Source: Sphingosinicella sp. (lineage in GTDB: Bacteria; Pseudomonadota; Alphaproteobacteria; Sphingomonadales; Sphingomonadaceae). Taken from it: a stretch of 64,000 nucleotides of DNA. Within the stretch, counting starts at the first letter, position 1; every line of letters begins with the position of its first letter. Both the position numbers and the translations under genes were made by a program. The stretch lies in NCBI RefSeq assembly GCF_013911755.1, contig NZ_JACESP010000007.1:1-64000 (forward strand), in the 5' to 3' direction. Shown here piece by piece: positions 1 through 64,000 of this stretch. The notes below the pieces were generated by a model. It was not told where the DNA came from and searched no databases. It saw only the letters and a list, made by a program, of their open reading frames with translations.

Positions 1-870
1 ACCCTGACCGAAATGTCTGAGCCCAACCCGCCCGGTCGGGTCCCCGGCATTTCCAGTTTCCGAAAGCCGCATCTGAGCGCCTGCGACCTCACGCTCTGCT
101 TTGAGCAGGGCGATGTCTGGCAACTCTGCGCTTTCTACCGTCTCGATGTTGATTATCGCGAATGGCGCTGGATCAAGCTCAAACTCGGCAGTCCCGCCCC
201 AGAAGGATGCAAGCGTAGTGCGAGCAATGCGGGCATTTATCCGCGCTCTATCGACCGCACTTCGCGCTTCTGCCACAGCGGTTCGAGCGCGTTCCCCGGC
301 AAAGAGCGGGTCCAGTGCGCGGCCAACACGGCGAGTGACTTCTCCCTCAACCTGTTGGGCTGCGACGAGGCGGTTTTCGGTGATCGGTATCAGCGCTTCT
401 GCTGCGAGAGCATTGACCCAAGTCTCCTGAACCAAAGCGAGGAGATCAAGGCTGCGTAACCGATTACGCGAAGACGTGGCCTCGACCCCAGCCTGCGCAA
501 GGCCGATGCGCGCATCGCGCTTGCCGCCACGTTCCCATGTCCGCTCGTACCAGGCAGTAGCCTGCGAGTTGCCAACCGGTGAATAGGCGCCAGTACCGGC
601 AAAATCTTCGAGCTCAAATCCGGCAACATCGCGGGGCCTGACATCCGCTTGCATGATAGCTGCATTCGCGGCCTGCAACCGGGCGGCATTGGCGACGACG
701 GACGGATCGCTGGTGGTGGCACGGTCGAGAACCTCCGCCAGCGTTAGAGTTTGCGCTTGAACGGATTGCGCAACGAGAAGCATGGGAAGCGCGGCGCAAA
801 GCGCCGGCGCCCATGAGAAGCGTGCGCAGGCGCGTACGCAATGTGATGAAAACATGACGTGAAGCCTCAT
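1..870 (-). CDS. czcC: TolC-family outer-membrane efflux protein, CzcC-like (3' end beyond window)
   Basis: The outer-membrane channel subunit of a tripartite CzcCBA-type divalent-metal efflux pump. The frame is open from an ATG at 870 to the left edge, giving 290 codons with no stop, so the C-terminal part lies outside the window. Residues 1-40 form a signal peptide ending in VQAQ. After it come the alanine-rich coiled coils of the TolC/OEP fold, and the segment FAGTGAY...WYERTWERGGKRDARIGLA, which matches in position the GTGPY...FELGGKRRARKEVA segment of the intact czcC at 58739-59947. A second ATG 15 bases downstream is an alternative start. A His-rich exported protein lies directly upstream, as in the other czc modules here. 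CzcB and CzcA genes probably follow to the left of the window. The family call is sure; the metal substrate is inferred. Confidence 0.85.
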   Translation of the reverse strand, partial: MRLHVMFSSHCVRACARFSWAPALCAALPMLLVAQSVQAQTLTLAEVLDRATTSDPSVVANAARLQAANAAIMQADVRPRDVAGFELEDFAGTGAYSPVGNSQATAWYERTWERGGKRDARIGLAQAGVEATSSRNRLRSLDLLALVQETWVNALAAEALIPITENRLVAAQQVEGEVTRRVGRALDPLFAGERARTAVAEARSAVDRARINARIARTTLASFWGGTAEFELDPAPFAIINIETVESAELPDIALLKAEREVAGAQMRLSETGNAGDPTGRVGLRHFGQG

Positions 871-911
871 TGACAGGCGTGGGATGTCCCGCGCCGGTCA
901 ACGACGCAGGG

Positions 912-1325
912 TCAGGCGTTCAGCGTCAGTTGTTTTGGAGGTCGTTCCAGTCCCAGAATATGAGAGCCTGGAACTTGGTTATCTTGCGCCAAGAGCTGCG
1001 GCTCAGTGATCGCAACAACGTCCGTGTCGGCGTCCTGCAGATGGGCTAATGCGCTCGAACCGCTGTCACCGTGGTGGTGATGGTTTCCGTGCACATTGTC
1101 GGAACGACTTTCTTCATCAGGCGACGCGTCGTGATGGTCGTCAACATGGTCATGCACCGCAGATGCGCTACTCAACATCGTATGCTGATGGTAACCCGTA
1201 TCGCCCGAAATATGCTGGATTGCGTTGATATTACCCGACAACGAAGCAGCGGCGAAAACGAGCGTCAACGCAATGCAAAGCATCCCGTATACTCGAATCG
1301 GCAAAAACTTCCTCGTGAGGCGCAT
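912..1325 (-). CDS. Small His-rich exported protein preceding czc operon
   Basis: A 137-residue protein with an N-terminal hydrophobic segment (residues about 12-30, ending in AAASLSG) that looks like a signal peptide or anchor. The middle is very rich in His and Asp (HDHVDDHHD, then HGNHHHHGD), and the tail is unstructured and Pro-rich. This composition suggests binding or buffering of Zn, Co or Cd in the periplasm. It sits 41 bases upstream of the czcC-like gene on the same strand, so co-transcription is likely. Comparable small His-rich proteins precede the czc genes at 60003-60329 and at the right edge. There is no named domain I can assign; the metal role is inferred from composition and position only. 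Confidence 0.6.
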   Translation of the reverse strand: MRLTRKFLPIRVYGMLCIALTLVFAAASLSGNINAIQHISGDTGYHQHTMLSSASAVHDHVDDHHDASPDEESRSDNVHGNHHHHGDSGSSALAHLQDADTDVVAITEPQLLAQDNQVPGSHILGLERPPKQLTLNA

Positions 1326-1428
1326 TGCTGAATGCTACCGGTCTGCAAGACACATAACAACCCGCTATCATCTGGGGCTCGATGGAAGATAGGGGCAGCG
1401 GGATACAGTTCGGGCACTGTGGTTGCCC

Positions 1429-2796
1429 TTATGCGGCTATCAGCGCAGCCATCGGGCCGCTTTCGTCGACGGCACTTTCCTCATCTTCAAGTCCGAGAAA
1501 GCGCATCAGCGCGGCTTGCCGCGACTGGCGGTCCAGCGCGTAGGACGTGTGCCTGAATGCCATACCGTGCAGGAGCCCCTGAATATAACCCGAGATCGTG
1601 TCGGCGGCCATGATGAGCGCCGTGTCGAGCGTGTGGATGTATTTGCTCGTCACGCTGTGGCGTGAATGTCCGACAATTGCCGAGATTGTCGCCTCGGTGA
1701 ACCCCAAATCGTTGCCGAGGCTGGCGAAGCTGTGGCGCAGGACATGAGGTGTCATCCATTCCAGTCCGGTACCCTGGAAGATCACTCTCCACTGGCGTGG
1801 AAAGCCGCCGAACGCCTGATCGGGATTGCGAATCCCTGGGAACACGAAGGTCTGCCCGTCATCGGGGCGCAGGTTCTCCAGTCTCTCGACCACGCGCAAA
1901 CCAACCGGACGGACCGATGCGCCCTCCTTGCTGTCGTTGAGCCGTAGGCAGCTACTGTCCGCGTCGAACTCGCTCCACTCCAGCCCGATGATCTCGCTCC
2001 GCCGCGCTCCCGTCAGCGCAATGAGTCGCGCAATCTCGACGGTCATCGCATGGTTGGGGTTGCGTCCCTCTTCGTTGAGAATCTTGCCAAGCAGGCGATA
2101 CTCATCTTCCGTCAGCCGACGCGTGCGGACCTGATCTTTCGGTTTCTTCACGCCTGCGGCCGGATTGCTGTCGATGATCCCTGCGTCCTTGGCATAAGTC
2201 AGGATACCGCCAAGCAGACCAACCGTGCGGGTGGCCGTGCCGACGCCACCTTTGACGATCGAACGGCCGCGTAGGATCTTGGTCTTGACGTTCTGCCGGG
2301 TCTTCCCTGCCATCACGTCCTTCAGCAGCTTGTTCACGTCAGCCTTGGTCAGGTCCTTCACGCGTCGCAGCCCGATAAGGGGAATGATGTGTCGATTGAT
2401 GCGCCCCTTGTCGGATACGATCGTTCCCGGCCGCTTCGGTCGCCCGCCTTTACCGAGGATAAGTCCGCTCTCCAGATCCTTGAGATAGAGCTTGCACAGT
2501 TCCCTGACCGTGATGGCCTTATGATCGAGCTGCCTTTCCTCGGCGGGATTGTCGCCTTGTGCGATCCGGCCGAGAAGCACCTTCGCTTCCTTCCGCGCCA
2601 GTTCGGGTGTCCACACGCCATGCAGCCCGATTGTGAACCGCCGCGTTCTTCCGAGCGCGCGATACTGAACGAGGTAGCTGCGCTTGCCAGAAGCGAATAT
2701 CCGCACCCCAAAACCGGGCAGGTCATCATCCCAGAGAAAATAGTCCTTTTCCCTCGGAGAAGCCGCATCTACATTGCGCTTGTTGATCTTAGCCAT
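1429..2796 (-). CDS. Tyrosine-type site-specific integrase (P4-like)
   Basis: Integrase of a genomic island, catalysing recombination between an island att site and a tRNA gene. The 455-residue protein has the N-terminal arm-binding domain of P4-type integrases (residues about 5-90, with GFGVRIFASGKRSYLVQYR), a core-binding SAM-like domain (about 100-200) and a C-terminal catalytic domain. The catalytic residues are visible: Arg in LTGARRSEIIGLEWSEFD, the HVLRHSF box, GHSRHS, and the nucleophile Tyr in SKYIHT. The gene begins about 180 bases from a 3' tRNA-Arg fragment and reads away from it into the island. A 9-bp inverted repeat and short direct repeats in the gap may be arm or excisionase sites. 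Nothing suggests inactivation. Confidence 0.93.
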   Translation of the reverse strand: MAKINKRNVDAASPREKDYFLWDDDLPGFGVRIFASGKRSYLVQYRALGRTRRFTIGLHGVWTPELARKEAKVLLGRIAQGDNPAEERQLDHKAITVRELCKLYLKDLESGLILGKGGRPKRPGTIVSDKGRINRHIIPLIGLRRVKDLTKADVNKLLKDVMAGKTRQNVKTKILRGRSIVKGGVGTATRTVGLLGGILTYAKDAGIIDSNPAAGVKKPKDQVRTRRLTEDEYRLLGKILNEEGRNPNHAMTVEIARLIALTGARRSEIIGLEWSEFDADSSCLRLNDSKEGASVRPVGLRVVERLENLRPDDGQTFVFPGIRNPDQAFGGFPRQWRVIFQGTGLEWMTPHVLRHSFASLGNDLGFTEATISAIVGHSRHSVTSKYIHTLDTALIMAADTISGYIQGLLHGMAFRHTSYALDRQSRQAALMRFLGLEDEESAVDESGPMAALIAA

Positions 2797-2817
2797 GATA
2801 AATACTCCGACAGCATA

Positions 2818-2848
2818 CCTGCTTCCACGGAAGCACAGCGGAAGCAGG
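2818..2848. repeat. Inverted repeat between integrase and attachment site
   Basis: CCTGCTTCC and its exact reverse complement GGAAGCAGG are separated by 13 bases, directly upstream of the integrase start. A further GGAAGCA copy lies inside the spacer. Such repeats next to an integrase gene may be arm-type or excisionase sites, or a promoter operator. The role is inferred. Confidence 0.4.
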
Positions 2849-2977
2849 TGGGAGCGAACACCGGGTTAGAGCAGCGTGCTGACGGCGCATTCTATTTGAA
2901 GAAAAACACAATGAATACGGCACATTGGCGTAGATTGACGTAGAATAGCGAGCCGCAGCGTGGCCTCTATTCTAATT

Positions 2978-3022
2978 CTCCGAAGGCAGAGGTCACAGGT
3001 TCGAATCCTGTCGGGTGCGCCA
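2978..3022 (+). other. Island attachment site: 3' fragment of tRNA-Arg(CCG)
   Basis: The sequence reads as the 3' part of a tRNA: anticodon loop CTCCGAA (anticodon CCG), 3' anticodon stem GGCAG, variable loop, T-arm ACAGG-TTCGAAT-CCTGT, acceptor strand CGGGTGC, discriminator G and CCA. The 5' half (acceptor GCACCCG, D-arm, 5' anticodon stem) is missing upstream, so this is not a functional tRNA. It is best read as the duplicated att core left by integration into a tRNA-Arg(CCG) gene, whose intact copy should lie at the far end of the island, left of the window. Confidence 0.8.
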
Positions 3023-3119
3023 AATACCCTGATTGCCGTCAAAACTGCGCTCTTTATCTTTGCGGGGTATCGCGCCCTTCCCGTGCGCATCATTGACGCC
3101 TTTTTGCAGAGTATCGGAC

Positions 3120-3728
3120 ATGCAGATCATTGAAACCGAGCGTCTGATCCTGCGGCCCTTCCGAGAGGGCGATGCAGCCGACCTCTTCGCTTATCTGCGC
3201 GCGCCTGCCGCCCCCTGCTTCCTCTCGCTCAAACTCGCGGACCTCGCCGAGGCGGAGATCGAGGTCAGGAAACGCGCCCTTGACGAGGGCAGCGTGGCAA
3301 TATGCCTGAAACAGACCGGTCAGGTCATCGGCGATCTGTTCGGCGGCGGCGGAGACGATGAGGAGGACGGGACGGCCTCGGTCGGCTGGCACCTCAATCC
3401 GCAATTCTGTGGTCGGGGATATGCATTCGAAGCCGCAAAGGCCCTGCTCGACCATCTTTTCCGGGTAAAGGGTTTTCGCCGAATTTACGCCTATGTCGAA
3501 GACCACAACACGCCCTCGCAGCGCCTCTGCGAAAAGCTGGGTATGCGCCGGGAAGGCGTGTTTATCGAGTTCGTATCGTTCACCAATGACGATGCGGGCA
3601 ATCCGATCTACGAAAACACCATGCAATACGCCATCCTGCGCCGCGAATGGATGCCGGGCGGCGAACGCTCAGTCCGGGCGGCGGAGGAAGGCGACGTTCA
3701 TGGGGCGGCGCAGGGTGAAGCCGATTGA
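3120..3728 (+). CDS. GNAT-family N-acetyltransferase
   Basis: A 202-residue acetyl-CoA-dependent N-acetyltransferase of the RimJ/RimL-like group (Acetyltransf_3). The start METERLILRP-type motif (here MQIIETERLILRPF) fixes the ATG at 3120; an upstream extension from 3033 has no family similarity. The acetyl-CoA loop is seen as GRGYAFEAAKALLDH, followed by RIYAYVEDHNTPSQRLCEKLGMRREG, typical of this group. The C-terminal 20 residues look non-homologous and overlap the convergent gene by 60 bases. The substrate cannot be told. It is the first gene on the backbone side of the attachment site. Confidence 0.85.
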   Translation: MQIIETERLILRPFREGDAADLFAYLRAPAAPCFLSLKLADLAEAEIEVRKRALDEGSVAICLKQTGQVIGDLFGGGGDDEEDGTASVGWHLNPQFCGRGYAFEAAKALLDHLFRVKGFRRIYAYVEDHNTPSQRLCEKLGMRREGVFIEFVSFTNDDAGNPIYENTMQYAILRREWMPGGERSVRAAEEGDVHGAAQGEAD

Positions 3729-4349
3729 CCCGTAGAGCGTGATCGCCGGCGTGTTTGACGCGAAGGCATGGAGGAAGGGCTGCGCGCCGCTTTCGAAGAT
3801 CGCCTGCATGACATGGAGCGAAAGCCGCTTGCCGAGGCCCTTGCCGCGGTGGTCGGGATGCGTGCAGACGCCGCTCAGCTCTGTGTAGCCGGGCTGGCGC
3901 ATCCGCTCGCCCGCCATTGCGATGAGCGCGCCGTTATGGCGCACGCCCCAGAACCGGCCGAGCGCCAACGCTTCGAGCGAGAAGGGGCCGGGTTTCGTCA
4001 GTTCCGCGAGGGCGAGCATCGCTGCTGCATCGGCGTGGTCGAGCGGTACGATCTCCGCATCGAGAAGCGGCCGGGGCGGCTGTGCTGCGAGCATCTGCAC
4101 GCCAGGCGCGGACATTACGGTTTCGAAGCCCTGCGGCGGCACGATGGGATCTGCCATCAGAAGGACCAGGCTTTCACCCGGCGCTGCAAGCGCACCGAGC
4201 GCGGCGAGCGCGGCCGGGCTGTTGTCGATGCTTGCCGCCATCGGGCCGATCGACGTGCGGTAGCGGCGCGCCAGGGCACCGCCCTCTGCAACATCCGCGT
4301 GCGTTGTGCTGAGCGCCTGCCAGATCGGCCGGTCGAGAACGTGCGTCAC
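3669..4349 (-). CDS. GNAT-family N-acetyltransferase, MarR-linked
   Basis: A 226-residue acetyltransferase of the FeeM/YjhQ-like GNAT group. The catalytic half is C-terminal: LSGVCTHPDHRGKGLGKRLSLHVMQAI is the acetyl-CoA pyrophosphate loop, followed by FLHAFASNTPAITLYGSIGF. The N-terminal half (residues 1-110) is a second, degenerate GNAT-like domain. A GTG at 4349 overlaps the stop of the upstream MarR gene (GTGA overlap), so the two are translationally coupled; the longer frame upstream is the MarR gene in another frame. Co-transcription with MarR suggests its substrate is a compound sensed by that regulator, for instance a toxic amine. Substrate unknown. Confidence 0.85.
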   Translation of the reverse strand: MTHVLDRPIWQALSTTHADVAEGGALARRYRTSIGPMAASIDNSPAALAALGALAAPGESLVLLMADPIVPPQGFETVMSAPGVQMLAAQPPRPLLDAEIVPLDHADAAAMLALAELTKPGPFSLEALALGRFWGVRHNGALIAMAGERMRQPGYTELSGVCTHPDHRGKGLGKRLSLHVMQAIFESGAQPFLHAFASNTPAITLYGSIGFTLRRPMNVAFLRRPD

Positions 4350-4843
4350 AGCGACGGCTCCTCTTTCAGCGCGGCGATGCGTTCGGGCAGGGGGATTTCT
4401 TGGAGCGCCGCTTCCAGCGCATCGAGCTGATCGAGCAGCGGCCCTGCGAGCGGTGCACATAGATGGGCGACCACGCGGTCGATCTGTGGCCACAATTCGG
4501 CCCGCAGACGCGCCACGAGCGCGCTTCCGGCCGGCGTGAGTGCGACGAGGCGTACACGCGCGTCGCCTTCGGATTTCAGGACTTCAACAGAGCCCGCCTC
4601 GACAAGAATACCGACCGCGCGCGTGGCACCCGGTTGCGTGATGCCGAGCGCAAGCGCGAGATCGCCGACGGTGACGGGGCCGAGCCGCTCGACGGCCACA
4701 AGCACCGGGCACTGGCTTGCCTGAACGGAGAGTCCGCCCGCATCGAGAACGCGCTGCGTTTCCGATTGCAGCTGTTCCCCGATCCTTCGCAACCTGGTGC
4801 CGAGGGACAAGTGACCGAGCGCGCGCACCACATCTTCGACCAT
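4346..4843 (-). CDS. MarR-family transcriptional regulator
   Basis: A 165-residue winged-helix repressor. Residues about 35-100 hold the MarR domain: VTVGDLALALGITQPGATRAVGILVEAGSVEV is the helix-turn-helix and KSEGDARVRLVALTPAG the wing, with the Asp and Arg usual for the family. The flanking helices form the dimer interface. It is translationally coupled to the downstream acetyltransferase and divergent from the serine dehydratase gene. An AT-rich palindrome 17 bases upstream of its start is a good candidate operator, so autoregulation is likely. The ligand is unknown. Confidence 0.88.
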   Translation of the reverse strand: MVEDVVRALGHLSLGTRLRRIGEQLQSETQRVLDAGGLSVQASQCPVLVAVERLGPVTVGDLALALGITQPGATRAVGILVEAGSVEVLKSEGDARVRLVALTPAGSALVARLRAELWPQIDRVVAHLCAPLAGPLLDQLDALEAALQEIPLPERIAALKEEPSL

Positions 4844-4859
4844 GATTCGTTCAATCCAT

Positions 4860-4879
4860 AAATAGATATATAACTATTT
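4860..4879. promoter_or_regulatory. Palindromic operator candidate for MarR
   Basis: AAATAG and CTATTT form an exact inverted repeat around 8 AT-rich bases, inside the only strongly AT-rich stretch of this region and just upstream of the MarR ATG. MarR proteins bind such 16-20 bp palindromes over their own promoters. The assignment is by position and symmetry. Confidence 0.55.
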
Positions 4880-5084
4880 ATATAAAAGCACATGACGGCA
4901 GACAAGAGGCAAGACGCAAAGAAGTCCGCATGACAACGGTGCTGGCGATGGGCAGCACGATCGCGATGGCCTGAAAGCCGCAGGTGGCGAGTCGAAGGCT
5001 TTGCGCCTAAAAGACCCTCGACGTTGGACGAGGGACCGGAACGCGCGCATGACTTTGGAGCAGGCGGTGACAAGCACGGCGACG

Positions 5085-6464
5085 ATGAGTGCCGCGCGCA
5101 GAGCGATGGCCGAGCGACCGATCAGCGTGACCGAGGTGTTCACGATCGGCATCGGGCCTTCCAGCTCCCACACGGTGGGGCCGATGCGCGCAGCGCTCGC
5201 GTTCGCCGAGGCCGCGGTGAAGCGCGGGAAGGTACGCGCGGTCGCGTGCGACGTTTACGGTTCGCTTGCGCTCACCGGGCGCGGGCACGCCACGGACACG
5301 GCGATCATCCTGGGCCTTGCCGGAAACACGCCGGAGAGCCTCGACCCGGACGCCGCCCCCGCGATACTCGCGCAAATCCGGGGCGAGGAGAAATTGCCGC
5401 TCGCGGGCGGGCGCAAGGTGATGTTCCGCGAGGCCGATCACCTGCGCTTCCGCATGGGCGAGTTCCTGCCCGGCCACCCGAACGCCGTGCGCTTCGAGGC
5501 GCATTACGAAGGCGGCGAGACGTGGATGGCGACCTATTTTTCGATCGGCGGCGGCGCGATCCTGCGCGAGGGCGAAACCGCGCAGCGCGTCAACATCCGC
5601 CTGCCGCATCCGTTCGAATCCGCCGCGGACCTGCTGCGGCTCGGCGAGGCGACGGGTCTTTCGATCGGCGACATGCTGCTTGAGAACGAACTCGCGTGGC
5701 GCAGCCGCGAGGAGACGGAGAGTTTCCTCGACAGCGTGCGCGCGGCGATGCTCGGCTGCATCGAGCGCGGCTGCCAGTCGGTGGGCATGCTCCCCGGCGG
5801 ACTGAAGGTGAAACGACGGGCAAGCGACATCCAGCGGTCGCTGACGGCGCGCGGGCCGCGCATCGACCCGTCGGCCGTGTTCGAGTGGGTGAGCCTGTGG
5901 GCGCTCGCGGTGAACGAGGAAAACGCCGCCGGAAGCCGCGTGGTGACGGCGCCCACCAACGGCGCGGCAGGCGTGCTCCCCGCCGTGCTGAAATACTACG
6001 AGGTGTTCACGAGCGCGCCGACGCCCGCCGGAAGCCGGCTGCTGCTCGCGACGGCTTCGGCGATCGGCATCCTCTACAAGAAACGCGCCTCGATCTCGGC
6101 CGCTGAAATGGGCTGTCAGGGCGAGGTGGGCGTTGCCTGCTCTATGGCGGCGGGCGGCCTCGTCGCGGCGCTCGGCGGCAGCAACCGCCAGATCGAGAAC
6201 GCCGCCGAGATCGGTATGGAGCATAACCTCGGCCTCACCTGCGACCCCATCGGGGGGCTCGTGCAGATCCCCTGCATCGAGCGCAACACGATGGGCGCGA
6301 TCAAGGCGATCAACGCCGCGTATCTCGCGCTCCACGGCGACGGACAGCATGTGGTGAGCCTCGACGCGGTGATCGAGACGATGCGGCAGACGGGCGAGGA
6401 CATGCGCTCGCAGTACAAGGAAACCAGCCTCGGCGGGCTTGCTGTCAACGTCGTCGAGTGTTGA
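5085..6464 (+). CDS. sdaA: L-serine ammonia-lyase (iron-sulfur, single-chain)
   Basis: Cytosolic L-serine dehydratase, converting serine to pyruvate and ammonia with a [4Fe-4S] cluster. The protein of about 459 residues has the N-terminal beta domain ([20 protein letters not shown], then [25 protein letters not shown]) fused to the alpha domain with the conserved [18 protein letters not shown] and [16 protein letters not shown] segments, whose cysteines hold the cluster. Several in-frame starts exist (ATG at 5049, 5085 or 5106); none has a clear ribosome site, and homology begins at about 5110, so the exact start is uncertain. The next gene begins 7 bases after the stop, suggesting an operon with the following two genes. 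Confidence 0.93.
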
Positions 6465-6471
6465 GCGGCAC

Positions 6472-7050
6472 ATGACGCACGTCCTGGTGATCGACGCGCA
6501 TCCGGACCCCGATCCGGCGCGCTTCTGCCACGCGCTTGCCGATGTCTATGCGGAAAGCGCTGCGGGCGCGGGTCATGCGGTCGAGCGGCTGGCGCTTTCG
6601 GCAATCGATATTCCCATGCTCCGCAGCCGCGCGGACTGGGAGGAGGGCGAGGCATCGCCTGCCATCAGGGACGCGCAGGCAATGATCGCGCGCGCCGAGC
6701 ATCTGGTGATCCTGTTTCCGCTGTGGCTGGGCGATGTGCCCGCGCTACTGAAGGCGTTCCTGGAGCAGGTGTTCCGCCCCGGCTTCGCGTTCCCGACCGG
6801 CCCGCGCAAGCCCGACGCCGGGCTGCTGAAGGGCAAGTCCGCACGCGTCATCGTTACCATGGGGATGCCTGCGCTGTTCTACCGCTGGGTGTACCGCGCG
6901 CACAGCCTGAAGAGCCTGCGCAGCAATATCCTGCGCTTCGTCGGCATCGGGCCGATCCGCGAGACGCTGATCGGCAATGTGGAAGGCAGCGCCGGGAACC
7001 GCGCGGAAGCCCTGGCATCGATGCGGCGGCTCGGAGCCGACGCCGCCTGA
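6472..7050 (+). CDS. NAD(P)H-dependent oxidoreductase, flavodoxin-like fold
   Basis: A 192-residue FMN- or FAD-binding oxidoreductase of the NQO1/KefF/MdaB type (Flavodoxin_2). The N-terminus MTHVLVIDAHPDPDP carries the phosphate-binding loop, and LVILFPLWLGDVPALLKAFLEQVF is the conserved second flavin loop. The start is chosen at this ATG; the frame extends 11 codons further upstream into the serine dehydratase gene without similarity. It lies 7 bases downstream of sdaA and 4 bases upstream of the next gene. The electron acceptor (quinone, nitro compound or other) cannot be told. Confidence 0.87.
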   Translation: MTHVLVIDAHPDPDPARFCHALADVYAESAAGAGHAVERLALSAIDIPMLRSRADWEEGEASPAIRDAQAMIARAEHLVILFPLWLGDVPALLKAFLEQVFRPGFAFPTGPRKPDAGLLKGKSARVIVTMGMPALFYRWVYRAHSLKSLRSNILRFVGIGPIRETLIGNVEGSAGNRAEALASMRRLGADAA

Positions 7051-7054
7051 CGAC

Positions 7055-8221
7055 GTGAGCGTGCCGTCCCCCATCGACTGGCGCGAAGCCGGACTCGGCA
7101 TGGGCGAGGCCGTGCCCGAGGACCGGCGCGTGACGGGCGCGAACTGGCGGACGTGGCCGTTCAATCGCTGGGCGTTTCAGCATACGCGGCAGCTGGTCCC
7201 CTCCGTGCAGCTGGCGGGCGCGGATACCCCGGCCCCGCTTGCCGAGCGCCCCACCGACCTTTCCGCGCTGCGCTTCACGGGCGAGAACGGCGAGACGATC
7301 GGCTGGGAAACCTATGTTGCTTCCACCTACACGGACGCGATGATCGTGCTGCACCGGGGCGCGGTGATCCATGAAACCTACCGCAACGGCATGACGGCGG
7401 CGACGCCGCACCATCTGTTTTCGATCACCAAATCGATCGTCGGGCTGGTTGCCGAAATGCTGATCGCCGACGGCGAGATCGCGGCCGATCTTGCCACGGA
7501 AGACGCGGTGCCCGAGCTTGCGACAAGCGCCTTCGCAGGAACGACGCTGCGCCAGCTTCTCGACATGACCGACGGCATCGCCTTCGACGAGGATTACGCC
7601 AACCTTGCCTCTGACGTTCACCGCTATTCGGCGAGCTATTGGACGCCGGAGGTGGCTCGGGGCGGCACGCTGCCCATGCTGGCAACGCTTAACCGGCGCG
7701 AAGCGGTACCGGGCACGGCTTTCCGCTACCGCACACCGATTGCAGACGCTGCCGCGTGGGTGCTGCGGCGCGCCACCGGACGTTCGCTTGCTGACCTTGT
7801 CACCGAGCGCGTGTGGAAACCGGCAGGCTGCGGCGACGCGGCGCATTTCCTGCTCGACACGGGCGGCCACGAGATCGCCGGATCGGGGCTCAACGCGACG
7901 GCGCGCGACCTCGCGCGGCTGGCCCGGTTTCTGATGGCGGGAGCCCCCGCCGCGAAAACGCTGATCGACGGCGGCGACCGTGCTCTGTTCGCGGCAGGCG
8001 CTGCGAACATGCGGCCGGACCATTCCTATCGCAGCTTTTGGTGGGTGAACCACGCACCGCCGGCTGCGCTGATGGCGATGGGCGTCTACGGCCAGCGGCT
8101 GCACATCGAGCCCGAGAACGATCTCGCGATCATCCGTGTCGCCTCCACCCCGCTCCCCTCCAACATCACGAGCGATCCCCTGCACGGCCGCGCGTTCGCG
8201 GCGCTGCGCGCCCACCTCTGA
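7055..8221 (+). CDS. Serine hydrolase of the class C beta-lactamase fold
   Basis: A 388-residue member of the beta-lactamase/penicillin-binding-protein-like esterase family. The catalytic SxxK is FSITKS (Ser and Lys about residues 127-130), preceded by MIVLHRGAVIHETYRNGM, and YSASYW may supply the family tyrosine. GVYGQRLHIEPENDLAIIRVAS near the C-terminus is the usual last beta strand. No signal peptide is seen, so it is probably cytosolic. GTG at 7055 starts 4 bases after the preceding stop; another GTG follows at 7061. The substrate (ester, amide or polymer) is unknown and antibiotic resistance should not be assumed. Confidence 0.85.
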   Translation: MSVPSPIDWREAGLGMGEAVPEDRRVTGANWRTWPFNRWAFQHTRQLVPSVQLAGADTPAPLAERPTDLSALRFTGENGETIGWETYVASTYTDAMIVLHRGAVIHETYRNGMTAATPHHLFSITKSIVGLVAEMLIADGEIAADLATEDAVPELATSAFAGTTLRQLLDMTDGIAFDEDYANLASDVHRYSASYWTPEVARGGTLPMLATLNRREAVPGTAFRYRTPIADAAAWVLRRATGRSLADLVTERVWKPAGCGDAAHFLLDTGGHEIAGSGLNATARDLARLARFLMAGAPAAKTLIDGGDRALFAAGAANMRPDHSYRSFWWVNHAPPAALMAMGVYGQRLHIEPENDLAIIRVASTPLPSNITSDPLHGRAFAALRAHL

Positions 8222-8306
8222 CGCATTTCTGTCGCAAGAGAGACGCGCAGGCGAAACATGCCCGTGCGAAATCCACGCGCGGTCACACTCCCGGGGGGAA
8301 AACGCC

Positions 8307-9092
8307 ATGCGTCTCATCGAAAATACGGCCCGCGACACTTGCCTCACGATCCGGCTTGCAGACAGCGAGGCCGACGTGCGCGCCGCGCAGGCGCTGCGCT
8401 ATCAGGTCTTCTTCCGCGACATGGGCGCGGTGCCCAGCGGCGCGGCGGCTGGCCTCGACGTCGATCCATACGACCGGATTTGCGACCACCTGCTGGTGGA
8501 GGAAACCAGCGCGGAGGGTGCGCGCGTGGTGGGCACCTACCGGCTGCTCCGCCAGAGCGTCGCGCAACGCCACGGCGGCTTCTATAGCGCCGCCGAATAT
8601 GACCTCGCTCCGCTCGAGGCGCACGCAGCGCGGCACGGCGGCGAGCTTCTGGAACTCGGCCGCTCGTGCGTGGCGCCGGAATACCGCGACACGGCGACGA
8701 TTCAGCTGCTGTGGCGCGGCATCGGCGATTATCTGATGCAGCGCAGCATCGGCCACATGTTCGGCTGCGCCAGCTTTCCCGGCACAGATCCCGACGTGCA
8801 CGCCGTCGCGCTCGCCTATCTCCACCACAATCACCTCGCGCCGCAGGACCAGCGCGTGAACGCGCACGCGCGGCACTTCACGGACATGGCGCGGCTTCCC
8901 ATCGGCGGTTACGATCCCAAGGCGGCATGGCGCACGCTGCCGCCGCTTATCAAGGGCTACCTGCGCGTCGGCGCGATGGTGGGCAGCGGCGCCTTCATCG
9001 ATCGGCAATTCAACACCATCGACGTGTTTATGATGATGCCGGTGGACGCCATTGCGGCGCGCTATGCGAAGCGGTTCGGCGCGGCGGCTTAA
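8307..9092 (+). CDS. olsB: OlsB-like ornithine N-acyltransferase (GNAT fold)
   Basis: A 261-residue acyltransferase resembling OlsB, which moves a 3-hydroxyacyl chain from acyl carrier protein to ornithine to make lyso-ornithine lipid. Family signatures are ALRYQVFFRDMG near residue 31, then VGTYRLLR, ELGRSCVAPEYRD, LLWRGIGDYL and FGCASFPGTDP. The ATG at 8307 follows a GGGGGGAA ribosome site; longer upstream readings overlap the hydrolase gene. No olsA partner lies beside it, so either it sits elsewhere or the product is another N-acyl amino acid. An autoinducer-synthase role is less likely because no LuxR gene is near. Confidence 0.8.
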   Translation: MRLIENTARDTCLTIRLADSEADVRAAQALRYQVFFRDMGAVPSGAAAGLDVDPYDRICDHLLVEETSAEGARVVGTYRLLRQSVAQRHGGFYSAAEYDLAPLEAHAARHGGELLELGRSCVAPEYRDTATIQLLWRGIGDYLMQRSIGHMFGCASFPGTDPDVHAVALAYLHHNHLAPQDQRVNAHARHFTDMARLPIGGYDPKAAWRTLPPLIKGYLRVGAMVGSGAFIDRQFNTIDVFMMMPVDAIAARYAKRFGAAA

Positions 9093-9095
9093 ACC

Positions 9096-12000
9096 TTAGT
9101 GGAAATCCCGCGAGCCGGGGAGGATGCGCACGTTGCGCGGATGCCCCCGGCTGCGGCTGCGCACCGGCATGGCCGAGGCTTCGGAAAGGCGCGCGAGTTC
9201 GTCGCTGCGGTCGATGATTCTTGACGCCATCAGGTGGACGACGCCCTCGCGGCTTTTCTGCACCTCGCCTTCCACCACCATCAGCCGCGCGGACATGACC
9301 GGGCGGCGATAGGCTTCGAACAGGCGGGCCCACAGAAGCGCATTGGTGATGCCGGTTTCGTCTTCCAGCGTGATGAAGATGGCATTGCCCTTGCCGGGGC
9401 GCTGGCGGATGAGCACCACACCCGCCGTGCGCACGCGCGCGCCGTTCCGCGCCGCCGCGGTTTGCGCGCAGCTGAGCACGCCCTCGCGTTGGAAGACCGG
9501 CCGCAGAAATTGCATCGGGTGCGCCTTCAGGGAGAGACGCGTCACCTGATAGTCGGTGGCGACATGCTCGGAGAGCGGCATCGCGGGCAGTGCGGCATCG
9601 GGCTCATCACCCAGCTCGCGCGCGCCGGCAGCGGCAAACAGGGGAAGTTCATCCTGCGGCATCCGCCGCGCTTCCCACAGCGCGGCACGGCGATCGATGC
9701 CGATCGAACGGAAGGCATCTGCATCGGCAAGAAGCCTCAGCGCGCGCTGAGGAAGCGCGGCGCGGCGGGCGAGCGTTTCTACAGACACAAAGCCGCCGCC
9801 TGTGCGCGCTGCCGTCATGGCCATCCCCCAGTCCTTTCGGAAGCCATCGATCTGGCGAAGACCGAGGCGGAGCGCGAGGCTCCCATCGGCGCGGGCTTCG
9901 AGGCTGCTGTCCCAATCGCTCGCGTTGATATCGGCAGCGCGTACCTCGACGCCGTGCTCACGTGCGTCGCGCACGAGCTGGGCGGGCGCGTAGAATCCCA
10001 TCGGCTGAGAATTGAGAAGCGCACAGGTGAACATCGCCGGGTGATGACACTTGATCCACGCCGAGACGTAGACGAGCTTCGCGAAGGACTGGGCGTGGCT
10101 TTCCGGGAAGCCGTAGCTACCGAAGCCCTGAATCTGCTTGAAACAGCGTTCCGCGAAATCCTGCGTATAGCCGCGCGACGTCATGCCGCCGATCATCTTG
10201 TCGCGGAAATGATGGATGGTGCCGACGTTGCGAAACGTCGCCATCGCGCGGCGCAGGCCGTTCGCCTCGTCGGGGGTAAAATCGGCGGCGACGATGGCGA
10301 GCTTCATCGCTTGTTCCTGAAACAGCGGCACGCCGAAGGTCTTTTCGAGCACGTCTTTCAGTTCATCGGGATCGTGTGGCGGCGCGGGCGAAGGCAGGTC
10401 GATTTTCTCCTCGCCATTCCGCCGCCTCAGATAGGGGTGCACCATGTCGCCTTCGATCGGGCCGGGGCGGACGATCGCGACCTGGATGACGAGGTCGTAG
10501 AAGATGCGCGGCTTGAGGCGCGGCAGCATGTTGATCTGCGCGCGGCTTTCCACCTGGAAAACGCCGATGCTGTCGCCCTTGCACAGCATCTCGTAAGTCG
10601 CGGGATCTTCCTGCGGAACGGTGGCGAGCTCATAATCGCCGAAGCCGTGCGCGCGCATCAGATCGAAGCTCTTGCGGATGCAGGTGAGCATCCCGAGCGC
10701 GAGCACATCGACCTTCATCAGGCCGAGCGCATCGATGTCGTTCTTGTCCCATTCGATGAAGGTACGGTCTTCCATCGCGGCATTGTGGATCGGCACCATC
10801 TCGTCGAGGCGGCCTTCGGTGAGCACGTAGCCGCCGACATGCTGCGAGAGATGGCGCGGGAATTCGAGGAGCTGGCCAACGAGATCGCGGAGCCGCGCGA
10901 TCTCCGGATTGTCGCCGTCGAACCCGGCCTCTTCGTAACGCCGGTCCTCCATGCCGCCGTAGCTGCCCCACACCGACGAGGAGAGGCGCGCGGTGACGTC
11001 CTCGCTGATGCCGAGCGCCTTGCCGACCTCGCGCAGCGTGCTGCGCGCGCGGTAGTGGATGACGGTGGCTGCAATGCCCGCACGTTCGCGCCCATAGCGT
11101 TCGTAGATGTATTGCATCACCTCTTCGCGGCGCTCGTGTTCGAAATCGACATCGATATCGGGCGGCTCCCGGCGTTCTTCCGAAAGGAAGCGCGAGAAGA
11201 GCAGGTTCTCCTTCACCGGATCGACCGCAGTGATGCCGAGCAGGTAGCAGACAAGCGAATTCGCCGCCGAGCCGCGGCCCTGACAGAGGATCTCCTTGCT
11301 GCGCGCGTAGCGGACGATGTCGTGAACGGTGAGGAAATAATAGGCGTAGTTGCACTTGGCGATCAGGCCGAATTCCTCGTCGAGGATCGCCCGCATCTTC
11401 GGCGGAATACCCTCCGGGTGCTTCTCGCGCGCCGCCGTCATAACCAGATGTTCGAGCCAGGCCTGCGGGGTCCAGCCTTCGGGGACAGGCTCGTGCGGAT
11501 ATTCGTATTTGAGCTGTTCGAGCGAGAAGCTGATGCGATCCAGTAGCCGGGTACTTTCCGCGACCGCCTGCGGGCAATCGCGGAACAGGCGGGCCATTTC
11601 GGCGGGCGGCTTCAGGTGGCGTTCGGCGTTGGCGGCAAGGAGGCGGCCGGCGGCGTGAATGGTCGTCTTCTCGCGGATGCAGGTGAGGATGTCGTGGAGC
11701 GGACGCGCGGCGGGGGTGGCGTAGAGCGCATCGTTGGTGGCGAGGAGCGGCACGCCGGTGCGCGCCGCGAGCGCCATCAGACGCGCGAGGCGGCGGCGGT
11801 CGGCGCCTGCGCGCGGCATCGCGGCGCCGAGCCAGACATTGCCGGGCGACGCCTTCGCGAGCTGGCGGAGCGCAAGCTCGTGCACATCATCCGCCATCGC
11901 GATGAGCAGCAGCTCCTCCCGGTGATCGAGGAGGTCGCGCAGCGTGAGGATGCAGTCGCCCTTGGCGGCGCGGCGATTGCCGAGCGTCAGCAAACGTGTG

Positions 12001-12284
12001 AGCCGCCCCCAGCCATGACGGGTTTCGGGATAGGCAATGATGTCGGGTGTGCCGTCTGCGAAGACGAGGCGGGCGCCGACGGCGAGCTTGAAGGAGCCGG
12101 GCGCACCAACGCCTTTCAGCGCCGCCCACGCGCGCACGACGCCAGCGACGCTGTTGCGGTCGGCGATGCCGATGCCGGCGTGGCCGAGCGCCAGCGCCGT
12201 GGCGACCAGCTCGGCGGGGTGGGAGGCGCCGCGCAGGAAGGAGTAGTTGGTCGCGGCGACCAGCTCGGCGAAAGTGATGCTCAT
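9096..12284 (-). CDS. dnaE2: Error-prone DNA polymerase III alpha subunit DnaE2
   Basis: The 1062-residue replicative-type polymerase that performs SOS mutagenesis and lesion bypass with ImuA and ImuB. An N-terminal PHP domain (MSITFAELVAATNYSFLRGA, then GIGIADRNSVAG) is followed by the C-family polymerase core with PDIDVDFEHERREEVMQYIYERYG, the helix-hairpin-helix region, and a C-terminal OB fold (residues about 950-1030, VRTAGVVLIRQRPG). The length and missing beta-binding elaborations fit DnaE2 rather than DnaE1. The start ATG overlaps the imuB stop (ATGA), replacing a longer frame that lies within imuB. It is the last gene of the LexA-controlled imuA-imuB-dnaE2 operon. Confidence 0.96.
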   Translation of the reverse strand: MSITFAELVAATNYSFLRGASHPAELVATALALGHAGIGIADRNSVAGVVRAWAALKGVGAPGSFKLAVGARLVFADGTPDIIAYPETRHGWGRLTRLLTLGNRRAAKGDCILTLRDLLDHREELLLIAMADDVHELALRQLAKASPGNVWLGAAMPRAGADRRRLARLMALAARTGVPLLATNDALYATPAARPLHDILTCIREKTTIHAAGRLLAANAERHLKPPAEMARLFRDCPQAVAESTRLLDRISFSLEQLKYEYPHEPVPEGWTPQAWLEHLVMTAAREKHPEGIPPKMRAILDEEFGLIAKCNYAYYFLTVHDIVRYARSKEILCQGRGSAANSLVCYLLGITAVDPVKENLLFSRFLSEERREPPDIDVDFEHERREEVMQYIYERYGRERAGIAATVIHYRARSTLREVGKALGISEDVTARLSSSVWGSYGGMEDRRYEEAGFDGDNPEIARLRDLVGQLLEFPRHLSQHVGGYVLTEGRLDEMVPIHNAAMEDRTFIEWDKNDIDALGLMKVDVLALGMLTCIRKSFDLMRAHGFGDYELATVPQEDPATYEMLCKGDSIGVFQVESRAQINMLPRLKPRIFYDLVIQVAIVRPGPIEGDMVHPYLRRRNGEEKIDLPSPAPPHDPDELKDVLEKTFGVPLFQEQAMKLAIVAADFTPDEANGLRRAMATFRNVGTIHHFRDKMIGGMTSRGYTQDFAERCFKQIQGFGSYGFPESHAQSFAKLVYVSAWIKCHHPAMFTCALLNSQPMGFYAPAQLVRDAREHGVEVRAADINASDWDSSLEARADGSLALRLGLRQIDGFRKDWGMAMTAARTGGGFVSVETLARRAALPQRALRLLADADAFRSIGIDRRAALWEARRMPQDELPLFAAAGARELGDEPDAALPAMPLSEHVATDYQVTRLSLKAHPMQFLRPVFQREGVLSCAQTAAARNGARVRTAGVVLIRQRPGKGNAIFITLEDETGITNALLWARLFEAYRRPVMSARLMVVEGEVQKSREGVVHLMASRIIDRSDELARLSEASAMPVRSRSRGHPRNVRILPGSRDFH

Positions 12285-13789
12285 GCGAACAGGCCGTGCA
12301 GATACCAGCGCGGGTTCGTCTCTTCGCGGTCGTAAAGGCCGTGGCGGAAGATCCAGAGGCGTCGGCCGGTTTCGTCCTCGACGCGGTAGTAGTCCCGCGT
12401 GAGGCCGGGGCGGCGCCACCATTCAGCTGCGATGCGCTCCGGCCCTTCGGCGCGGACGATGTGGACGAAGTGGAGGCCAAGGCGGAAGCGGCGGGGCGGG
12501 CCGTCGGGCACGTCCGCGACGACGTTCGAAAGCAGACGCGGCGGACGCAGGAGCGCAAGCGGGCGCAAAGGCGGGTCATCGGGGGGCGGAACCGGCCAGT
12601 CCCCGGAGGGAATTCCGGGACGGAGCCGGGCTGCGCGCTCCGGAACATGGCTATTGCACGGATGAAAGCGCAGCAGACGCTCGGGGCCGAGCCGGGCAGC
12701 GAGGCGATCGACCAGCGCATCGAGCGCGGGGCCGGGCGGCGGTGCGCGGTCGAGATCGGGCTGGCCGGGGGCAAGCGGCTCTGTGACCGGCACGGCAAGA
12801 CGCACGGCATCGAACCCGAAGCCGGGATCGAGGGGGTCTTCGAGGCGCGCGAGGCTGTGCGCGAACAGCGTGACGACCGGCGCGGCATGGCGCACTGGCG
12901 TGCCGGTCTGGACGAAGACCTCCTGCTCCTTGCCGTCGCTGCGGAAAAACACGGCCTCGAAGCGGCGCCCGCCCTCTCCGCGCGCCTCCAGAATCCGGCA
13001 CGCCTCGGCGAGCAGGTCGGCGAGCACGCCAAGCACATAATCGGTGCGGGCGACCGGCTCCGGGAAGCGGCGTTCGACCTCGACGGGCGGAAGCACGCGG
13101 CGCGGTGCGATGGGGCTTTCCGCCTCGCCCGTCATACGGCGCACCGCCGTTGCCGCTTCCGCCCCGAAGCGCGCGGCAAGTCCGGAAAGAGGCCGGCAGG
13201 CGAGGTCGCCGACAGTATAGAGCCCGGCGCGGCGTAGCGCGGTTTCGCGCTCTTCGCCGAGGCGAAGCGCCGCGACGGGGAGCGCATCGAACGTGTCCGT
13301 GCCAAAATGCGCGAACGCCCGGGCCGCATCGGGCGTGTCGGCAAAGGCGGTACATACGCTGAAACCATGCCGCCGGAGCCGCGCGCGGGCGGCGCTCACC
13401 AACCCGTCCTCCCCGCCGAAGAGATGCGCCGCGCCCGCGATATCGAGGATCAGCGTATCGGGCAGATCCAGCGCCACCATAGGCGTGTAGCGGATGCAGA
13501 GATCGGCAAGCCGTTCGAGGAGGCGCCGGTCGGCCGGCGCATCATGCTCCTCCACGACAAGGCCCGCGACGCGCGCGCGGGCGTTAGCGAGCGGCAGGCC
13601 TGGGAGGAGCCCGAGCGCTTCGGCGTGACGATCGGCCGCAGCAAGCCGCAGCGCGCCCTTCACCGGCTCTGCGATGACGAGCGGACGTTCAGGCGACCCC
13701 GTGCGCCCGGCGCGCGCCAGCCGCTCCGCCGGGAGCCACGGGAACCAGAGCGCCAGGTAGCGGCGCTTCACGAAAGACACGTGCGTCAC
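12281..13789 (-). CDS. imuB: ImuB, Y-family polymerase-like mutagenesis protein
   Basis: A 502-residue member of the Y-family polymerase fold that acts as the adaptor of the mutasome, bridging the sliding clamp, ImuA and DnaE2. The N-terminal palm RYLALWFPWLPAERLARA lacks the catalytic acidic residues of active Y-family enzymes, as is known for ImuB. The region LADLCIRYTPMVALDLPDTLILDIAGAAHLFGGEDGLV is diagnostic. The C-terminal quarter is the ImuB-specific tail. A GTG at 13789 is taken as start because the frame upstream lies in imuA; imuA and imuB overlap by 101 bases. The stop overlaps the dnaE2 start. Confidence 0.93.
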   Translation of the reverse strand: MTHVSFVKRRYLALWFPWLPAERLARAGRTGSPERPLVIAEPVKGALRLAAADRHAEALGLLPGLPLANARARVAGLVVEEHDAPADRRLLERLADLCIRYTPMVALDLPDTLILDIAGAAHLFGGEDGLVSAARARLRRHGFSVCTAFADTPDAARAFAHFGTDTFDALPVAALRLGEERETALRRAGLYTVGDLACRPLSGLAARFGAEAATAVRRMTGEAESPIAPRRVLPPVEVERRFPEPVARTDYVLGVLADLLAEACRILEARGEGGRRFEAVFFRSDGKEQEVFVQTGTPVRHAAPVVTLFAHSLARLEDPLDPGFGFDAVRLAVPVTEPLAPGQPDLDRAPPPGPALDALVDRLAARLGPERLLRFHPCNSHVPERAARLRPGIPSGDWPVPPPDDPPLRPLALLRPPRLLSNVVADVPDGPPRRFRLGLHFVHIVRAEGPERIAAEWWRRPGLTRDYYRVEDETGRRLWIFRHGLYDREETNPRWYLHGLFA

Positions 13790-14453
13790 GATCCCACTCC
13801 ACGCGCCAGCCGAGGCCGGAGGGCCCGGCACGGCGGCGCAGCAATTCCACATCGAATGCCGGAGGACCCGGCGCATCCGCCGCCAGCGCCCGGGACGGTG
13901 CCGCCGCCACGCGCCAGCGAGTTTCCGCCGCGCTCGGCGCAGGCTCCGCATCGAGCCGCAGCAGGAACAGCGGCACGCCCGATGCTTCGGCTGCGAGCGT
14001 CAGCTTCCGCGTGCCGGTGAGCCCGAACAGACGCGTGTGGCCCACGCTTTCAGCGATCACCGCGCCGAGCGCTGCAACACGCAGCGCATCCGCCGCCGCC
14101 GCAATGAGCGTTGCTTCGTCCGGCGCCTGCGCAACGATGCATGCCGCCGGATCGATACCGAGCGCTGCAAGGCCCGGCCCATACAGCGGCGCCCGCCGCG
14201 CGGACGTATCCGTCCGCAACCAGACGACCGGGGCACCTTCCGCCGCCGCAAACGCCACCAGCGCCGCGAACCCCGCGGCCGCGCCGCTGCCACCATCGCC
14301 GAACACCTCGTGCAGCCGCCCGCGCACCACGCCCGCCGCATCGAGGCCTGCATGTCCGGTAACGATGCCCGCACCCCGGCCGTGCACGCCGCGGCCTTCC
14401 ATCTCGGCCACGATGCCGCGCAGATCGGCGAGGGAAGATGGCGAATCGGGCAT
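13689..14453 (-). CDS. imuA: ImuA, RecA-like mutagenesis protein
   Basis: First gene of the SOS mutagenesis cassette; its 254-residue product is a RecA/SulA-like protein that works with ImuB and DnaE2 in lesion bypass. Visible family features are LHEVFGDGGSGAAAGFAALVAF, corresponding to the region around the Walker A loop of RecA, then PVVWLRTD and an ETRWRVAAAPS segment near the C-terminal side. The ATG at 14453 lies only 3 bases from a LexA box, so the mRNA leader must be short or leaderless. The C-terminus is Gly/Ala/Pro-rich where it overlaps imuB. Confidence 0.9.
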   Translation of the reverse strand: MPDSPSSLADLRGIVAEMEGRGVHGRGAGIVTGHAGLDAAGVVRGRLHEVFGDGGSGAAAGFAALVAFAAAEGAPVVWLRTDTSARRAPLYGPGLAALGIDPAACIVAQAPDEATLIAAAADALRVAALGAVIAESVGHTRLFGLTGTRKLTLAAEASGVPLFLLRLDAEPAPSAAETRWRVAAAPSRALAADAPGPPAFDVELLRRRAGPSGLGWRVEWDRDARVFREAPLPGALVPVAPGGAAGARRAHGVA

Positions 14454-14456
14454 ATT

Positions 14457-14471
14457 GTTCTCTATTTGTTC
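14457..14471 (-). promoter_or_regulatory. LexA (SOS) box upstream of imuA
   Basis: An exact alphaproteobacterial LexA motif, GTTC-N7-GTTC (spacer TCTATTT), read on the plus strand. It ends 3 bases before the imuA ATG. LexA bound here would block transcription of imuA-imuB-dnaE2 until DNA damage activates RecA. Confidence 0.88.
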
Positions 14472-14610
14472 CAGTATCGTTTCCCGGGCGCAAAAGAGTC
14501 AAGACCGAACCGGAAGCAGTTCAGCTTATCGTAAATCCCTTTTTAATCATCGCGACTTACCGCTCCCGAATGACACTTCCCCCCAGTCCAACGAAGGATA
14601 GAAAAACGCG

Positions 14611-17600
14611 ATGAAACTGCTGAATTCCGTATCCCTGTCTCGCAAAGCCGCCCTTTATTCAGGCGCAGCGATCGCCCTGCTCGCGGCATCGCCCGCACTC
14701 GCCGCCTCGCTCGTGCTGAGCGGCGATTACATGAAGATCGGTCTCAACGACGGCGGCACGCTCGGCTATTCGGGAAATACCTCGCCCGGCATTCTCTATG
14801 ACGGCACGGGCACGGGAACTTTTAATGACGCCTACGATTATCTGACGCCGGGCACGCCGTTCGAAGGCTTTGTTGTTGCAGGCAACGGCGGTTCGGCTTT
14901 CTCGCTCGCCAACAATAATGACGGCACACTCAACATCACGGGCGGTACGCTGACCGATTACAGCGGCGTCGCCTTCAACGGTGCGACCTACGATCAGCGT
15001 GCTGTGTGGACGGGAACGGCAGCCGGCCTGTTCACGATCACAAACGATTATTATTTCGATGAGGGCGATCAGCGGCTGAAGATCCGCACCACGATCACCG
15101 CGCTCAGCGACCTTACCGACATCACCTTCTCGCGCCAGCTCGATCCCGATGCGGTCGCGGCGCCGGGCGATTCGAGCTTCACCAACAATTTCCGGGGCAA
15201 CGGATCGGTTTCCGCCAACGATCTCGTCTATGCCGAAGCGCTGGTTTCGAAGTACGTGATCGGCCTCTACACCGACAGCAGCTACACGCACAATTCGGCC
15301 ATCACCTTCTGGACAAAGGACACCGCGTCCTATCTGAGCGGCACGGACATCGGCAACGGCGACAACACCATCGGCCTCGGCTTCGATCTCGGCGACCTTT
15401 TGACTGGCAGCACGATCACCTTCGATTATTCCTACATCTTCGGCACCGACATCAACGCCGCGATCAGCCAGAACATCACCGGCACCAGCACGACGTCCGA
15501 TCTCATCAACGGTTCGGTCAACCCCGTGCTCGACGGCGGCACGCTGCTTGTGGACGCACCGGGCAGTTACGGCGTCGACCTCAGCATCACCGACAATGAC
15601 GGCACTATCGACACGGACGGCAACAACGCCGCCTTCACGGGCGTGATTTCCGGTTTGGGTGGGCTCACCAAGGCAGGCGCGGGCACACTCGTACTGACCG
15701 GCGCCAATACGTATTCGGGCGGCACCACGATCACGGGCGGCACGCTCGTCGGCACCACGGCGAGCCTGCAGGGCGACATCGTGAACAACGCGGCGCTCAT
15801 CTTCGATCAGGCGACGAACGGCACGTTCGGCGGTGTCGTTTCCGGCTCGGGCACGTTCACAAAGGATGGCGCGGGCACACTCACGCTGACCGGCGCCAAC
15901 AGCTACACCGGCGGCACCACGATCACTGAAGGCACGCTTGTCGGCACCACGGCGAGCCTGCAGGGCGACATCGTCAACAACGCCGCGCTCGTCTTCGACC
16001 AGGGGGCGAACGGCACCTTCGCAGGCAACGTCTCTGGCTCGGGCGCACTCACAAAGGATGGCGCGGGCACACTCACGCTGACCGGCGCCAACACCTATAC
16101 GGGCGGCACCACGATCGCGGGCGGCACGCTCGTCGGCACCACGGCGAGCCTGCAGGGCGACATCGTCAACAATGCCGCGCTCGTCTTCGACCAAACGGCA
16201 AACGGCAGCTTCGGAGGCGAGATTTCGGGCAGCGGCGCGTTCACAAAATCGGGTGCGGGCCTTCTGAACCTGACCGGAACAAGCGATTTCAACGGCACGA
16301 CGACGGTGAGTGCCGGCCGCCTCGCAGTGAACGGCTCCCTCGCCGCGTCCGATGTCGACGTGCAGAGCGGCGGCAGCATCGGCGGGAACGGCACGCTCGG
16401 CGGGCTGATCGTGCGCACGGGCGCGACCGCTGCCCCGGGCAACTCGATTGGCGAGCTGACGTCGGCGACCTTCGTGGTTTTCGAAGCGGGCTCCACCTAT
16501 GAAGTGGAAGTCGATGCGGCCGGCAACACCGACCGGATCGTCGCCACCGAAACGGCGACGATCGAAGGCGGCACCGTGTCGGTGCTGGCGGAAGACGGCG
16601 ACTATCTGCCGCAAACCTCCTATCAGATCGTGACGGCAGGTAGCGGAGTGACCGGCACGTTCGAGGACGTGACCAGCAACCTCGCCTTCCTGACGCCGAC
16701 GCTGAGCTACGGCCCGAATGCCGTGACGCTGACGCTGACCCGCAACGACGTCACCTTCGCCGGAGCGGGCACCACGCCGAACCAGATCGCCACAGGCACC
16801 GCCATCGACGGCGCGTTCAGCCCGGCAAGCGCCGTCTATGCGGCGCTCGTCGGCGCCTCTACGGCGGAAGCCGGATACGGCCTCGACGCGTTCTCGGGCG
16901 AAATCCACGCATCGACCCTTTCGATCGCATCCGAAGGCGCGGCACAGCTTCGCCGTTCGCTGCTCGGCCGTTCGCAGGGTGCCGCAGCCACCAGCGAAGG
17001 CCGGGGCATCGTGCTGTGGTCCGAAGCGGGCGGCAGCTGGATCGACCGCGACGGCAACGGCAATGCCGCCGACGTGAACAGCTCCGGCTATTCGCTGCTG
17101 CTCGGCATCGAAGCCAATGTCGGCGACACCGTGAAGATCGGCATCGCGGGCGGCACGGCGGAAGCGGACGTGGAGCTGAACGCGCGCGGATCGAAGGCTG
17201 AGACGCAAAGCCTCCACGGCGCGGTCTACGGCAGCGCCGCCTTCGGCGCGCTGACGCTGCGCGCCGGCGCAAGCTACGCCGACCTCGACACCGACACGAC
17301 GCGCAATGTCGACTTCCGCAGCTTCAGCGAAGAGCTGACGGCAAGCTACGGCGGAACGGCCGTGCAGCTGTTCGGCGAGATCGGCTACACGCTGCCGCTC
17401 GGCAAAGGCTCGGTGGAGCCGTTCGCAGGGGTGAACGGCCTGTGGCTGAAGGACAAGGACTTCGCTGAAACCGGCGGCACCGCCGCCGTTGAAGGCGATG
17501 GCCGCCGCCGCAGCTACAGCTGGTCCTCACTTGGCCTGCGGGCGACGATCGGCGACGCGGGCGCACCCGTTGTCGGCCGCGTGCAGGTGGGCTGGGAACA

Positions 17601-17823
17601 CGCACTCGGCGACGTGGACGTGACTTCGGATCTGCGCTTCGCAGCGGGCGGCTCAGCCTTCCGCATCGAAGGCACGCCGCTTTCGAAGAACAGCGTGCAC
17701 ACCGAAGCCGGGCTCGACTGGCGCGCCACGCCGCGCCTGACGCTCAGCACGCGCTACACCGGAAACCTGGGCGACCATGGCCAGGACCACGGCGTCCGCG
17801 CGACGGTCGCCTTCAAGCTCTGA
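14611..17823 (+). CDS. Autotransporter with beta-strand repeats and barrel
   Basis: A 1070-residue type Va secreted protein. Residues 1-31 are a signal peptide (ALLAASPALA, cleavage before ASLVL). The passenger has a distinct N-terminal domain of about 320 residues, then passenger-associated transport repeats of the form GAGTLTLTGANTYTGGTTI, three of them inside nearly identical 64-residue units. GGNGTLGGLIVRTGATAAPGNSIG is the typical transition, and the last 280 residues form the autotransporter beta-barrel (IVLWSEAGGSWIDRDGNGNA onward), ending in the membrane-insertion motif ATVAFKL. Function of the N-terminal domain is unknown; a surface adhesin or aggregation role is a guess. It stands alone and ends at a strong terminator. 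Confidence 0.92.
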   Translation: MKLLNSVSLSRKAALYSGAAIALLAASPALAASLVLSGDYMKIGLNDGGTLGYSGNTSPGILYDGTGTGTFNDAYDYLTPGTPFEGFVVAGNGGSAFSLANNNDGTLNITGGTLTDYSGVAFNGATYDQRAVWTGTAAGLFTITNDYYFDEGDQRLKIRTTITALSDLTDITFSRQLDPDAVAAPGDSSFTNNFRGNGSVSANDLVYAEALVSKYVIGLYTDSSYTHNSAITFWTKDTASYLSGTDIGNGDNTIGLGFDLGDLLTGSTITFDYSYIFGTDINAAISQNITGTSTTSDLINGSVNPVLDGGTLLVDAPGSYGVDLSITDNDGTIDTDGNNAAFTGVISGLGGLTKAGAGTLVLTGANTYSGGTTITGGTLVGTTASLQGDIVNNAALIFDQATNGTFGGVVSGSGTFTKDGAGTLTLTGANSYTGGTTITEGTLVGTTASLQGDIVNNAALVFDQGANGTFAGNVSGSGALTKDGAGTLTLTGANTYTGGTTIAGGTLVGTTASLQGDIVNNAALVFDQTANGSFGGEISGSGAFTKSGAGLLNLTGTSDFNGTTTVSAGRLAVNGSLAASDVDVQSGGSIGGNGTLGGLIVRTGATAAPGNSIGELTSATFVVFEAGSTYEVEVDAAGNTDRIVATETATIEGGTVSVLAEDGDYLPQTSYQIVTAGSGVTGTFEDVTSNLAFLTPTLSYGPNAVTLTLTRNDVTFAGAGTTPNQIATGTAIDGAFSPASAVYAALVGASTAEAGYGLDAFSGEIHASTLSIASEGAAQLRRSLLGRSQGAAATSEGRGIVLWSEAGGSWIDRDGNGNAADVNSSGYSLLLGIEANVGDTVKIGIAGGTAEADVELNARGSKAETQSLHGAVYGSAAFGALTLRAGASYADLDTDTTRNVDFRSFSEELTASYGGTAVQLFGEIGYTLPLGKGSVEPFAGVNGLWLKDKDFAETGGTAAVEGDGRRRSYSWSSLGLRATIGDAGAPVVGRVQVGWEHALGDVDVTSDLRFAAGGSAFRIEGTPLSKNSVHTEAGLDWRATPRLTLSTRYTGNLGDHGQDHGVRATVAFKL
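15672..16247 (+). repeat. Three 192-bp tandem repeats in autotransporter passenger
   Basis: Three consecutive in-frame units of 192 bp (64 codons) with boundaries at 15672, 15864 and 16056, each encoding the GAGTL-LTGAN-Y-GGTTI, LVGTTASLQGDIVNNAAL and FTKDG elements. The bases coding for GTTASLQGDIVNNAA are nearly identical between units, so copy number may change by slippage or recombination. A fourth, decayed start of a unit follows. Confidence 0.9.
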
Positions 17824-17830
17824 CGATACG

Positions 17831-17867
17831 CAAGGGGAGGCCGGGCACAAGCCCCGGCCTCCCCCTT
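17831..17867. terminator. Strong bidirectional terminator hairpin
   Basis: A GC-rich stem of about 14 bp (AAGGGGAGGCCGGG pairing with CCCGGCCTCCCCCTT) around a 6-base loop, placed between the convergent autotransporter and SdpI-like genes. On the plus strand it is followed by TTACATTTT. It overlaps the last codon region of the minus-strand gene. Confidence 0.75.
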
Positions 17868-18522
17868 ACATTTTCTGGCGGCGATGCCAGAGAAGCCAGG
17901 AGTAGAAAACGGGCGGAAGCGTGCTGACGAGCAGCGCACCCACGACGAGTGCGCCGCGCTCAGCAGGGGTGAGCGGAAGCAGCCCGGCGAGCAGCAACGC
18001 CAGGCCGCCCGCCATCGTCGTCCACGCGCCAAGGCGGTGCGTCGCGATCCAGTTGTCCGTATCGAGCAGCGCCCACGGCGTACGGATGCCCACAAAAAAG
18101 CCCGGACGCGATTTCGGCAGAACGTTGCCCACGTAGATGAGCAACAGGCCCACGCCCGCCAAGGGCATCATGATCGGAATGGTCCAGCCGAAGGCGGGGG
18201 CGGCGACCAGAAGCTCCACCATGGTCATCATGCCGAGGAGGCCGATCCAAGCCGCGCGATAAAGCGCCGCGCTGCCTTCCATGCGGTTCTGCAACGGTTC
18301 GAGGCGCGGTAGAACGGCGAGGACCAGCGACAGCACGGCGCACATCACCACCGGCGCGAACAGGGCGAAGCCCGCATCGCCATGTCGGTCCGCCTCTCCG
18401 GCGAGGTTCCAGTGCATCGGAAGCTGCGTACCATCAGGCAGCAGCGCGAGCGCGAGCGTTGCAATCGCGGCGAGCACCGCGACAGTGACCCACGAGATGA
18501 CGATCATTGCGTGCTCGCGCAT
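17866..18522 (-). CDS. SdpI-family membrane protein (DUF1648)
   Basis: A 218-residue integral membrane protein with about six transmembrane helices. The N-terminal DUF1648 segment reads LPDGTQLPMHWNLAGEADRHGDAG, and the C-terminal SdpI domain has VGIRTPWALLDTDNWIATHRLGAW. In Bacillus, SdpI gives immunity to the SdpC toxin and sequesters the repressor SdpR; here no toxin gene is nearby. It overlaps the stop of the upstream ArsR-type gene by 19 bases, so the pair is co-translated. A second ATG five codons in (18507) would just abut that stop. Role in this organism unknown. Confidence 0.85.
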   Translation of the reverse strand: MREHAMIVISWVTVAVLAAIATLALALLPDGTQLPMHWNLAGEADRHGDAGFALFAPVVMCAVLSLVLAVLPRLEPLQNRMEGSAALYRAAWIGLLGMMTMVELLVAAPAFGWTIPIMMPLAGVGLLLIYVGNVLPKSRPGFFVGIRTPWALLDTDNWIATHRLGAWTTMAGGLALLLAGLLPLTPAERGALVVGALLVSTLPPVFYSWLLWHRRQKM

Positions 18523-18803
18523 TCCGCTGCTCCTTCCTTTGCTTCGCCCACCCCGAGCCGCCCCATGAAGGCCATCACGACCTCCTCCACCGCCGACAGG
18601 TTGAGCGTGTAAATGATACCGCCGCCGCGGCTTTCGCCCTGAATGAGCCCCGCCGATTTCAGCTTCGCGAAGTGCGCCGACATCGTGGGCTTCGAAACCG
18701 GAAACGCATCGGCAAGCTCTCCGGCGGACTTGCCGCCTTCCTTCAGCATCTCCAGCACCTGCCGGCGAATTGGATGCGCCAATGCGTCGAAAACTGCGTT
18801 CAC
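18504..18803 (-). CDS. ArsR-family autorepressor, SdpR-like
   Basis: A 99-residue winged-helix regulator. The helix-turn-helix is SAGELADAFPVSKPTMSAHFAKLKSAGLI, preceded by FDALAHPIRRQVLEML, the usual ArsR opening. There are no metal-binding cysteines in the usual alpha-3 or alpha-5 positions, and the partner is an SdpI-type membrane protein, so this is the SdpR branch rather than a metal sensor. A GTG at 18803 is the start. By analogy it represses its own operon until captured by the membrane protein. Confidence 0.87.
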   Translation of the reverse strand: MNAVFDALAHPIRRQVLEMLKEGGKSAGELADAFPVSKPTMSAHFAKLKSAGLIQGESRGGGIIYTLNLSAVEEVVMAFMGRLGVGEAKEGAAECASTQ

Positions 18804-18939
18804 AACACCTCTTTTGCCTGTTAGCGAAATGACTAAATCATAGACGGATGCCGCGCGTCAAGCCGATACGCTCCGTCTGGCCGCGAATGATTGGCGATAG
18901 CGTATCGACGAAGCCCACATGCCCGGCCATAAACGGGGC

Positions 18940-19329
18940 ATGACTCGCCACCTTTACCTTGCGCTCGGCTTCGCTTCGCTGGCGCTCGGCATCGTCGGGG
19001 CGTTTCTGCCGCTGCTTCCCACGACGATCTTCATCATCATCGCGGCCTATTTCTTCGGGCGGTCCTCGGAGCAGCTGGAGGCGAAGATCCTGACGCATCC
19101 AAAACTGGGTCCGCCAGTGGTCGCATGGCGGCGCGAGGGTGCGATCGGCACGCGCGCCAAGATCGCGGCGTGCACGGGCATGGCCTTCGGCTATGCGGTT
19201 TTCCACCTGACCGGGAACCCATCGCCGGTGTGGCGCGGGCTTGCAGCGGCGGGGCTGGTCGCCTCGGCGATCTTCGTAGTTACGCGGCCAAGGCCGACGG
19301 CGGAGCGCGAAGCGGAACAGGCGCGTTAG
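18940..19329 (+). CDS. DUF454 (YbaN-like) inner-membrane protein
   Basis: A 129-residue membrane protein of the YbaN family. The N-terminal helix LALGFASLALGIVGAFLPLLPTTIF is diagnostic, followed by AAYFFGRSS and a second pair of helices near residues 75-110. The ATG at 18940 is preferred over one seven codons upstream because the family starts close to it. Molecular function is unknown. Its 3' end overlaps the convergent opgH gene by 50 bases. Confidence 0.85.
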   Translation: MTRHLYLALGFASLALGIVGAFLPLLPTTIFIIIAAYFFGRSSEQLEAKILTHPKLGPPVVAWRREGAIGTRAKIAACTGMAFGYAVFHLTGNPSPVWRGLAAAGLVASAIFVVTRPRPTAEREAEQAR

Positions 19330-21124
19330 CCGACGCGGCGAGCACGGGCCTGTCGGCAACGCGGAACAGCGCGGTAAACGCCGACTGGCGGGCGGTCAGC
19401 ATCTCGATCCACGGACTGAGCACGAGGCCGACGGCGACGGGCAGCACCCACAGCGACGATCCGATACCGGCTGCCGCGACCGCCAGCATAGCGGTGCCGA
19501 TCACAACGTGCGGGCGATACTGGCGTAGCGCGTCGGCAAGGGCAATGCCGTCCGTCTCGCGCCGCTGGGGCGACCAGCCGCTGCTGCGGCCCATCAGGAT
19601 ATCGGCAAGGTTCAGCGTCTGCGTGAGCATCATAAGCGGGGCGACGAGCGCCGAGAGCGGTACGTCCACCACAACGCTCGCCGCGATCCGCCGCACGCCG
19701 CCAAGCGCGGTGCGGCGGCGCCGATCGATCAGCGTCCAGACGAGGCCGAGCAGCTTGGGGCCGAACAGCAGCGCGAGCGTGACGCCGAGCAGCCAGGGCG
19801 CGGGCGCGGCAGCGGCACCCTGCGTGACATGGTGAACGACGCCCGCAACGATCAGCAACAGCCACAGCGGCGAGGTGAAATAGGCGGAGCCGCCCATCAG
19901 GAGCTGCAGGCGGTTCACCCAGTGAAAGCCCGCGCTGCGCAGAATGCGGAGGTGCTGGAGATTGCCCTGGCACCAGCGCCGATCGCGCTTCGCGAAATCG
20001 ACGATGCTCGGCGGAAACTCCTCGGTGCTGCCGGGCGCGGCGACCATGTGCACCGCCCAGCCGCGGCGGCGGAGCAGCGCCGCTTCGACCATGTCGTGGC
20101 TCATGATCGCGCCGCCGAACGGCGCGCGACCGGGAAGCGCGGCGAGCCCGCAGCTTTCGGCAAAGGCGCGCGTGCGGATAATGGCATTGTGACCCCAGAA
20201 GGTCGCCTCGCTGCCCGACCACCAGATCATGCCCGCCGTCGCCACCGGGCCGTAGAGGCGCCCCGAGAACTGCTGCCAGCGCGCGAAAAGCGTGCGTGCG
20301 TTGATGACATCCGGAACGGTCTGGATGAGGCCGACGCCGGGGTTCGCGTCCAGCGTCGCGGCCATGCGCGCCATCGTGCAGCCGTCCATCAGACTGTCGG
20401 CATCGAGCACGAGCATGTAATCGTACGCGCCGCCGAACCGGTGGACCCAGTCGGCAATGTTGCCGGGCTTGCGCTCGATGTTCGCTTCGCGGCGGCGATA
20501 GTAGAGGCGCGGGGCGAGCGTCGGTCGCAGCGACAGGAAGGCCGCGTATTCTGCGCAGCCGTTCGCGACGCTGGAGTCGCTGAGCACGAAGATATCGAAA
20601 TCGCGCGCGCGGCCTTCGCGGGCGAGCGACAGCGCCATCGTCCGGATGCGGGCGAACACGGCGGACACGTCTTCGTTGTAGACGGGAACGAGGATAGCGG
20701 TGCGGCCTACGGGCACGGTATCCGCCACGAGAGCGAAATCCCGCGCGCCGGCAAGAAGGCGAACGAAGCCCGCAAGCGCAGTGAGGAAACCGAAGCCGAT
20801 CCACGCGAAGAGCGGCACGAACAGCGCGACAAGCAGCAGCTCGTCCAGCGCGAAGCCGCCCGGCGCGGCGGCGCGCAGCATCTCGAATCCACCCGTGAGC
20901 GCGATGAGCAGCGCTCCCGCAATCAGCAGGAAACGGCGCAGCGCGATGCCCTGCGGCGCGGTTTCCGAACGCAGCGGCGTAGCCGCGCACGCGTTCCAAT
21001 CCTGAAGCGGCATCGCAAGCGGCGCTTCGGGCGGAAGCCCTTCGGCGCGCCGCTGCAGAGTATTGAAGGAGACCGCGTCGTAGCCACCGGATACGCCCTC
21101 AGCCAGCAGGACTTCATGTCGCAT
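19280..21124 (-). CDS. opgH: Glucans biosynthesis glucosyltransferase OpgH (MdoH)
   Basis: Inner-membrane GT2 glucosyltransferase that makes the beta-1,2 backbone of osmoregulated periplasmic glucans from UDP-glucose. Of its 614 residues, two N-terminal transmembrane helices lie at about 70-130, then the catalytic domain has VPVYNED, DADSLMDG (the DxD motif) and RDRRWCQGNLQHLRIL (the Q/RxxRW motif), followed by several C-terminal transmembrane helices. The start at 21124 (MRHEVLLAEG) is chosen over an upstream one because the intervening residues look random and overlap opgG. It follows opgG by 83 bases, as an opgGH operon. Shorter than the E. coli protein (about 850 residues). Confidence 0.9.
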   Translation of the reverse strand: MRHEVLLAEGVSGGYDAVSFNTLQRRAEGLPPEAPLAMPLQDWNACAATPLRSETAPQGIALRRFLLIAGALLIALTGGFEMLRAAAPGGFALDELLLVALFVPLFAWIGFGFLTALAGFVRLLAGARDFALVADTVPVGRTAILVPVYNEDVSAVFARIRTMALSLAREGRARDFDIFVLSDSSVANGCAEYAAFLSLRPTLAPRLYYRRREANIERKPGNIADWVHRFGGAYDYMLVLDADSLMDGCTMARMAATLDANPGVGLIQTVPDVINARTLFARWQQFSGRLYGPVATAGMIWWSGSEATFWGHNAIIRTRAFAESCGLAALPGRAPFGGAIMSHDMVEAALLRRRGWAVHMVAAPGSTEEFPPSIVDFAKRDRRWCQGNLQHLRILRSAGFHWVNRLQLLMGGSAYFTSPLWLLLIVAGVVHHVTQGAAAAPAPWLLGVTLALLFGPKLLGLVWTLIDRRRRTALGGVRRIAASVVVDVPLSALVAPLMMLTQTLNLADILMGRSSGWSPQRRETDGIALADALRQYRPHVVIGTAMLAVAAAGIGSSLWVLPVAVGLVLSPWIEMLTARQSAFTALFRVADRPVLAASANAPVPLRAPPSALAA

Positions 21125-21207
21125 ATTCAGTACCGACCTTGGTTTCGTTCCCCGGCTCACCGTCTTCACGCGGCATGGCCGACCCGTCCGTAAAATGCGC
21201 GCGGAGA

Positions 21208-22764
21208 TCACCCGTTCCCGATCGCAGGTATTTGATACAGCCACGTTTCGGTGAGTTGTGCACTGCAGCAGACGAGCCCCCCGCGCAGGTCCGTTGCGGC
21301 GCCGTTTCGAGGCGCGACGTCGATCATCAGCCGCCAGCGATTCGGTCGTCCGGTAACCGGATAGGCCGACTGCATGAGGATTTCGCCGTTCGTGTCGACT
21401 TGGGCCGTCACCTCTTCACGGGCGCGGCCTTTCAGGCCTTCGCCTTCGAAATCGACGACGAGCTTGAGGACGTCCTCCTGTGCCGGATGGCCCGGCCTGC
21501 CGCCAAGACCACGATACGTGCCGATGACACGCGCCAGCGGCGAGGCATCGGGCTCGCCGCCGAGCCAGCGGAGGCGATACGCGAGATCGTAGCGCATTCC
21601 CGCGCGCGCCGGGACCTTCGGCTGCCAGAAGGCGGCGATGTTGTCGTCCGTTTCGCCGCGCGTGGGAATCTCGACGAGATCGACCGTGCCTTCGCCCCAG
21701 TCGCCGATCGGCTCGGCCCATAGCGACGGGCGCTTGTGATAGAAGACGCCGTCGTCCTCGTAATTGTCGTAATTCCGATCGCGCTGCATTAGGCCGAAGC
21801 CCCGCGGATTCTTGTCGAGGAAGGCGTTGAGCGCAGTGCGCGGCGGATTGACGAGCGGGCGCCAGAGCCGCTCGCCCGCGCCGTTTGCAATGAGCAGCCC
21901 GTCGGAATCATGGATTTCCGGCCGCCAGTCGCGGCGCGGGCCGGGCTCGGTCTCGCCGTACCAATACATGCTTGTCATCGGCGCGAAGCCAAGGCGTTCA
22001 ACGTCGGCGCGCAAGCGGATGGACAGCGTCACCTCCTGCACGATCTCGTTTTCGATCACGCGGTTCACGAAACGGTAGGCGCCCGCGACGCGCGGACCGT
22101 CGAGGAGGGCATAGACGGTGAAGGCGTCGTCGCTCGGTTCCAGCCAGAAGGCGCGGAACACGGGGAATTCCTCGGGTGTCGAAAGCCCGGTGTCGACGGC
22201 AAGGCCGCGCGCGGAAAGACCGTATTGGTGAAGCGGTCCGGCCGTGCGGAAATAGGAGGCACCCTGGAACGCCAGCCAGTCTCCGACATCGCCGGGGTTC
22301 ATGACGCGGAAGCCCGCGAAACCGCCGTTTTTCGCTGTGAGCGCGCGGGCCGGGCTGTCCGCAGGCATGTCGTAGAGATCGGGCGAATAGGACAGCGGCC
22401 GGGCACGTCCGCGGTCGACGACATGGATCGCAATCGGCTCGCGGGCATATTTCCCGAGCGGGAACAGGCGCACCGACTGGCCCGGCCGATGCGGCCAGAG
22501 CGCGGCGGAATCGCGGTAGCGGATGGCGTTCAGCGCGTCGTAGTCGACGGCGGCGGCGGCCTCGACGCGACCAAGCGGTACGAACGGCCGCTCCGACAGC
22601 GCCATCGCCTGCTGCTTCAGCGCATCCCACGAAAAGGCTTCGGCCCGGCCGAGACGCGGCGCGGCGAGCGCCGGGAGCGCGGGCAGGAGGCCGAGCGCGG
22701 CGAGGCCGGCGAGCGCATCCCGGCGCGACCAGCGGGCGCGATCGTTGTTCATCCGTGTTTTCAT
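21208..22764 (-). CDS. opgG: Periplasmic glucan biosynthesis protein OpgG/OpgD
   Basis: A 518-residue periplasmic protein needed for osmoregulated glucan synthesis. The N-terminus carries a twin-arginine signal (RWSRRDALAGLAALGLLPAL), as in OpgD, so it is exported folded. Family segments include AIRYRDSAALWP, VMNPGDVGDWLAFQGASYFR, the FRAFWLEP stretch, MYWYGE and RDRNYDNYEDDGVFYHKRPSLW. The ATG at 22764 is used; 22752 is also possible. Longer readings upstream overlap the phytase gene. Together with opgH downstream it forms the glucan operon. Confidence 0.92.
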   Translation of the reverse strand: MKTRMNNDRARWSRRDALAGLAALGLLPALPALAAPRLGRAEAFSWDALKQQAMALSERPFVPLGRVEAAAAVDYDALNAIRYRDSAALWPHRPGQSVRLFPLGKYAREPIAIHVVDRGRARPLSYSPDLYDMPADSPARALTAKNGGFAGFRVMNPGDVGDWLAFQGASYFRTAGPLHQYGLSARGLAVDTGLSTPEEFPVFRAFWLEPSDDAFTVYALLDGPRVAGAYRFVNRVIENEIVQEVTLSIRLRADVERLGFAPMTSMYWYGETEPGPRRDWRPEIHDSDGLLIANGAGERLWRPLVNPPRTALNAFLDKNPRGFGLMQRDRNYDNYEDDGVFYHKRPSLWAEPIGDWGEGTVDLVEIPTRGETDDNIAAFWQPKVPARAGMRYDLAYRLRWLGGEPDASPLARVIGTYRGLGGRPGHPAQEDVLKLVVDFEGEGLKGRAREEVTAQVDTNGEILMQSAYPVTGRPNRWRLMIDVAPRNGAATDLRGGLVCCSAQLTETWLYQIPAIGNG

Positions 22765-22849
22765 TGCGTTGCCGCGAACGCCCCGCAAGCGAAATGGATG
22801 CAAGGGCCGGCGCGACAGGAGCGCGCAGCCCTGCGGCGAACGGTTGCTT

Positions 22850-23899
22850 TCAGGGTAGCGACAGCGCGCGGCGCACCGCGCGCCAGTCGACGATCTTGAA
22901 GTTCTGCTGCTCTCCGCCGTCGTCCGTGTCGTGCATCGCGATCGCGCCTTCGGGGAAGGGGCCGATGGGGCCGCTCCATGCGTCGAGGCCGTCCGTGCCC
23001 GTGACGTTGTCGATCGTGCCGCCTTCGACGGCAAAGCGGCCCTTGTAAGTGTAGCTGTCGCCTTCGATCTGCCAGACGGGATAGGTGGCGTCGCCCTGGC
23101 TGGAGGCGATCAGATATTTCGCGCCGCGATCCCGGAGGATCGACATGCCTTCGACATCGGCGGTGAGGCGTTCGCCATCCACGGCGGCGACCCTGATGCC
23201 CTGTGCGGGCGCGCCGGGTGTAAGGTCGAAGCGCCAGATCGCGACGTCTTCCTCGCCGAGATAAAGCCGGCCGGCCTCGTCATCGACGACGCAGCCTTCG
23301 GGCTGGCTGCCGACCTTGAAGCTGTAGGCGAGCGTCGCCGTTTCGAGCGCCGCGCCGTTCGCGAGGCGCAGCGCGCGAACCTCGCCGGCCTTGTTGTTCG
23401 GGATCAGGTAGAAATCGCCCCCGAGCTTGCCCATGCAATAGCCGTAGGGCTCGCCCATGCCGAGCGGCAGCACGCCGTAGCGGCGCGTTTCGAGCGTGTC
23501 GGGATCGAAGAGATAGGCGATGACCGTGAAGGTCTTCCGTTCGGTCGCGGTGACGAGGACGTATTCCTTGCCGTTCACGGTGAAGCCGGGGCGCAGATCG
23601 ACATTGTTGAGGGGGCCATCGGGGAGGAACTGGCGGACCTTGCCGTCCATGTCGTGCACATAAAGCCCGTCGGTCTTGTCCGTGCCGAACAGCACGGCGC
23701 GCGAGGGATCGCGCGGATCGGCCCAGAGCGCGGGATCATCGGCATCGACGGCGGCGTCGGTGGTGACGACGGTTTCAACCGCCGCCGCAACGGGCTTCGC
23801 GGGATCGCCGCGCGCGGCGGTGCCCTGCGGCAGTTCGATCTCCGGCGCGGAGCAAGCAGCGAGCAGGACAAGGGGGAGGGCGGGGAGTATCTTCATCAT
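22850..23899 (-). CDS. Beta-propeller phytase, predicted lipoprotein
   Basis: A 349-residue calcium-dependent phytase, releasing phosphate from inositol hexakisphosphate in the periplasm or at the outer membrane. Residues 1-17 form a lipoprotein signal with lipobox LAAC. The mature protein has the family hallmark DADDPALWADPRDPSRAVLFGTDK, then EPYGYCMGK, YLGEEDVAIWRF and GDATYPVW, spread over the six-bladed propeller. The ATG at 23899 overlaps the upstream phosphatase stop by one base (TGATG), so the genes are translationally coupled. A TonB receptor precedes both, making a phytate uptake and hydrolysis operon likely. Confidence 0.92.
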   Translation of the reverse strand: MMKILPALPLVLLAACSAPEIELPQGTAARGDPAKPVAAAVETVVTTDAAVDADDPALWADPRDPSRAVLFGTDKTDGLYVHDMDGKVRQFLPDGPLNNVDLRPGFTVNGKEYVLVTATERKTFTVIAYLFDPDTLETRRYGVLPLGMGEPYGYCMGKLGGDFYLIPNNKAGEVRALRLANGAALETATLAYSFKVGSQPEGCVVDDEAGRLYLGEEDVAIWRFDLTPGAPAQGIRVAAVDGERLTADVEGMSILRDRGAKYLIASSQGDATYPVWQIEGDSYTYKGRFAVEGGTIDNVTGTDGLDAWSGPIGPFPEGAIAMHDTDDGGEQQNFKIVDWRAVRRALSLP

Positions 23900-25305
23900 C
23901 AATCCTTGGGGTCTGCCGTGCAGGGTACGCCGTCCGGCCCCGCCTGTCCCGCGCAGCGGCGCACGGGGCCTGCAGCCTCTGCGATTTCGACGAGGCGATT
24001 GCCGTCCGCGTGGCGGATGAGATCGAAGCCGTCGTAGAGGCGGCCCGAAGCGGTGAAGGTGCGGAACTGGAGCCTGTCCGCCGTAACGTCGATGACCTGA
24101 AAGAGTTCGGTATCCTCGGCGACGCGATCGGGCTGCGTGCCCGCGCGATCGTTAAGGCCGTACATCTTGGAGCCGGTGACGGAGACGAGATAGACCGGGC
24201 CCTGCACCTTGCCGTCCGCGCGCGCCTTTGCCGACGCGGTCTTGCCGGCTTCGGCGGTGAGACGGCTGTAGCAATGATCGTGGCCCTGCAGGACCAGATC
24301 GACCTTCCGCGCCTCGAACACCGGTTTCCACGCCGCCTTCAATTTCGCAGTGTCGTTCGGCCGCGCACAGGTGAAGATCGGCTGGTGGAACAGCACGACG
24401 TTCCAGCGCGCGGGGCTTTGCGCCAGCGTGCTGTCGAGCCAGCGTGTCTGGTTTTCGAGCGCGCCGAGATTGAGCGCGGCGGTGCCATCGAGGATGATGA
24501 AGCGCACGCCCTGATAATCGACAAAGTACGTCGTCGCCTTCGCGGTATCGGCGCCGTTCGCGGGCAGCGCGAACTGGCGCGACCAGTGGGGGCCGAGCAC
24601 GTATTGTTCGGTGCCGTCGGGCAGTTCGTTGTCGACATATTCGTGATTGCCGGTCGCGGGGAGCTGCGGGACGATGCTGTAATTGTAGCCGCCCGCCTGC
24701 GTCCACTCGCCCCACTCGTCATCGTGCGCGAGATTGTCGCGCTGCGCCACGAGGTCGCCTGCGTGAACGACGAGCGCCGGGCTGGCGGTCGCATAAAACG
24801 CCTCGCGGATGACGCGTGAGGCGATGCTGAGGATATTGTTCTGCGTGTCGCCGAAATAGAGGAAGCGGAACGGCCGCGCCTCCGCGCTCGCGGTACGGAA
24901 TTGCAGCCACTCGCTCCAGCCGGCGCTGCCCTTCACGCGGTAGACGTAGGCGCGGCCCGGTTCGAGCCCGGCGAAGCGGACCTGATGGTAAAGCGCCTTG
25001 CCGTTTTCGTTCTCGATGGCTGAACTCGTGCCGACGACACGGACCGCGCGTGCGCCGAGCGAAGGGCCGTCGATCGCGGGGGCGATCTCCGCTTCCGCCG
25101 TCTGCTGCGCCGCATCGGTGCGGAACGCGACCGCCATCTCGCGCGACGGGTCCGCGCCGGCGGTAAGCACAATGCGATCAGGCAGCGACTTCGCCGCGTA
25201 GGGCAGGCCCGGCGAGCGCGGGACCGCGACCTGCGTTTCGGCAAGGGCGGGCGGGGCCGCCAAAGCGGCCAAGAGCGCCAGAGAAAGGGTGAATGTTCGC
25301 AGCAT
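23899..25305 (-). CDS. Purple acid phosphatase-like metallophosphoesterase
   Basis: A 468-residue exported phosphatase. Residues 1-23 form a signal peptide (LALLAALAAPPALA). The N-terminal fibronectin-like domain of purple acid phosphatases spans about 30-150, followed by a metallophosphoesterase domain with GDTQNN, HAGDLVAQ, ATGNHEY, FHQPIF and LQGHDHCYSR, which supply the dinuclear metal ligands. The start at 25305 gives a clean signal peptide; a longer frame upstream does not. It sits between a TonB receptor and a phytase and probably completes dephosphorylation of inositol phosphates or other organic phosphates. Confidence 0.9.
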   Translation of the reverse strand: MLRTFTLSLALLAALAAPPALAETQVAVPRSPGLPYAAKSLPDRIVLTAGADPSREMAVAFRTDAAQQTAEAEIAPAIDGPSLGARAVRVVGTSSAIENENGKALYHQVRFAGLEPGRAYVYRVKGSAGWSEWLQFRTASAEARPFRFLYFGDTQNNILSIASRVIREAFYATASPALVVHAGDLVAQRDNLAHDDEWGEWTQAGGYNYSIVPQLPATGNHEYVDNELPDGTEQYVLGPHWSRQFALPANGADTAKATTYFVDYQGVRFIILDGTAALNLGALENQTRWLDSTLAQSPARWNVVLFHQPIFTCARPNDTAKLKAAWKPVFEARKVDLVLQGHDHCYSRLTAEAGKTASAKARADGKVQGPVYLVSVTGSKMYGLNDRAGTQPDRVAEDTELFQVIDVTADRLQFRTFTASGRLYDGFDLIRHADGNRLVEIAEAAGPVRRCAGQAGPDGVPCTADPKD

Positions 25306-25430
25306 CGCGCTTCCCTTACTGAGGCCGAACTGACGGATCGCTGACGACATTCGCGGCACAATCCGGTCGACAACGCACACCGCTGCCGGTGCCACCGCAG
25401 GACGCGGCAGCACCGGCAGCGTACATGTCA

Positions 25431-28259
25431 TCAGAAGGTGGCCTTCACGCCGAACTTCGCCGTCCAGCTATACTCCTCGTACTGCAGCAGACGCCGCGAG
25501 CCGCCGAAGTTCTGGTAGGCGAAATAGGGCTCGTCGGTGATGTTCACCCATTCGCCGAACAGCTGGATGTTTTCGGTGACCTTGTACTTCGCGCTGAGAT
25601 CGAGCTGGAAGTGGCTGGCGACGTAGCGGTCTTCCTCGGGCGCGTCGCCCAGCTCGTCCAGATACTTGTCGCGGTAGGTGCCCGCCACGCGCAGGCTGAG
25701 CGGACCCTTCTCGTAACCGAGCACGGCGTTGAACGTGTGCTTTGCCGATGCGGGCAGACCCACCTTGCGCAGATCGCCGAGATCGCCGTCGTTCGGCACC
25801 TCGCCTTCGGCATCGGTGTACGTATAGTTGAACTGCGCGAGCAGCCCGTCGAACGGTGCGGGCAGGAAATCGAACGCCTGATTGTAGCTGAATTCGAAAC
25901 CCCGGATCTTCGCCGTCTTGCCGTTGATCGAGGTCGTCGCGGAATCGAGCAGCACATCGTTATAGAGGACATCGTCTTCGGTATAATCGACGATGTAATC
26001 CTTGATGTCCTTGTAGAAGACGCCAGCCGACATGGCAGCGTTGCGGCCGAAATAATATTCGACCGAGAGATCGGCGTTCCATGCGCGGTAGGGCTTGAGG
26101 TCGGGATTGCCGAATTCGCCTTCATCGTCCTCGATGACCGCGCGCGGCGCGAGCTTCGAGAGCTTCGGACGCACCAGGTTCTTGTAGCCCGCCGCGCGCA
26201 GCACGAGGTTGCGCACCGGTTCGTAGCGGATCGTGATGCTGGGCAGCCAATCGGTGTAGCTGCGATCGAACGTCTGCGGGGTGACGAAGGCCGTATCTTC
26301 CTCAACCGGTTCGCCGCCGAACTCGCCGCCTTCCTCGACCAGCGTCACCACGTTGCCGGTGATACGGTTCTTCGTGCGCTCCATGCGGACGCCGCCGATG
26401 ATGCGGAGCGTGCTGCTGTCCCAGCGGCCGAGCAGATAGGCCGCGAGAACGTCTTCATCGACGCTGTAGTCGGATTCAGCCGAGGCTGCCGCGCTGTCGA
26501 ACGGATCGATCTCGAAGAGATTTTGATTGTCGTTCCAGAATTTCCGGAACGACGTCTTCCCCGGCACCGGGTCGATGACGGCGAGGCCATAGTCCTGCGC
26601 GCCGAGGAAATCGGAAAGCGTCAGGTCGCCATCACCGTCGAAGCCGTCGTAGATGTCGAACGTGCCGTTGTAGAACTTCTCACGCCAGCGTGACTTGGCG
26701 CCGCCCTGCACGGTGAATTCGCCGGTGCCGAGCGCGAACACGTGCGAGACGTCTGCCTTCAGGGCGTATTCCTCGTCCTGCGCGTCGCTGAGCGTGGTGA
26801 TCTCCACCTTGTCGAATTCATATTCGGACGGGTCGAGGAACAGGTCGTTGCCGGCGGTGATCGTGTGGCCGGTGAACATCGGCTTGCTGTAATCGAAGGT
26901 GACGCCGAATTCGCCCTCATCTTCGAACTTGCGCTCGAACACGACCGGGTCGATCGAGCCGTTCTCGCGCTCGCTCGATTTCGCCCAGCTCGCCGAATAT
27001 ACAAGCTTCCACGGTCCTGTCTCGGTCTCGCCGCCCAACGTCAGCGAACGAATCTTCTGCGATTCAAAGCGGTCCTTCAAATCGCGCTGTACGCTGATCT
27101 CGCCATCGTCGGAGAGGAAGGTCGCGGTGGTGTCCGTGCCCTCCGAGGGGGATTCGTCCATCTCGAAGGTCAGGCGGCGGCGATACTCGTGATCGTCGAA
27201 CTGGCTGTAGAGACCGCGCACATAAAGCGTGGTGCTTTCACCCGCCCTGAAATCGAACGAGAGCGACGCCGAAATGCGTTCGCGCTCCACATCATAATCG
27301 CGGTATTCGGCCGTGTCGGCGTAGACGATGCCGTCGTCTTCGTCCCAACCGTCCATCTCCATATTGTCGGTCGCGAACTTGCGCTTGTAGTAGGAGATGC
27401 CGCCGGCGACGCCGATGTTGTCGCTGAGCTTGGTCGAGAAATCGACCGCGCCCTTGGGCGAAAGATGATCGGTGAGATCGTTGTAGCTGCCTTCCGCGCT
27501 CAGCTTCAGCAGATCCTTCTTGCGCGCGAACGCGCTCGTCGTGTTGATCTCGATGGACGCGCCGATCGTGTCGGCATCCATGTCCGGCGTCAGCGATTTC
27601 TTCACCTCGATCGATTCGATGAGATCGCTGGAGATCACATCGAGCGCGACCGAGCGCACATCCGATTCCGGCGCGGGCAGACGGACTCCGTTCAGCGACG
27701 ACGCATTCAGTTCCGGATCGAGGCCGCGGATCGAAACGAAGCGCCCCTCGCCCTGATCGTTCAGGATGTTGACGCCAGGAAGGCGGCGCAGCGATTCCGC
27801 AACGTTCTGATCGGGGAACTGGCCGACCGCATCGCGCGTGAGCACGGAGGCGACGCCGTCCGCCGCGCGCTGGCGCGCGATCGCACTGCCGAGGTTCGCC
27901 TGCTGGCCGATGACGAGGATGAGGCTGTCGTCACCCGCACTGAGCGCGACATCGACGCGCGTGGTCCCGTCCTCGGTGACGCTCACCGAAGTGCTGCTTT
28001 CGTCAGCACCCGCATAAATGGCGCGCAGCGTGTAGCTGCCCGAGGGAACATCCGCGAACCGGAAGCTGCCATCCGGACCCGCCGATGTGCGGCGGCCAAG
28101 CTCGACAAGTTCCACCTCCGCGCCCTGCAGGCCGCGAACACCGCCGGCGTCGACGACACTGCCGACGAGCGTGCCGGCAAAGGCGGGAGTCGAGAGGGAG
28201 GTGACAGCGAAGAGTGCAGCCATGAGACGACTGCGGCGGACGCGGATCTGGTGCGACAT
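25431..28259 (-). CDS. TonB-dependent outer-membrane receptor
   Basis: A 942-residue outer-membrane receptor. A signal peptide (residues 1-28, STPAFA) is followed by a carboxypeptidase-regulatory-like domain (VGSVVDAGGVRGLQGAEVEL, about 30-105), a plug domain (DAVGQFPDQNVAESLRRLPGVN to about 230) and a large beta-barrel ending in SWTAKFGVKATF with the terminal Phe. The plug layout is that of the sphingomonad/Caulobacter receptors for complex organic substrates rather than siderophores. The phosphatase and phytase genes follow on the same strand, so phytate or another phosphorylated compound is the likely ligand. Probably transcribed from the 28260-28480 region. Confidence 0.9.
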   Translation of the reverse strand: MSHQIRVRRSRLMAALFAVTSLSTPAFAGTLVGSVVDAGGVRGLQGAEVELVELGRRTSAGPDGSFRFADVPSGSYTLRAIYAGADESSTSVSVTEDGTTRVDVALSAGDDSLILVIGQQANLGSAIARQRAADGVASVLTRDAVGQFPDQNVAESLRRLPGVNILNDQGEGRFVSIRGLDPELNASSLNGVRLPAPESDVRSVALDVISSDLIESIEVKKSLTPDMDADTIGASIEINTTSAFARKKDLLKLSAEGSYNDLTDHLSPKGAVDFSTKLSDNIGVAGGISYYKRKFATDNMEMDGWDEDDGIVYADTAEYRDYDVERERISASLSFDFRAGESTTLYVRGLYSQFDDHEYRRRLTFEMDESPSEGTDTTATFLSDDGEISVQRDLKDRFESQKIRSLTLGGETETGPWKLVYSASWAKSSERENGSIDPVVFERKFEDEGEFGVTFDYSKPMFTGHTITAGNDLFLDPSEYEFDKVEITTLSDAQDEEYALKADVSHVFALGTGEFTVQGGAKSRWREKFYNGTFDIYDGFDGDGDLTLSDFLGAQDYGLAVIDPVPGKTSFRKFWNDNQNLFEIDPFDSAAASAESDYSVDEDVLAAYLLGRWDSSTLRIIGGVRMERTKNRITGNVVTLVEEGGEFGGEPVEEDTAFVTPQTFDRSYTDWLPSITIRYEPVRNLVLRAAGYKNLVRPKLSKLAPRAVIEDDEGEFGNPDLKPYRAWNADLSVEYYFGRNAAMSAGVFYKDIKDYIVDYTEDDVLYNDVLLDSATTSINGKTAKIRGFEFSYNQAFDFLPAPFDGLLAQFNYTYTDAEGEVPNDGDLGDLRKVGLPASAKHTFNAVLGYEKGPLSLRVAGTYRDKYLDELGDAPEEDRYVASHFQLDLSAKYKVTENIQLFGEWVNITDEPYFAYQNFGGSRRLLQYEEYSWTAKFGVKATF

Positions 28260-28489
28260 GAATTACCCCCTAGTACACAGGGGCGCGGTCCGTGTGCCGC
28301 CCCCTCGCGGCGACCGCTTAGGGGTGCGTCGTTACGGGCAGGCGTCGTTTGCATGACGGAAACATGCATGAAAAATTGCAGAATGGAGACAGCGCGCGTG
28401 CGCTGCTTGGCGACGGTTTATAAGTCGTGCAAATCGGCTCCCCCGGAGGGTGGATCCGAAGTCGAAATTGCTTCTAAAGCATGGAAATC

Positions 28490-28539
28490 TGGAGCGGGCG
28501 AAGGGATTCGAACCCTCGACCCCAACCTTGGCAAGGTTG
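28490..28539 (-). other. Island attachment site: 3' fragment of tRNA-Gly(GCC)
   Basis: Read on the minus strand this is the 3' part of a tRNA-Gly: full anticodon arm CAACCTTGCCAAGGTTG with anticodon GCC, variable loop, T-arm GAGGG-TTCGAAT-CCCTT, acceptor strand ending CGCCCGC, T and CCA. The D-arm and 5' acceptor strand (GCGGGCG) are absent; a palindrome begins at the next base. It is therefore the duplicated att core of the second island, whose intact tRNA-Gly should lie beyond the right edge. Confidence 0.85.
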
Positions 28540-28672
28540 CAAAAACGCGTTTTTGGCTGATTGCCGTTGACTGCCTTTGACTTCAAATATCCTAGTATTC
28601 TGCCGTTTTCTGTTAAAATGATCAGTAGCAGACAGCGACGAATATTCGCTCGGTGGTAGCCCGGTGGTAGCC
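28540..28672. repeat. Palindrome and direct repeats in att/integrase gap
   Basis: The tRNA-Gly fragment is followed at once by a perfect 16-bp palindrome, CAAAAACGCGTTTTTG (28540-28555). Nearer the integrase start, the 11-mer CGGTGGTAGCC is repeated back to back (28651-28672). Such elements are common in att regions as recombinase or excisionase sites. The 28260-28489 stretch to the left holds no gene and should contain the TonB-receptor promoter. Confidence 0.5.
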
Positions 28673-28703
28673 CAGAAGGCAAAATCATGCTATAGGTTCG
28701 GTC

Positions 28704-30014
28704 ATGAAGACCAAACTTTCCAAGACTGCCGCAGACATCGCCGAGCCGAAATCAGTGCGGTATACCATCTGGGATTCCGAGCTTACCGGGTTCGCCCTTC
28801 GGGTGACCCCCGCTGGCGCGAAGTCGTGGGCAGTGAAGTATCGCGTAGGTGAAGGCGGCCGGACCGCCGCCGTCCGCTGGTATACGATCGGCACCTATCC
28901 CGAGACGCCTGCCACAGACGCGCGCAAGGCCGCCGAAATTGCTCTGGCGCGCGTGCGGTTAGGCGAAGATCCCAGCGGCGAGCGCATTACGAAGCGCGCC
29001 GAAATGACCGTGTCGCAGGCCATCGATTTCTATGAGCAGGAAGGCTGCTTCGTGCAGCGCGGCATTCGGCAGGGCGAACCGATGAAACCGATGACGAAGG
29101 ACTATACTCTCGCCCGTCTGCGCCATCACGTCGTTCGGCTGCTGGGCAAAAGGCGTATCACCGAAATCGACGAGGGCGACATCACCACGTTCGTGCGAGA
29201 TGTGAGCGCCGGAAAGACCGCGCGCGACGAGTGGATCGTCGATCCCGAAACCGGCAAGCGTAAGCGCGTTATCGTCCGCGGCGGCGAAGGCGCCGCGCGG
29301 AAGGTCGTGCGCGACCTGTCCGCGGTCTATTCCTTCTTAAAGACGCATAAGAGGAAGACACGGGTCACTCACAATCCGGTAGAAGACGCAAGCGTCCGAA
29401 AGACGGACAATAAGCGCACGCGCTTTCTCTCGATAGAAGAGGTGAAGCGCCTAGGCGAAGCTCTCAATGCGCTGGAGGCCCAAGGCGTAAACGCCAAGGC
29501 AGTAAATATTGCCCGGCTCTGGGCGTTGTCCGGCTGTCGCCGAAACGAAATCGCCGGCCTGAAATGGTCGGAAGTCGATTTTGATCGCGGCTTGCTCGTT
29601 TTCGATGACACGAAAACCGGCAGAAGCGTCCGCCCGCTCGGCGCTGCGGCCATAGCGCTACTCGAAGCTTTGAAACCCGAAGAGGCCGAAGGCTATGTCT
29701 TCCCGGCGGAGCGTGGCGACGGGTTCTACCAGGGCACGAAGACCGTGTGGCAGGCTGCAATCAAGAAGGCGGCGCTTCCCGGCGTGACGCCTCACGTTCT
29801 CCGCCACACTCTCGGTAGCGCGGCTGCGTCTGCGGGCGAGGCCCTGCTGATGGTTGGCTCGCTTCTCGGACATGCGAATGCACGATCGACAGCGATCTAC
29901 GCTCATATCTCTCATGATCCGGCGCGGCTGGCGGCCGATCGCGTAACCGGCCCTCTTGCTGAAGCATTGGGCCGCCCTCTACCAAAGCAGGCGATGGAAA
30001 CGATCCCCGCCTGA
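28704..30014 (+). CDS. Tyrosine-type site-specific integrase (tRNA-Gly island)
   Basis: A 436-residue P4-like integrase that would insert the second island at tRNA-Gly. The N-terminal DUF4102-type domain reads TGFALRVTPAGAKSWAVKYR (residues 29-48), a core-binding domain follows to about 215, and the catalytic domain carries ALSGCRRNEIAGLKWSEVDF with the first Arg, HVLRHT, LLGHANARST and the nucleophile in AIYAH. The ATG at 28704 gives the family-typical start. Unlike the first integrase it has a long insertion around residues 170-195. It reads into the island and is closed by a terminator hairpin. It looks intact. Confidence 0.94.
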   Translation: MKTKLSKTAADIAEPKSVRYTIWDSELTGFALRVTPAGAKSWAVKYRVGEGGRTAAVRWYTIGTYPETPATDARKAAEIALARVRLGEDPSGERITKRAEMTVSQAIDFYEQEGCFVQRGIRQGEPMKPMTKDYTLARLRHHVVRLLGKRRITEIDEGDITTFVRDVSAGKTARDEWIVDPETGKRKRVIVRGGEGAARKVVRDLSAVYSFLKTHKRKTRVTHNPVEDASVRKTDNKRTRFLSIEEVKRLGEALNALEAQGVNAKAVNIARLWALSGCRRNEIAGLKWSEVDFDRGLLVFDDTKTGRSVRPLGAAAIALLEALKPEEAEGYVFPAERGDGFYQGTKTVWQAAIKKAALPGVTPHVLRHTLGSAAASAGEALLMVGSLLGHANARSTAIYAHISHDPARLAADRVTGPLAEALGRPLPKQAMETIPA

Positions 30015-30027
30015 TTTCTGGAAAAAT

Positions 30028-30054
30028 GCCCGCCCGGCGCACCGGACGGGCTTT
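30028..30054 (+). terminator. Terminator hairpin after integrase
   Basis: GCCCGCCCGG and CCGGACGGGC form a 10-bp stem (one mismatch) with a 4-base loop, followed by CTTT, starting 14 bases after the integrase stop. It may also act on the convergent DUF736 transcript. Confidence 0.7.
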
Positions 30055-30065
30055 GCGCTGGTAGG

Positions 30066-30392
30066 TCAGTCGCCGGTCCGGCGATTGGAACGCGACCAGA
30101 TCAGGCTGAAAGTCTCGCCGCCTTCATCGTCGAAGAGGTTGGCGTAGATCGGTGCGGCGAAGCTGGGATCGTCGAGCTTTAGCCCCAGATATGCGCGGCC
30201 CTCGTTCGACTGCTTGGTCCAGGCAGCGCCGACTTCGGCGTTACCGGTGTAAACCCGGTGCGTGGGGGCGTTCTCGCTGGGCGGGTTCTGATCGGGGACG
30301 ATGCGAACCCCCTTGGCCTGAACGCTGAGTGTCACGATGTCGCCGACATATTCGCCTTTGGCGGTCTTCTTGAAAGTGCCGATGGTAGCCAT
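30066..30392 (-). CDS. DUF736 family protein
   Basis: A 108-residue soluble protein of the DUF736 family, found on alphaproteobacterial plasmids and integrative elements. MATIGTFKKTAKGEYVGDIVTLSV is the typical opening and fixes the ATG at 30392; a longer frame upstream is Ala/Ser-rich and has no family match. YLGLKLDDPSFAAPIYANLF is the conserved core. Its function is not known; it is used here as a marker of a plasmid or ICE backbone. It lies next to MucR, ParB-like and DUF2958 genes on the same strand. Confidence 0.87.
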   Translation of the reverse strand: MATIGTFKKTAKGEYVGDIVTLSVQAKGVRIVPDQNPPSENAPTHRVYTGNAEVGAAWTKQSNEGRAYLGLKLDDPSFAAPIYANLFDDEGGETFSLIWSRSNRRTGD

Positions 30393-30413
30393 GATGATAT
30401 CCTTTCCTTGCTC

Positions 30414-30660
30414 CGAGACCATGCCCTTCATGGCCTCGATGGCTTGGGACATGACCGGGACTGCCGCGGCCGCAGCCGAAGGCCCGTAAGCAAAGCTGGA
30501 GGACGGCGAGGGGCGCTCTTTTTTGCCTCGCGAGGAATGACGGCGCTCGCCGCCGGCAGGGGAAAAAAGGGCGAACCTGCCGTTGCGGCCCCAAGCGGCA
30601 GAGGCGCAGCCGGTTTCGGTCATCAAGCCTTTCGAAGAGGCCATGAAGGGCATGGTCTCG
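30414..30660. repeat. 24-bp perfect inverted repeat flanking a non-coding stretch
   Basis: A 24-base sequence at 30414-30437 recurs as its exact reverse complement at 30637-30660, with about 200 bases between. Both arms, read outward in one frame, encode EAMKGMVS, so they may be copies of the end of one gene. The region 30393-30756 has no convincing gene: readings on either strand are low-complexity. It could be a recombination scar. Confidence 0.7.
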
Positions 30661-30756
30661 CGAGGCGCAAAGGAGACTGGCTAGCGCGTTCGGCTTTGAG
30701 CAGACCGGCGCGAAATTGGAGGCCGACCGGCTCACCAACTCCTAGGCAGGGTGCCG

Positions 30757-31218
30757 TCAGGCGCCGGATTTTGCGCGCCCGCGAGCCGGCGCCTTCGCTG
30801 CTGGCTTGCGGCCGCCGCCGCGTCCCTTGGTGCCAAGGCCGATCTGCTTGGCGAGCGCCCGCCGCGTCTCGGCATAGTTCGGCGCGACCATCGGATAGTC
30901 TTTGGGGAGATTCCACTTTGCGCGATAGTCGTCGGGCGTCATGCCATAGGCGTTCATCAAATGACGGCGCATCATTTTCAGCTTTTTACCGTCCTCGAGA
31001 CAGACGATATAGTCGGGCTTAACCGACGAACGGATCGAAACCGCCGGTTTCTGCTCCTCGACCGGCTCGACGACCGGCGAACCCAGTCCCGCCAGCGCGC
31101 CATGAACGCGCGCGATCAGGTCGGGAAGATCGGCGAGGCCGACGGCATTGTTCGAGACATGCGCCGCGACAATATCGGCGGTGAGCGTGAGCAGCATATC
31201 CTGAGTGTCTTCGGCCAT
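30757..31218 (-). CDS. MucR/Ros-family transcriptional regulator
   Basis: A 153-residue zinc-finger DNA-binding protein of the Ros/MucR type, a histone-like silencer of AT-rich promoters in alphaproteobacteria. The N-terminal helix opens with LTADIVAAHVSNN, as in MucR oligomerisation domains. The finger region has DYIVCLEDGKKLKMMRRHL followed by YGMTPDDYRAKWNLPKDYPMVAPNYAETR, the family signature. The first finger ligand is a single Cys and not the full Cys2His2 set, as in several MucR proteins. The C-terminus is a basic Lys/Ala/Gly tail. On an island it may silence or tune transferred genes. Confidence 0.9.
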   Translation of the reverse strand: MAEDTQDMLLTLTADIVAAHVSNNAVGLADLPDLIARVHGALAGLGSPVVEPVEEQKPAVSIRSSVKPDYIVCLEDGKKLKMMRRHLMNAYGMTPDDYRAKWNLPKDYPMVAPNYAETRRALAKQIGLGTKGRGGGRKPAAKAPARGRAKSGA

Positions 31219-31377
31219 CGGTCATCTCCTATTCGACCCATGCCCTATCGCCTGTGTTACCGTCCGGCCACGACTATTTGGCCGTTAGGGTATCGCGCCG
31301 TGCGCCCAAGGGGCGCGCGGCGCGCGATTTTTTTGCCAGATGGAATGGGCGGCGGCACGCGCCGCCGCCCTCGACCG

Positions 31378-33111
31378 TCACGCGGCTTCGCGCCGCGGCC
31401 GGTCCTCGGCCTCCGGCACAGTCAGTTCGCCATGTGCCGTCACGGTCCCTACCCCGCCGCGCGCCGTGTAGGCGGCGGGCGGGAAGGCCATCCATTTCGG
31501 GACCCAGCCATCGACCTTGGTCCGGCCGTTGGTGCCGTCTAGATGGTCGCGGATGATCGTCTTCAAGGTCGCGCCCTTCTCCTTGGCATTGGCAGCGGCG
31601 ACCTCGGCTCCGCCCACCTCGGCGACCAACGCGGTCAGCACCTCCCTGTCGCGCAAGCCTTCAAAGAAGGCATCGTCGGCGCTCCACCATTTGGCCATGT
31701 CGAGACCGATGTGGAGGCCCACGGCATCGACGGCGGCGCTTCCCGCAAACAACGTCTCGCCAATCACGATGGCGATCACGTCCATGACCGCACGGTCGGG
31801 AAGGTCGAGCAGACGCTGGAACAGCGCCGCGAGCGTCATCCGATTGCCGCCGGTCACGCTCGGCTCCTCGGCGTCGAACCCGAGGAGCGCCAGCACCGCA
31901 CGGCGCTTCTCGTCGAAGACCGTCTCTGCGCGGCAAACCTCGACGCTTTCGCGAACATCGTGGTCCTTCGCCGACTGCGGTTCGATCTTCACATTCCACA
32001 GCGGCGATCCGGCGACGGCATGGGCAACCATCAACCGCAGTGCGGCGGCAGGATGACCGGTCAGCGCCGCACGCACGGCGGCATGACGATGTAGGTCGAC
32101 ATAGGTCTGCATGCGCGCGGTCATCTCGGGGCGAGCCACCTTGGCCGCCGCCTCGAACTTCTCGCCCTTTTCAAGCTGCGCCGCTTCTTTCGCGGTGACA
32201 TAGCCCTCGTGGATATCGACCTCGCCGCTATCGCGGACCTCGATATAGACGCGCCCGCCCTTGCGCTTCGCGGCGTGGCGATGCTCCCATTCGGGGAAGT
32301 GGTCACCCTTGGGCAGGACGACGACATCGCTCCACCCCTCGTCCAGAAATCGTGACCGGCGTTCCTCGACGGCAGGAAGCTGGGCGGTCCAGAAAGCATC
32401 GCTGTCCGCGAAATAGCGCTCGTCCCCAAACAGGTCGGCAATGATCGAAAGGCCGCTTGCTTCGACGTCGAATAGCGCGTGCTCAACGCGGATCGCGCCG
32501 CCGCCGAACAGCCAATTTTTGAGTTGCTGACCCTGCGGGCAATAGACATTCGCGTCATCGAACAGCGCCAGCCATGCTCGCTGCTGCGATTTGGAGGCCA
32601 TCGTTAGGTGCCGCACCGTGCCCACGCTGATCCTCTCCTTGGCGTAAAGCGAGCGGATGCGGGGCAAGAGATTGCCGAGCGCGAGGATGCGTTTCACCAT
32701 TGCCTCGGGCATTCCGAACGTATCGGAAATATCCCCTATGCTACGCCCCTCGCGAACGAGCCGCGTGTAAGTGACCCACTGCGTGACCTCGTCGGCATCG
32801 CGCCGCGCGACATTCTCGATCAACGAAGCTTCGAGCGCGGCGGCATCATCGCCTTCTTCGAGGATCGCACAAGGCATCGGCTCGGCCTCACCCTTTTCGC
32901 TGGCGACAATGGTCGCCGCAGTGAAGCGCCGCGCCCCTGCGACGATTTCGAACGCGCCCTCGGCGCAATTCGGACGGACGATCAGCGGAACGAGAACGCC
33001 GCGAGCACGGACGGTCGGCAGAATATCAGCAACGTCGGGCGCCTTTTTGGCGTAGCGCATGTTGGTTTTGCTGATCGACAGCTTGCCAAGATCGATAAAG
33101 TCGAGTTTCAT
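31378..33111 (-). CDS. ParB/Srx-domain protein of plasmid/ICE type
   Basis: A 577-residue protein with an N-terminal ParB nuclease-like domain: GVLVPLIVRP, FEIVAGARRFTAA and ALEASLIENVARRDADEVTQW are the box II/III-like motifs, followed by a helix-turn-helix (SIGDISDTFGMPEAMVKRILALGNLLP, about residues 125-155). The remaining 400 residues are a long C-terminal extension typical of the plasmid-borne single ParB-like proteins of sphingomonads and rhizobia; its role is unknown. No parA lies beside it, so a regulatory or maintenance role is as likely as partitioning. MucR and DUF736 genes follow, and a DUF2958 gene precedes it. Confidence 0.87.
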   Translation of the reverse strand: MKLDFIDLGKLSISKTNMRYAKKAPDVADILPTVRARGVLVPLIVRPNCAEGAFEIVAGARRFTAATIVASEKGEAEPMPCAILEEGDDAAALEASLIENVARRDADEVTQWVTYTRLVREGRSIGDISDTFGMPEAMVKRILALGNLLPRIRSLYAKERISVGTVRHLTMASKSQQRAWLALFDDANVYCPQGQQLKNWLFGGGAIRVEHALFDVEASGLSIIADLFGDERYFADSDAFWTAQLPAVEERRSRFLDEGWSDVVVLPKGDHFPEWEHRHAAKRKGGRVYIEVRDSGEVDIHEGYVTAKEAAQLEKGEKFEAAAKVARPEMTARMQTYVDLHRHAAVRAALTGHPAAALRLMVAHAVAGSPLWNVKIEPQSAKDHDVRESVEVCRAETVFDEKRRAVLALLGFDAEEPSVTGGNRMTLAALFQRLLDLPDRAVMDVIAIVIGETLFAGSAAVDAVGLHIGLDMAKWWSADDAFFEGLRDREVLTALVAEVGGAEVAAANAKEKGATLKTIIRDHLDGTNGRTKVDGWVPKWMAFPPAAYTARGGVGTVTAHGELTVPEAEDRPRREAA

Positions 33112-33204
33112 GGTCTTGCTCCTTGTGAGCGTCGGTCCCGTTGTGTCTTGAAGCGTGGCGGGACCGACTATGGATGACGGCGAAACGCGCCGCCTGCGTC
33201 AGCC

Positions 33205-33648
33205 TCAGCCCTTTGGCTTCGGAAGCTCGTCGCCACGCGCAGCGCGACGGAAATTCTGTTCGGCGGTGATGATCGACCCCGCGCGGCGCGCCGCAGCGGC
33301 CCAGCCCGACAGCGGAACCTCGGACGCAAAGCTTTGATCGCGCTCGATGCCGAGGCCAAAGGGCAGCCGCACCGACGCGAGTTCAGACAGGCTGAACGAA
33401 CCGAGTTCGGGACAGCCGAACCCAAGATCGGCCAACCCGAACAGCGTATCGCCATCCTCGCCCAATTCGGTCGCCAGCCAAGTCGCCGCACCGACCGGTG
33501 AGAAGAATTTAGCAACCGGCACGAAATCCGGCTCCACCGCACCCGCCATCACGGCAGTACGCCGCGCTTCGTCATTCGCGCGCAAGGCGGCATGTAGTTC
33601 AGCGGACAGAGGCTTGCACCCATCGCGGCGCTCGTTGGTCTTTCCCAT
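33205..33648 (-). CDS. DUF2958 family protein
   Basis: A 147-residue protein with the DUF2958 domain: AKFFSPVGAATWLATELGEDGDTLFGLADLGFGCPELGSFSL is diagnostic. The ATG at 33648 is preferred over one at 33660 because the GGAGG between them makes a good ribosome site for the former. The family is common on conjugative plasmids and ICEs and has no known activity. It is the first gene of the DUF2958-ParB-MucR-DUF736 row. Confidence 0.85.
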   Translation of the reverse strand: MGKTNERRDGCKPLSAELHAALRANDEARRTAVMAGAVEPDFVPVAKFFSPVGAATWLATELGEDGDTLFGLADLGFGCPELGSFSLSELASVRLPFGLGIERDQSFASEVPLSGWAAAARRAGSIITAEQNFRRAARGDELPKPKG

Positions 33649-33660
33649 GTCATCCTCCAT

Positions 33661-34209
33661 TCCCGCCCCCTAACCATCAGGCCCCCGGCGGAGCGGGGGT
33701 GGGCGGCGAGAACGACCTGCCGGGCGCGGCCAGGAAGGCGGCCCGCACCCAAAGGGCTGGAACGAAGAGGAAGAGCCGTGCAGCGGCTTGCGGGACGCCG
33801 GGACGCGCCCAGAGGGGAGAGCCGGCCAACCCAGCGACAGACGGGAGGCCGATCGAAAACGCCGCCGCGCACTGCGCGGCGCCATTATTCTCGTCAGCTA
33901 TGACGACTGATCTGCCGCGACGGCGAACTAAGAGAAGGATCGCGCTCTCGGCGCGACCGCCGGCGGTGCGGCGTGCGCGCGCAGCTGTGCTTAGCCGTCG
34001 CACCGCCAAGACAGGCGCACCGAGTGCGCAGCGCGGTCAAAACAAACATACGATCCCTGTCGGCGCCTGCCGCCGACAGCGAGCGCCCATCAACTGCCGC
34101 GCTCCTTCATCAGGGGGCGTCGCGGGGGCGTCCAGCCCCAGCGGATGGGGTACGGCCAGACGCGGCTGGCCGTCAGGGGAAGGTTTTCCCCTCGCTTTCC
34201 ATATTTAGT
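33661..34209. other. Non-coding boundary between mobile backbone and ars operon
   Basis: No convincing gene is seen in about 550 bases. Open frames on both strands (for instance 33677-34009 minus and 33699-34208 plus) are Ala/Arg/Pro-rich and lack ribosome sites or family motifs. A 7-bp perfect hairpin (GCCGCGC-ACT-GCGCGGC, 33864-33880) and several GC-rich inverted repeats are present. It probably holds the promoter of the DUF2958 row and the end of that module. Confidence 0.5.
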
Positions 34210-34263
34210 ATCGGATTTTCCCGATGGGATTTGACGGCGATAAATGCATCGGATAATGCCGAT
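34210..34263 (+). promoter_or_regulatory. Two ArsR operator palindromes
   Basis: Two 16-base sites share the pattern ATCGG-N6-CCGAT, at 34210-34225 and 34248-34263, directly upstream of the arsR start at 34266. Their repetition and placement over the promoter and ribosome site suggest that ArsR represses its own operon by binding both. Confidence 0.75.
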
Positions 34264-34265
34264 GA

Positions 34266-34595
34266 ATGAACAGCGATTCGGCACTGTCGGCCTTGGCCGC
34301 CCTCGCACATCCCACGCGTCTCAACGCGTTCCGACTGCTGGTCCAGCACGAGCCGGAAGGCCTTTCCACCGGCGAACTCGTCGACGCGTCGGGTCTCTCG
34401 CAAAGTACCTTCTCGACGCATCTGGCGGTCCTCGCGAAAGCGGGGCTGGTGACGTCGGAGAAGCGCGGCCGGCAGATCAACCAGCGCGCCGAACTCGACA
34501 CGCTGAAAGGCCTGATGCTCTTCCTCGCTAACGACTGCTGCCAGGGACGACCCGAGCTTTGCGAACCGCTGCTCGCCGAACTTGCCTGCTGCTGA
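34266..34595 (+). CDS. arsR: ArsR-family arsenic-responsive repressor
   Basis: A 109-residue winged-helix repressor opening the arsRC-acr3-arsH operon. LAALAHPTRLNAFRLLVQHEPEGLSTGEL leads into the helix-turn-helix SQSTFSTHLAVLAKAGLV. Cysteines cluster at the C-terminus (NDCCQGRPELCEPLL and terminal ACC); the paired Cys residues probably bind As(III), as in C-terminal-type ArsR sensors, rather than the alpha-3 CVC site of the E. coli type. No strong ribosome site precedes it; a downstream operator overlaps that region. It ends 10 bases before arsC. Confidence 0.92.
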   Translation: MNSDSALSALAALAHPTRLNAFRLLVQHEPEGLSTGELVDASGLSQSTFSTHLAVLAKAGLVTSEKRGRQINQRAELDTLKGLMLFLANDCCQGRPELCEPLLAELACC

Positions 34596-34605
34596 AGGAC
34601 CTCAT

Positions 34606-35034
34606 GTGACCGACATCGTCATCTACCACAATCCCGATTGCGGAACGTCACGCAACGCGCTGGCGATGATCCGCAACGCCGGCATCGAGCCGCACGTCGT
34701 CGAATATCTGAAGACGCCGCCATCGCGCGAGTTGCTCGAACAAATGATAGCGCGCGCGGGCATCGCGCCCCGCGCACTCCTCCGCGAGAAAGGGACGCCT
34801 TTTGCCGAACTCGGTCTCGGCGACGAAAGCCTCGACGATGAGGCGCTCATCGATGCCATGATGCTGCATCCGATGCTCATCAACCGGCCGATCGTGGTCT
34901 CGCCGCTCGGCGTGAAGCTCTGCCGCCCCTCCGAGGAGGTGCTCGACCTTATCCCGGCGCAGCAGCGCAGCAGTTTCGCCAAGGAAGATGGCGAGCAGGT
35001 CGTCGACGACGCCGGCAATCGCGTCGGACTCTGA
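34606..35034 (+). CDS. arsC: Arsenate reductase, glutaredoxin-linked ArsC
   Basis: A 142-residue cytosolic enzyme reducing arsenate to arsenite with glutathione/glutaredoxin. The catalytic cysteine lies in IYHNPDCGTSRNAL (about residue 13), and the arginines of the active site are in MLHPMLINRPIVV and VKLCRPSE. A GTG at 34606 with GAAGGA upstream is the start; readings further upstream overlap arsR. Length and motifs fit the E. coli plasmid ArsC type. Its product, arsenite, is exported by Acr3 encoded next. Confidence 0.95.
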   Translation: MTDIVIYHNPDCGTSRNALAMIRNAGIEPHVVEYLKTPPSRELLEQMIARAGIAPRALLREKGTPFAELGLGDESLDDEALIDAMMLHPMLINRPIVVSPLGVKLCRPSEEVLDLIPAQQRSSFAKEDGEQVVDDAGNRVGL

Positions 35035-35037
35035 TCG

Positions 35038-36099
35038 ATGGCCAGCAAGCGCGAACGCCTGTCGTTCCTCGATCGGTACCTGACCCTGTGGATATTCCTC
35101 GCCATGGCGCTGGGCGTCCTGCTCGGCTCGACCTTCGCCGGACTTCCCGCCGCGATCGACAGCCTCTCCTGGGGCTCGACCAACATCCCGATCGCGATCG
35201 GCCTCATCCTGATGATGTATCCACCGCTGGCGCGCGTGCGCTACGAAGAGCTGCCGCGGGTGTTCGAAGATAAGCGGGTCCTCGCGATCTCTCTGATCCA
35301 GAACTGGATCATCGGCCCGGTGCTGATGTTCGCGCTCGCGGTGATCTTCCTGTCGGACAAGCCGGAATATATGACCGGCCTGATCCTCATCGGCCTCGCG
35401 CGCTGCATCGCGATGGTGATCGTCTGGAACCAGCTTGCGAAGGGCGACAATCAATATGTCGCGGCGCTCGTTGCCTTCAATTCGATCTTCCAGATTCTCT
35501 TCTTCAGCGTGTACGCTTGGTTCTTCCTGACCGTGCTGCCACCACTGTTCGGGCTCGAAAGCAGCGTCATCGACGTCAGCTTCTGGACCGTCGCCGAGGC
35601 GGTCCTCATCTATCTCGGCATCCCGTTCCTCGCCGGCTTCCTCACCCGCAAGATACTAGCCGGTGCAAAGGGGAACGACTGGTACGAGACCCGCTTCCTG
35701 CCCAAGATCGCGCCGATCACGCTTGTCGCGCTGCTATTCACGATCGTCGCGATGTTCAGCCTCAAGGGGAGCGAGATCGTCACTATTCCGGGCGACGTCG
35801 TCCGTATCGCGATCCCGCTGACCATCTATTTCGTGGTCCAGTTTGTCATCAGCTTCTGGATGGGCAAGCTGATCGAAGCCGATTATCCACGCACCACGGC
35901 GATCGCCTTCACGGCGGCGGGCAATAATTTCGAACTCGCAATCGTCGTCGCGATCGCTGCCTTTGGCCTCGCCTCGCCCGTAGCCTTTGCCGCGGTCATC
36001 GGCCCGCTCGTCGAGGTGCCGATCCTCATCCTTCTCGTCCATGTCGCCTTCCGGTTAGGTCGGCGCTGGTTTCCAGGTTCCACTCCCGCAAAAGACTGA
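35038..36099 (+). CDS. acr3: Arsenite efflux permease Acr3
   Basis: A 353-residue inner-membrane carrier with ten predicted helices of the bile-acid/arsenite family, exporting As(III) by proton-motive force. Acr3 signatures include [22 protein letters not shown], the conserved cysteine in [18 protein letters not shown], and [22 protein letters not shown]. It begins 3 bases after the arsC stop and is followed by arsH 5 bases on. It is not the unrelated ArsB type. Confidence 0.95.
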
Positions 36100-36104
36100 A
36101 CTTC

Positions 36105-36875
36105 ATGACAGCTCCGACTTTCTCCCGCCTGCGCGCGCTCGCCGACCCCGACCACCTTCCCGCACTGAGCGCGGAATATGTCCGCGCACAACCCGGTCTC
36201 GGCCTCGGCCCCCTCGATCCCGCACCACGCATCCTGCTCCTTTACGGTTCCTTGCGTGAACGCTCCTACTCGCGGCTAGTCGTCGAGGAGACTGCCCGCC
36301 TTCTGCAGCTTTTCGGCTGCGAGACGCGCATCTTCGATCCCTCGGACCTGCCGATGCCCGACCTGATCGCCGACGACGATCATCCCGCCGTCGAAGAACT
36401 GCGCCAGCATTCGCTCTGGTCTGAAGGCCAGGTCTGGTGCAGCCCCGAGCGCCACGGGCAGATCACCGGGATCATGAAGGCGCAGATCGACCATCTGCCC
36501 CTCGCCTACAAGGGTCTGCGCCCGACGCAGGGGCGCACGCTGGCGGTGATGCAAGTCTCCGCAGGATCGCAGTCGTTCAATAGCGTCAACACGCTGCGCA
36601 TTCTCGGCCGCTGGATGCGGATGATTACGATCCCCAACCAATCGAGCGTTGCCAAGGCCTATGCCGAGTTCGACGAAGCGGGCCGCATGCTGTCTTCGAG
36701 CTATTACGACCGGATCGTCGATGTCGCCGAAGAGCTTGTTCGATTCACCGTTTTGACGCGCGGCCATGCCGACCAGCTTGTCGATCGCTATTCGGAAAGA
36801 AAGGACCGCCAGGAACCGGTCGTGACGCCGGCGCAACTTGCAGAGCTTCCGGGGACATGGCGGACCGAGAGGTAA
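36105..36875 (+). CDS. arsH: ArsH, NADPH-dependent FMN oxidoreductase for organoarsenicals
   Basis: A 256-residue flavoprotein that oxidises trivalent methyl or aromatic arsenicals to less toxic pentavalent forms. The FMN phosphate loop is [46 protein letters not shown] and [26 protein letters not shown] are hallmarks of ArsH. It is the last gene of the ars operon. With acr3 and a glutaredoxin-type ArsC it makes a common alphaproteobacterial ars set. Confidence 0.95.
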
Positions 36876-36985
36876 AAGCTCAGTGGTTGCGCCGTCATCA
36901 TCCCGCTTTCGCACTCCTCGGTGTGTAACCGATCGCTACGCGCGACGAATTGACTCAGGAAGCCTCCGCGCCGAGAAGGGAATTT

Positions 36986-37351
36986 GTGAAGCACTGGCTT
37001 ACCTTGATGCTCCTTGCGGGAGCGCTCCTTGGTCTCTTTGGCCAGGAGGCGGCGTTCGCGATGGCAAGACCGGTCGTCGAAGCTCAGCAACCCGTTGCTT
37101 CGCCAGCGATGAGTCCCGAGTGCGCCGAAATGATGGGCGTCGACACCGCGCAGCCCGATCAGCCGTGCAAGGGCATGACGCTCGACTGCATCGCCAAGAT
37201 GGGCTGCGCCGTTCCGCTGGCGGTCGTCACGCCCGGCGCGCCGCTTGTGGTCGCCGGTCATCGGCGCGAACTGGTCGATCCGCTTGCCGTGCAGCGCTTG
37301 GTTGGACGCAGCTTCGGCCCAGAACCCGAGCCACCGCTAGCCCTCGGTTGA
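36986..37351 (+). CDS. Small Cys/Met-rich exported protein before cus operon
   Basis: A 121-residue protein with an N-terminal signal peptide (residues 1-23, LMLLAGALLGLFG...AFA). The middle is rich in sulfur residues: SPECAEMMGVD, then PCKGMTLDCIAKMGC, which suggests soft-metal binding in the periplasm. A GTG at 36986 with GAAGGG six bases upstream is the best start; a TTG at 36950 is also open. It belongs to no family I can name, but small exported proteins of this kind often precede cusCBA genes in sphingomonads. It is followed by a hairpin and a second small protein. Confidence 0.65.
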   Translation: MKHWLTLMLLAGALLGLFGQEAAFAMARPVVEAQQPVASPAMSPECAEMMGVDTAQPDQPCKGMTLDCIAKMGCAVPLAVVTPGAPLVVAGHRRELVDPLAVQRLVGRSFGPEPEPPLALG

Positions 37352-37358
37352 ATCGCGC

Positions 37359-37388
37359 ATTGCGTGCCGCCTCGTCGCGGCGCGCAAT
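37359..37388 (+). terminator. Hairpin between the two small pre-cus genes
   Basis: ATTGCGTGCCGC pairs with GCGGCGCGCAAT (one mismatch) around a 6-base loop, followed after a few bases by CTTTTC. It may partly end transcription or protect the upstream message. Confidence 0.5.
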
Positions 37389-37417
37389 TCCCGGCTTTTC
37401 AATCGAGGAAATTCAAA

Positions 37418-37684
37418 ATGAAAATAATATTGTTCGCCGCAGCGATTGCGGCCGTCGGCCTTGCAACGCCGACCTTCGCCCAGGAAAAATCGGGCGGTCA
37501 CTATGAATGGCGCGAGCGCCAACTTCCCGGACCGAACAAGTCCAACATCTCGCCGCGCGTTCGCGTCTGGGTCGATGACGCCCCGCCCGAGATGGCGAGT
37601 TGCGACTGCGACATGATGAAGTCCCATGCAGCCAACTGCATGAAGACCATTTCCGCTCGTCAGATGATGCCCGCGAAGGGCTGA
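37418..37684 (+). CDS. Small exported protein with CDCDMM motif
   Basis: An 88-residue protein with a clear signal peptide (residues 1-21, AVGLATPTFA then QEK). The mature part is about 67 residues and ends in a sulfur-rich stretch, SCDCDMMKSHAANCMKT, then RQMM. The ATG at 37418 lies after an A-rich leader; the longer frame adds random residues. Composition and its place 64 bases before cusC suggest copper or silver binding. No named family recognised. Confidence 0.65.
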   Translation: MKIILFAAAIAAVGLATPTFAQEKSGGHYEWRERQLPGPNKSNISPRVRVWVDDAPPEMASCDCDMMKSHAANCMKTISARQMMPAKG

Positions 37685-37691
37685 CGCTGTG

Positions 37692-37719
37692 CCGCCCCCG
37701 GCGCACGCGTCGGGGGCGG
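37692..37719 (+). promoter_or_regulatory. Perfect GC hairpin upstream of cusC
   Basis: CCGCCCCCG and CGGGGGCGG form a perfect 9-bp stem with a 10-base loop. No T-run follows, so it is more likely an attenuator-like or mRNA-stabilising hairpin between the small gene and cusC than a full terminator. Confidence 0.45.
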
Positions 37720-37748
37720 ACCTGCCTTCGCCCGGAGAGGGGAACATC

Positions 37749-38978
37749 ATGCGCATATTGCTTGCAACCGCCGCCCTGGCGCTGCTGCCCACGGTGCTTC
37801 GCGCCGAACCCATGTCGCTGGACGAAGCGCTTCGGCGCGCCGAAACACAGGCGCCCGAGCTTCGCGCGCGCGAAGCGGGCGTCGATGCGGCCACATCCGC
37901 GGCCATCGCGGCGGACCGCTTGCCCGACCCGAAGCTCGATCTCGCGGTCAAGGATTTCCCGGTGACCGGCCCCGATGCGGGCCGGTTCAACCGCGACGAC
38001 TTCACGATGCAAGTCATCGGCGTGAGCCAGGAATTCACCAATCCCGCCAAGCGCCGCGCCCGCGCCTTGCGCGCGAGCGCCGACATCGACGTCGCCGAGG
38101 CCGAGCAGGCGGTCGCCGCGCAGGATGTCCGGCTCGCAACGGCACTGGCATGGATCGATCTCCATTATGCGAAGAAGCGGCTGAAGGAACTCGATCTGCT
38201 CGACGCCGAACTCGACGACCTGCAAGCAACGGTGGCCGCCCGGCTCGCAAGCGGCGCGGCGCGTCCGGCGCAGGCGCTCGAGCCCGAGCAACTGCGCGCC
38301 GGGCTCGCCGACCGGCGCAGTGCGCTCACCTCCGAAATCGCGCGATACCGGGCGCAGCTTACCAGATTTACCGGCGATGCCGCCGCCGATACGACGGGCG
38401 ATCTGCCGCCGCTTGTGGTCGATGGCGACGCGCTTCGCGCCGGGCTCGCCGCCTTGCCGCTGCTGCGCGCCTATGACGCACGGACAATCGCCGCCGACGC
38501 CGAAACCGGCCTCGCGCGCGCCGAGAAGCGACCCGACTGGACGGTAAATGCCGCCTATGGCCGGCGCGAGCCAAATTTTGGCGACCTCGTCACGGTCGGG
38601 GTGACGATCGACCTGCCGCTGTTTGCGAAGAAACGGCAAGACCCCAAAATTGCCGCCCGCGCGAGTGAAGCGACGCGGGCGCGCCTCGACCGCGAAGCGG
38701 CCGAACGCGAGGTCGCGGCAGCGCTTTCCGCCGATCTCGCTATGCACCGCATGCACGACGAGCAGCTAGCCAATGCGCGGACCAGACTGGTGCCGCTCGC
38801 CAAGAAGCGTGCGCAGCTCGATCTTGAGAGCTTCGGGGCGGGCCGTCTCGATCTCGGGACCGCCCTCTTATCGACACTCGCGCTTGCTGAAGCAGAGGTC
38901 GATGCGCTCGCCCGCGAAGCCGAAGTGGCGCGCGACGGAGTGCGGATCATTTACACTTATGGGGAGGCACGGCGATGA
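37749..38978 (+). CDS. cusC: TolC-family outer-membrane channel, CusC-like
   Basis: A 409-residue outer-membrane factor of a copper/silver efflux pump. A signal peptide (ALLPTVLRA) is followed by MSLDEALRRAETQAPELRAREAG, the start of the first TolC repeat; long alanine-rich helices follow, with DLPLFAKKRQDPKIAARASEATRARLD in the second repeat. The ATG at 37749 sits behind GGAGAGGGGAAC. Its stop overlaps the start of the adaptor gene (ATGA), so cusC, cusB and cusA are translationally coupled. The metal is inferred from the linked CusA and CusF. Confidence 0.88.
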   Translation: MRILLATAALALLPTVLRAEPMSLDEALRRAETQAPELRAREAGVDAATSAAIAADRLPDPKLDLAVKDFPVTGPDAGRFNRDDFTMQVIGVSQEFTNPAKRRARALRASADIDVAEAEQAVAAQDVRLATALAWIDLHYAKKRLKELDLLDAELDDLQATVAARLASGAARPAQALEPEQLRAGLADRRSALTSEIARYRAQLTRFTGDAAADTTGDLPPLVVDGDALRAGLAALPLLRAYDARTIAADAETGLARAEKRPDWTVNAAYGRREPNFGDLVTVGVTIDLPLFAKKRQDPKIAARASEATRARLDREAAEREVAAALSADLAMHRMHDEQLANARTRLVPLAKKRAQLDLESFGAGRLDLGTALLSTLALAEAEVDALAREAEVARDGVRIIYTYGEARR

Positions 38979-40210
38979 CCGATGCAACGACAGCGGCACG
39001 GTGGCGTGCCGCAATATTGGCTGCCGTACTCGTGGCTGGCGGCGGGGGCTATTGGCTCGGACAGCGCGGCACGGACGAGATGGCGTCGGGGGCGGCGAGC
39101 GGCGATGGCGGCAAGATACTCTATTATTACGACCCGATGTTCCCGAACCAGAAGTTCGACCAGCCCGGCAAGTCGCCCTTCATGGATATGGAACTTGTGC
39201 CCAAATATGCCGACGGGGGCGGCGGAAGTGAGGCTGCGCCGGGCGTGGCGGTCGATCCCTCGGCGCGGCAAAGCCTCGGCATCCGCGTGGTCGCCGCCGA
39301 AACGGGCAGCCTTGCGGCGACGCTCGACGTCACGGGGACGGTCGATTTCAACCAGCGCGACTTCGCGATCGTTCAGGCGCGCTCCGGCGGTTTCGTCGAG
39401 CGCGTCTACCGGCTCGCGCCAGGCGATGTGATCCGCGCGGGCGCGCCGATCGCCGACGTGCAGTCGCCCGAATGGGGCGGCGCGCAGACCGAATATCTGA
39501 GCGTCAAGCGGCTCGGCAGGCCCGAACTTACCGCAGCAGCGCGGCAGCGCCTCCGCCTCATGGGCATGCCCGAAGGGGTGATCGCGCAGGTCGACCGCAG
39601 CGGTCGCACGAGCGGCACTGTCACCGTGCGCGCGCCGATCGGGGGCGTCGTCCAGACGCTCAGCGCACGTGCCGGCGTGACGCTTGCCGAAGGCCAGACG
39701 CTTGCCGAAATCTCCGGCCTCGGAACGGTGTGGCTCAATGCCGCGCTTCCCGAGGTCCAGGCCGGAACGGTGCAGATCGGCCAGCGCGCGAACGCCAAGC
39801 TCACCGCCTTTCCGGGCGAGACCTTCGCCGGCCGTGTCGTCGCGATCCTGCCGACCGCGGCGGCGGACAGCCGGACGCTGACCGCGCGGGTCGAACTCGC
39901 GAACCGCGGCGGGCGCCTGCGCCCCGGCATGTTCGCGACCGTCGCATTGGGAGGCGACGCCAAGCCAGCGCTGCTCGTGCCGAGCGAGGCGGTGACCCGC
40001 ACCGGAACGCGCACGATCGTGATGCTCGAGATGGGCGACGGCCGCTATCATCCCGCCGAAGTCGAGACCGGACGCGAGGGCGGCGGCAAGACCGAGATCT
40101 TGCGCGGCCTTGCGGCGGGCGAGAAGGTGGTCGCCTCGGGCCAGTTCCTTCTCGATTCCGAAGCGAGCCTGACCGGCATCGCGGTCCGGTCCCTGGGCTA
40201 TGCGAAATGA
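38975..40210 (+). CDS. cusB: RND periplasmic adaptor CusB
   Basis: A 411-residue membrane-fusion protein joining CusA to the outer-membrane channel. An N-terminal helix (residues 10-29) anchors or exports it. Next is a heavy-metal-binding domain, [16 protein letters not shown] then [11 protein letters not shown], with the methionines that in CusB take Cu(I)/Ag(I) from CusF. A lipoyl/barrel-sandwich and beta-barrel region follows (residues about 85-330). The stop TGA overlaps the cusA ATG. Confidence 0.93.
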
Positions 40211-43200
40211 TCGAACGGATCATTCGCGCATCGGTCGCCGCGCGCGGGCTGGTCGTCGCGGCGGCGTTGATCCTGACGCTGATCGGGATCGCCGCCGTGC
40301 GGACGACGCCAGTCGACGCCCTCCCCGATCTCTCCGACGTGCAGGTCATCATCCGCACGACCTATCCCGGCCAGGCGCCGCGCATCGTCGAGGATCAGGT
40401 CACTTATCCGATCACGACGACGATGCTCTCGGTCCCGGGGGCGCGCGTTGTGCGCGGCTATAGCTTCGTCGGCGACAGCTTCGTCTATGTGCTGTTCGAG
40501 GACGGCACCGACCTTTATTGGGCGCGCAGCCGGGTGCTCGAATATCTGAGCCAGGTGCAAAGCCGCCTTCCCGAAGGGGCGAAAGCGTCGCTCGGCCCCG
40601 ACGCCACCGGCGTCGGCTGGATCTACGAATATGCGCTGGTCGACAAGAGCGGGCGCCACGATCTCGCCGAGCTGCGCAGCCTGCAGGACTGGTTCCTGCG
40701 CTTCGAACTCAAGGCGGTCCCCGGCGTCGCCGAGGTCGCGAGCATCGGCGGCATGGTGCGGCAATATCAGGTCGTCGTCGATCCGACGAAGCTCGCCGCC
40801 TATGGGGTAACCGCGCAAGAGGTAACCGAGGCCCTCCAGCGCGCCAATCAGGAGAGCGGCGGCGGGACGGTCGAAATGGCCGAAGCCGAATATATCGTGC
40901 GCGCCAGCGGCTATCTCAAAAGTCTGGGCGACTTTCGCGCGGTGCCGCTCCGCACGGCAGCGGACGGGATTCCGGTGACGATCGGCGACGTCGCAACCGT
41001 CCAGATCGGCCCCGAGATGCGGCGCGGCATCGCCGAACTCAACGGCGAAGGCGAAGTCGCGGGCGGGGTGATCGTGATGCGCCAGGGCCAGAACGCCCGC
41101 GAGGTGATCGAGGGTGTGCGCGCCAAGCTCGCCGAGCTGAAGCGCGGCCTGCCACCGGGCGTCGAGATCGTCACCACCTATGACCGGTCGGGTCTCATCG
41201 ACCGCGCGGTCGACAATCTCACCTCGAAGCTCATTGAGGAGTTCATCATCGTCGCGATCGTCTGCGCGCTGTTCCTCTGGCACGCGCGGTCGGCGCTGGT
41301 CGCGATCCTCACCCTGCCGCTCGGAATCCTGATCGCCTTCATCGTCATGCGGTTCCAGGGGCTGAACGCCAATATATTGTCACTCGGCGGCATCGCGATC
41401 GCAGTCGGCGCAATGGTCGACGCCGCGGTCGTGATGATCGAGAATGCCCACAAGCATCTCGAACATTGGGAAAAGGATCATCCCGGCGAGCAGCTCGCTG
41501 GGCCGGAGCGTTGGCGCGTCATCACTGACGCCGCCGCCGAGGTCGGTCCGGCGCTGTTCCTCAGCCTCCTCATCATCACCTTTTCCTTCCTGCCGATCTT
41601 CACGCTCGAAGGACAGGAAGGAAAGCTGTTCGGGCCGCTCGCCTTCACCAAGACCTATGCCATGGCAGCGGCGGCGATCCTCTCGATCACCCTCGTCCCG
41701 GTGCTCATGGGCTGGCTCATCCGCGGACGGATTCCCAGCGAACAGGCCAATCCGGTCAATCGCTGGCTGACGCACGCCTATCGCCCCGCGCTCGACCTGG
41801 TTCTGCGTTATCCCAAAAGGGCCTTGGGGTTCGCGGGGCTGATCTTCGCGAGCAGCCTGTGGCCGCTGACCCAGCTCGGCGGCGAGTTCATGCCGCAGCT
41901 CGACGAAGGCGATCTCCTCTACATGCCCTCGGCATTGCCCGGCATCTCGACCGCCAAGGCGTCGAGCCTGCTCCAGCAGACCGACCGGCTCATCAAAACG
42001 GTGCCCGAGGTCGAGAGCGTGTTCGGCAAGGCCGGCCGCGCCGACACCGCGACTGATCCTGCGCCGCTCGAAATGTTCGAGACGACAATCCGCTTCAAGC
42101 CGCGCGATCAATGGCGCGCGGGCATGACGCCCGACAAGCTGGTCGCCGAACTCGACGCGCGCGTGAAAGTCCCCGGCCTCGCCAATTTCTGGATCCCGCC
42201 GATCCGCAACCGCATTGATATGCTGGCGACCGGAATCAAGAGCCCGGTCGGCATCAAGGTCGCAGGATCGGATGTGGCCGAGATCGACCGCACTGCGAAG
42301 CGGATCGAAGACGTCGTCCGCAAGGTGCCAGGGGTCGCGTCGGCTCTCGCCGAGCGGCTGACCGGCGGGCGCTATATCGATGTCGACATCGATCGCGCCG
42401 CCGCCGCCCGTTACGGGCTCAATGTCGCCGACGTGCAATCCATCGTCGGCGGCGTCATTGGAGGTGAGACGATCGGGCAGACGGTCGAGGGGCTAGCGCG
42501 ATACCCGATCAGCGTGCGCTATCCGCGCGAGCTTCGCGACAGTCTCGGAAAGCTGGAAAACTTGCCCATCCTCACCCCATCGCGCCAGCAGATCACGCTG
42601 GGCACCGTGGCGAGGGTGCGGATCAGCGATGGCCCGCCAATGTTGCGCAGCGAGAACGCGCGGCCGGTAACCTGGATCTATGTCGATGGCCGCGACCGCG
42701 ACCTGCAGACGCTGGTCGGTGATATCCAGCAGGCGGTCGCGCGCGACGTAAAATTGCCGCCGGGCATCAGCGTCTCCTACACTGGCCAATTCGAATTCCT
42801 CGTCCGCGCGGCCGAGCGGATGAAGATCGTCATACCCGTCACGCTCGCGATCATCCTCGTCCTGCTCTACCTGACCTTCAGGCGCTGGGACGAGGCGCTG
42901 CTCATCATGGCGACGCTGCCATTCGCGCTCACCGGCGGGCTGTGGCTGCTCTACCTGCTCGGCTACAACCAGTCGGTCGCGAGCGCGGTCGGTTTCATCG
43001 CGCTGGCGGGAGTCGCCGCCGAGTTCGGCGTCGTGATGCTCATCTATCTCAAGCAGGCGCTTGCGGCGCGCGGCGACGGCCCGATCGAAGCGGCAGTACG
43101 CAACGGTGCCCTGCTCCGGGTTCGGCCGAAGGCAATGACCGTCGCGGTCATTCTCGCGGGCCTGTTCCCGATCCTCGTCGGCACCGGGACCGGATCCGAG

Positions 43201-43341
43201 GTGATGAGCCGGATCGCCGCGCCGATGATCGGCGGGATGATCACTGCGCCGCTGCTCTCGATGTTCATCATCCCCGCCGCCTATCTCTTGATGCGCCGGC
43301 GCTGGCCCGATCAACCACCATTAAAAGCCCCGAAGACGTGA
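40207..43341 (+). CDS. cusA: Copper/silver RND efflux transporter CusA
   Basis: A 1044-residue inner-membrane proton-driven pump that takes Cu(I)/Ag(I) from periplasm or cytosol to the outside. The start [25 protein letters not shown] begins the first transmembrane helix; a longer frame from 39472 lies in cusB. Helix 4 reads [23 protein letters not shown], the signature that separates CusA from Czc pumps. Periplasmic methionines in [12 protein letters not shown] and [14 protein letters not shown] match the export-path methionine positions known for the family. Twelve helices and two large periplasmic loops are as expected. Confidence 0.96.
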
Positions 43342-43356
43342 AATAAAAAAAGGAGA

Positions 43357-43725
43357 ATGAACGTGAAATCGATACACATTTTAACCGGCAGCTTCCTGCT
43401 GCTAGTTGCCGTCTCGGCTTGCAGCCCTGAAGCCGACAAGCAAAAAACGACCGCTCCCAAGGATGCCGCCGCGGACGCCCCGGCTTCCGTAGTCCAACAT
43501 GGCAAGGGCGAAGGAAAGATCACCGCGATCGACGAAGCCAAGGGCACCGTCACGCTCGATCATGGCGAGATCGCCGCGCTGAAATGGCCGCCGATGGCGA
43601 TGGGGTTCGAGGCACCCGCGGATTTGCTCAAGGGCCTGAAGGTCGGCGACCGCGTCGCCTTCGAACTTGACTGGAACGGCGCAACGGGACGCATTACGCG
43701 GATCGAGGCGCTTCCCGCGTCCTGA
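43357..43725 (+). CDS. cusF: CusF-like periplasmic copper chaperone (lipoprotein)
   Basis: A 122-residue periplasmic metallochaperone handing Cu(I)/Ag(I) to CusB. Residues 1-22 are a lipoprotein signal (VAVSAC). The C-terminal OB-fold domain has GKGEGKITAIDEAKGTVTLDHGEIAALKWPPMAMGF; the Trp and two Met of KWPPMAMGF match the W-x2-M-x-M metal site of CusF, with His from the preceding strand. It lies 15 bases after cusA and has a GGAGA ribosome site. Its 3' end overlaps the convergent merR gene by 32 bases. Confidence 0.93.
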   Translation: MNVKSIHILTGSFLLLVAVSACSPEADKQKTTAPKDAAADAPASVVQHGKGEGKITAIDEAKGTVTLDHGEIAALKWPPMAMGFEAPADLLKGLKVGDRVAFELDWNGATGRITRIEALPAS

Positions 43726-44152
43726 TCAAGCCTCCCCGGGCTTGGCGTCGCGCATCAATTTCGCGCAGCGGCTCGAGAGTCTGGATGATCTTGCAATCGC
43801 CCACCTTTCCCAAGCGGCAGCCGCCGATGACGCGTGCCAGTTCGTCGCGCATCTGGGAAAGGTCGGCGATCTTGCGTTCGATCGTGGCGAGATGGCTGCT
43901 TGCGACCGCGTCGACGGCACCGCAAGGCTGGTCGCGATCGTCTGCTAGCGCGAGAAGCTCGCGGACCTCGTCCAGCGAAAAGCCGAGATCGCGCGCGCGC
44001 CGGATGAAGGACAGTCGCAACAGCTCTTCGGTCCCATAGGAGCGATAATTGCCGTCCGTCCGCGCGGGCGGCGCCAGCAGACCCGCGCCTTCATAATAGC
44101 GGATGGTTTCGACCTTGGTGTCGGTGGCACGCGCGAGTTCGCCGATTTTCAT
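43694..44152 (-). CDS. MerR-family divalent-metal regulator (PbrR/ZntR-like)
   Basis: A 152-residue activator that untwists a promoter with a 19-bp spacer when it binds metal. KIGELARATDTKVETIRYYEGAGLL is the helix-turn-helix. The metal region has DQPCGAVDAV before the long dimer helix, and GGCRLGKVGDCKIIQTLEPL after it, giving three cysteines arranged as in ZntR/CadR/PbrR. The N-terminal cysteine of PbrR (residue 14) is replaced here by a Lys/Thr context, so lead selectivity is doubtful. It is divergent from a CDF transporter gene, its probable target, with an ideal operator between them. Confidence 0.92.
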   Translation of the reverse strand: MKIGELARATDTKVETIRYYEGAGLLAPPARTDGNYRSYGTEELLRLSFIRRARDLGFSLDEVRELLALADDRDQPCGAVDAVASSHLATIERKIADLSQMRDELARVIGGCRLGKVGDCKIIQTLEPLREIDARRQARGGLIRTREAPRSA

Positions 44153-44155
44153 CGC

Positions 44156-44186
44156 TTGACCCTCTAGTTGCTAGAGGGTGCATATA
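44156..44186 (+). promoter_or_regulatory. MerR-type promoter/operator for CDF gene
   Basis: A -35 box TTGACC and a -10 box CATATA are separated by 19 bases, the overlong spacing that MerR proteins correct. The perfect dyad ACCCTCTAG-TTG-CTAGAGGGT (44159-44179) fills the spacer. It drives the CDF gene rightward, and probably covers the merR promoter too. Confidence 0.9.
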
Positions 44187-44220
44187 GCTGTCCGACTCGA
44201 AGCGGGAAAGGACGAACGGC

Positions 44221-44859
44221 ATGAGCGATTGTGGCTGCGAAGCCGACGAAAAGCGGGCAGGCGTCGACCCGGCCTATCGGCGCGCGCTCTGGATCGTCGT
44301 CATCCTCAACCTCGGCTTCGGCGTGATCGAGCTGGCCGGCGGCTTCCTCGCGCGATCGCAGGCGCTCAAGGCCGACTCGCTCGATTTCATCGGCGATGGA
44401 TCGATCACCCTCGTCGGGTTGATCGCGCTCGGCTGGACCGCGGTCGCGCGCAGCCGCACGGCATTGGTCCAGGGCTGCTTCCTCGCCATCCTCGGCCTCG
44501 GCGTCATCGGTTCGGCGATCTGGCGCTCCTTCCATGCGATCCCACCCGAAGCCGATCTCATGGGCGGCATCGGCATCGCGGCGCTGCTGGTCAATATCTC
44601 CGCCGCACTCGTACTCAGCCGCTTCCGCAACGAAGGCGATGCCACCGCGCGCGCCATCTGGCTGTTTTCGCGCAATGACGCCTTGGCCAATGTCGCCGTC
44701 ATCGTGGCGGCCGGCCTCGTCGCCGTGACCGGTGCGGCTTGGCCCGACCTTCTCGTCGCGGGCGTCATCGCGCTGCTCTTCCTCCACTCGGCCTATGATA
44801 TCATCCGCGATGCGCTTGGAGAGATTTCCTCGCACAAGGCTGGTGTGGCCGCAGAGTGA
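44221..44859 (+). CDS. Cation diffusion facilitator family transporter
   Basis: A 212-residue inner-membrane cation/proton antiporter with six helices and no C-terminal cytosolic domain. Helix 2 carries ALKADSLDFIGDGSI, where the family metal site HxxxD reads DxxxD; helix 5 has SRNDALANVAVI. A short Cys start (MSDCGCEAD) may bind metal. It stands divergent to the MerR gene with a 19-bp-spacer promoter, so it is metal-induced. Substrate probably Zn, Cd or Pb; the altered site leaves this open. Confidence 0.85.
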   Translation: MSDCGCEADEKRAGVDPAYRRALWIVVILNLGFGVIELAGGFLARSQALKADSLDFIGDGSITLVGLIALGWTAVARSRTALVQGCFLAILGLGVIGSAIWRSFHAIPPEADLMGGIGIAALLVNISAALVLSRFRNEGDATARAIWLFSRNDALANVAVIVAAGLVAVTGAAWPDLLVAGVIALLFLHSAYDIIRDALGEISSHKAGVAAE

Positions 44860-44927
44860 CGTGCTGGAAACCCGTCGTTTACTCGTACCACTGACGGTAT
44901 GCCGACGATGTTCCTCGCGGCGCGCAG

Positions 44928-46880
44928 CTAAACCGCGCGGGGCGCCCTTGCCCGATTGAACCAGAAACCGGCGGTAAGGATGATTGCGGCCGCAAGCTGC
45001 GCCAGCACCGTCTGAAACGTCGGGTATATCCCCAAGATCGGAACCCGGGGAAATCCGGCCAGCGGCGTAACGCCGAACAGGCCAGCCTCCTGCAATCCGC
45101 CAATGCCCTTTCCGGCCAGCACGACTGCCAAGATAGCGATCAACGCCGCGCTCCATGAGAAGAACTGCGTGATCGGAAGTCGAGCGCTGTAGCGCAGCAT
45201 CGCCCAGGCGATCAGGCCCAGCAGAACCGTAGCCGTCGCAGCCCCTGCCAGCAGAGCGCCGCCATTCCCCTGTGCCCATAAGGCGGCGTAGAAAAGGATG
45301 GTCTCGAACACCTCGCGATAGACCACGAGGAAGGTCAGGCCGAACAGAAACCATGCCGACCGGCGCGACAGCGCGGCGGAGATTTTCTCCTTGATATAAC
45401 GCTGCCAAGCTTCGGCATTGCTCTTGCCATGCATCCAGATACCGACCGAGATCAGGATGATCGCGGCGAAGAGCGAACCAAAGCCTTCAGTGAGCTCGCG
45501 CGATGCCCCGCTGACCCCGATAAAGTAGGTTGCCACGAACCAGGTCAACGCCCCTGCGGCAAGAGCCGAAACCCAGCCGCCATGGACATATCCCATCACG
45601 TCGGTTCGCCCGGTTTTGCGAAGAAAGGCCATCATGGCGATGACGATCAGCAATGCCTCAAGGCCTTCGCGCAGAAGGACGCCGAACGCGCCGAGAAAGC
45701 TGGAAGACGCGCTCGCCCGCTCGGGCGCGAGGGCCGCCTCGGCTTCGACGAACAGCCGGGCCACTTCGGCATTTGCCGCCTCGACGTCCGCGACCGGGCG
45801 ACCCCTTCCGATAGCCGAACGCAAATTTCCCATCGCCAGCTCGATCTTTGCCATGAGGTCGGGATTGCGCGCGGCAAGAACCGGTTCGACTGGTTCAAAT
45901 CCATCGAGATAGGCGGATAACGCCAGATCGGACGCGGCGCCGCGGTTGCCGGCGGCATAGGCTTTCAGGCTCGCTTCGAGGCGCTGGCGGGACAGCGCCA
46001 GCGAGCCGGCCGGTTTCGCAACGACGGCTTCGGGCTGGCGACGCAAGAAGGCAGTCAGCGGCCCGGCCTTGCTATCCCCAAACTCGCGCGCAAGCTGGGC
46101 GGGAGTCTTGGCCACGAGGGTCGCAAGATCGGGTATGGCGGCCCGAACCGGCGCGTCCCTGTCCCATATCTGCCGACCGGAGGATCGCGAAGATTCGGGA
46201 AAGGCAAGGCTGCCGATATAAAAGGACAGCGCCCAGCGATCGCCGTCGGGAAGGTCTTCGAAACTCGCCATCGACGTGCCCTCAAGGCCTTGCGAAATCA
46301 CCTGATAGAGCGCGAACAGGCTGCGCTCGCGCGCGCGCGCCGCGTCGGTGAAAGCGATCGGTGGCGGATCGAGCCCCGCGGCGCCCGGACCGTTTCCAGC
46401 GCCGGTCGCGCCATGACACACGGAACAATTTTCCGCGTAAAGCTTCGCGCCGCGCGCCAGATCGGGAGCCGACCGCGGCGCCAGCGGTACGGGATAGCTT
46501 CCCAGCAACGCCTCGGCGAGCCCCCGCGATTGTTCTTCGACCGTCGCCGGCGCAGATTTCGCAGCGATCGATTGGCGCAAGGTGGCGGCGCGAGCCACCA
46601 AATTCGGCTTCGCGGTTTTCTGCGGCAGTCGCTTCAAACGCGCTTCGACCTGCGCGGCAAACTCGGTCATCTCGGCATATTCGGCTGGACTGATTACCTT
46701 GCCGCCCGACACCGCACCGGGATAATCAACGGCAACATAATCGAGCAGCCGCCAAATGGTCTGAACTTCGGGTTCGCTCGCGCGGGCCGGCTGGAGCGCG
46801 ATCAGGGCCAAGAGCAGGACAGCCAGAGCGCCGCGCCCCAGCGCCCGCATCGGTGCGAATGAATTTCGGTTCAGGGTCAT
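44928..46880 (-). CDS. Cytochrome c-FTR1 family iron/lead permease
   Basis: A 650-residue fusion: signal peptide (residues 1-35, ending ARAS), a periplasmic region with a c-type haem site CSVCHGATGAGNGPG, a linker, and a C-terminal FTR1 permease with seven helices. The permease holds REGLEALLIVIAMM and VVYREVFETILFY, the two RExxE iron-binding motifs. Such fusions either import iron by oxidation-coupled uptake or, as PbrT in the pbr operon, take up lead. A GTG at 46895 is an alternative start. A Fur-like site lies just upstream, which favours iron; the neighbouring PbrR-like MerR keeps lead open. Confidence 0.9.
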   Translation of the reverse strand: MTLNRNSFAPMRALGRGALAVLLLALIALQPARASEPEVQTIWRLLDYVAVDYPGAVSGGKVISPAEYAEMTEFAAQVEARLKRLPQKTAKPNLVARAATLRQSIAAKSAPATVEEQSRGLAEALLGSYPVPLAPRSAPDLARGAKLYAENCSVCHGATGAGNGPGAAGLDPPPIAFTDAARARERSLFALYQVISQGLEGTSMASFEDLPDGDRWALSFYIGSLAFPESSRSSGRQIWDRDAPVRAAIPDLATLVAKTPAQLAREFGDSKAGPLTAFLRRQPEAVVAKPAGSLALSRQRLEASLKAYAAGNRGAASDLALSAYLDGFEPVEPVLAARNPDLMAKIELAMGNLRSAIGRGRPVADVEAANAEVARLFVEAEAALAPERASASSSFLGAFGVLLREGLEALLIVIAMMAFLRKTGRTDVMGYVHGGWVSALAAGALTWFVATYFIGVSGASRELTEGFGSLFAAIILISVGIWMHGKSNAEAWQRYIKEKISAALSRRSAWFLFGLTFLVVYREVFETILFYAALWAQGNGGALLAGAATATVLLGLIAWAMLRYSARLPITQFFSWSAALIAILAVVLAGKGIGGLQEAGLFGVTPLAGFPRVPILGIYPTFQTVLAQLAAAIILTAGFWFNRARAPRAV

Positions 46881-46900
46881 CGCCACGCAAGCCACCTTTA

Positions 46901-46920
46901 TTGAGAATGATTTGCATTGA
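46901..46920 (-). promoter_or_regulatory. Fur-box-like site upstream of FTR1 fusion gene
   Basis: TTGAGAATGATTTGCATTGA resembles the Fur consensus built of GATAAT hexamers, with matches to GA-AATGAT and -CATT-. It lies 20-40 bases upstream of the permease ATG. Proposed by pattern only. Confidence 0.45.
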
Positions 46921-47223
46921 CTGATTAAGTCTTGGCAATCAACATAGAATCGGCATCTTTGGCTAACCTGCGATCGACAGGACCAAACTTCCGAGGGCGC
47001 AACGCCAACGGGCGCGAGCGTCTTGCGCTGCTTCGAACCGAGTTACGCTCGGTCCATGCGAGCTCCTTCCTGACCAGATGCCGCCCCTTCAGGAAGATAT
47101 GCGCATTGGAAAGGCAGACTTCGCATTGGCGATTTCCTTGCCTGCTGGTCGGGCTCGGTCGGCGATGCCGTTCCCCATCGGCACTTCGCCGCGCAGGCGG
47201 TCTTTGCCGACGATCCGGTCGAA

Positions 47224-47778
47224 GTGACCGACAGCCAGGGGCAACGCTACAAAGGTCGGTGCCTGCTCATCGAGCCCGAAGCCGTTCACTGTCTTCTTCC
47301 GGCGAGCGAGGCGGAGCTCTGGTATGTCGAGCCGACGATCCAATTCGGTCCGCCCGACGATCTGAAAACGCGCCTGAGCGGCGTGAAGCCGATCAATATC
47401 CCAACCGGCCGCGGCACGGGCTTTTGGAAGGCTTGGCTCGCACTGGAATCGCGCCGACCGCTCGATGCGCGCATCGTGCAAGCCGCGACGACGATCGATC
47501 GGCTCATCGGGGCAGGACCCGTCCGGCTTGCCGACGCCGGCCGGGAGAGCGATCTGTCGCTCGGACGGTTCCGCCATCTCTTCACCGCCGAAATCGGAAT
47601 GCCGTTCCAACGCTATGTACTGTGGCGCCGTTTGCTGATCGCGTTCGACGCGATCGGCAGGCAGCGGAGCGCGACGGAGGCGGCGCACATGGCGGGGTTC
47701 AGCGACAGTGCCCATTTCGCGCGCACGATCAAGACGATGTTCGGCATTTGCGCGAGTGATCTCATGATCGAGGGATAG
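47224..47778 (+). CDS. AraC-family regulator, N-terminus interrupted by stop
   Basis: A regulator with the C-terminal AraC helix-turn-helix pair: LSLGRFRHLFTAEIGMPFQRYVLWRRL and SATEAAHMAGFSDSAHFARTIKTMFG. Similarity-like coding continues in frame upstream of this GTG, back to 47074 (GRYAHWKGRLRIGDFLACW, then VPHRHFAAQAVF, a cupin-type sensor domain). That part has no start codon: an ATG at 47056 is followed after four codons by TGA at 47071. So either the gene is broken by one nonsense change or it begins at an unusual codon. From the listed GTG a product of 184 residues keeps only part of the sensor domain. Function and target unknown; it is divergent from the FTR1 gene. Confidence 0.7.
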   Translation: MTDSQGQRYKGRCLLIEPEAVHCLLPASEAELWYVEPTIQFGPPDDLKTRLSGVKPINIPTGRGTGFWKAWLALESRRPLDARIVQAATTIDRLIGAGPVRLADAGRESDLSLGRFRHLFTAEIGMPFQRYVLWRRLLIAFDAIGRQRSATEAAHMAGFSDSAHFARTIKTMFGICASDLMIEG

Positions 47779-47825
47779 CCCCTCCGTTCAAGCGCGGATG
47801 GGATGGCCGCCGTTAAAGAAGGGTC

Positions 47826-48485
47826 ATGACCGACACCGACAGAGATTTCGTACCCGCGCTTGGCAAGAGCGGTTCGCTCGACCGCTATGACGCCGCAATC
47901 GCACTCATGACCCGTGAGAAAAGGTGGCGAAGAGACTTGCTGAAGCTTGTCGCAGCGCAACCGGGCGATCGGATTGTCGATATCGGTTGCGGCACGGGGA
48001 CCCTGGCGATCGCGTTGAAGGAAGGCGAGCCGGAAAGCGAGATTTTGGCAGTGGACCCCGACCCGGCCGTGCTCGAGATCGCTCGAACCAAAGCCCGCAC
48101 TGTCGGCGCCGATATCCATTGGTTCGAGGCAATGGGCGATGAGCTGGATGGGATCGCCGCGCTTCAGGGATGCGACAAGATCGTCTCAAGCCTCGTTTTT
48201 CATCAATGTTCGATGGAGATCAAGCAAGCCATAGCCGCGCAGATGCATCGCCTGCTCAGGCCGGGCGGCCAACTGTTCATCGCCGATTACGGCGAGCAGC
48301 GCGCGCCCCTGATGCGCATGCTGTTTCGCCAGATCCAGTGGCTCGACGGGGTCGAATATACCGAACCCAATGCCCGCGGCTGCATGCCAGACACACTCGC
48401 AGCCGCCGGGTTCGACGCCGTGGAAGAGGCAAAGATCATCGCGACGCCGACCGGTTCGATTTCAATCTATCGGGCGGAGCGGTAA
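47826..48485 (+). CDS. Class I SAM-dependent methyltransferase
   Basis: A 219-residue Rossmann-fold methyltransferase. Motif I is IVDIGCGTGTLAIAL (residues about 50-64), the acidic residue after strand 2 is in ILAVDPDPAVLEIAR, and RLLRPGGQLFIADYG is motif III. The central CDKIVSSLVFHQCSMEIKQAI matches arsenite- and UbiE-like methyltransferases loosely, but the arsenite methyltransferase cysteines are not arranged as in ArsM. Substrate unknown. It lies between the AraC gene and a small basic protein. Confidence 0.85.
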   Translation: MTDTDRDFVPALGKSGSLDRYDAAIALMTREKRWRRDLLKLVAAQPGDRIVDIGCGTGTLAIALKEGEPESEILAVDPDPAVLEIARTKARTVGADIHWFEAMGDELDGIAALQGCDKIVSSLVFHQCSMEIKQAIAAQMHRLLRPGGQLFIADYGEQRAPLMRMLFRQIQWLDGVEYTEPNARGCMPDTLAAAGFDAVEEAKIIATPTGSISIYRAER

Positions 48486-48512
48486 CGGCCTTCGCCCACC
48501 GCGCGATCGGGC

Positions 48513-48818
48513 CTAGCCGCGCCAGTGGCGCCCGCGATGATGATGGTGCATGCGGCGCTTCTGGTAGCGTCGTTCATAGCGATCGCGCCGCTCGTAGCGA
48601 TGATCATTGCCGCGATAATAGCGATCATTCGAGCGATAGCCTCGGTCACAGCCATGATTGGGTACGTCGTGGCGCGCCGAGCGATAATCGCGGTCGTGCC
48701 CCCGCGGGGCGTTATGGTCGCGGCTCCAGCCGCCACGATCGTCACGATGCTGGGCAAGGGCTGTGCCCGGAACGGCGAAAGCGAGCATCGCCGCCACGAT
48801 GGTCAAGAATTTGCGCAT
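48513..48818 (-). CDS. Small exported Arg/Tyr/His-rich protein
   Basis: A 101-residue protein with a signal peptide (MRKFLTIVAAMLAFAVPGTALA). The mature part is nearly all Arg, Asp, Tyr and His, with repeats of the YRxNDRYY and RYERR kind, ending KRRMHHHHRGRHWRG. Such proteins are frequent in sphingomonads; a metal or polyanion-binding role is possible but unproved. The ATG at 48818 has GGAGAGAC upstream. Transcribed toward the methyltransferase, against it. Confidence 0.75.
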   Translation of the reverse strand: MRKFLTIVAAMLAFAVPGTALAQHRDDRGGWSRDHNAPRGHDRDYRSARHDVPNHGCDRGYRSNDRYYRGNDHRYERRDRYERRYQKRRMHHHHRGRHWRG

Positions 48819-48965
48819 GTCAGTCTCTCCTTTTCGGCTTCCAGCAATTCGCCCTCGTCTTTGAATGCCTTCTGAATATGCCGTCTTCGCCCGCGACGGG
48901 GCGGCGATCCGGGTCATATTTGCGGCAAGGTGGCCGGAATCTTGCGCATCAATTGCGGTGCGGAG

Positions 48966-48996
48966 GCCCCGCCCCGGCCTTCGCCGGGACGGGAAT
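48966..48996 (-). terminator. Hairpin after DsbA-like gene
   Basis: On the minus strand GTCCCGGC-GAAG-GCCGGGGC forms a GC-rich stem directly after the DsbA-like stop. No T-run follows, so it may be a repetitive extragenic element or a weak terminator. Confidence 0.45.
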
Positions 48997-48998
48997 TA

Positions 48999-49643
48999 TC
49001 ACTTGCCCTTCGCAGCGACCGCCGCGCGAACCACAGCTTCGAGCTGTTCCGGCGAGGAATTGGGCAGTTTTTGTCCATTGATGAAAAAGGTGGGCGTTCC
49101 GCGCACGCCGACAGCGCGCGCATCCGCGATGTCCTGCTCCGCCCATGCCATCGCCTCGGCCGAGGGCATGGCGCGCGCCTTCGCGACATCAAGCCCCGCC
49201 TTTTCGGCAGCCGCCCATGCCGCGTCCATCCTGCCGTCATGCCAGTCGGGCTGGGCTTCGAGGACCGCGGCCATCACGGGCTCGAGCTTGCCCTGGACAC
49301 GTGCGGCCTCAAGCATAACGATCGCTTCGGCCGATCCAGGGTGGAGGGGAAGATAGCGCATCACCAGCCGCACATCTTTCGGATATGCGGCGAGGATTTC
49401 CTTCACCTTGGGAAAGAATGCGCGGCAGGCTTCGCATGACGGATCGAAGAATTCGACGATGGTCACCGGCGCATTTTTCGGCCCGATGACGGCCGAATGC
49501 GGCCGGATGAGCGCATCGACGGGACCGGCGATCACCTTTGGCGCAGGTTCGCCGGCGACCGATCCGCTGTAGAACATGGCGCCGCCGGTGAATGCGAGCG
49601 CCGATACGACGAGGGTGGCTACCACGCCGAAACGTCTGTTCAT
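48999..49643 (-). CDS. DsbA-family thiol:disulfide oxidoreductase
   Basis: A 214-residue periplasmic thioredoxin-fold protein (DsbA/ScsC-like). An N-terminal signal or anchor spans residues 7-28. The active site is FFDPSCEACRAFFPKV (CEAC), and VRGTPTFFINGQKL holds the cis-proline. It introduces or shuffles disulfides in exported proteins. The ATG at 49643 overlaps the dsbB stop, so it is made together with its probable reoxidant DsbB. In a metal-resistance island it may also protect thiol proteins from copper or arsenic. Confidence 0.92.
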   Translation of the reverse strand: MNRRFGVVATLVVSALAFTGGAMFYSGSVAGEPAPKVIAGPVDALIRPHSAVIGPKNAPVTIVEFFDPSCEACRAFFPKVKEILAAYPKDVRLVMRYLPLHPGSAEAIVMLEAARVQGKLEPVMAAVLEAQPDWHDGRMDAAWAAAEKAGLDVAKARAMPSAEAMAWAEQDIADARAVGVRGTPTFFINGQKLPNSSPEQLEAVVRAAVAAKGK

Positions 49644-50086
49644 GATTTCAGTCTCCTTTGGAAAATGAGCAAAAGCCCGAAAATGGCCGAGAAGGCAGCG
49701 AGCGACAGCAGCGGAAACGGCACGCCAGCGACGCTCATCGCTTCGCCCGAGCAAGACGGCCCGCCGTCGCACGGAACGATCGGTGCGGAGATGAATCCCA
49801 CGAAAAGGAGCAGGTGATAGAGGGCGACAAGCCCGCCCCCCGCCGCCAGTGCGAGCCCGTAGGGCACGACATGGCGGTCTGACCGGAAGGCGGCGATGGC
49901 AAGCATGATTGCCAGCGGAAACATGAAGGCGCGCTGGAACCAGCAAAGGACGCACGGGGCCTGCCCCATCACCTCGCCGATGAAGATGGCCCCGAGGCTC
50001 GCGGCGAGCGCAACCAGCCAGGCGACGAACAACGCTGACCAAGCGGCGCGATCTCCGGCCCGCGCTTCGCGGACAATCCGGCTCAC
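49640..50086 (-). CDS. dsbB: Disulfide bond formation protein DsbB
   Basis: A 148-residue four-helix inner-membrane protein that reoxidises DsbA and passes electrons to quinone. The first periplasmic pair is APCVLCWFQRAFMFP and the second is in IVPCDGGPSCSG. It is coupled at both ends by ATGA overlaps, to the SRPBCC gene upstream and the DsbA-like gene downstream. Confidence 0.93.
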   Translation of the reverse strand: MSRIVREARAGDRAAWSALFVAWLVALAASLGAIFIGEVMGQAPCVLCWFQRAFMFPLAIMLAIAAFRSDRHVVPYGLALAAGGGLVALYHLLLFVGFISAPIVPCDGGPSCSGEAMSVAGVPFPLLSLAAFSAIFGLLLIFQRRLKS

Positions 50087-50571
50087 GGTCGCCGCCCGCC
50101 TTTCGGTCGCATGACCTTCGCCGGCGGCTTGGCGCGCGGCCGAGCGAGATATTGGGTCAGGAAGCGGTCGGTTTCGCTGAGAAGGACTTCAAAATTTCGG
50201 CGCGTCTTGGGCAGGCTGAGCCGCGCGATCAGGCCCTTGCAGCTTATGGAGTGGACCAACTGCGCCCCTTCCGGCGCGGGCTCTATCCGGAAATGTTCCT
50301 CGATCGAAAGCAGCAGCCGGCTCAGCTTTACGTCGAACGCGAGGTGCGCACCCGGCTCGCATTCGGACACGGTTGCCGTCACGCGCCAGAAGCGCGGATT
50401 GGCCGGATTCATCCTGAAGGAATATTCGACCACCGCCCCGCGTTCGGCGAGACCTTTGGGCCGGACATAGGGGTTCCAGCGCCCATAGTGGTCGAAATTC
50501 ACCAAAACGTCCCAAAGCTGCGCCGGCGACCACGGCAGCAGCGTCTCCTTTGCAATCTCAAACACACTCAC
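50083..50571 (-). CDS. SRPBCC (START-like) family protein
   Basis: A 162-residue cytosolic protein with a hydrophobic-ligand cavity fold. The family opening is LPWSPAQLWDVLVNFDHYGRWNPYVR, followed by strand-rich segments and a C-terminal helix. Ligand and role are unknown. It starts 32 bases after the P1B-4 ATPase stop and its own stop overlaps the dsbB start, so ATPase, SRPBCC, dsbB and dsbA may be one transcript. Confidence 0.85.
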   Translation of the reverse strand: MSVFEIAKETLLPWSPAQLWDVLVNFDHYGRWNPYVRPKGLAERGAVVEYSFRMNPANPRFWRVTATVSECEPGAHLAFDVKLSRLLLSIEEHFRIEPAPEGAQLVHSISCKGLIARLSLPKTRRNFEVLLSETDRFLTQYLARPRAKPPAKVMRPKGGRRP

Positions 50572-50603
50572 CCTCCCGTATTGGCTACGCCGCCGCGGCC
50601 CGG

Positions 50604-53093
50604 TTATTCGCGATAAGCCAGAAGCCGCAGCGCGTTGGCGACGACAATGAGGGTCGAGCCTTCATGCGCCGCGACCGCCGGACCGATCCCGAGGCCGAAG
50701 ATCGTCGCCGGCACCAGCACGACGACGACGCCGAGGCTGACGACCATATTCTGCCGGATGATCGAGCGGGTACAGCGGCTAAGTCCGATTGCGAAAGGCA
50801 GATGCGACAGGTCATCCGCCATCAGCGCGATGTCGGCGGTCTCGAGTGCGACGTCCGAACCCGCGGCGCCCATCGCGATCCCGACGGTCGCGCTCGCCAT
50901 CGCCGGGGCGTCATTGACGCCGTCGCCTACCATCGCGACGGGCATCTCGGCGCGAAGCTTTTTGATGGCATCGACCTTTTGCTCAGGCATCAGGTCACCC
51001 CATGCCTCGCTGAGACCGACTTCTGCAGCGATCGATTCAGCGACCTTCTGATGATCGCCAGAAATCATGATCATGCGACGAATACCGAGCTTGCTGAGAC
51101 GCGCGATCGTCTCGCGCGCCGCGGCGCGCGGCGTGTCCATGAGGCCGATCGCACCGAGATCGCGCGTTCCCCTGCGCACGACCATCGTTGTTCGGCCCTT
51201 CTCACGGAGCTCGGCGATGGCGGTCGCCATTTCGGCCGATAGCGGTGCGATGCCGTCGGTGCCGAACATTTCGGCCTTGCCGATGCTGACGATTTCGCCG
51301 TCGACCTTGGCTTCGACCCCGCGGCCCGTCAGGCTCTTCAGATCGGTGGCAACCGGAAGCGCGGCGCCGGGAAAAATCTCCCGGCCATCGCGTGCGATGG
51401 CGGCCGCGAGCGGATGATCGCTCAGGCTCTCGACTGCGACTGCAATGGCAAGCAGCTCTTCCTTGGTGACCCCAGGCGCCGGGATCGTGTCGGTTATGCG
51501 CGGCCGTCCTTCGGTCAGCGTTCCCGTCTTGTCGAAAGCGAGCGAGGTCAGCGAACCGAGATTTTCGAGCGGCCCGCCGCCTTTGACGAGGACGCCGCCG
51601 CGCGCGGCGCGCGCGACCCCGGAGAGCACGGCGCTGGGGGTGGCGATCGCCAGCGCGCAGGGGCTCGCCGCGACGAGGACGGCCATGGCGCGGTAGAAGC
51701 TGTCGCGGAACGGCTCGTCGACGACGAACCCTGCGAAGAGAAGGAGGAAGACGAGGCCGAGAACACTCGGCACGAATATCCGCTCGAACTTGTCGGTAAA
51801 GCGCTGGGTCGGGGATTTCTGGGTCTCGGCCTCGTTGACCATCTTCACGACCTTCGCGAGCGTCGTGTCGGTGGAAAGCCGGGTGACCGCGATTTCGATC
51901 GCGCCTTCGCCATTGATGGTGCCGGCAAACACGCGATGTTTCGCATCGAGCGTGTCGGCGCGCAGCGCGGCCTCTTTGGCATCGGCGACCGGTTCCTTGT
52001 CGACCGGCACGCTCTCGCCGGTCACCGGCGCCTGGTTGACGCTCGATCGGCCGAGGACGATGAAGCCATCGGCCGGGAGCCGCTCATTGGGTTTGACGAT
52101 GACGATATCGCCGACCACCAGTTCCTCGACCGGAAACTCGCGCACTTCACTGTCGCGGCGAACAAGCGCGGTTTGCGGCGCCAGTTCCGCCAGCGCCTCA
52201 ATGGCCCGCTTGGCACGCCCCATCGCATAATGTTCGAGCGCATGGCCGAAGCTGAAGAGAAAGAGCAAGAGCGCCCCTTCGGCCCAAGCGCCAAGCGCGG
52301 CGGCACCCGCCGCGGCGACGAGCATCAGCGTGTCGATCTCGAATCGCTTGAGCTTCAGATTCTCGATCGCCTCGCGCAGGGTGAACCAGCCGCCAAGGCC
52401 ATAAGCGGCAATATAGAAAGCGAGCGAAACCCAGGTCGGCGCGTCGGCCACCTTCTCGATCGCGAAGCCGACCCCGAGCACCGCCCCGCACAGCAGCGCG
52501 ACATAAAGCTCGGGGTTCGCGCCAAAAATGCCGCCATGGGCATGTACATGCTCCCCTTCGGCATGCTCGGCGTGATCATGGCCACTATGATCGCCGATCT
52601 CGTCGTGTGCGTCCTTCACCGGCGTCGCCGCTATTGCGGTCGCCGATTTCGGATAGACGCCCATATCGGCCAGCGCCGCGCGGATCCGGTCGAGCGATAT
52701 GTCGGTTCGGCTGAACTCGACGCGGATCATCCCCGCCGCGCTCGCCTCGGCTTCGACGACGCCGGGAAGCTGGCGCAAACGATCACTCACCGTTCGGGCG
52801 CGCCGCGTGTGTCCGAGCCCCTCGACGTCGGTCCAGAGAAGATGCTGATATTGGTCGGTCAGTGCCGCCCCGGCACTTCGGGCGAGCTGGCGCACCCGTT
52901 CGAGCGGCACGACGTCGGGATCATAGTGGATACAAAGCTGGACGGGTGCGTCGCCCTGCGCGGCAACGACATGCGCCTTTTCGACGCCCGGCCGGCCCTG
53001 CAGTTCGCCGGACAACCGTTCTAAACAGCGGTCCGCCTCATCGGGCACCTCCGGAAGCAAGAGTTCGATATCGAGCCTGACCGTTTCCGTCAT
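50604..53093 (-). CDS. P1B-4-type metal-exporting P-type ATPase
   Basis: An 829-residue inner-membrane ATPase pumping divalent metal out of the cytosol. Two N-terminal ferredoxin-like domains (residues about 1-75 and 85-150) lack the CxxC metal site; a His-rich linker follows (HSGHDHAEHAEGEHVHAHGG). The core has TGES, ASPCALAIATP in helix 4, DKTGTLTEG with the phosphorylated Asp, SDHPLA (HP motif) and GDGVNDAPA. The last helix pair ends AAHEGSTLIVVANALRLL: SPC with HEGST defines the P1B-4 group (CoaT, CzcP, CtpD), which moves Co, Zn, Cd or Ni. This group commonly has few or no N-terminal sites. Confidence 0.93.
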   Translation of the reverse strand: MTETVRLDIELLLPEVPDEADRCLERLSGELQGRPGVEKAHVVAAQGDAPVQLCIHYDPDVVPLERVRQLARSAGAALTDQYQHLLWTDVEGLGHTRRARTVSDRLRQLPGVVEAEASAAGMIRVEFSRTDISLDRIRAALADMGVYPKSATAIAATPVKDAHDEIGDHSGHDHAEHAEGEHVHAHGGIFGANPELYVALLCGAVLGVGFAIEKVADAPTWVSLAFYIAAYGLGGWFTLREAIENLKLKRFEIDTLMLVAAAGAAALGAWAEGALLLFLFSFGHALEHYAMGRAKRAIEALAELAPQTALVRRDSEVREFPVEELVVGDIVIVKPNERLPADGFIVLGRSSVNQAPVTGESVPVDKEPVADAKEAALRADTLDAKHRVFAGTINGEGAIEIAVTRLSTDTTLAKVVKMVNEAETQKSPTQRFTDKFERIFVPSVLGLVFLLLFAGFVVDEPFRDSFYRAMAVLVAASPCALAIATPSAVLSGVARAARGGVLVKGGGPLENLGSLTSLAFDKTGTLTEGRPRITDTIPAPGVTKEELLAIAVAVESLSDHPLAAAIARDGREIFPGAALPVATDLKSLTGRGVEAKVDGEIVSIGKAEMFGTDGIAPLSAEMATAIAELREKGRTTMVVRRGTRDLGAIGLMDTPRAAARETIARLSKLGIRRMIMISGDHQKVAESIAAEVGLSEAWGDLMPEQKVDAIKKLRAEMPVAMVGDGVNDAPAMASATVGIAMGAAGSDVALETADIALMADDLSHLPFAIGLSRCTRSIIRQNMVVSLGVVVVLVPATIFGLGIGPAVAAHEGSTLIVVANALRLLAYRE

Positions 53094-53148
53094 CTTTCGA
53101 TCCTTTTAGTTGACCACTTGCGCATGCCGGGAACCATTCGTGTTCCCG

Positions 53149-53790
53149 CTATATCGAGCCGCCATTAGAACTTTTCTCTTCGCCGTGTGCGTCGCGCAGA
53201 ATCTCGACGGCGCCTTTGATCGCGATCCCGGCGGTGGCGAGGCCGACGAGCAGGTCGGGCAAGTTGCTGCCGAGCCACAGAACGAGCGCGCCGGCGACAA
53301 GAATCCCTCCGTTGGAAACGAAGTCGTTGAAACTGAACGTCTTCGCCGCACGGACGTTAACGTCGGGCTTCTCCAACCGTTGCAGCAACCGCAGGCAGAT
53401 GTAGTTCACGACTGCGGCGACCGCGGATATGATCATCATTGTCGCTCCGATAGGCTCGCTACCCATGATATAGCGGCGGCCGACATCGATCGGGATGGCG
53501 ATCGCGAACAGCAGTAGCATGACGCCCGATGCCTTCGCAGCGCGGGCTTTCCACTGGTCGCCGCGAGTTAGCGCGGCCAAGCTGATCGCATAGACCGCGA
53601 CATCGGCCGTGTTGTCGACCCCGTTGGCGACGAGCGCGCTCGAATCGGCGAAAATGCCGCTGGCGAAGAAGCCGCCGGCAATGGCGGCGTTAAGCAGGAG
53701 GACGGCCCACAAGGTGCGCCGTTCGTCAGGGCGTTCGCCGCCGTCATCGGGATCGATTGCGGCGGCGGGAGGTTCGGGTGCCGCAGCCAT
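53149..53790 (-). CDS. Cation diffusion facilitator family transporter (second)
   Basis: A 213-residue inner-membrane protein with six helices, of the short CDF type. Helix 2 has SSALVANGVDNTADVAVYAIS, where the usual HxxxD is NxxDN-xxD, and helix 5 has FSFNDFVSNGGILV. An acidic, Pro-rich N-terminus precedes helix 1. It is not closely alike to the CDF at 44221. It lies between the DUF305 gene and the P1B-4 ATPase on the same strand, so Zn, Co or Cd export is a reasonable guess. Confidence 0.85.
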   Translation of the reverse strand: MAAAPEPPAAAIDPDDGGERPDERRTLWAVLLLNAAIAGGFFASGIFADSSALVANGVDNTADVAVYAISLAALTRGDQWKARAAKASGVMLLLFAIAIPIDVGRRYIMGSEPIGATMMIISAVAAVVNYICLRLLQRLEKPDVNVRAAKTFSFNDFVSNGGILVAGALVLWLGSNLPDLLVGLATAGIAIKGAVEILRDAHGEEKSSNGGSI

Positions 53791-53791
53791 T

Positions 53792-54187
53792 TTAGTTCGC
53801 CGTGCCCGGACTTGGGCGCCCCGCCTGGTCGCGCCGTTCCAGCCAGTTTAGTATGACAGCGATCTCCTTTTCCTGCGCCGCGATTACCGATTGGGCGAGC
53901 GCGCGCACTTCGGGGCCACTGCCATGTTCAAGCACGACCTTGGCCATCGCCACCGCGCCTTCATGATGCGGGACCATCGAGCGCATGAAGTCGGTATCGG
54001 CGTCGCCGGTGAGGACGACCGCCATATCCTTGTACATCCCATCGGCGACCGCCCCAAAGGCCTTGGAAGTGGAGGTCGCCGCCGCATGCTGCATGGCGCC
54101 ATGCCCCGCGCCGTCCGCGGCGCTATCCTGTTTCGCGGGCGCGCACGCAGCGAGGAACATTGCCGGCAGGAGAATTTGAAACTTCAT
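53792..54187 (-). CDS. DUF305 (CopM-like) periplasmic lipoprotein
   Basis: A 131-residue four-helix-bundle protein of the DUF305 family, some members of which (CopM) bind copper in the periplasm. The signal LLPAMFLAAC carries a lipobox. Family motifs are ADTDFMRSMVPHHEGAVAMAKVVLEHG and AQSVIAAQEKEIAVILNWL. A Met/His stretch (GHGAMQHAA) precedes the domain. It ends one base before the CDF gene's start and follows czcA by 82 bases, so it may be read with either. Confidence 0.88.
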   Translation of the reverse strand: MKFQILLPAMFLAACAPAKQDSAADGAGHGAMQHAAATSTSKAFGAVADGMYKDMAVVLTGDADTDFMRSMVPHHEGAVAMAKVVLEHGSGPEVRALAQSVIAAQEKEIAVILNWLERRDQAGRPSPGTAN

Positions 54188-54269
54188 CGGACGGCCTCCG
54201 GAAAAGCCGATGGCGGCGGATAGCCACCATCGGTTTCGCCATATCGCGCAGCACTAACATGAACTTTGC

Positions 54270-57200
54270 TCACTCGGGCTGCCCGCCCTTCTTGTCGTCG
54301 CCCGGCAGGAAGACCCGTTCGCCGAGCGCGGTAACGTCGGTGTAGTCGCCAGCCACATGCTTGTTGTGTCGTCCGCGGAGCAGCAGATGGCTGATAGCGG
54401 GGAGGACGAACAAGGTCAGCAGCGTCGAGGTAATCAACCCGCCGATCACGACGATCGCGAGCGGTTTTTGCACCTCGGCGCCGGTCCCGGTGGCCAGCGC
54501 CATCGGCACGAAGCCGATCGCGGGGACGATCCCCGTCATCAGCACCGCCCGGACACGCTCCATCACGCCTTCACCAATGGCGACATCGACAGGTTTGCCT
54601 TCGTCGATGCGCTGGTTGATGCTCGACATCACGACAAGACCGTTAAGCACCGTCACGCCCGACAGCACGATGAAGCCCACCGCCGCCGAGACCGAGAAGG
54701 GAAGCCCGGTCAGGAGCAGCGAGAAGACGCCGCCGGCGAGCGCGAGGGGAATTGCCGAGTAGACAGCAATCGCCTGGCGCACGCCGCCCAGTGCCATGAA
54801 CAATATGCCGAAGATGGCGACGAAGATGATCGGGATAACGATCGACAGACGCGCCGACGCAGCTTGCAGATTTTCGAACTGCCCGCCCCATTCGATAAAG
54901 CTCCCGGTGGGAAGCTTGACCTGCGCATTCACCTTTTCCTGCGCTTCGGCGACGAACGAGCCCAGGTCATTGCCGCGGACATTGGCTTGCACCACGACGC
55001 GCCGCTTGCCGTTTTCGCGGCTGACCTGATTCAGGCCTTCCGAAAAGCCGAACCTCGCCAATTCGCTGAGCGGCACCGATGCCCGCGCGCCGCCTTCGCC
55101 CGGAAGGAGCACGGGAAGCGCACCTACCGCGTCGAGATCGTCGCGCGTGGCCCGGTCGAGCCGGACGACAATATCGTAGCGCCGGTCGCCTTCGAACACG
55201 ATCCCTGCCTCGCGCCCCCCAAGGGCCGCGGCGACCGTATCGCTGACATCCTGAAGCGTCAGGCCGTAACGCGCGATCGCGTCGCGGTCGAACTGGACAT
55301 CAAGCACGGGGAAGCCCGCGGTTTGCTCGACCTTGACGTCGGCGGCACCCGGAACGGTGTTCAGGATCGCCGCCACCTGCTGCGCGGCGCGGCCCATTTC
55401 ATCGAGATCATCGCCGTAGAGTTTGATCGCGATGTCACCGCGTACGCCCGCGATCAGTTCGTTGAACCGTAGCTGGATCGGCTGGCTGATCTCGAAGGCG
55501 TTGCCGACGAGCGGTTCGAGCTTCTTCTCCACCCGCTCGATGACGTCGTCCTTGGTGCTCACGCCATCGGGCCAGGCATCGCGCGGCTTCAAGATGATGA
55601 AGGTGTCCGACGCGTTGGGGGGCATCGGATCGCTGGCGACCTCCGCCGTACCCGTCTTCGAGTAGATGAAGGCGACCTCGGGAAGCGACGAGACCGCCCT
55701 TTCGACCTGCAGCTGCATTTCCTGCGACTTGTTCAGCGATGTCGAGGGGATGCGCAGCGCCTGCATTGCGAGATTGCCCTCGCCAAGCACGGGGATGAAC
55801 TCACTGCCAAGCATCCCGAAGACGAGGATGGCGGCGGCAAAAGTCCCGCCACCTGCACCGATCCACGGCCAAGGGCGCGCGATGACGCGCTTGAGCACGG
55901 GCTCGTAGCGCGTCTTCACCCAAGCGATCGCGCGCACTTCCTTCTCAGCGACTTCGCCGCGAATGAGCAGCGCGACCATTGCCGGGACGAAGGTGAGCGA
56001 TGCAACGAACGCACCGGCGAGCGCCAGCAGCACCGTAATCGCCATCGGCGAGAAGGTCTTGCCTTCGACGCCGGTGAAGGTGAGCAAAGGCACGAATACG
56101 AGAAAGATGATTGCCTGCCCGTAGATCGTTGGCTTCACCATTTCGCGCGAGGCTTCGAACACCTCGTGCAGCCGCTCGCTCAGCGAAAGCAATCGGCCTT
56201 CATGATGTTGTCGTTCCGCCAGCCGCCTGAGGCAGTTTTCGATGATGATGATCGAACCATCGACGATCAGTCCGAAGTCGAGCGCGCCAAGGCTCATTAA
56301 ATTGCCCGATGTCCCGGTAATATTCATGCCCGTGCCCATGATCAGGAACGAGATCGGGATCACCAAGGTCGCGATTACCGCGGCGCGGAAATTACCGAGC
56401 AGCCAGAACAGCACCGCCGCGACGAGTAGCGCGCCTTCGGCGAGATTCTTCTCGACGGTGCCGATCGTTGCATCGACGAGCTGCGATCGGTCGAGCACCG
56501 GTTTTACGACGATGCCCGGCGGCATCGATTTCGCAACATCCTTCAGGCGCTCAGCGGCGGCCGAGGCCACGATCCGGCTGTTGCCGTCGGCAAGCATCAA
56601 CACTGTGCCAACGACAAGTTCTTTGCCATTTTCCGACGCCGAGCCGGTGCGCAGTTCACCGCCGATCTGCACCGTCGCGATGTCGCGGACCATGACGGGA
56701 ACACCGCCGCGGCTAGCAACGGTCGCACGGCCGATTTCGTCGAGCGAGCGGATGCGGCCGTCGGCGCGGACGAGGAAGGCCTCTCCGCCGCGTTCGATGA
56801 AGTTCGCGCCGACCGAGATGTTGGCTCGCTCGAGAGCTTCGGCAAGCTCGGAGAAAGAGATGCCGTAGCTCGCCAATTTGGTCGCGTCGGGCTGGACGAC
56901 GAACTGTTTTTCATAGCCGCCGATAGAATCGACGCCGGCGACACCCGGCACCGTTCGCAGCTGCGGACGGATAACCCAATCCTGCACGGTGCGCAGATAG
57001 CCAAGCTTGGCAACATCATCGACGAGGATTTCGCCGGTTGGAGTCATGTAGGAGCCGTCGGGCTGGAAACCCGGCTTCCCTGGAATTTTCGGATTGTCCT
57101 TGGTCGCGGTCGGCGCAAAATCGACCGTGTACATCAGCACTTCGCCAAGGCCCGTCGAGACCGGCCCCATCTGGGGTTCGGCGCCGTCGGGTAAGGTGCC

Positions 57201-57554
57201 CTGAGCCTGATTGAGGCGCTCGGCGACCTGCTGCCGCGCGAAATAGAGATCGGTATGATCTTCGAAAATCACCGTGACCTGGCTGAACCCGTTGCGCGAG
57301 ATCGATCGCGAACTTTCCAGTCCCGGAATGCCAGCCATCGCGGTTTCGATGGGGAAGGTCACGAGGCGTTCGATGTCGAGCGGCCCGAGATTGGGCTGGA
57401 CGGTGTTGATCTGCACCTGCTTGTTGGTGATGTCGGGCACGGCATCGACGGGCAGCTTCAAGAGCTGCGTGAGGCCATAAGCCGAGATGATGAGGGTGAG
57501 GATGACCACACCCCAGCGAAAGCGTATCGACGCGTCGAGGAGTTTTTCGATCAT
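54270..57554 (-). CDS. czcA: Heavy-metal RND efflux transporter CzcA
   Basis: A 1094-residue proton-driven inner-membrane pump for Zn, Cd or Co from periplasm or cytosol. The start MIEKLLDASIRFRWGVVILTLII begins helix 1. The helix-4 signature ALDFGLIVDGSIIIIENCLRRLAE places it in the HME-RND Czc/Ncc group rather than Cus. PVDAVPDITNKQVQINT and MAGIPGLESSRSISRNG are further family marks. It ends with a charged tail after the last helix. The start lies one base from the czcB stop; a 17-codon longer frame is inside czcB. Confidence 0.95.
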   Translation of the reverse strand: MIEKLLDASIRFRWGVVILTLIISAYGLTQLLKLPVDAVPDITNKQVQINTVQPNLGPLDIERLVTFPIETAMAGIPGLESSRSISRNGFSQVTVIFEDHTDLYFARQQVAERLNQAQGTLPDGAEPQMGPVSTGLGEVLMYTVDFAPTATKDNPKIPGKPGFQPDGSYMTPTGEILVDDVAKLGYLRTVQDWVIRPQLRTVPGVAGVDSIGGYEKQFVVQPDATKLASYGISFSELAEALERANISVGANFIERGGEAFLVRADGRIRSLDEIGRATVASRGGVPVMVRDIATVQIGGELRTGSASENGKELVVGTVLMLADGNSRIVASAAAERLKDVAKSMPPGIVVKPVLDRSQLVDATIGTVEKNLAEGALLVAAVLFWLLGNFRAAVIATLVIPISFLIMGTGMNITGTSGNLMSLGALDFGLIVDGSIIIIENCLRRLAERQHHEGRLLSLSERLHEVFEASREMVKPTIYGQAIIFLVFVPLLTFTGVEGKTFSPMAITVLLALAGAFVASLTFVPAMVALLIRGEVAEKEVRAIAWVKTRYEPVLKRVIARPWPWIGAGGGTFAAAILVFGMLGSEFIPVLGEGNLAMQALRIPSTSLNKSQEMQLQVERAVSSLPEVAFIYSKTGTAEVASDPMPPNASDTFIILKPRDAWPDGVSTKDDVIERVEKKLEPLVGNAFEISQPIQLRFNELIAGVRGDIAIKLYGDDLDEMGRAAQQVAAILNTVPGAADVKVEQTAGFPVLDVQFDRDAIARYGLTLQDVSDTVAAALGGREAGIVFEGDRRYDIVVRLDRATRDDLDAVGALPVLLPGEGGARASVPLSELARFGFSEGLNQVSRENGKRRVVVQANVRGNDLGSFVAEAQEKVNAQVKLPTGSFIEWGGQFENLQAASARLSIVIPIIFVAIFGILFMALGGVRQAIAVYSAIPLALAGGVFSLLLTGLPFSVSAAVGFIVLSGVTVLNGLVVMSSINQRIDEGKPVDVAIGEGVMERVRAVLMTGIVPAIGFVPMALATGTGAEVQKPLAIVVIGGLITSTLLTLFVLPAISHLLLRGRHNKHVAGDYTDVTALGERVFLPGDDKKGGQPE

Positions 57555-57555
57555 C

Positions 57556-58725
57556 TCAATGCTCCGCCTCGCCCTTGCCGATTTCGGCCTTGAGCAGGAA
57601 GGCACCGCGCGTTGCGATGACCTCGCCAGGCTTTACGCCGTCGACGATCTCGATGCGGCCGCCGCCGCGCTTGCCGGTGACCACCGTGGTCGCCTGGAAG
57701 CCCATGGCGGTCTTGACGAAGACAACCTCGCGGCCTTCGACGGTCTGCACCGCCTCTTCGGGCAAAGCGATCAGGGCGGAGCCTGCACCACCCTGCGGTT
57801 TGATGCGTGCGCGAAGGCCCTGACCGGGCGTCAGCCCGGCAATGCCACCGGGAATGAGTATGATTGTGGCGCTTTTGCTCTCGGGATCGAGGCTGGGGGT
57901 TGCCGAGCGAACCCGTGCGTCGACCGTCTCGCCACCGAGAAGTTCGATGACCGCGGTATCGCCGGGCTTGATCCGACGCGCATCGGCCGCGAGCACCGAT
58001 GCATTGATCTGGATACGATTGGGGTCGGAGACGCGGAACAATTCGGTTCCGGCGAGCACATAGGATCCGAGCTTGGCGTCGGATTTCGTGATTCGCCCGG
58101 AAATAAGGCTCGTCACCGCCAGGGTGCGACCGTCGCCCGAAACCTTGGCGGCAGCGGCAGCCGACTGCGAACGCCGTGCTTCGGCCTCGGCTTCGGCAAG
58201 CGCGGCGGCGGCGGCTTCGAGATCCTGCTTCGCGGTAATCCGCGCATCAAATAGCTTCTTCTCGCGCGCATAGGTTGACCGAGCGAGGGCGAGGCGGGCG
58301 CTGGCCGCACTCCGTTCGGAGGCAATCGCGGCCGCATCGCGGCTTTCCATCACTGCTACCGCTTCCCCGGCACGCACGGCGTCGCCGAGACGGCGGTTGA
58401 TACGCGTAATCGCTCCATCTGCACGCGCCGTCAGAACGGCCTCGCCTTCGGGCGTCGCTGCCACGACTCCCTGCGCAAGTATTTCCGAGCCGAGGCCGCC
58501 AGCCTGGATCGTCTCGGTGACGATGCCCGCGCCTTTGGCGCGCGCCTCGTCCATCAGAATCTGCCCTTCGACATGTCCTTCCTCTTCTTCCTCGGCGGAT
58601 GCCGCGGGTGCGGCGGCCTCGGGAGCGGTCATCGAGCGACCGATCAGGATACCGCTGCCGCCCAACAGGAGAGCCCCGACCGCGACGGCGGCCATGAGGC
58701 GATTCTTGGTTTCGAAGATTTGCAT
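57556..58725 (-). CDS. czcB: RND periplasmic adaptor CzcB
   Basis: A 389-residue membrane-fusion protein connecting CzcA with CzcC. An N-terminal helix is followed by an acidic stretch (AEEEEEGHVEG) rich in Glu with a His, a possible metal site. The barrel-sandwich domain begins at LTARADGAITRINRRLGDAVRAGEAVAVMES, then an alpha-hairpin (residues about 140-200, Ala/Glu-rich coiled coil) and a beta-barrel. The ATG at 58725 is taken; a longer frame overlaps czcC. Ends one base before czcA. Confidence 0.93.
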   Translation of the reverse strand: MQIFETKNRLMAAVAVGALLLGGSGILIGRSMTAPEAAAPAASAEEEEEGHVEGQILMDEARAKGAGIVTETIQAGGLGSEILAQGVVAATPEGEAVLTARADGAITRINRRLGDAVRAGEAVAVMESRDAAAIASERSAASARLALARSTYAREKKLFDARITAKQDLEAAAAALAEAEAEARRSQSAAAAAKVSGDGRTLAVTSLISGRITKSDAKLGSYVLAGTELFRVSDPNRIQINASVLAADARRIKPGDTAVIELLGGETVDARVRSATPSLDPESKSATIILIPGGIAGLTPGQGLRARIKPQGGAGSALIALPEEAVQTVEGREVVFVKTAMGFQATTVVTGKRGGGRIEIVDGVKPGEVIATRGAFLLKAEIGKGEAEH

Positions 58726-58738
58726 GATTTTCAGTTCC

Positions 58739-59947
58739 CTATTGCGCGTTCGCGCGGCCCAGCGCGGCAAGGGCGCGGGCGCGATCGAGCTGCGCTTCGA
58801 TCAGTTTGAGATTGGCGCTGGTCAGCGCCTCCTGGGCGTCAATCAGTTCGATGAGCGTGAACTTGCCTTGTTGGTAGCCGATCTCGGCGACCCGCGCGGC
58901 TTCACTCGCCTGGGAAAGACCGGCTCCCGACAAGGCGGAAACCCGTTCGTTCGCCGCCGCCAGCATCAGTTCAGCGCCGCGCCGCGAGAAGCGGGTATCG
59001 AGGCGCGTCTGGGCCAGCTGCGCTTCGGCGGCTTCGCCACCGGCGCGCGCGGCAGAGATGTTGCCGCGATTGCTGTTAAACACTGGCAGTGGAATGGAAA
59101 CACCGACGATGAAGGCGGTATCCTTGTTTTCGCGGAAGTTGCGAACTCCTCCCGATGCCGTGATGTCGGGCACGCCCTCGGCCTGAGCTAGGTGTACTCG
59201 TGCCGAAGCGGCATCTCGCTCCGCCGCCGCGAGGCGTTCGTCGAGGCTCTGCGCATCGGCCGGCAAGGCGGGCGGCGGCGGAAGATCCTGAGCGATGACC
59301 GACAGCTCGGGATCTTCGCTGCCGATGAGCAGGGCCAATTCTTGCCGCGCCGACAGAAGTTCTGACTGCGCGCGCAGACGTTCGGCCTTTGCCTCCGCCA
59401 GCAGGGCGTCGGCCCGCAGCTTCGTCAGCGGCGGGTCGCGACCTACATCAACGAGCGCCTCAGCGATGCGCGCCAGCTCGACCGCCCTTTCTTGGACACT
59501 GTCGGCGAGCGCTTCCCGATCCTCCGCCGCGCGCAGTTCGGCGTACGACACGATAATGTCGTGGATGAGGTCGGCGTCGGCCATTCGTAGCGCGATCTCG
59601 GCGAACGACCGCTCGGCGGCGGCGACCTCCTTGCGCGCGCGCCTTTTTCCCCCGAGCTCGAAAGGCTGCGACACCGCAATTGTGGTCTCGGTCTGGCGAA
59701 AGGTTCGATAGGGTCCGGTGCCGCTGAAATTCTCGACTTCGGCGGATATGGTGGGATTCGGACGCACACCCGCCTGCATGGCACGTCCCACGGCCGCCTT
59801 AAGTTCGGCTTTGGCCTTGGCGAGCCGTGGCGATACGTCTCGTCCGCGCGCCAGCGCGTCGGACAAAGAGACAGGTTCGGCGAACGCGGGTTGCCCTGCC
59901 ATTGCCAGCGTCCCTGCGAACAGCAGGACGCCCAGTGATTTCGACAT
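58739..59947 (-). CDS. czcC: TolC-family outer-membrane channel CzcC
   Basis: A 402-residue outer-membrane factor of the Czc pump. A signal peptide (LAMAGQPAFA) precedes PVSLSDALARGRDVSPRLAKAKAELKAA, the first TolC repeat. NFSGTGPYRTFRQTETT...FELGGKRRARKEVAAAERS and SIPLPVFNSNRGNISAARAGGEAAEAQLAQTR are characteristic of the CzcC group. It opens the czcCBA row, with a 13-base gap to czcB. A His-rich small protein and a hairpin lie upstream. Confidence 0.93.
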   Translation of the reverse strand: MSKSLGVLLFAGTLAMAGQPAFAEPVSLSDALARGRDVSPRLAKAKAELKAAVGRAMQAGVRPNPTISAEVENFSGTGPYRTFRQTETTIAVSQPFELGGKRRARKEVAAAERSFAEIALRMADADLIHDIIVSYAELRAAEDREALADSVQERAVELARIAEALVDVGRDPPLTKLRADALLAEAKAERLRAQSELLSARQELALLIGSEDPELSVIAQDLPPPPALPADAQSLDERLAAAERDAASARVHLAQAEGVPDITASGGVRNFRENKDTAFIVGVSIPLPVFNSNRGNISAARAGGEAAEAQLAQTRLDTRFSRRGAELMLAAANERVSALSGAGLSQASEAARVAEIGYQQGKFTLIELIDAQEALTSANLKLIEAQLDRARALAALGRANAQ

Positions 59948-59972
59948 AAGTACTCCTGATCAATGCAAAAGG

Positions 59973-59992
59973 GCGCAGGCGAATGCCTGCGC
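59973..59992. promoter_or_regulatory. Nested hairpin between His-rich gene and czcC
   Basis: GCGCAGGC-GAAT-GCCTGCGC is a perfect 8-bp stem with a tetraloop. It sits inside an outer inverted repeat, CCTGATCA...TGATCAGG (59955-60007). The structure separates the small His-rich gene from czcC and may lower or tune read-through. Confidence 0.5.
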
Positions 59993-60002
59993 GGGGCAAT
60001 GA

Positions 60003-60329
60003 TCAGGCGGCGGGAGGCTCGGTTGGGGGGGCGGGGGCGCGTGAAGCGAGCGCAACAGCTGCGCGCGCGAGATGGATATCGCGCGCCGGCCAGCTGCCAG
60101 GCATCTCGGACGCGTCGGAAAGCAGGCCTGCGGGGCAATGATGATGGTGGAGAAGCGCGTTGCCGTTCGGAGCACTGTCGTCGGGGGTCGCGTCGTGCGC
60201 GGCCTCTACAAAAACATGCTGATGCACATCAACGCCCACCGGTGCAGCGTCATAAGCCATGGCCAGCGTATCGAGGCCCGCCATAAGCGCTACAATGAGC
60301 AACAATAAGTGGACCAAGCGGTTTCGCAT
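60003..60329 (-). CDS. Small His-rich exported protein before czcCBA
   Basis: A 108-residue protein with a signal peptide (LLLLIVALMAGLDTLAMA). The mature part has VHQHVF, then LLHHHHCPAG, and a Pro/Ala-rich tail. The His cluster with a Cys suggests binding of Zn, Cd or Co. It precedes czcC by about 55 bases on the same strand, the same layout as at 912-1325 and at the right edge of the window. No named domain recognised. Confidence 0.65.
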   Translation of the reverse strand: MRNRLVHLLLLIVALMAGLDTLAMAYDAAPVGVDVHQHVFVEAAHDATPDDSAPNGNALLHHHHCPAGLLSDASEMPGSWPARDIHLARAAVALASRAPAPPTEPPAA

Positions 60330-60467
60330 CTAACGCCGGTTAGCAGCCGTACAAAATACAGGCAAGTCAGGAATTCGCCGCGGCCAAGACTGCAAATCCT
60401 GTGGCTGGCGTCCGTGCAAAGTGGCTGAGACTAGAACATTGTTCCCAGAGAGCTTTGCCCAGACGGG

Positions 60468-60983
60468 TTATCCAGCCACACTCCAGGCTGTCAATGCTCG
60501 GCGAATCCGCATCAATGCCAAGCTCATGTGATGTTGGACGCCCTTGTCGCCGATGCCGAGGTGTTTCGCAATCTCCGTATAGGTCATATGTCTCGTCCGG
60601 TGCATCATGAAAACGCGCCGGGTCCGGCGCGACATGGCGCGGAGTGCCCGCCCGTAAGCTCGCCGCAAGTCGGCCTCCTCGATTCGCCATGTCTGCTCCG
60701 GGCAGACGGGGGCGTCGCAGCCTTCGTCGAAGGGAAAGATGACGGCTTGCGACTGCTGTTGCTGGCGCGCGCGGTCGATCAGCAGATTGCGGGCGGAGCG
60801 GGTCAGGTAGGCCTGCGGATTGTCCATCCGCTCGAAAGCGCCGCTGCGCAGCAGGCGAGCGAAGGTCTCCTGCATCAGATCGGGCGCCTCGTCGCGACCG
60901 ACCCTCGTCCTGAAGTAGCGCAGCAGTCGCCCGTGCTCGGCCCGATAAAAGGCCGCGAACGCGGCGGTCGAATCGCGCGTCAT
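60468..60983 (-). CDS. ECF-type RNA polymerase sigma factor
   Basis: A 171-residue sigma factor with region 2 (RYFRTRVGRDEAPDLMQETFARLL, residues about 22-45, then NPQAYLTRSARNLLIDRAR) and region 4 (LRAMSRRTRRVFMMHRTRHMTYTEIAKHLGIGDKGVQHHMSLALMRIRRAL). It most resembles the FecI-like group, but no FecR anti-sigma or TonB receptor gene follows. Its start overlaps the stop of an upstream nucleotidyltransferase-like gene (ATGA), so the two are coupled. Target promoters unknown; the adjacent czc genes are on the same strand and are candidates. Confidence 0.9.
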   Translation of the reverse strand: MTRDSTAAFAAFYRAEHGRLLRYFRTRVGRDEAPDLMQETFARLLRSGAFERMDNPQAYLTRSARNLLIDRARQQQQSQAVIFPFDEGCDAPVCPEQTWRIEEADLRRAYGRALRAMSRRTRRVFMMHRTRHMTYTEIAKHLGIGDKGVQHHMSLALMRIRRALTAWSVAG

Positions 60984-61468
60984 GGCCGTGCTCCCCGGCG
61001 TTCACGCGCATAGAGCGGTGCATCGCGCGCGGCACGGTACAGCGTGATGCCTGCCTCAATGCGGTCGAGAATGAACGTGTCCCGTTCGGTCCTGGCGATG
61101 CGAATGTCGGACTTGGCGAAGATTTCAAGATCGACCGCGCAGCGGTCGCCGAGTTCGCGGTCGATGACCGTGCGGGCGCGGCGCCAGCAGCGGTCATCAG
61201 TGAACAGCGGATGGTTGACGACGATCCAGAGTTCGTAGTCAGAAAAGGCAAGCGTGTGCCGGTCTTCATACCAGGAGCGCCGCGCATAGGGGCCGATCAG
61301 GATGATCCGCTTGATCTGGCCGGGCTCGGGCGCCTGCACCTGTTCGGGGTCGAAGCAGCCGCGCACTATGCGCGCGATCCGTTCAACCTCACTCTGCTTG
61401 CGGCGGATGAGATGGTCGACGCGCGCCATCACGACCTCGCGCGCGTAAACGTCGATAGGGGGTGTCAT
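60980..61468 (-). CDS. Degenerate nucleotidyltransferase-domain protein
   Basis: A 162-residue protein with a single nucleotidyltransferase-fold domain. IKRIILIGPYARRSWYEDRHTLAFSDYELWIVV aligns with the GSHARG...SDYDILI active site of the larger protein at 61690-62610, but the glycine-serine pair reads GP and the second catalytic Asp is Glu. A later Asp in CAVDLEIFAK may be the third carboxylate. The opening VDHLIRRKQSEVERIARIV also matches that protein, so the two are tandem paralogues; this one lacks the HEPN half. Activity is doubtful. It is translationally coupled to the ECF sigma factor, which is unusual. Confidence 0.75.
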   Translation of the reverse strand: MTPPIDVYAREVVMARVDHLIRRKQSEVERIARIVRGCFDPEQVQAPEPGQIKRIILIGPYARRSWYEDRHTLAFSDYELWIVVNHPLFTDDRCWRRARTVIDRELGDRCAVDLEIFAKSDIRIARTERDTFILDRIEAGITLYRAARDAPLYARERRGARP

Positions 61469-61689
61469 ATACAGCTCGCACACCAGCGGTCCGCGCGTTC
61501 ATGCGCGGATGTGCAAGCGGTGTCCGCTGCGTGCCGCAGATGCGGCTTACAGCAACTGCCCGACCATAATGGCCGAGCCTGCATGATGCCTGGCAGGGTT
61601 ATCCCGGAGATGGCCGCCAGTCATTCCATCCCGTGGCAGGAATATGCCAGAATCCGGGCGGTTCGGCAAGTTGCCGGGAAGTGGCGGGT

Positions 61690-62610
61690 TTATTTGTTCG
61701 CCGCCGCTTCCAATTCGGCGACGCGCTCAGAACAGACCTGATGAACAACGCGCCCAAGTTCCTCGACACGGGCGCCGAGCCAAGTCAGCTCTTCATCGCT
61801 GATCTTGTAATGCTTGGAGTAGCGGGCCTTCGTGTAGGCTTCCTTCAGCTTCTGAAACATGGCGCGGTCACGACGATTGTCCTCGGGCCATATCCCGAAC
61901 AAGCGCCGGTCCAATCCTTCAGCGAGAGAACGCAAGAAAGCGATATTGTGATTGTATGGCGTATAGTATGTCAGCGTGAGCAAAAGGCAGGAATAAAGCC
62001 GCTCTGTGGTTTGGTGAAAATCAAACGCTGCGTCCTTCAGCAAGCCTTCTCCCATAGCGTACTTTGCGAGTTTCTGACGCGACATCGCACTTGCGATGCC
62101 GTCTTCAAAATACTCTTTCGCCGCCGCTAGGGCTTCTCCCGGTGATTTGGGTCGGGGGGCCCGTAGTTCGCGGTCGTCCGCCTCATAAAGCGCGACACCG
62201 TCTTTGGCGACCTCCATGAAAAAGACGCGGCCATGCGCGAGGCCGTCGTTCACCTCATGCAGAGAGTGGACGATGAAGTTGACCGGCGTGCGTAGCGTCT
62301 TCTCGATCGTATAGGCCCGGATCAGTCGTTCCTCGGCTTTGGCCCAATAGGTGGCGCGGTCGGTCAGCTCCTTCTGGCTGACGATGATGAGGATGTCGTA
62401 GTCGGACTTGTACTGGTTCGCCGAGAGCGGCGCATCGACCCAATTGCCGCGCGCATGGCTTCCAAACAGGACGATTTTAAGGATACGCGCGCCCTTGCGC
62501 CGCCCGACCGCGTTCTCGGTCGCCTCGCGAAACTCGTCAAAAATGATCTCGACGATGCGCTCAAGCTCGCGCTGCTTCGCGGCAGGGAGGTGGTCGATAT
62601 CGGTGCGCAT
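61690..62610 (-). CDS. Nucleotidyltransferase-HEPN fusion protein
   Basis: A 306-residue protein joining an N-terminal nucleotidyltransferase domain (residues about 1-150) to a C-terminal HEPN domain (about 165-290). The first has IVLFGSHARGNWVD and KSDYDILIIVS, the usual minimal-nucleotidyltransferase active site. The second has AKYAMGEGLLKDAAFDFHQTTERLYSCLLLTLTYYTPYNHN, the HEPN helix pair, without an obvious RxxxxH ribonuclease motif. Separate proteins of these two types form MNT/HEPN toxin-antitoxin pairs; fused ones are of unclear function. A related single-domain gene lies 220 bases downstream. Confidence 0.9.
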   Translation of the reverse strand: MRTDIDHLPAAKQRELERIVEIIFDEFREATENAVGRRKGARILKIVLFGSHARGNWVDAPLSANQYKSDYDILIIVSQKELTDRATYWAKAEERLIRAYTIEKTLRTPVNFIVHSLHEVNDGLAHGRVFFMEVAKDGVALYEADDRELRAPRPKSPGEALAAAKEYFEDGIASAMSRQKLAKYAMGEGLLKDAAFDFHQTTERLYSCLLLTLTYYTPYNHNIAFLRSLAEGLDRRLFGIWPEDNRRDRAMFQKLKEAYTKARYSKHYKISDEELTWLGARVEELGRVVHQVCSERVAELEAAANK

Positions 62611-62952
62611 AGCCCGGATTCTTCGCCTTTCTCAATGTTTTGGCAAGCGCTATCGCCAAGAGCTCCTTCGGCGGCGAGAAGCACGTTGCTGGTGTCACAC
62701 ATGGCGACCACAACCGTGTGGCAATAACCACTCTGCGGACCACTACATTACAGGGGCACGCCAGCCCTACCCAGATAACCCCAGTGATCGCGGTGCACGC
62801 CACGCCTCGGAGCTATTCCAAGACCAACGATCAAGAGACGTCTATACAGGCAGGCGGAGAGAGTCGGTCACTCCGCCCACAACAATAATCGATACGTCTA
62901 CAGCGCATCTGTTGCCGGGCGTCGCTATCGCGACAAGCTGAACCTTCTCTCC
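62611..62952. other. Gene-free spacer
   Basis: About 340 bases with no convincing gene on either strand; short frames lack ribosome sites and family features. Base composition is more AT-rich and irregular than in the neighbouring genes. It may hold the promoter of the nucleotidyltransferase-HEPN gene and the end of the lipoprotein transcript. No repeat or terminator stands out. Confidence 0.5.
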
Positions 62953-63339
62953 TCAGGGGTCTGGATTGATTCTGATCTCGACGAGTAGACGGGAAACTTC
63001 CGTTACGTCATTCACGTTGAGCTCGCCGTAGAAACTCTTGCCCACGAACGGGTGGCTAATCATTTTTGGCAGATAAGTATCGGTCTTTGCGATGATCTCT
63101 CCGGATTTGGTCAAGGCTTCCAAGTGGATATGACCATGCGTGTGACCGTAGTTTCCGCGGCGCACTTTACCCCAAATTTCAACACCCTGTTTACCTCGAT
63201 AGGCGTGGACCCATTGGATGGTGTAAGGCTCGCTGAAATTCTGCGTAATCGGAACTTCGAGCTTAGGTCCTAAAGCGCAACCACCGGTTGCGAGAACGAC
63301 TGTCATTGCGGTTACGAAAAGTCTCGCTCTTGATAGCAT
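62953..63339 (-). CDS. Small conserved-looking lipoprotein
   Basis: A 128-residue exported protein. The signal LFVTAMTVVLATGGCALGP has a lipobox (TGGC). The mature part has a beta-rich look: FSEPYTIQWVHAYRGKQGVEIWGKVRRG, then YGHTHGHIHLEAL with three histidines, and a charged C-terminus. I recognise no family. The ATG at 63339 is chosen because the signal starts there; the longer frame runs back through the czc scar. It would follow czcA in an undamaged operon, so a link to metal efflux is possible. Confidence 0.65.
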   Translation of the reverse strand: MLSRARLFVTAMTVVLATGGCALGPKLEVPITQNFSEPYTIQWVHAYRGKQGVEIWGKVRRGNYGHTHGHIHLEALTKSGEIIAKTDTYLPKMISHPFVGKSFYGELNVNDVTEVSRLLVEIRINPDP

Positions 63340-63352
63340 CGTACTATGCCTC

Positions 63353-63620
63353 TCATATTTTGGAGTTATCGGCGCGGCCCCTCCTTCGGGTTTGCGCGTC
63401 GTTCTGCCCTGAATCCTCAAATTTTTCATGTCGATGCACCGGCAGGTAAAGTGCCGGGACCGACAACAGTGTCAGGAGCGTTGACGAGACGGTCCGGCCA
63501 ATCACCGGTGGCGAGTGCACGCCGTACAGCCTTCTCAAGGCTGATCGGCTCGGCTCTTGCGGCATTTGGCAAATGCAGCACCGTCCCGGCCAAAAAGCCG
63601 GCGGCCATTTTCAATAGCAT
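63353..63620 (-). pseudogene. czcC-czcA deletion scar
   Basis: The first part (63620 to about 63505) encodes a czcC start: signal MLLKMAAGFLAGTVLHLPNA followed by EPISLEKAVRRALATG, as in the other CzcC proteins. It then joins, in another frame, a typical CzcA end, VSSTLLTLLSVPALYLPVHRHEK, running to a stop at 63353. The middle of czcC, all of czcB and most of czcA are gone, a loss of more than 5 kb judged by the intact operon here. The join is out of frame, so no useful fusion protein results. Confidence 0.82.
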
Positions 63621-63685
63621 GGGATTAGCTCCTGAAACGTAGCACATCACGGGCCGGAATTTTCCCGACCCAGCGAAGGGGCATT

Positions 63686-64000
63686 TCAGGCTAGGGGCGG
63701 TTCCGTCGGTTGGTCCGGCGTCAGTGAGAGAAGCACCGTGGCTTCTCCCGGCCAGAGAATTTTCCTGCTAAAAAAGGCGAGCTCGGCGGCATCCCTCGCA
63801 TCACCTACCACCGTCATGGGACAATGGATATGATGCGCGATTGGTTGCAATTTGTCGGTAGCGCCATCCTGCGGGGATTGTTCATGGTCATCTATATGAT
63901 GCGCGCCCGCAACTTGAACGAATTCCACTCCAAGACCACGCTGCTCGTCATGGGCTTCTACGGGCGTGTGAAGTCCGGCGCACAACACCGAAAACAGAAC
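63686..64000 (-). CDS. Small His-rich exported protein (5' end beyond window)
   Basis: The frame is open from the right edge to a stop at 63686, 104 codons visible. The N-terminal residues look like the end of a signal peptide (FSVLCAGLHTPVEA). The mature part has AGAHHIDDHEQS and IAHHIHCPMTVV, an arrangement of His, Asp and Cys as in the small proteins at 912-1325 and 60003-60329, and a Pro-rich end. It precedes the ruined czc operon on the same strand. A start may lie outside the window. Confidence 0.6.
   Translation of the reverse strand, partial: VLFSVLCAGLHTPVEAHDEQRGLGVEFVQVAGAHHIDDHEQSPQDGATDKLQPIAHHIHCPMTVVGDARDAAELAFFSRKILWPGEATVLLSLTPDQPTEPPLA

Follow-up and report, generated by a model that had tools for sequence, protein, structure and literature searches.

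The usual account of ECF sigma factors places them under the control of anti-sigma proteins. Among the described systems closest to the locus analysed here are the FecI/FecR/TonB-receptor systems, above all those of isopeptidase-type lasso-peptide clusters (PMC9266682), with which it shares a FecI-type ECF sigma factor. In contrast to these, the operon described here carries a short nucleotidyltransferase (NTase)-like gene in the place of FecR, lacks lasso genes, and has its sigma gene preceded by a covarying leader RNA, a feature unmentioned in the accessible part of that source. A second point of comparison is the HepT/MntA (HEPN/MNT) type VII toxin-antitoxin system which, in the accessible part of its description (PMC7641770), likewise combines a HEPN and an MNT fold within a module and has a mobile context. 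Our element also resembles riboswitches and similar folded leaders (Rfam 15) in being a conserved structured element 5' of a first gene, with a likely pseudoknot; it differs in its association with ECF sigma genes and NTase-HEPN proteins and is covered by no Rfam 15 family at E <1 in the window and 12 other loci. The three Rfam matches that were listed lie elsewhere, far under their gathering scores. Finally, the same genome holds further NTase-HEPN copies, 60-64% identical to the one studied and in three of four cases beside a sigma-like protein; in these islands the leader RNA was not found, there is no short NTase, and the sigma-like protein has region 4 only. Among the literature matches listed, which come from papers available without subscription and so give a weak negative, no title dealt with leader RNAs in ECF sigma or lasso-peptide operons, or with NTase-HEPN proteins together with sigma factors.

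The window, by which we mean the whole 64,000-nucleotide stretch of Sphingosinicella sp. DNA that was analysed, carries on its minus strand all three ORFs that a sequence-only reading had described (Table 1), including the four-base overlap it had noted between short NTase and sigma gene, which reads ATGA. The sigma factor is an ECF protein with regions 2 and 4 (Pfam Sigma70_r2, 3.1e-11; Sigma70 r4_2, 4.2e-11). A check for the neighbourhood in other genomes, which that reading had suggested, found it conserved across sphingomonads and not limited to one strain, with NTase-HEPN, short NTase and sigma-like gene (the triad) together at 47 of 50 related loci. The short-NTase stop lies within ATGA or GTGA in 45 related loci, and the sigma start falls at this overlap in all 39 loci that yielded a start (six yielded none), as picked by a script that took the in-frame start nearest the short-NTase stop. 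For the short NTase itself, ATG 61468 is more likely to be the start than GTG 61483, since GCGAG precedes it and its distance from the RNA described below is constant (+82 to +85 past the core of that RNA in all but one of the 11 copies with a short NTase). The roughly 200 bases that separate the NTase genes are not empty, and hold a highly conserved element.

Table 1. Features of the locus, in positions of the window.
Feature	Position	Strand	Details and basis
NTase-HEPN fusion gene	61690..62610	-	306 aa; ORF list, Pfam, 34-sequence alignment
Short NTase-like gene	60980..61468	-	162 aa from ATG 61468
Short NTase ORF as listed	60980..61483	-	167 aa, begins GTG 61483
ECF (FecI-like) sigma factor gene	60468..60983	-	171 aa; Pfam regions 2 and 4
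ATGA overlap, short NTase stop / sigma start	60980..60983	-	Sequence reading and related loci
Structured leader RNA in the full form of the triads (model R1)	61474..61634	-	161 positions, 187 bits; covariation
RNA core common to lasso-peptide clusters (model R2)	61552..61635	-	84 positions, 94 bits
Core parts			Stem P1 (loop CUGGC), hairpin P2, UGCCAGGCAUCAUG, hairpin P3; likely pseudoknot CUGGC/GCCAG
3' helix of RNA	61474..61518	-	GCUUGC (61518-61513) with GCGAGC (61479-61474)
Putative sigma70-like promoter TTGCCG-N17-CATATT	61641..61669	-	5' of RNA; alignment conservation

Covariation shows this element to be a structured RNA of about 160 nt, a probable leader, retained in 48 of the 50 related loci. 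Its pair cells are 96.9% standard, and two-sided changes number 27, against 7.1 in shuffles (counts were compared with both shuffles and slid partners). Of the 35 predicted pairs, 10 show two-sided changes. Alternation of U-G, U-A and C-G on the minus strand identifies that strand as the one carrying the RNA. The pseudoknot of the P1 loop is likely; it varies little, with one pair showing a two-sided change among 33 sequences. All 41 sequences retain P4 (UUGCUG/CAGCGG), and the CAU of GGCAUCAUG in the core is unpaired and invariant. The 3' helix contains GCGAG, the Shine-Dalgarno-like sequence of the short NTase, and is thereby a putative anti-Shine-Dalgarno helix; each of its pairs is retained by 39-41 of the 41 sequences and in most cases does not vary, so that covariation does not prove the helix. 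This helix is a feature of the triad form. Two further pairings were set aside: an alternative switch hairpin, AGCGG/CCGCU, was rejected as the main fold because 13 of its 205 cells are A-C, against a fully retained P4, and a pairing of the invariant CAUCAUG with the start codon, suggested by RNAalifold for one subgroup, misfits the start regions of the others by eye. The promoter proposed upstream has the consensus TTGCCG-N17-CATAAT among relatives and was not listed by a strict sigma70 scan, so that the proposal rests on conservation.

We used the core model R2 to follow the RNA through 397 Sphingomonadales genomes, obtaining 56 matches. All 52 of those above 30 bits are followed by a sigma gene, in two cases a partial one, and the remaining four (L166-L169, 27-30 bits) have none and were counted as misses; a class-level match, L170, was discarded as lying inside a long ORF. 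The window copy (L116) scores 94.3 bits, as a member of the R2 training set, and has its sigma gene at +566, beyond the short NTase. From the 21 sigma region-4 matches that its own 3.6-Mb genome has above the cut-off, we estimate the chance of a sigma gene following the RNA at <1% per match. The triad model R1 gave 18 weak matches within the family, 12 of them preceding sigma genes; 16 of the 18 were judged, G297:C3:93895 and the partial L109 being left out, and L102, L104, L107 and L108 (22-25 bits) were rejected because they lie over coding ORFs.

Outside the triad, the core is found a short distance upstream of the sigma start codon in lasso-peptide clusters. An in-frame start occurs 80-120 nt past the core in 44 of 47 sigma-first copies, a range chosen after inspection and one in which starts are not rare. 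A FecR or TonB receptor follows the sigma gene in 39 of the 41 non-triad copies, as in the described lasso systems, and all 39 have isopeptidase and cyclase genes, including the second copy of our own genome (L254), where B2 is present as well. Of 69 genomes that encode a lasso isopeptidase, 33 gave no RNA match above 30 bits, and thus the RNA is not used by all lasso clusters. At the 50 triad loci, on the other hand, there was no match to isopeptidase, cyclase or B2 genes, nor was there in the window. The lack of a FecR-like anti-sigma factor claimed for the window holds at related loci too, with none found at the 50 triad loci (one FecR query, E <= 1e-4) and no FecR-like ORF beside the window sigma gene on reading the ORF list; a TonB-dependent receptor was matched at one of the 50 (L033, about 5 kb off and on the other strand).

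The short NTase protein had no Pfam, NCBIfam or PADLOC match at E <= 1, and its AlphaFold model is poor (mean pLDDT 58). Its proposed kinship with the NTase fold of the larger protein is borne out by profile-profile comparison (probability 96.9, E 1.4e-10, 131 columns), and the motifs GSHARG/SDYD in NTase-HEPN and GPYARR/SDYE in the short NTase are conserved as first read. In polymerase-beta-like NTases a third acidic residue also has a role. The short NTase has the spacing GP-X16-DXE and varies at this third acidic site in the alignment; together with GP for GS and DXE for DXD, this makes the suggestion that it is a pseudo-enzyme plausible. For MntA, the changes GS to AT and DXD to EXE are reported to abolish AMP transfer (PMC7641770).

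Such a protein could act directly as an anti-sigma (or co-sigma) factor, or the large NTase could nucleotidylate the sigma factor, with the RNA being only a leader for constitutive expression. This would fit the conserved translational coupling, the lack of FecR at loci that have a short NTase, and a short NTase conserved at 82% mean column identity beside a sigma factor that varies more (47-94% identity to the window copy across related loci, two region-4-only loci excepted). We nevertheless regard this explanation as improbable: the short NTase is missing from 41 of the 52 RNA-sigma operons, and the covarying leader has no explanation if control takes place at the protein level alone. Judged by its motif, which is GS-X18-DXD and not the studied GSX10DXD, the larger enzyme also appears to offer no support for the sigma nucleotidylation first proposed.

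Another way to view the locus is as a toxin-antitoxin or defence system, in which NTase-HEPN would represent HEPN and MNT fused into one module and the short NTase would serve as an additional antitoxin, with the sigma gene carried along as a passenger on the same promoter. The larger protein does contain both folds (Pfam HEPN, 3e-6; NTP_transf_2, 1.4e-4), with G50 S51, D70, D72 and N111 invariant among 34 sequences and a HEPN half related to the solved structure 4nqf (1.9e-44). It also matches the candidate defence protein PDC-S09 of PADLOC (3.3e-6), and the context is mobile. In a plasmid search (204 records, every match <60% identity), the annotated matches among the 40 listed were nucleotidyltransferase/HEPN proteins. 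However, the match of NTase-HEPN to the NCBIfam MntA family NF047752 is weak (22.6 bits, below the cut-off of 60), and the protein differs from HepT/MntA, as the accessible part of PMC7641770 describes that system, in being a single fused protein that is accompanied by RNA and sigma genes and has neither the GSX10DXD spacing nor the RX4HXY RNase motif; in place of the latter it has RYSKHY, with R263 and H267 invariant. Moreover, the sigma gene follows the RNA even without the short NTase and is therefore hardly a passenger. We consider a toxin-antitoxin or defence role quite improbable.

All 40 of the other RNA-positive genomes encode NTase-HEPN, compared with 29 of 147 sampled genomes. Of the 52 RNAs, 21 have an NTase-HEPN gene inside 2 kb, 35 have one inside 15 kb and 45 have one inside 45 kb, whereas seven have none in this widest range. 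This linkage strongly supports an association of NTase-HEPN with ECF sigma factors. Many triads lie near relaxase, coupling-protein, ParB, ArdC or integrase genes, and two NTase-HEPN paralogues of our own genome stand behind integrase-, AlpA- and MucR-like ORFs (the integrase and AlpA names at L078 and L080 are our presumption), from which we conclude that shared mobility is real. Shared mobile elements could account for the co-occurrence of RNA and NTase-HEPN. The RNA might accordingly be a ligand-binding riboswitch independent of NTase-HEPN, which would merely share integrative and conjugative elements with the RNA-sigma operons; a compact core near a start codon, with its likely pseudoknot and invariant unpaired CAU, is riboswitch-like, and 20 of the 29 NTase-HEPN-positive sampled genomes have no RNA match above 30 bits. 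Hitch-hiking, however, poorly explains why not one of the 40 RNA-positive genomes lacks NTase-HEPN, or why the gene stands on the same strand directly 5' of the RNA in 9 of 11 triad copies and 6 of 41 others. This explanation is unlikely in our view, while deserving serious consideration.

The reading that we prefer, at somewhat less than an even chance of being right, is that the leader RNA gates translation of the sigma operon, with NTase-HEPN as a likely partner acting in trans, and that the triad is a conjugative-element offshoot in which a short NTase has become coupled to the sigma factor. A sigma70-type promoter would give a transcript beginning with the folded leader, predicted to comprise stem P1, its loop pseudoknotted with UGCCAG, and hairpins P2-P5. 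As found in the window, the leader would hide the ribosome-binding sequence of the short NTase in its last helix, and we propose that translation of the short NTase and, via the ATGA overlap, of the sigma factor consequently depends on leader folding. NTase-HEPN, as the most probable trans-acting partner, may bind, cut or nucleotidylate the leader, or act on the sigma branch. The short NTase, having no HEPN domain and being probably inactive, is most likely a binding protein replacing FecR, and may antagonise either the sigma factor or NTase-HEPN. More specifically, and rather doubtfully, the RNA could be an undescribed structured class that serves as the signal-receiving leader of an ECF sigma family and is switched by NTase-HEPN cutting or nucleotidylating it; it would serve the uptake operon of lasso clusters and would have been adopted by conjugative elements, with a dead nucleotidyltransferase exchanged for FecR.

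The sequence-only reading overlooked both the leader RNA, apparently the true control element, and its lasso-peptide relatives. A covarying leader before one branch of ECF sigma factors would add an RNA layer to their control, would give many sphingomonad lasso-peptide clusters a testable regulator, and offers a possible role for the widespread NTase-HEPN proteins.

The main result of the analysis is a family of structured leader RNAs that Rfam 15 does not list and that the sequence-only reading missed; its copy in the window lies within a set of three genes (the triad): a nucleotidyltransferase-HEPN fusion (NTase-HEPN), a short NTase-like gene and an ECF sigma gene. The genes themselves are present on the minus strand as that reading described.

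Positions of the triad genes in the window
Feature	Coordinates	Strand
NTase-HEPN gene	61690-62610	minus
Short NTase-like gene	60980-61483	minus
ECF sigma gene	60468-60983	minus

Within the genus, three of five other genomes encode a relative of the short NTase at 90-93% identity, one of them in two copies, and relatives are encoded at 50 loci on named genome contigs that almost all bear a sphingomonad label. The proposed pairing with a sigma gene was borne out elsewhere, a sigma-like ORF being found at 49 of these loci (by tblastn region-4 match only in L054 and L067). An upstream NTase-HEPN occurs at 47, counting partial ones (L027, L033) and one 3 kb off (L067), and was not found at L054, L073 and L076. 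The four-base overlap of short NTase and sigma recurs in all 39 loci with a scripted sigma start, taken as the one closest to the short-NTase stop; in six further loci the scripted start is absent, yet ATGA stands at that stop. FecR was likewise not found at any of the 50 loci, and a TonB receptor was seen at one, remote from the triad; by occurrence, the short NTase takes FecR's place. Searches of Pfam, NCBIfam and PADLOC assigned the short protein to no family; its profile aligns with the NTase half of NTase-HEPN (probability 96.9), which upholds the claimed kinship of the two folds. In some triads the ECF sigma gene occurs as a tandem pair (L046, L052, L069, L074, L145). In the Sphingopyxis copy L074 (6001-6502) the short NTase, excluded from our protein alignments, is broken across two frames, with the RNA and two sigma copies kept.

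The gap between the NTase-HEPN and short NTase genes, measured in 47 of the 50 loci, is 192-210 bases in 30 and 545-3189 bases in 17, where the stretch adjoining the short NTase is retained. That stretch is conserved in 48 loci, the exceptions being L073, truncated at a contig edge, and L076, which lacks it. In the 17 loci with gaps of 0.5-3.2 kb (e.g. L044, L053, L069, L070), inserts containing, by reading, differing ORFs separate NTase-HEPN from the RNA, as if this interval were an insertion hot spot. An RNAalifold run on the window together with 40 of the 50 loci (41 sequences; near-copies, L073 and L076 omitted) gave 35 pairs, 10 with two-sided changes. For the structure with its pseudoknot (P1 loop CUGGC with GCCAG), standard pairs fill 96.9% of 1903 cells, and two-sided changes occur in 27 cells, against 7.1 after shuffling and no more than 15 when partners are slid; further pair types show no excess (37 vs 37.2 shuffled). 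In stems P3 and P4, U-G, U-A and C-G alternate, which fits the RNA strand being the window's minus strand and no other. Folded on its own, the sequence has a modestly lower energy than shuffled versions (z -2.4), and Rfam gave no match over the element in the window. A conserved TTGCCG-N17-CATATT lies immediately 5' of the RNA, within which GCUUGC pairs with a GCGAGC ahead of the short-NTase ATG. We consider it near certain that the RNA itself is real. A plus-strand ORF that looks conserved (window 61211-61741), with similar ORFs in relatives, most likely just mirrors the conserved RNA and NTase genes on the other strand.

R1, a 161-position model of the full triad leader (window 61634-61474, minus), finds two copies in the own genome: that of the window (187 bits) and C8:40723-40537 (30 bits), which precedes a FecI-like sigma, FecR and a TonB receptor. 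Across 298 family genomes it gave 18 weak matches, of which 16 were inspected; 12 lie before FecI-like sigma genes, and 4, positioned over coding ORFs, were rejected. R2, an 84-position model of the core common to triads and lasso-peptide clusters, was built from 33 sequences (11 non-triad) aligned by MAFFT, hence not structure-fitted; in this alignment 91.1% of cells are paired, with 39 two-sided cells, where shuffling gives 9.6 and sliding no more than 16. Over 397 Sphingomonadales genomes R2 gave 56 matches in 44 genomes (E <= 0.01). A same-strand sigma gene follows 52 of them (partial match in L124 and L150), and none was found after the other 4, all scoring 27-30 bits. The 67 model-aligned matches (62 distinct) hold 208 two-sided cells (71 when shuffled, no more than 64 when slid), in a structure-fitted alignment that favours structure. 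The sole match outside the order, among 387 genomes of the class, was rejected as lying within an ORF, so that none was left there after inspection, and Rfam had no match at the 12 non-window RNA loci tried.

The 52 RNA copies divide into 11 of triad type, with the short NTase next, and 41 others, 39 of which have FecR or a TonB receptor downstream of the sigma gene. All 39 belong to lasso-peptide clusters, with isopeptidase and cyclase matches in all 38 regions fetched (L214-L251) and B2 matches in 34, the own C8 copy having all three. Lasso gene identity was assigned by NCBIfam and Pfam on two loci, which gave an Atxe2-type isopeptidase (773 and 784 bits), lasso B2 and a benenodin-family/subterisin precursor, the cyclases there scoring under lasso cyclase cut-offs. 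At L247 and L248 the sigma gene lies on one strand and the isopeptidase and TonB receptor on the other, so sigma-(FecR)-receptor-isopeptidase is the usual but not a universal order. Two copies, L124 and L163, are not of the lasso type; L124, with NTase-HEPN and a partial sigma, has no lasso gene within 14 kb (L253). L095 and L124 (G456:C11) represent a variant with NTase-HEPN and RNA, without short NTase, in which the RNA is followed by other ORFs and a partial region-4-type sigma. Lasso genes occur at none of the 50 triad loci. Lasso clusters do not always come with the RNA: in a survey scoring up to three candidates per genome, 69 of 397 genomes had the isopeptidase, and 33 of these gave no R2 match over 30 bits. 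Isopeptidase clusters typically carry sigma/anti-sigma pairs and TonB receptors, and the parts of the source drawn on here mention no leader RNA for them (PMC9266682). Beside the RNA-sigma-lasso genes, LuxI and a PhyH-type dioxygenase are each found in 23 of 41 loci (both e.g. in L214 1925-4259, L217-L224, L229-L231), suggesting that RNA-linked lasso clusters are under quorum control.

All 40 RNA-positive genomes considered (the own genome not counted, and three with only sub-30-bit RNA matches excluded) encode NTase-HEPN, compared with 29 of 147 sampled from the order, some of them RNA-positive. Measured from listed start coordinates, 21 of the 52 RNAs have it within 2 kb, 35 within 15 kb and 45 within 45 kb, and for this last distance we estimate the chance level at ~6% (~2.8 listed matches per ~4 Mb genome); six RNAs have none on the same contig, and for one it is 682 kb away. 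A same-strand NTase-HEPN immediately ahead of the RNA is seen in 9 of the 11 triad-type copies and 6 of the 41 others; a further 4 have it in divergent orientation. In genomes known to encode it, it is within 45 kb of the isopeptidase gene in 42 of 62 cases. From this linkage, NTase-HEPN is a putative partner of the leader RNA. The protein keeps GS and DXD, its third site is N, and the studied RNase motif is missing from its alignment; in PADLOC it matches the candidate defence protein PDC-S09 (3.3e-6). The own genome has four other NTase-HEPN genes, three adjoining a sigma-region-4 protein and the fourth a lasso cluster. Small region-4-only proteins stand directly before NTase-HEPN paralogues in L077 (7614-8174, -), L078 (3738-4139, +; Pfam 1.6e-17, two stretches), L080 (6573-7172, +), L014 and L021. 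Also ahead of the own-genome NTase-HEPN genes in L078 and L080 are ORFs we take to be an integrase and AlpA, and one that by reading is MucR-like. A further own-genome NTase-HEPN fragment (G000:C26:17405-17800, -) has an internal TGA.

Clustering of ORFs from the 50 loci, with names from Pfam on one representative per cluster, called MobA/MobL-type relaxases (14), TrwC relaxases (12), ParB-like proteins (12), coupling proteins (11), MucR (9), integrases (5) and ArdC-like proteins (5). Beyond the end of the window the own genome has a TrwC relaxase, ~3 kb upstream of the triad's NTase-HEPN and followed by a putative coupling protein. A cation-efflux gene (L081 4213-4875) sits between this region and the triad, and Czc-type RND efflux genes follow the triad (window 54270-59947); these flanking genes are probably metal-resistance cargo.

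In the sigma tree, one supported branch holds 16 of 18 triad sigmas, and RNA-linked sigmas cluster. Of 10 ordinary own-genome ECF sigmas, 6 fall outside these and 4 among them, all on long branches, which makes the clustering weak evidence. The sequence-only reading proposed a pseudo-enzyme controlling the sigma factor, or nucleotidylation by the larger enzyme; its observation was confirmed, and its interpretation is supported in part only. The GP and DXE motifs of the short NTase, and a third acidic site (residue 113) that varies between D, G and N, suggest that its activity has been lost; in MntA, changes of the GP/DXE kind abolish AMP transfer (PMC7641770). The short-NTase ATG falls +82 to +85 past the RNA core in 10 of 11 copies. 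Sigma-first copies have an in-frame start 80-120 nt past the core in 44 of 47 (four duplicate loci dropped), mostly at 103-110 and many GTG or TTG, this range having been chosen after the starts were seen and without a chance control. The Shine-Dalgarno helix and the constant position of the short-NTase ATG point to control at the level of translation. With the RNA at the head of the presumed transcript, the leader would act on translation of the short NTase and then, via the ATGA overlap, on that of the sigma factor.
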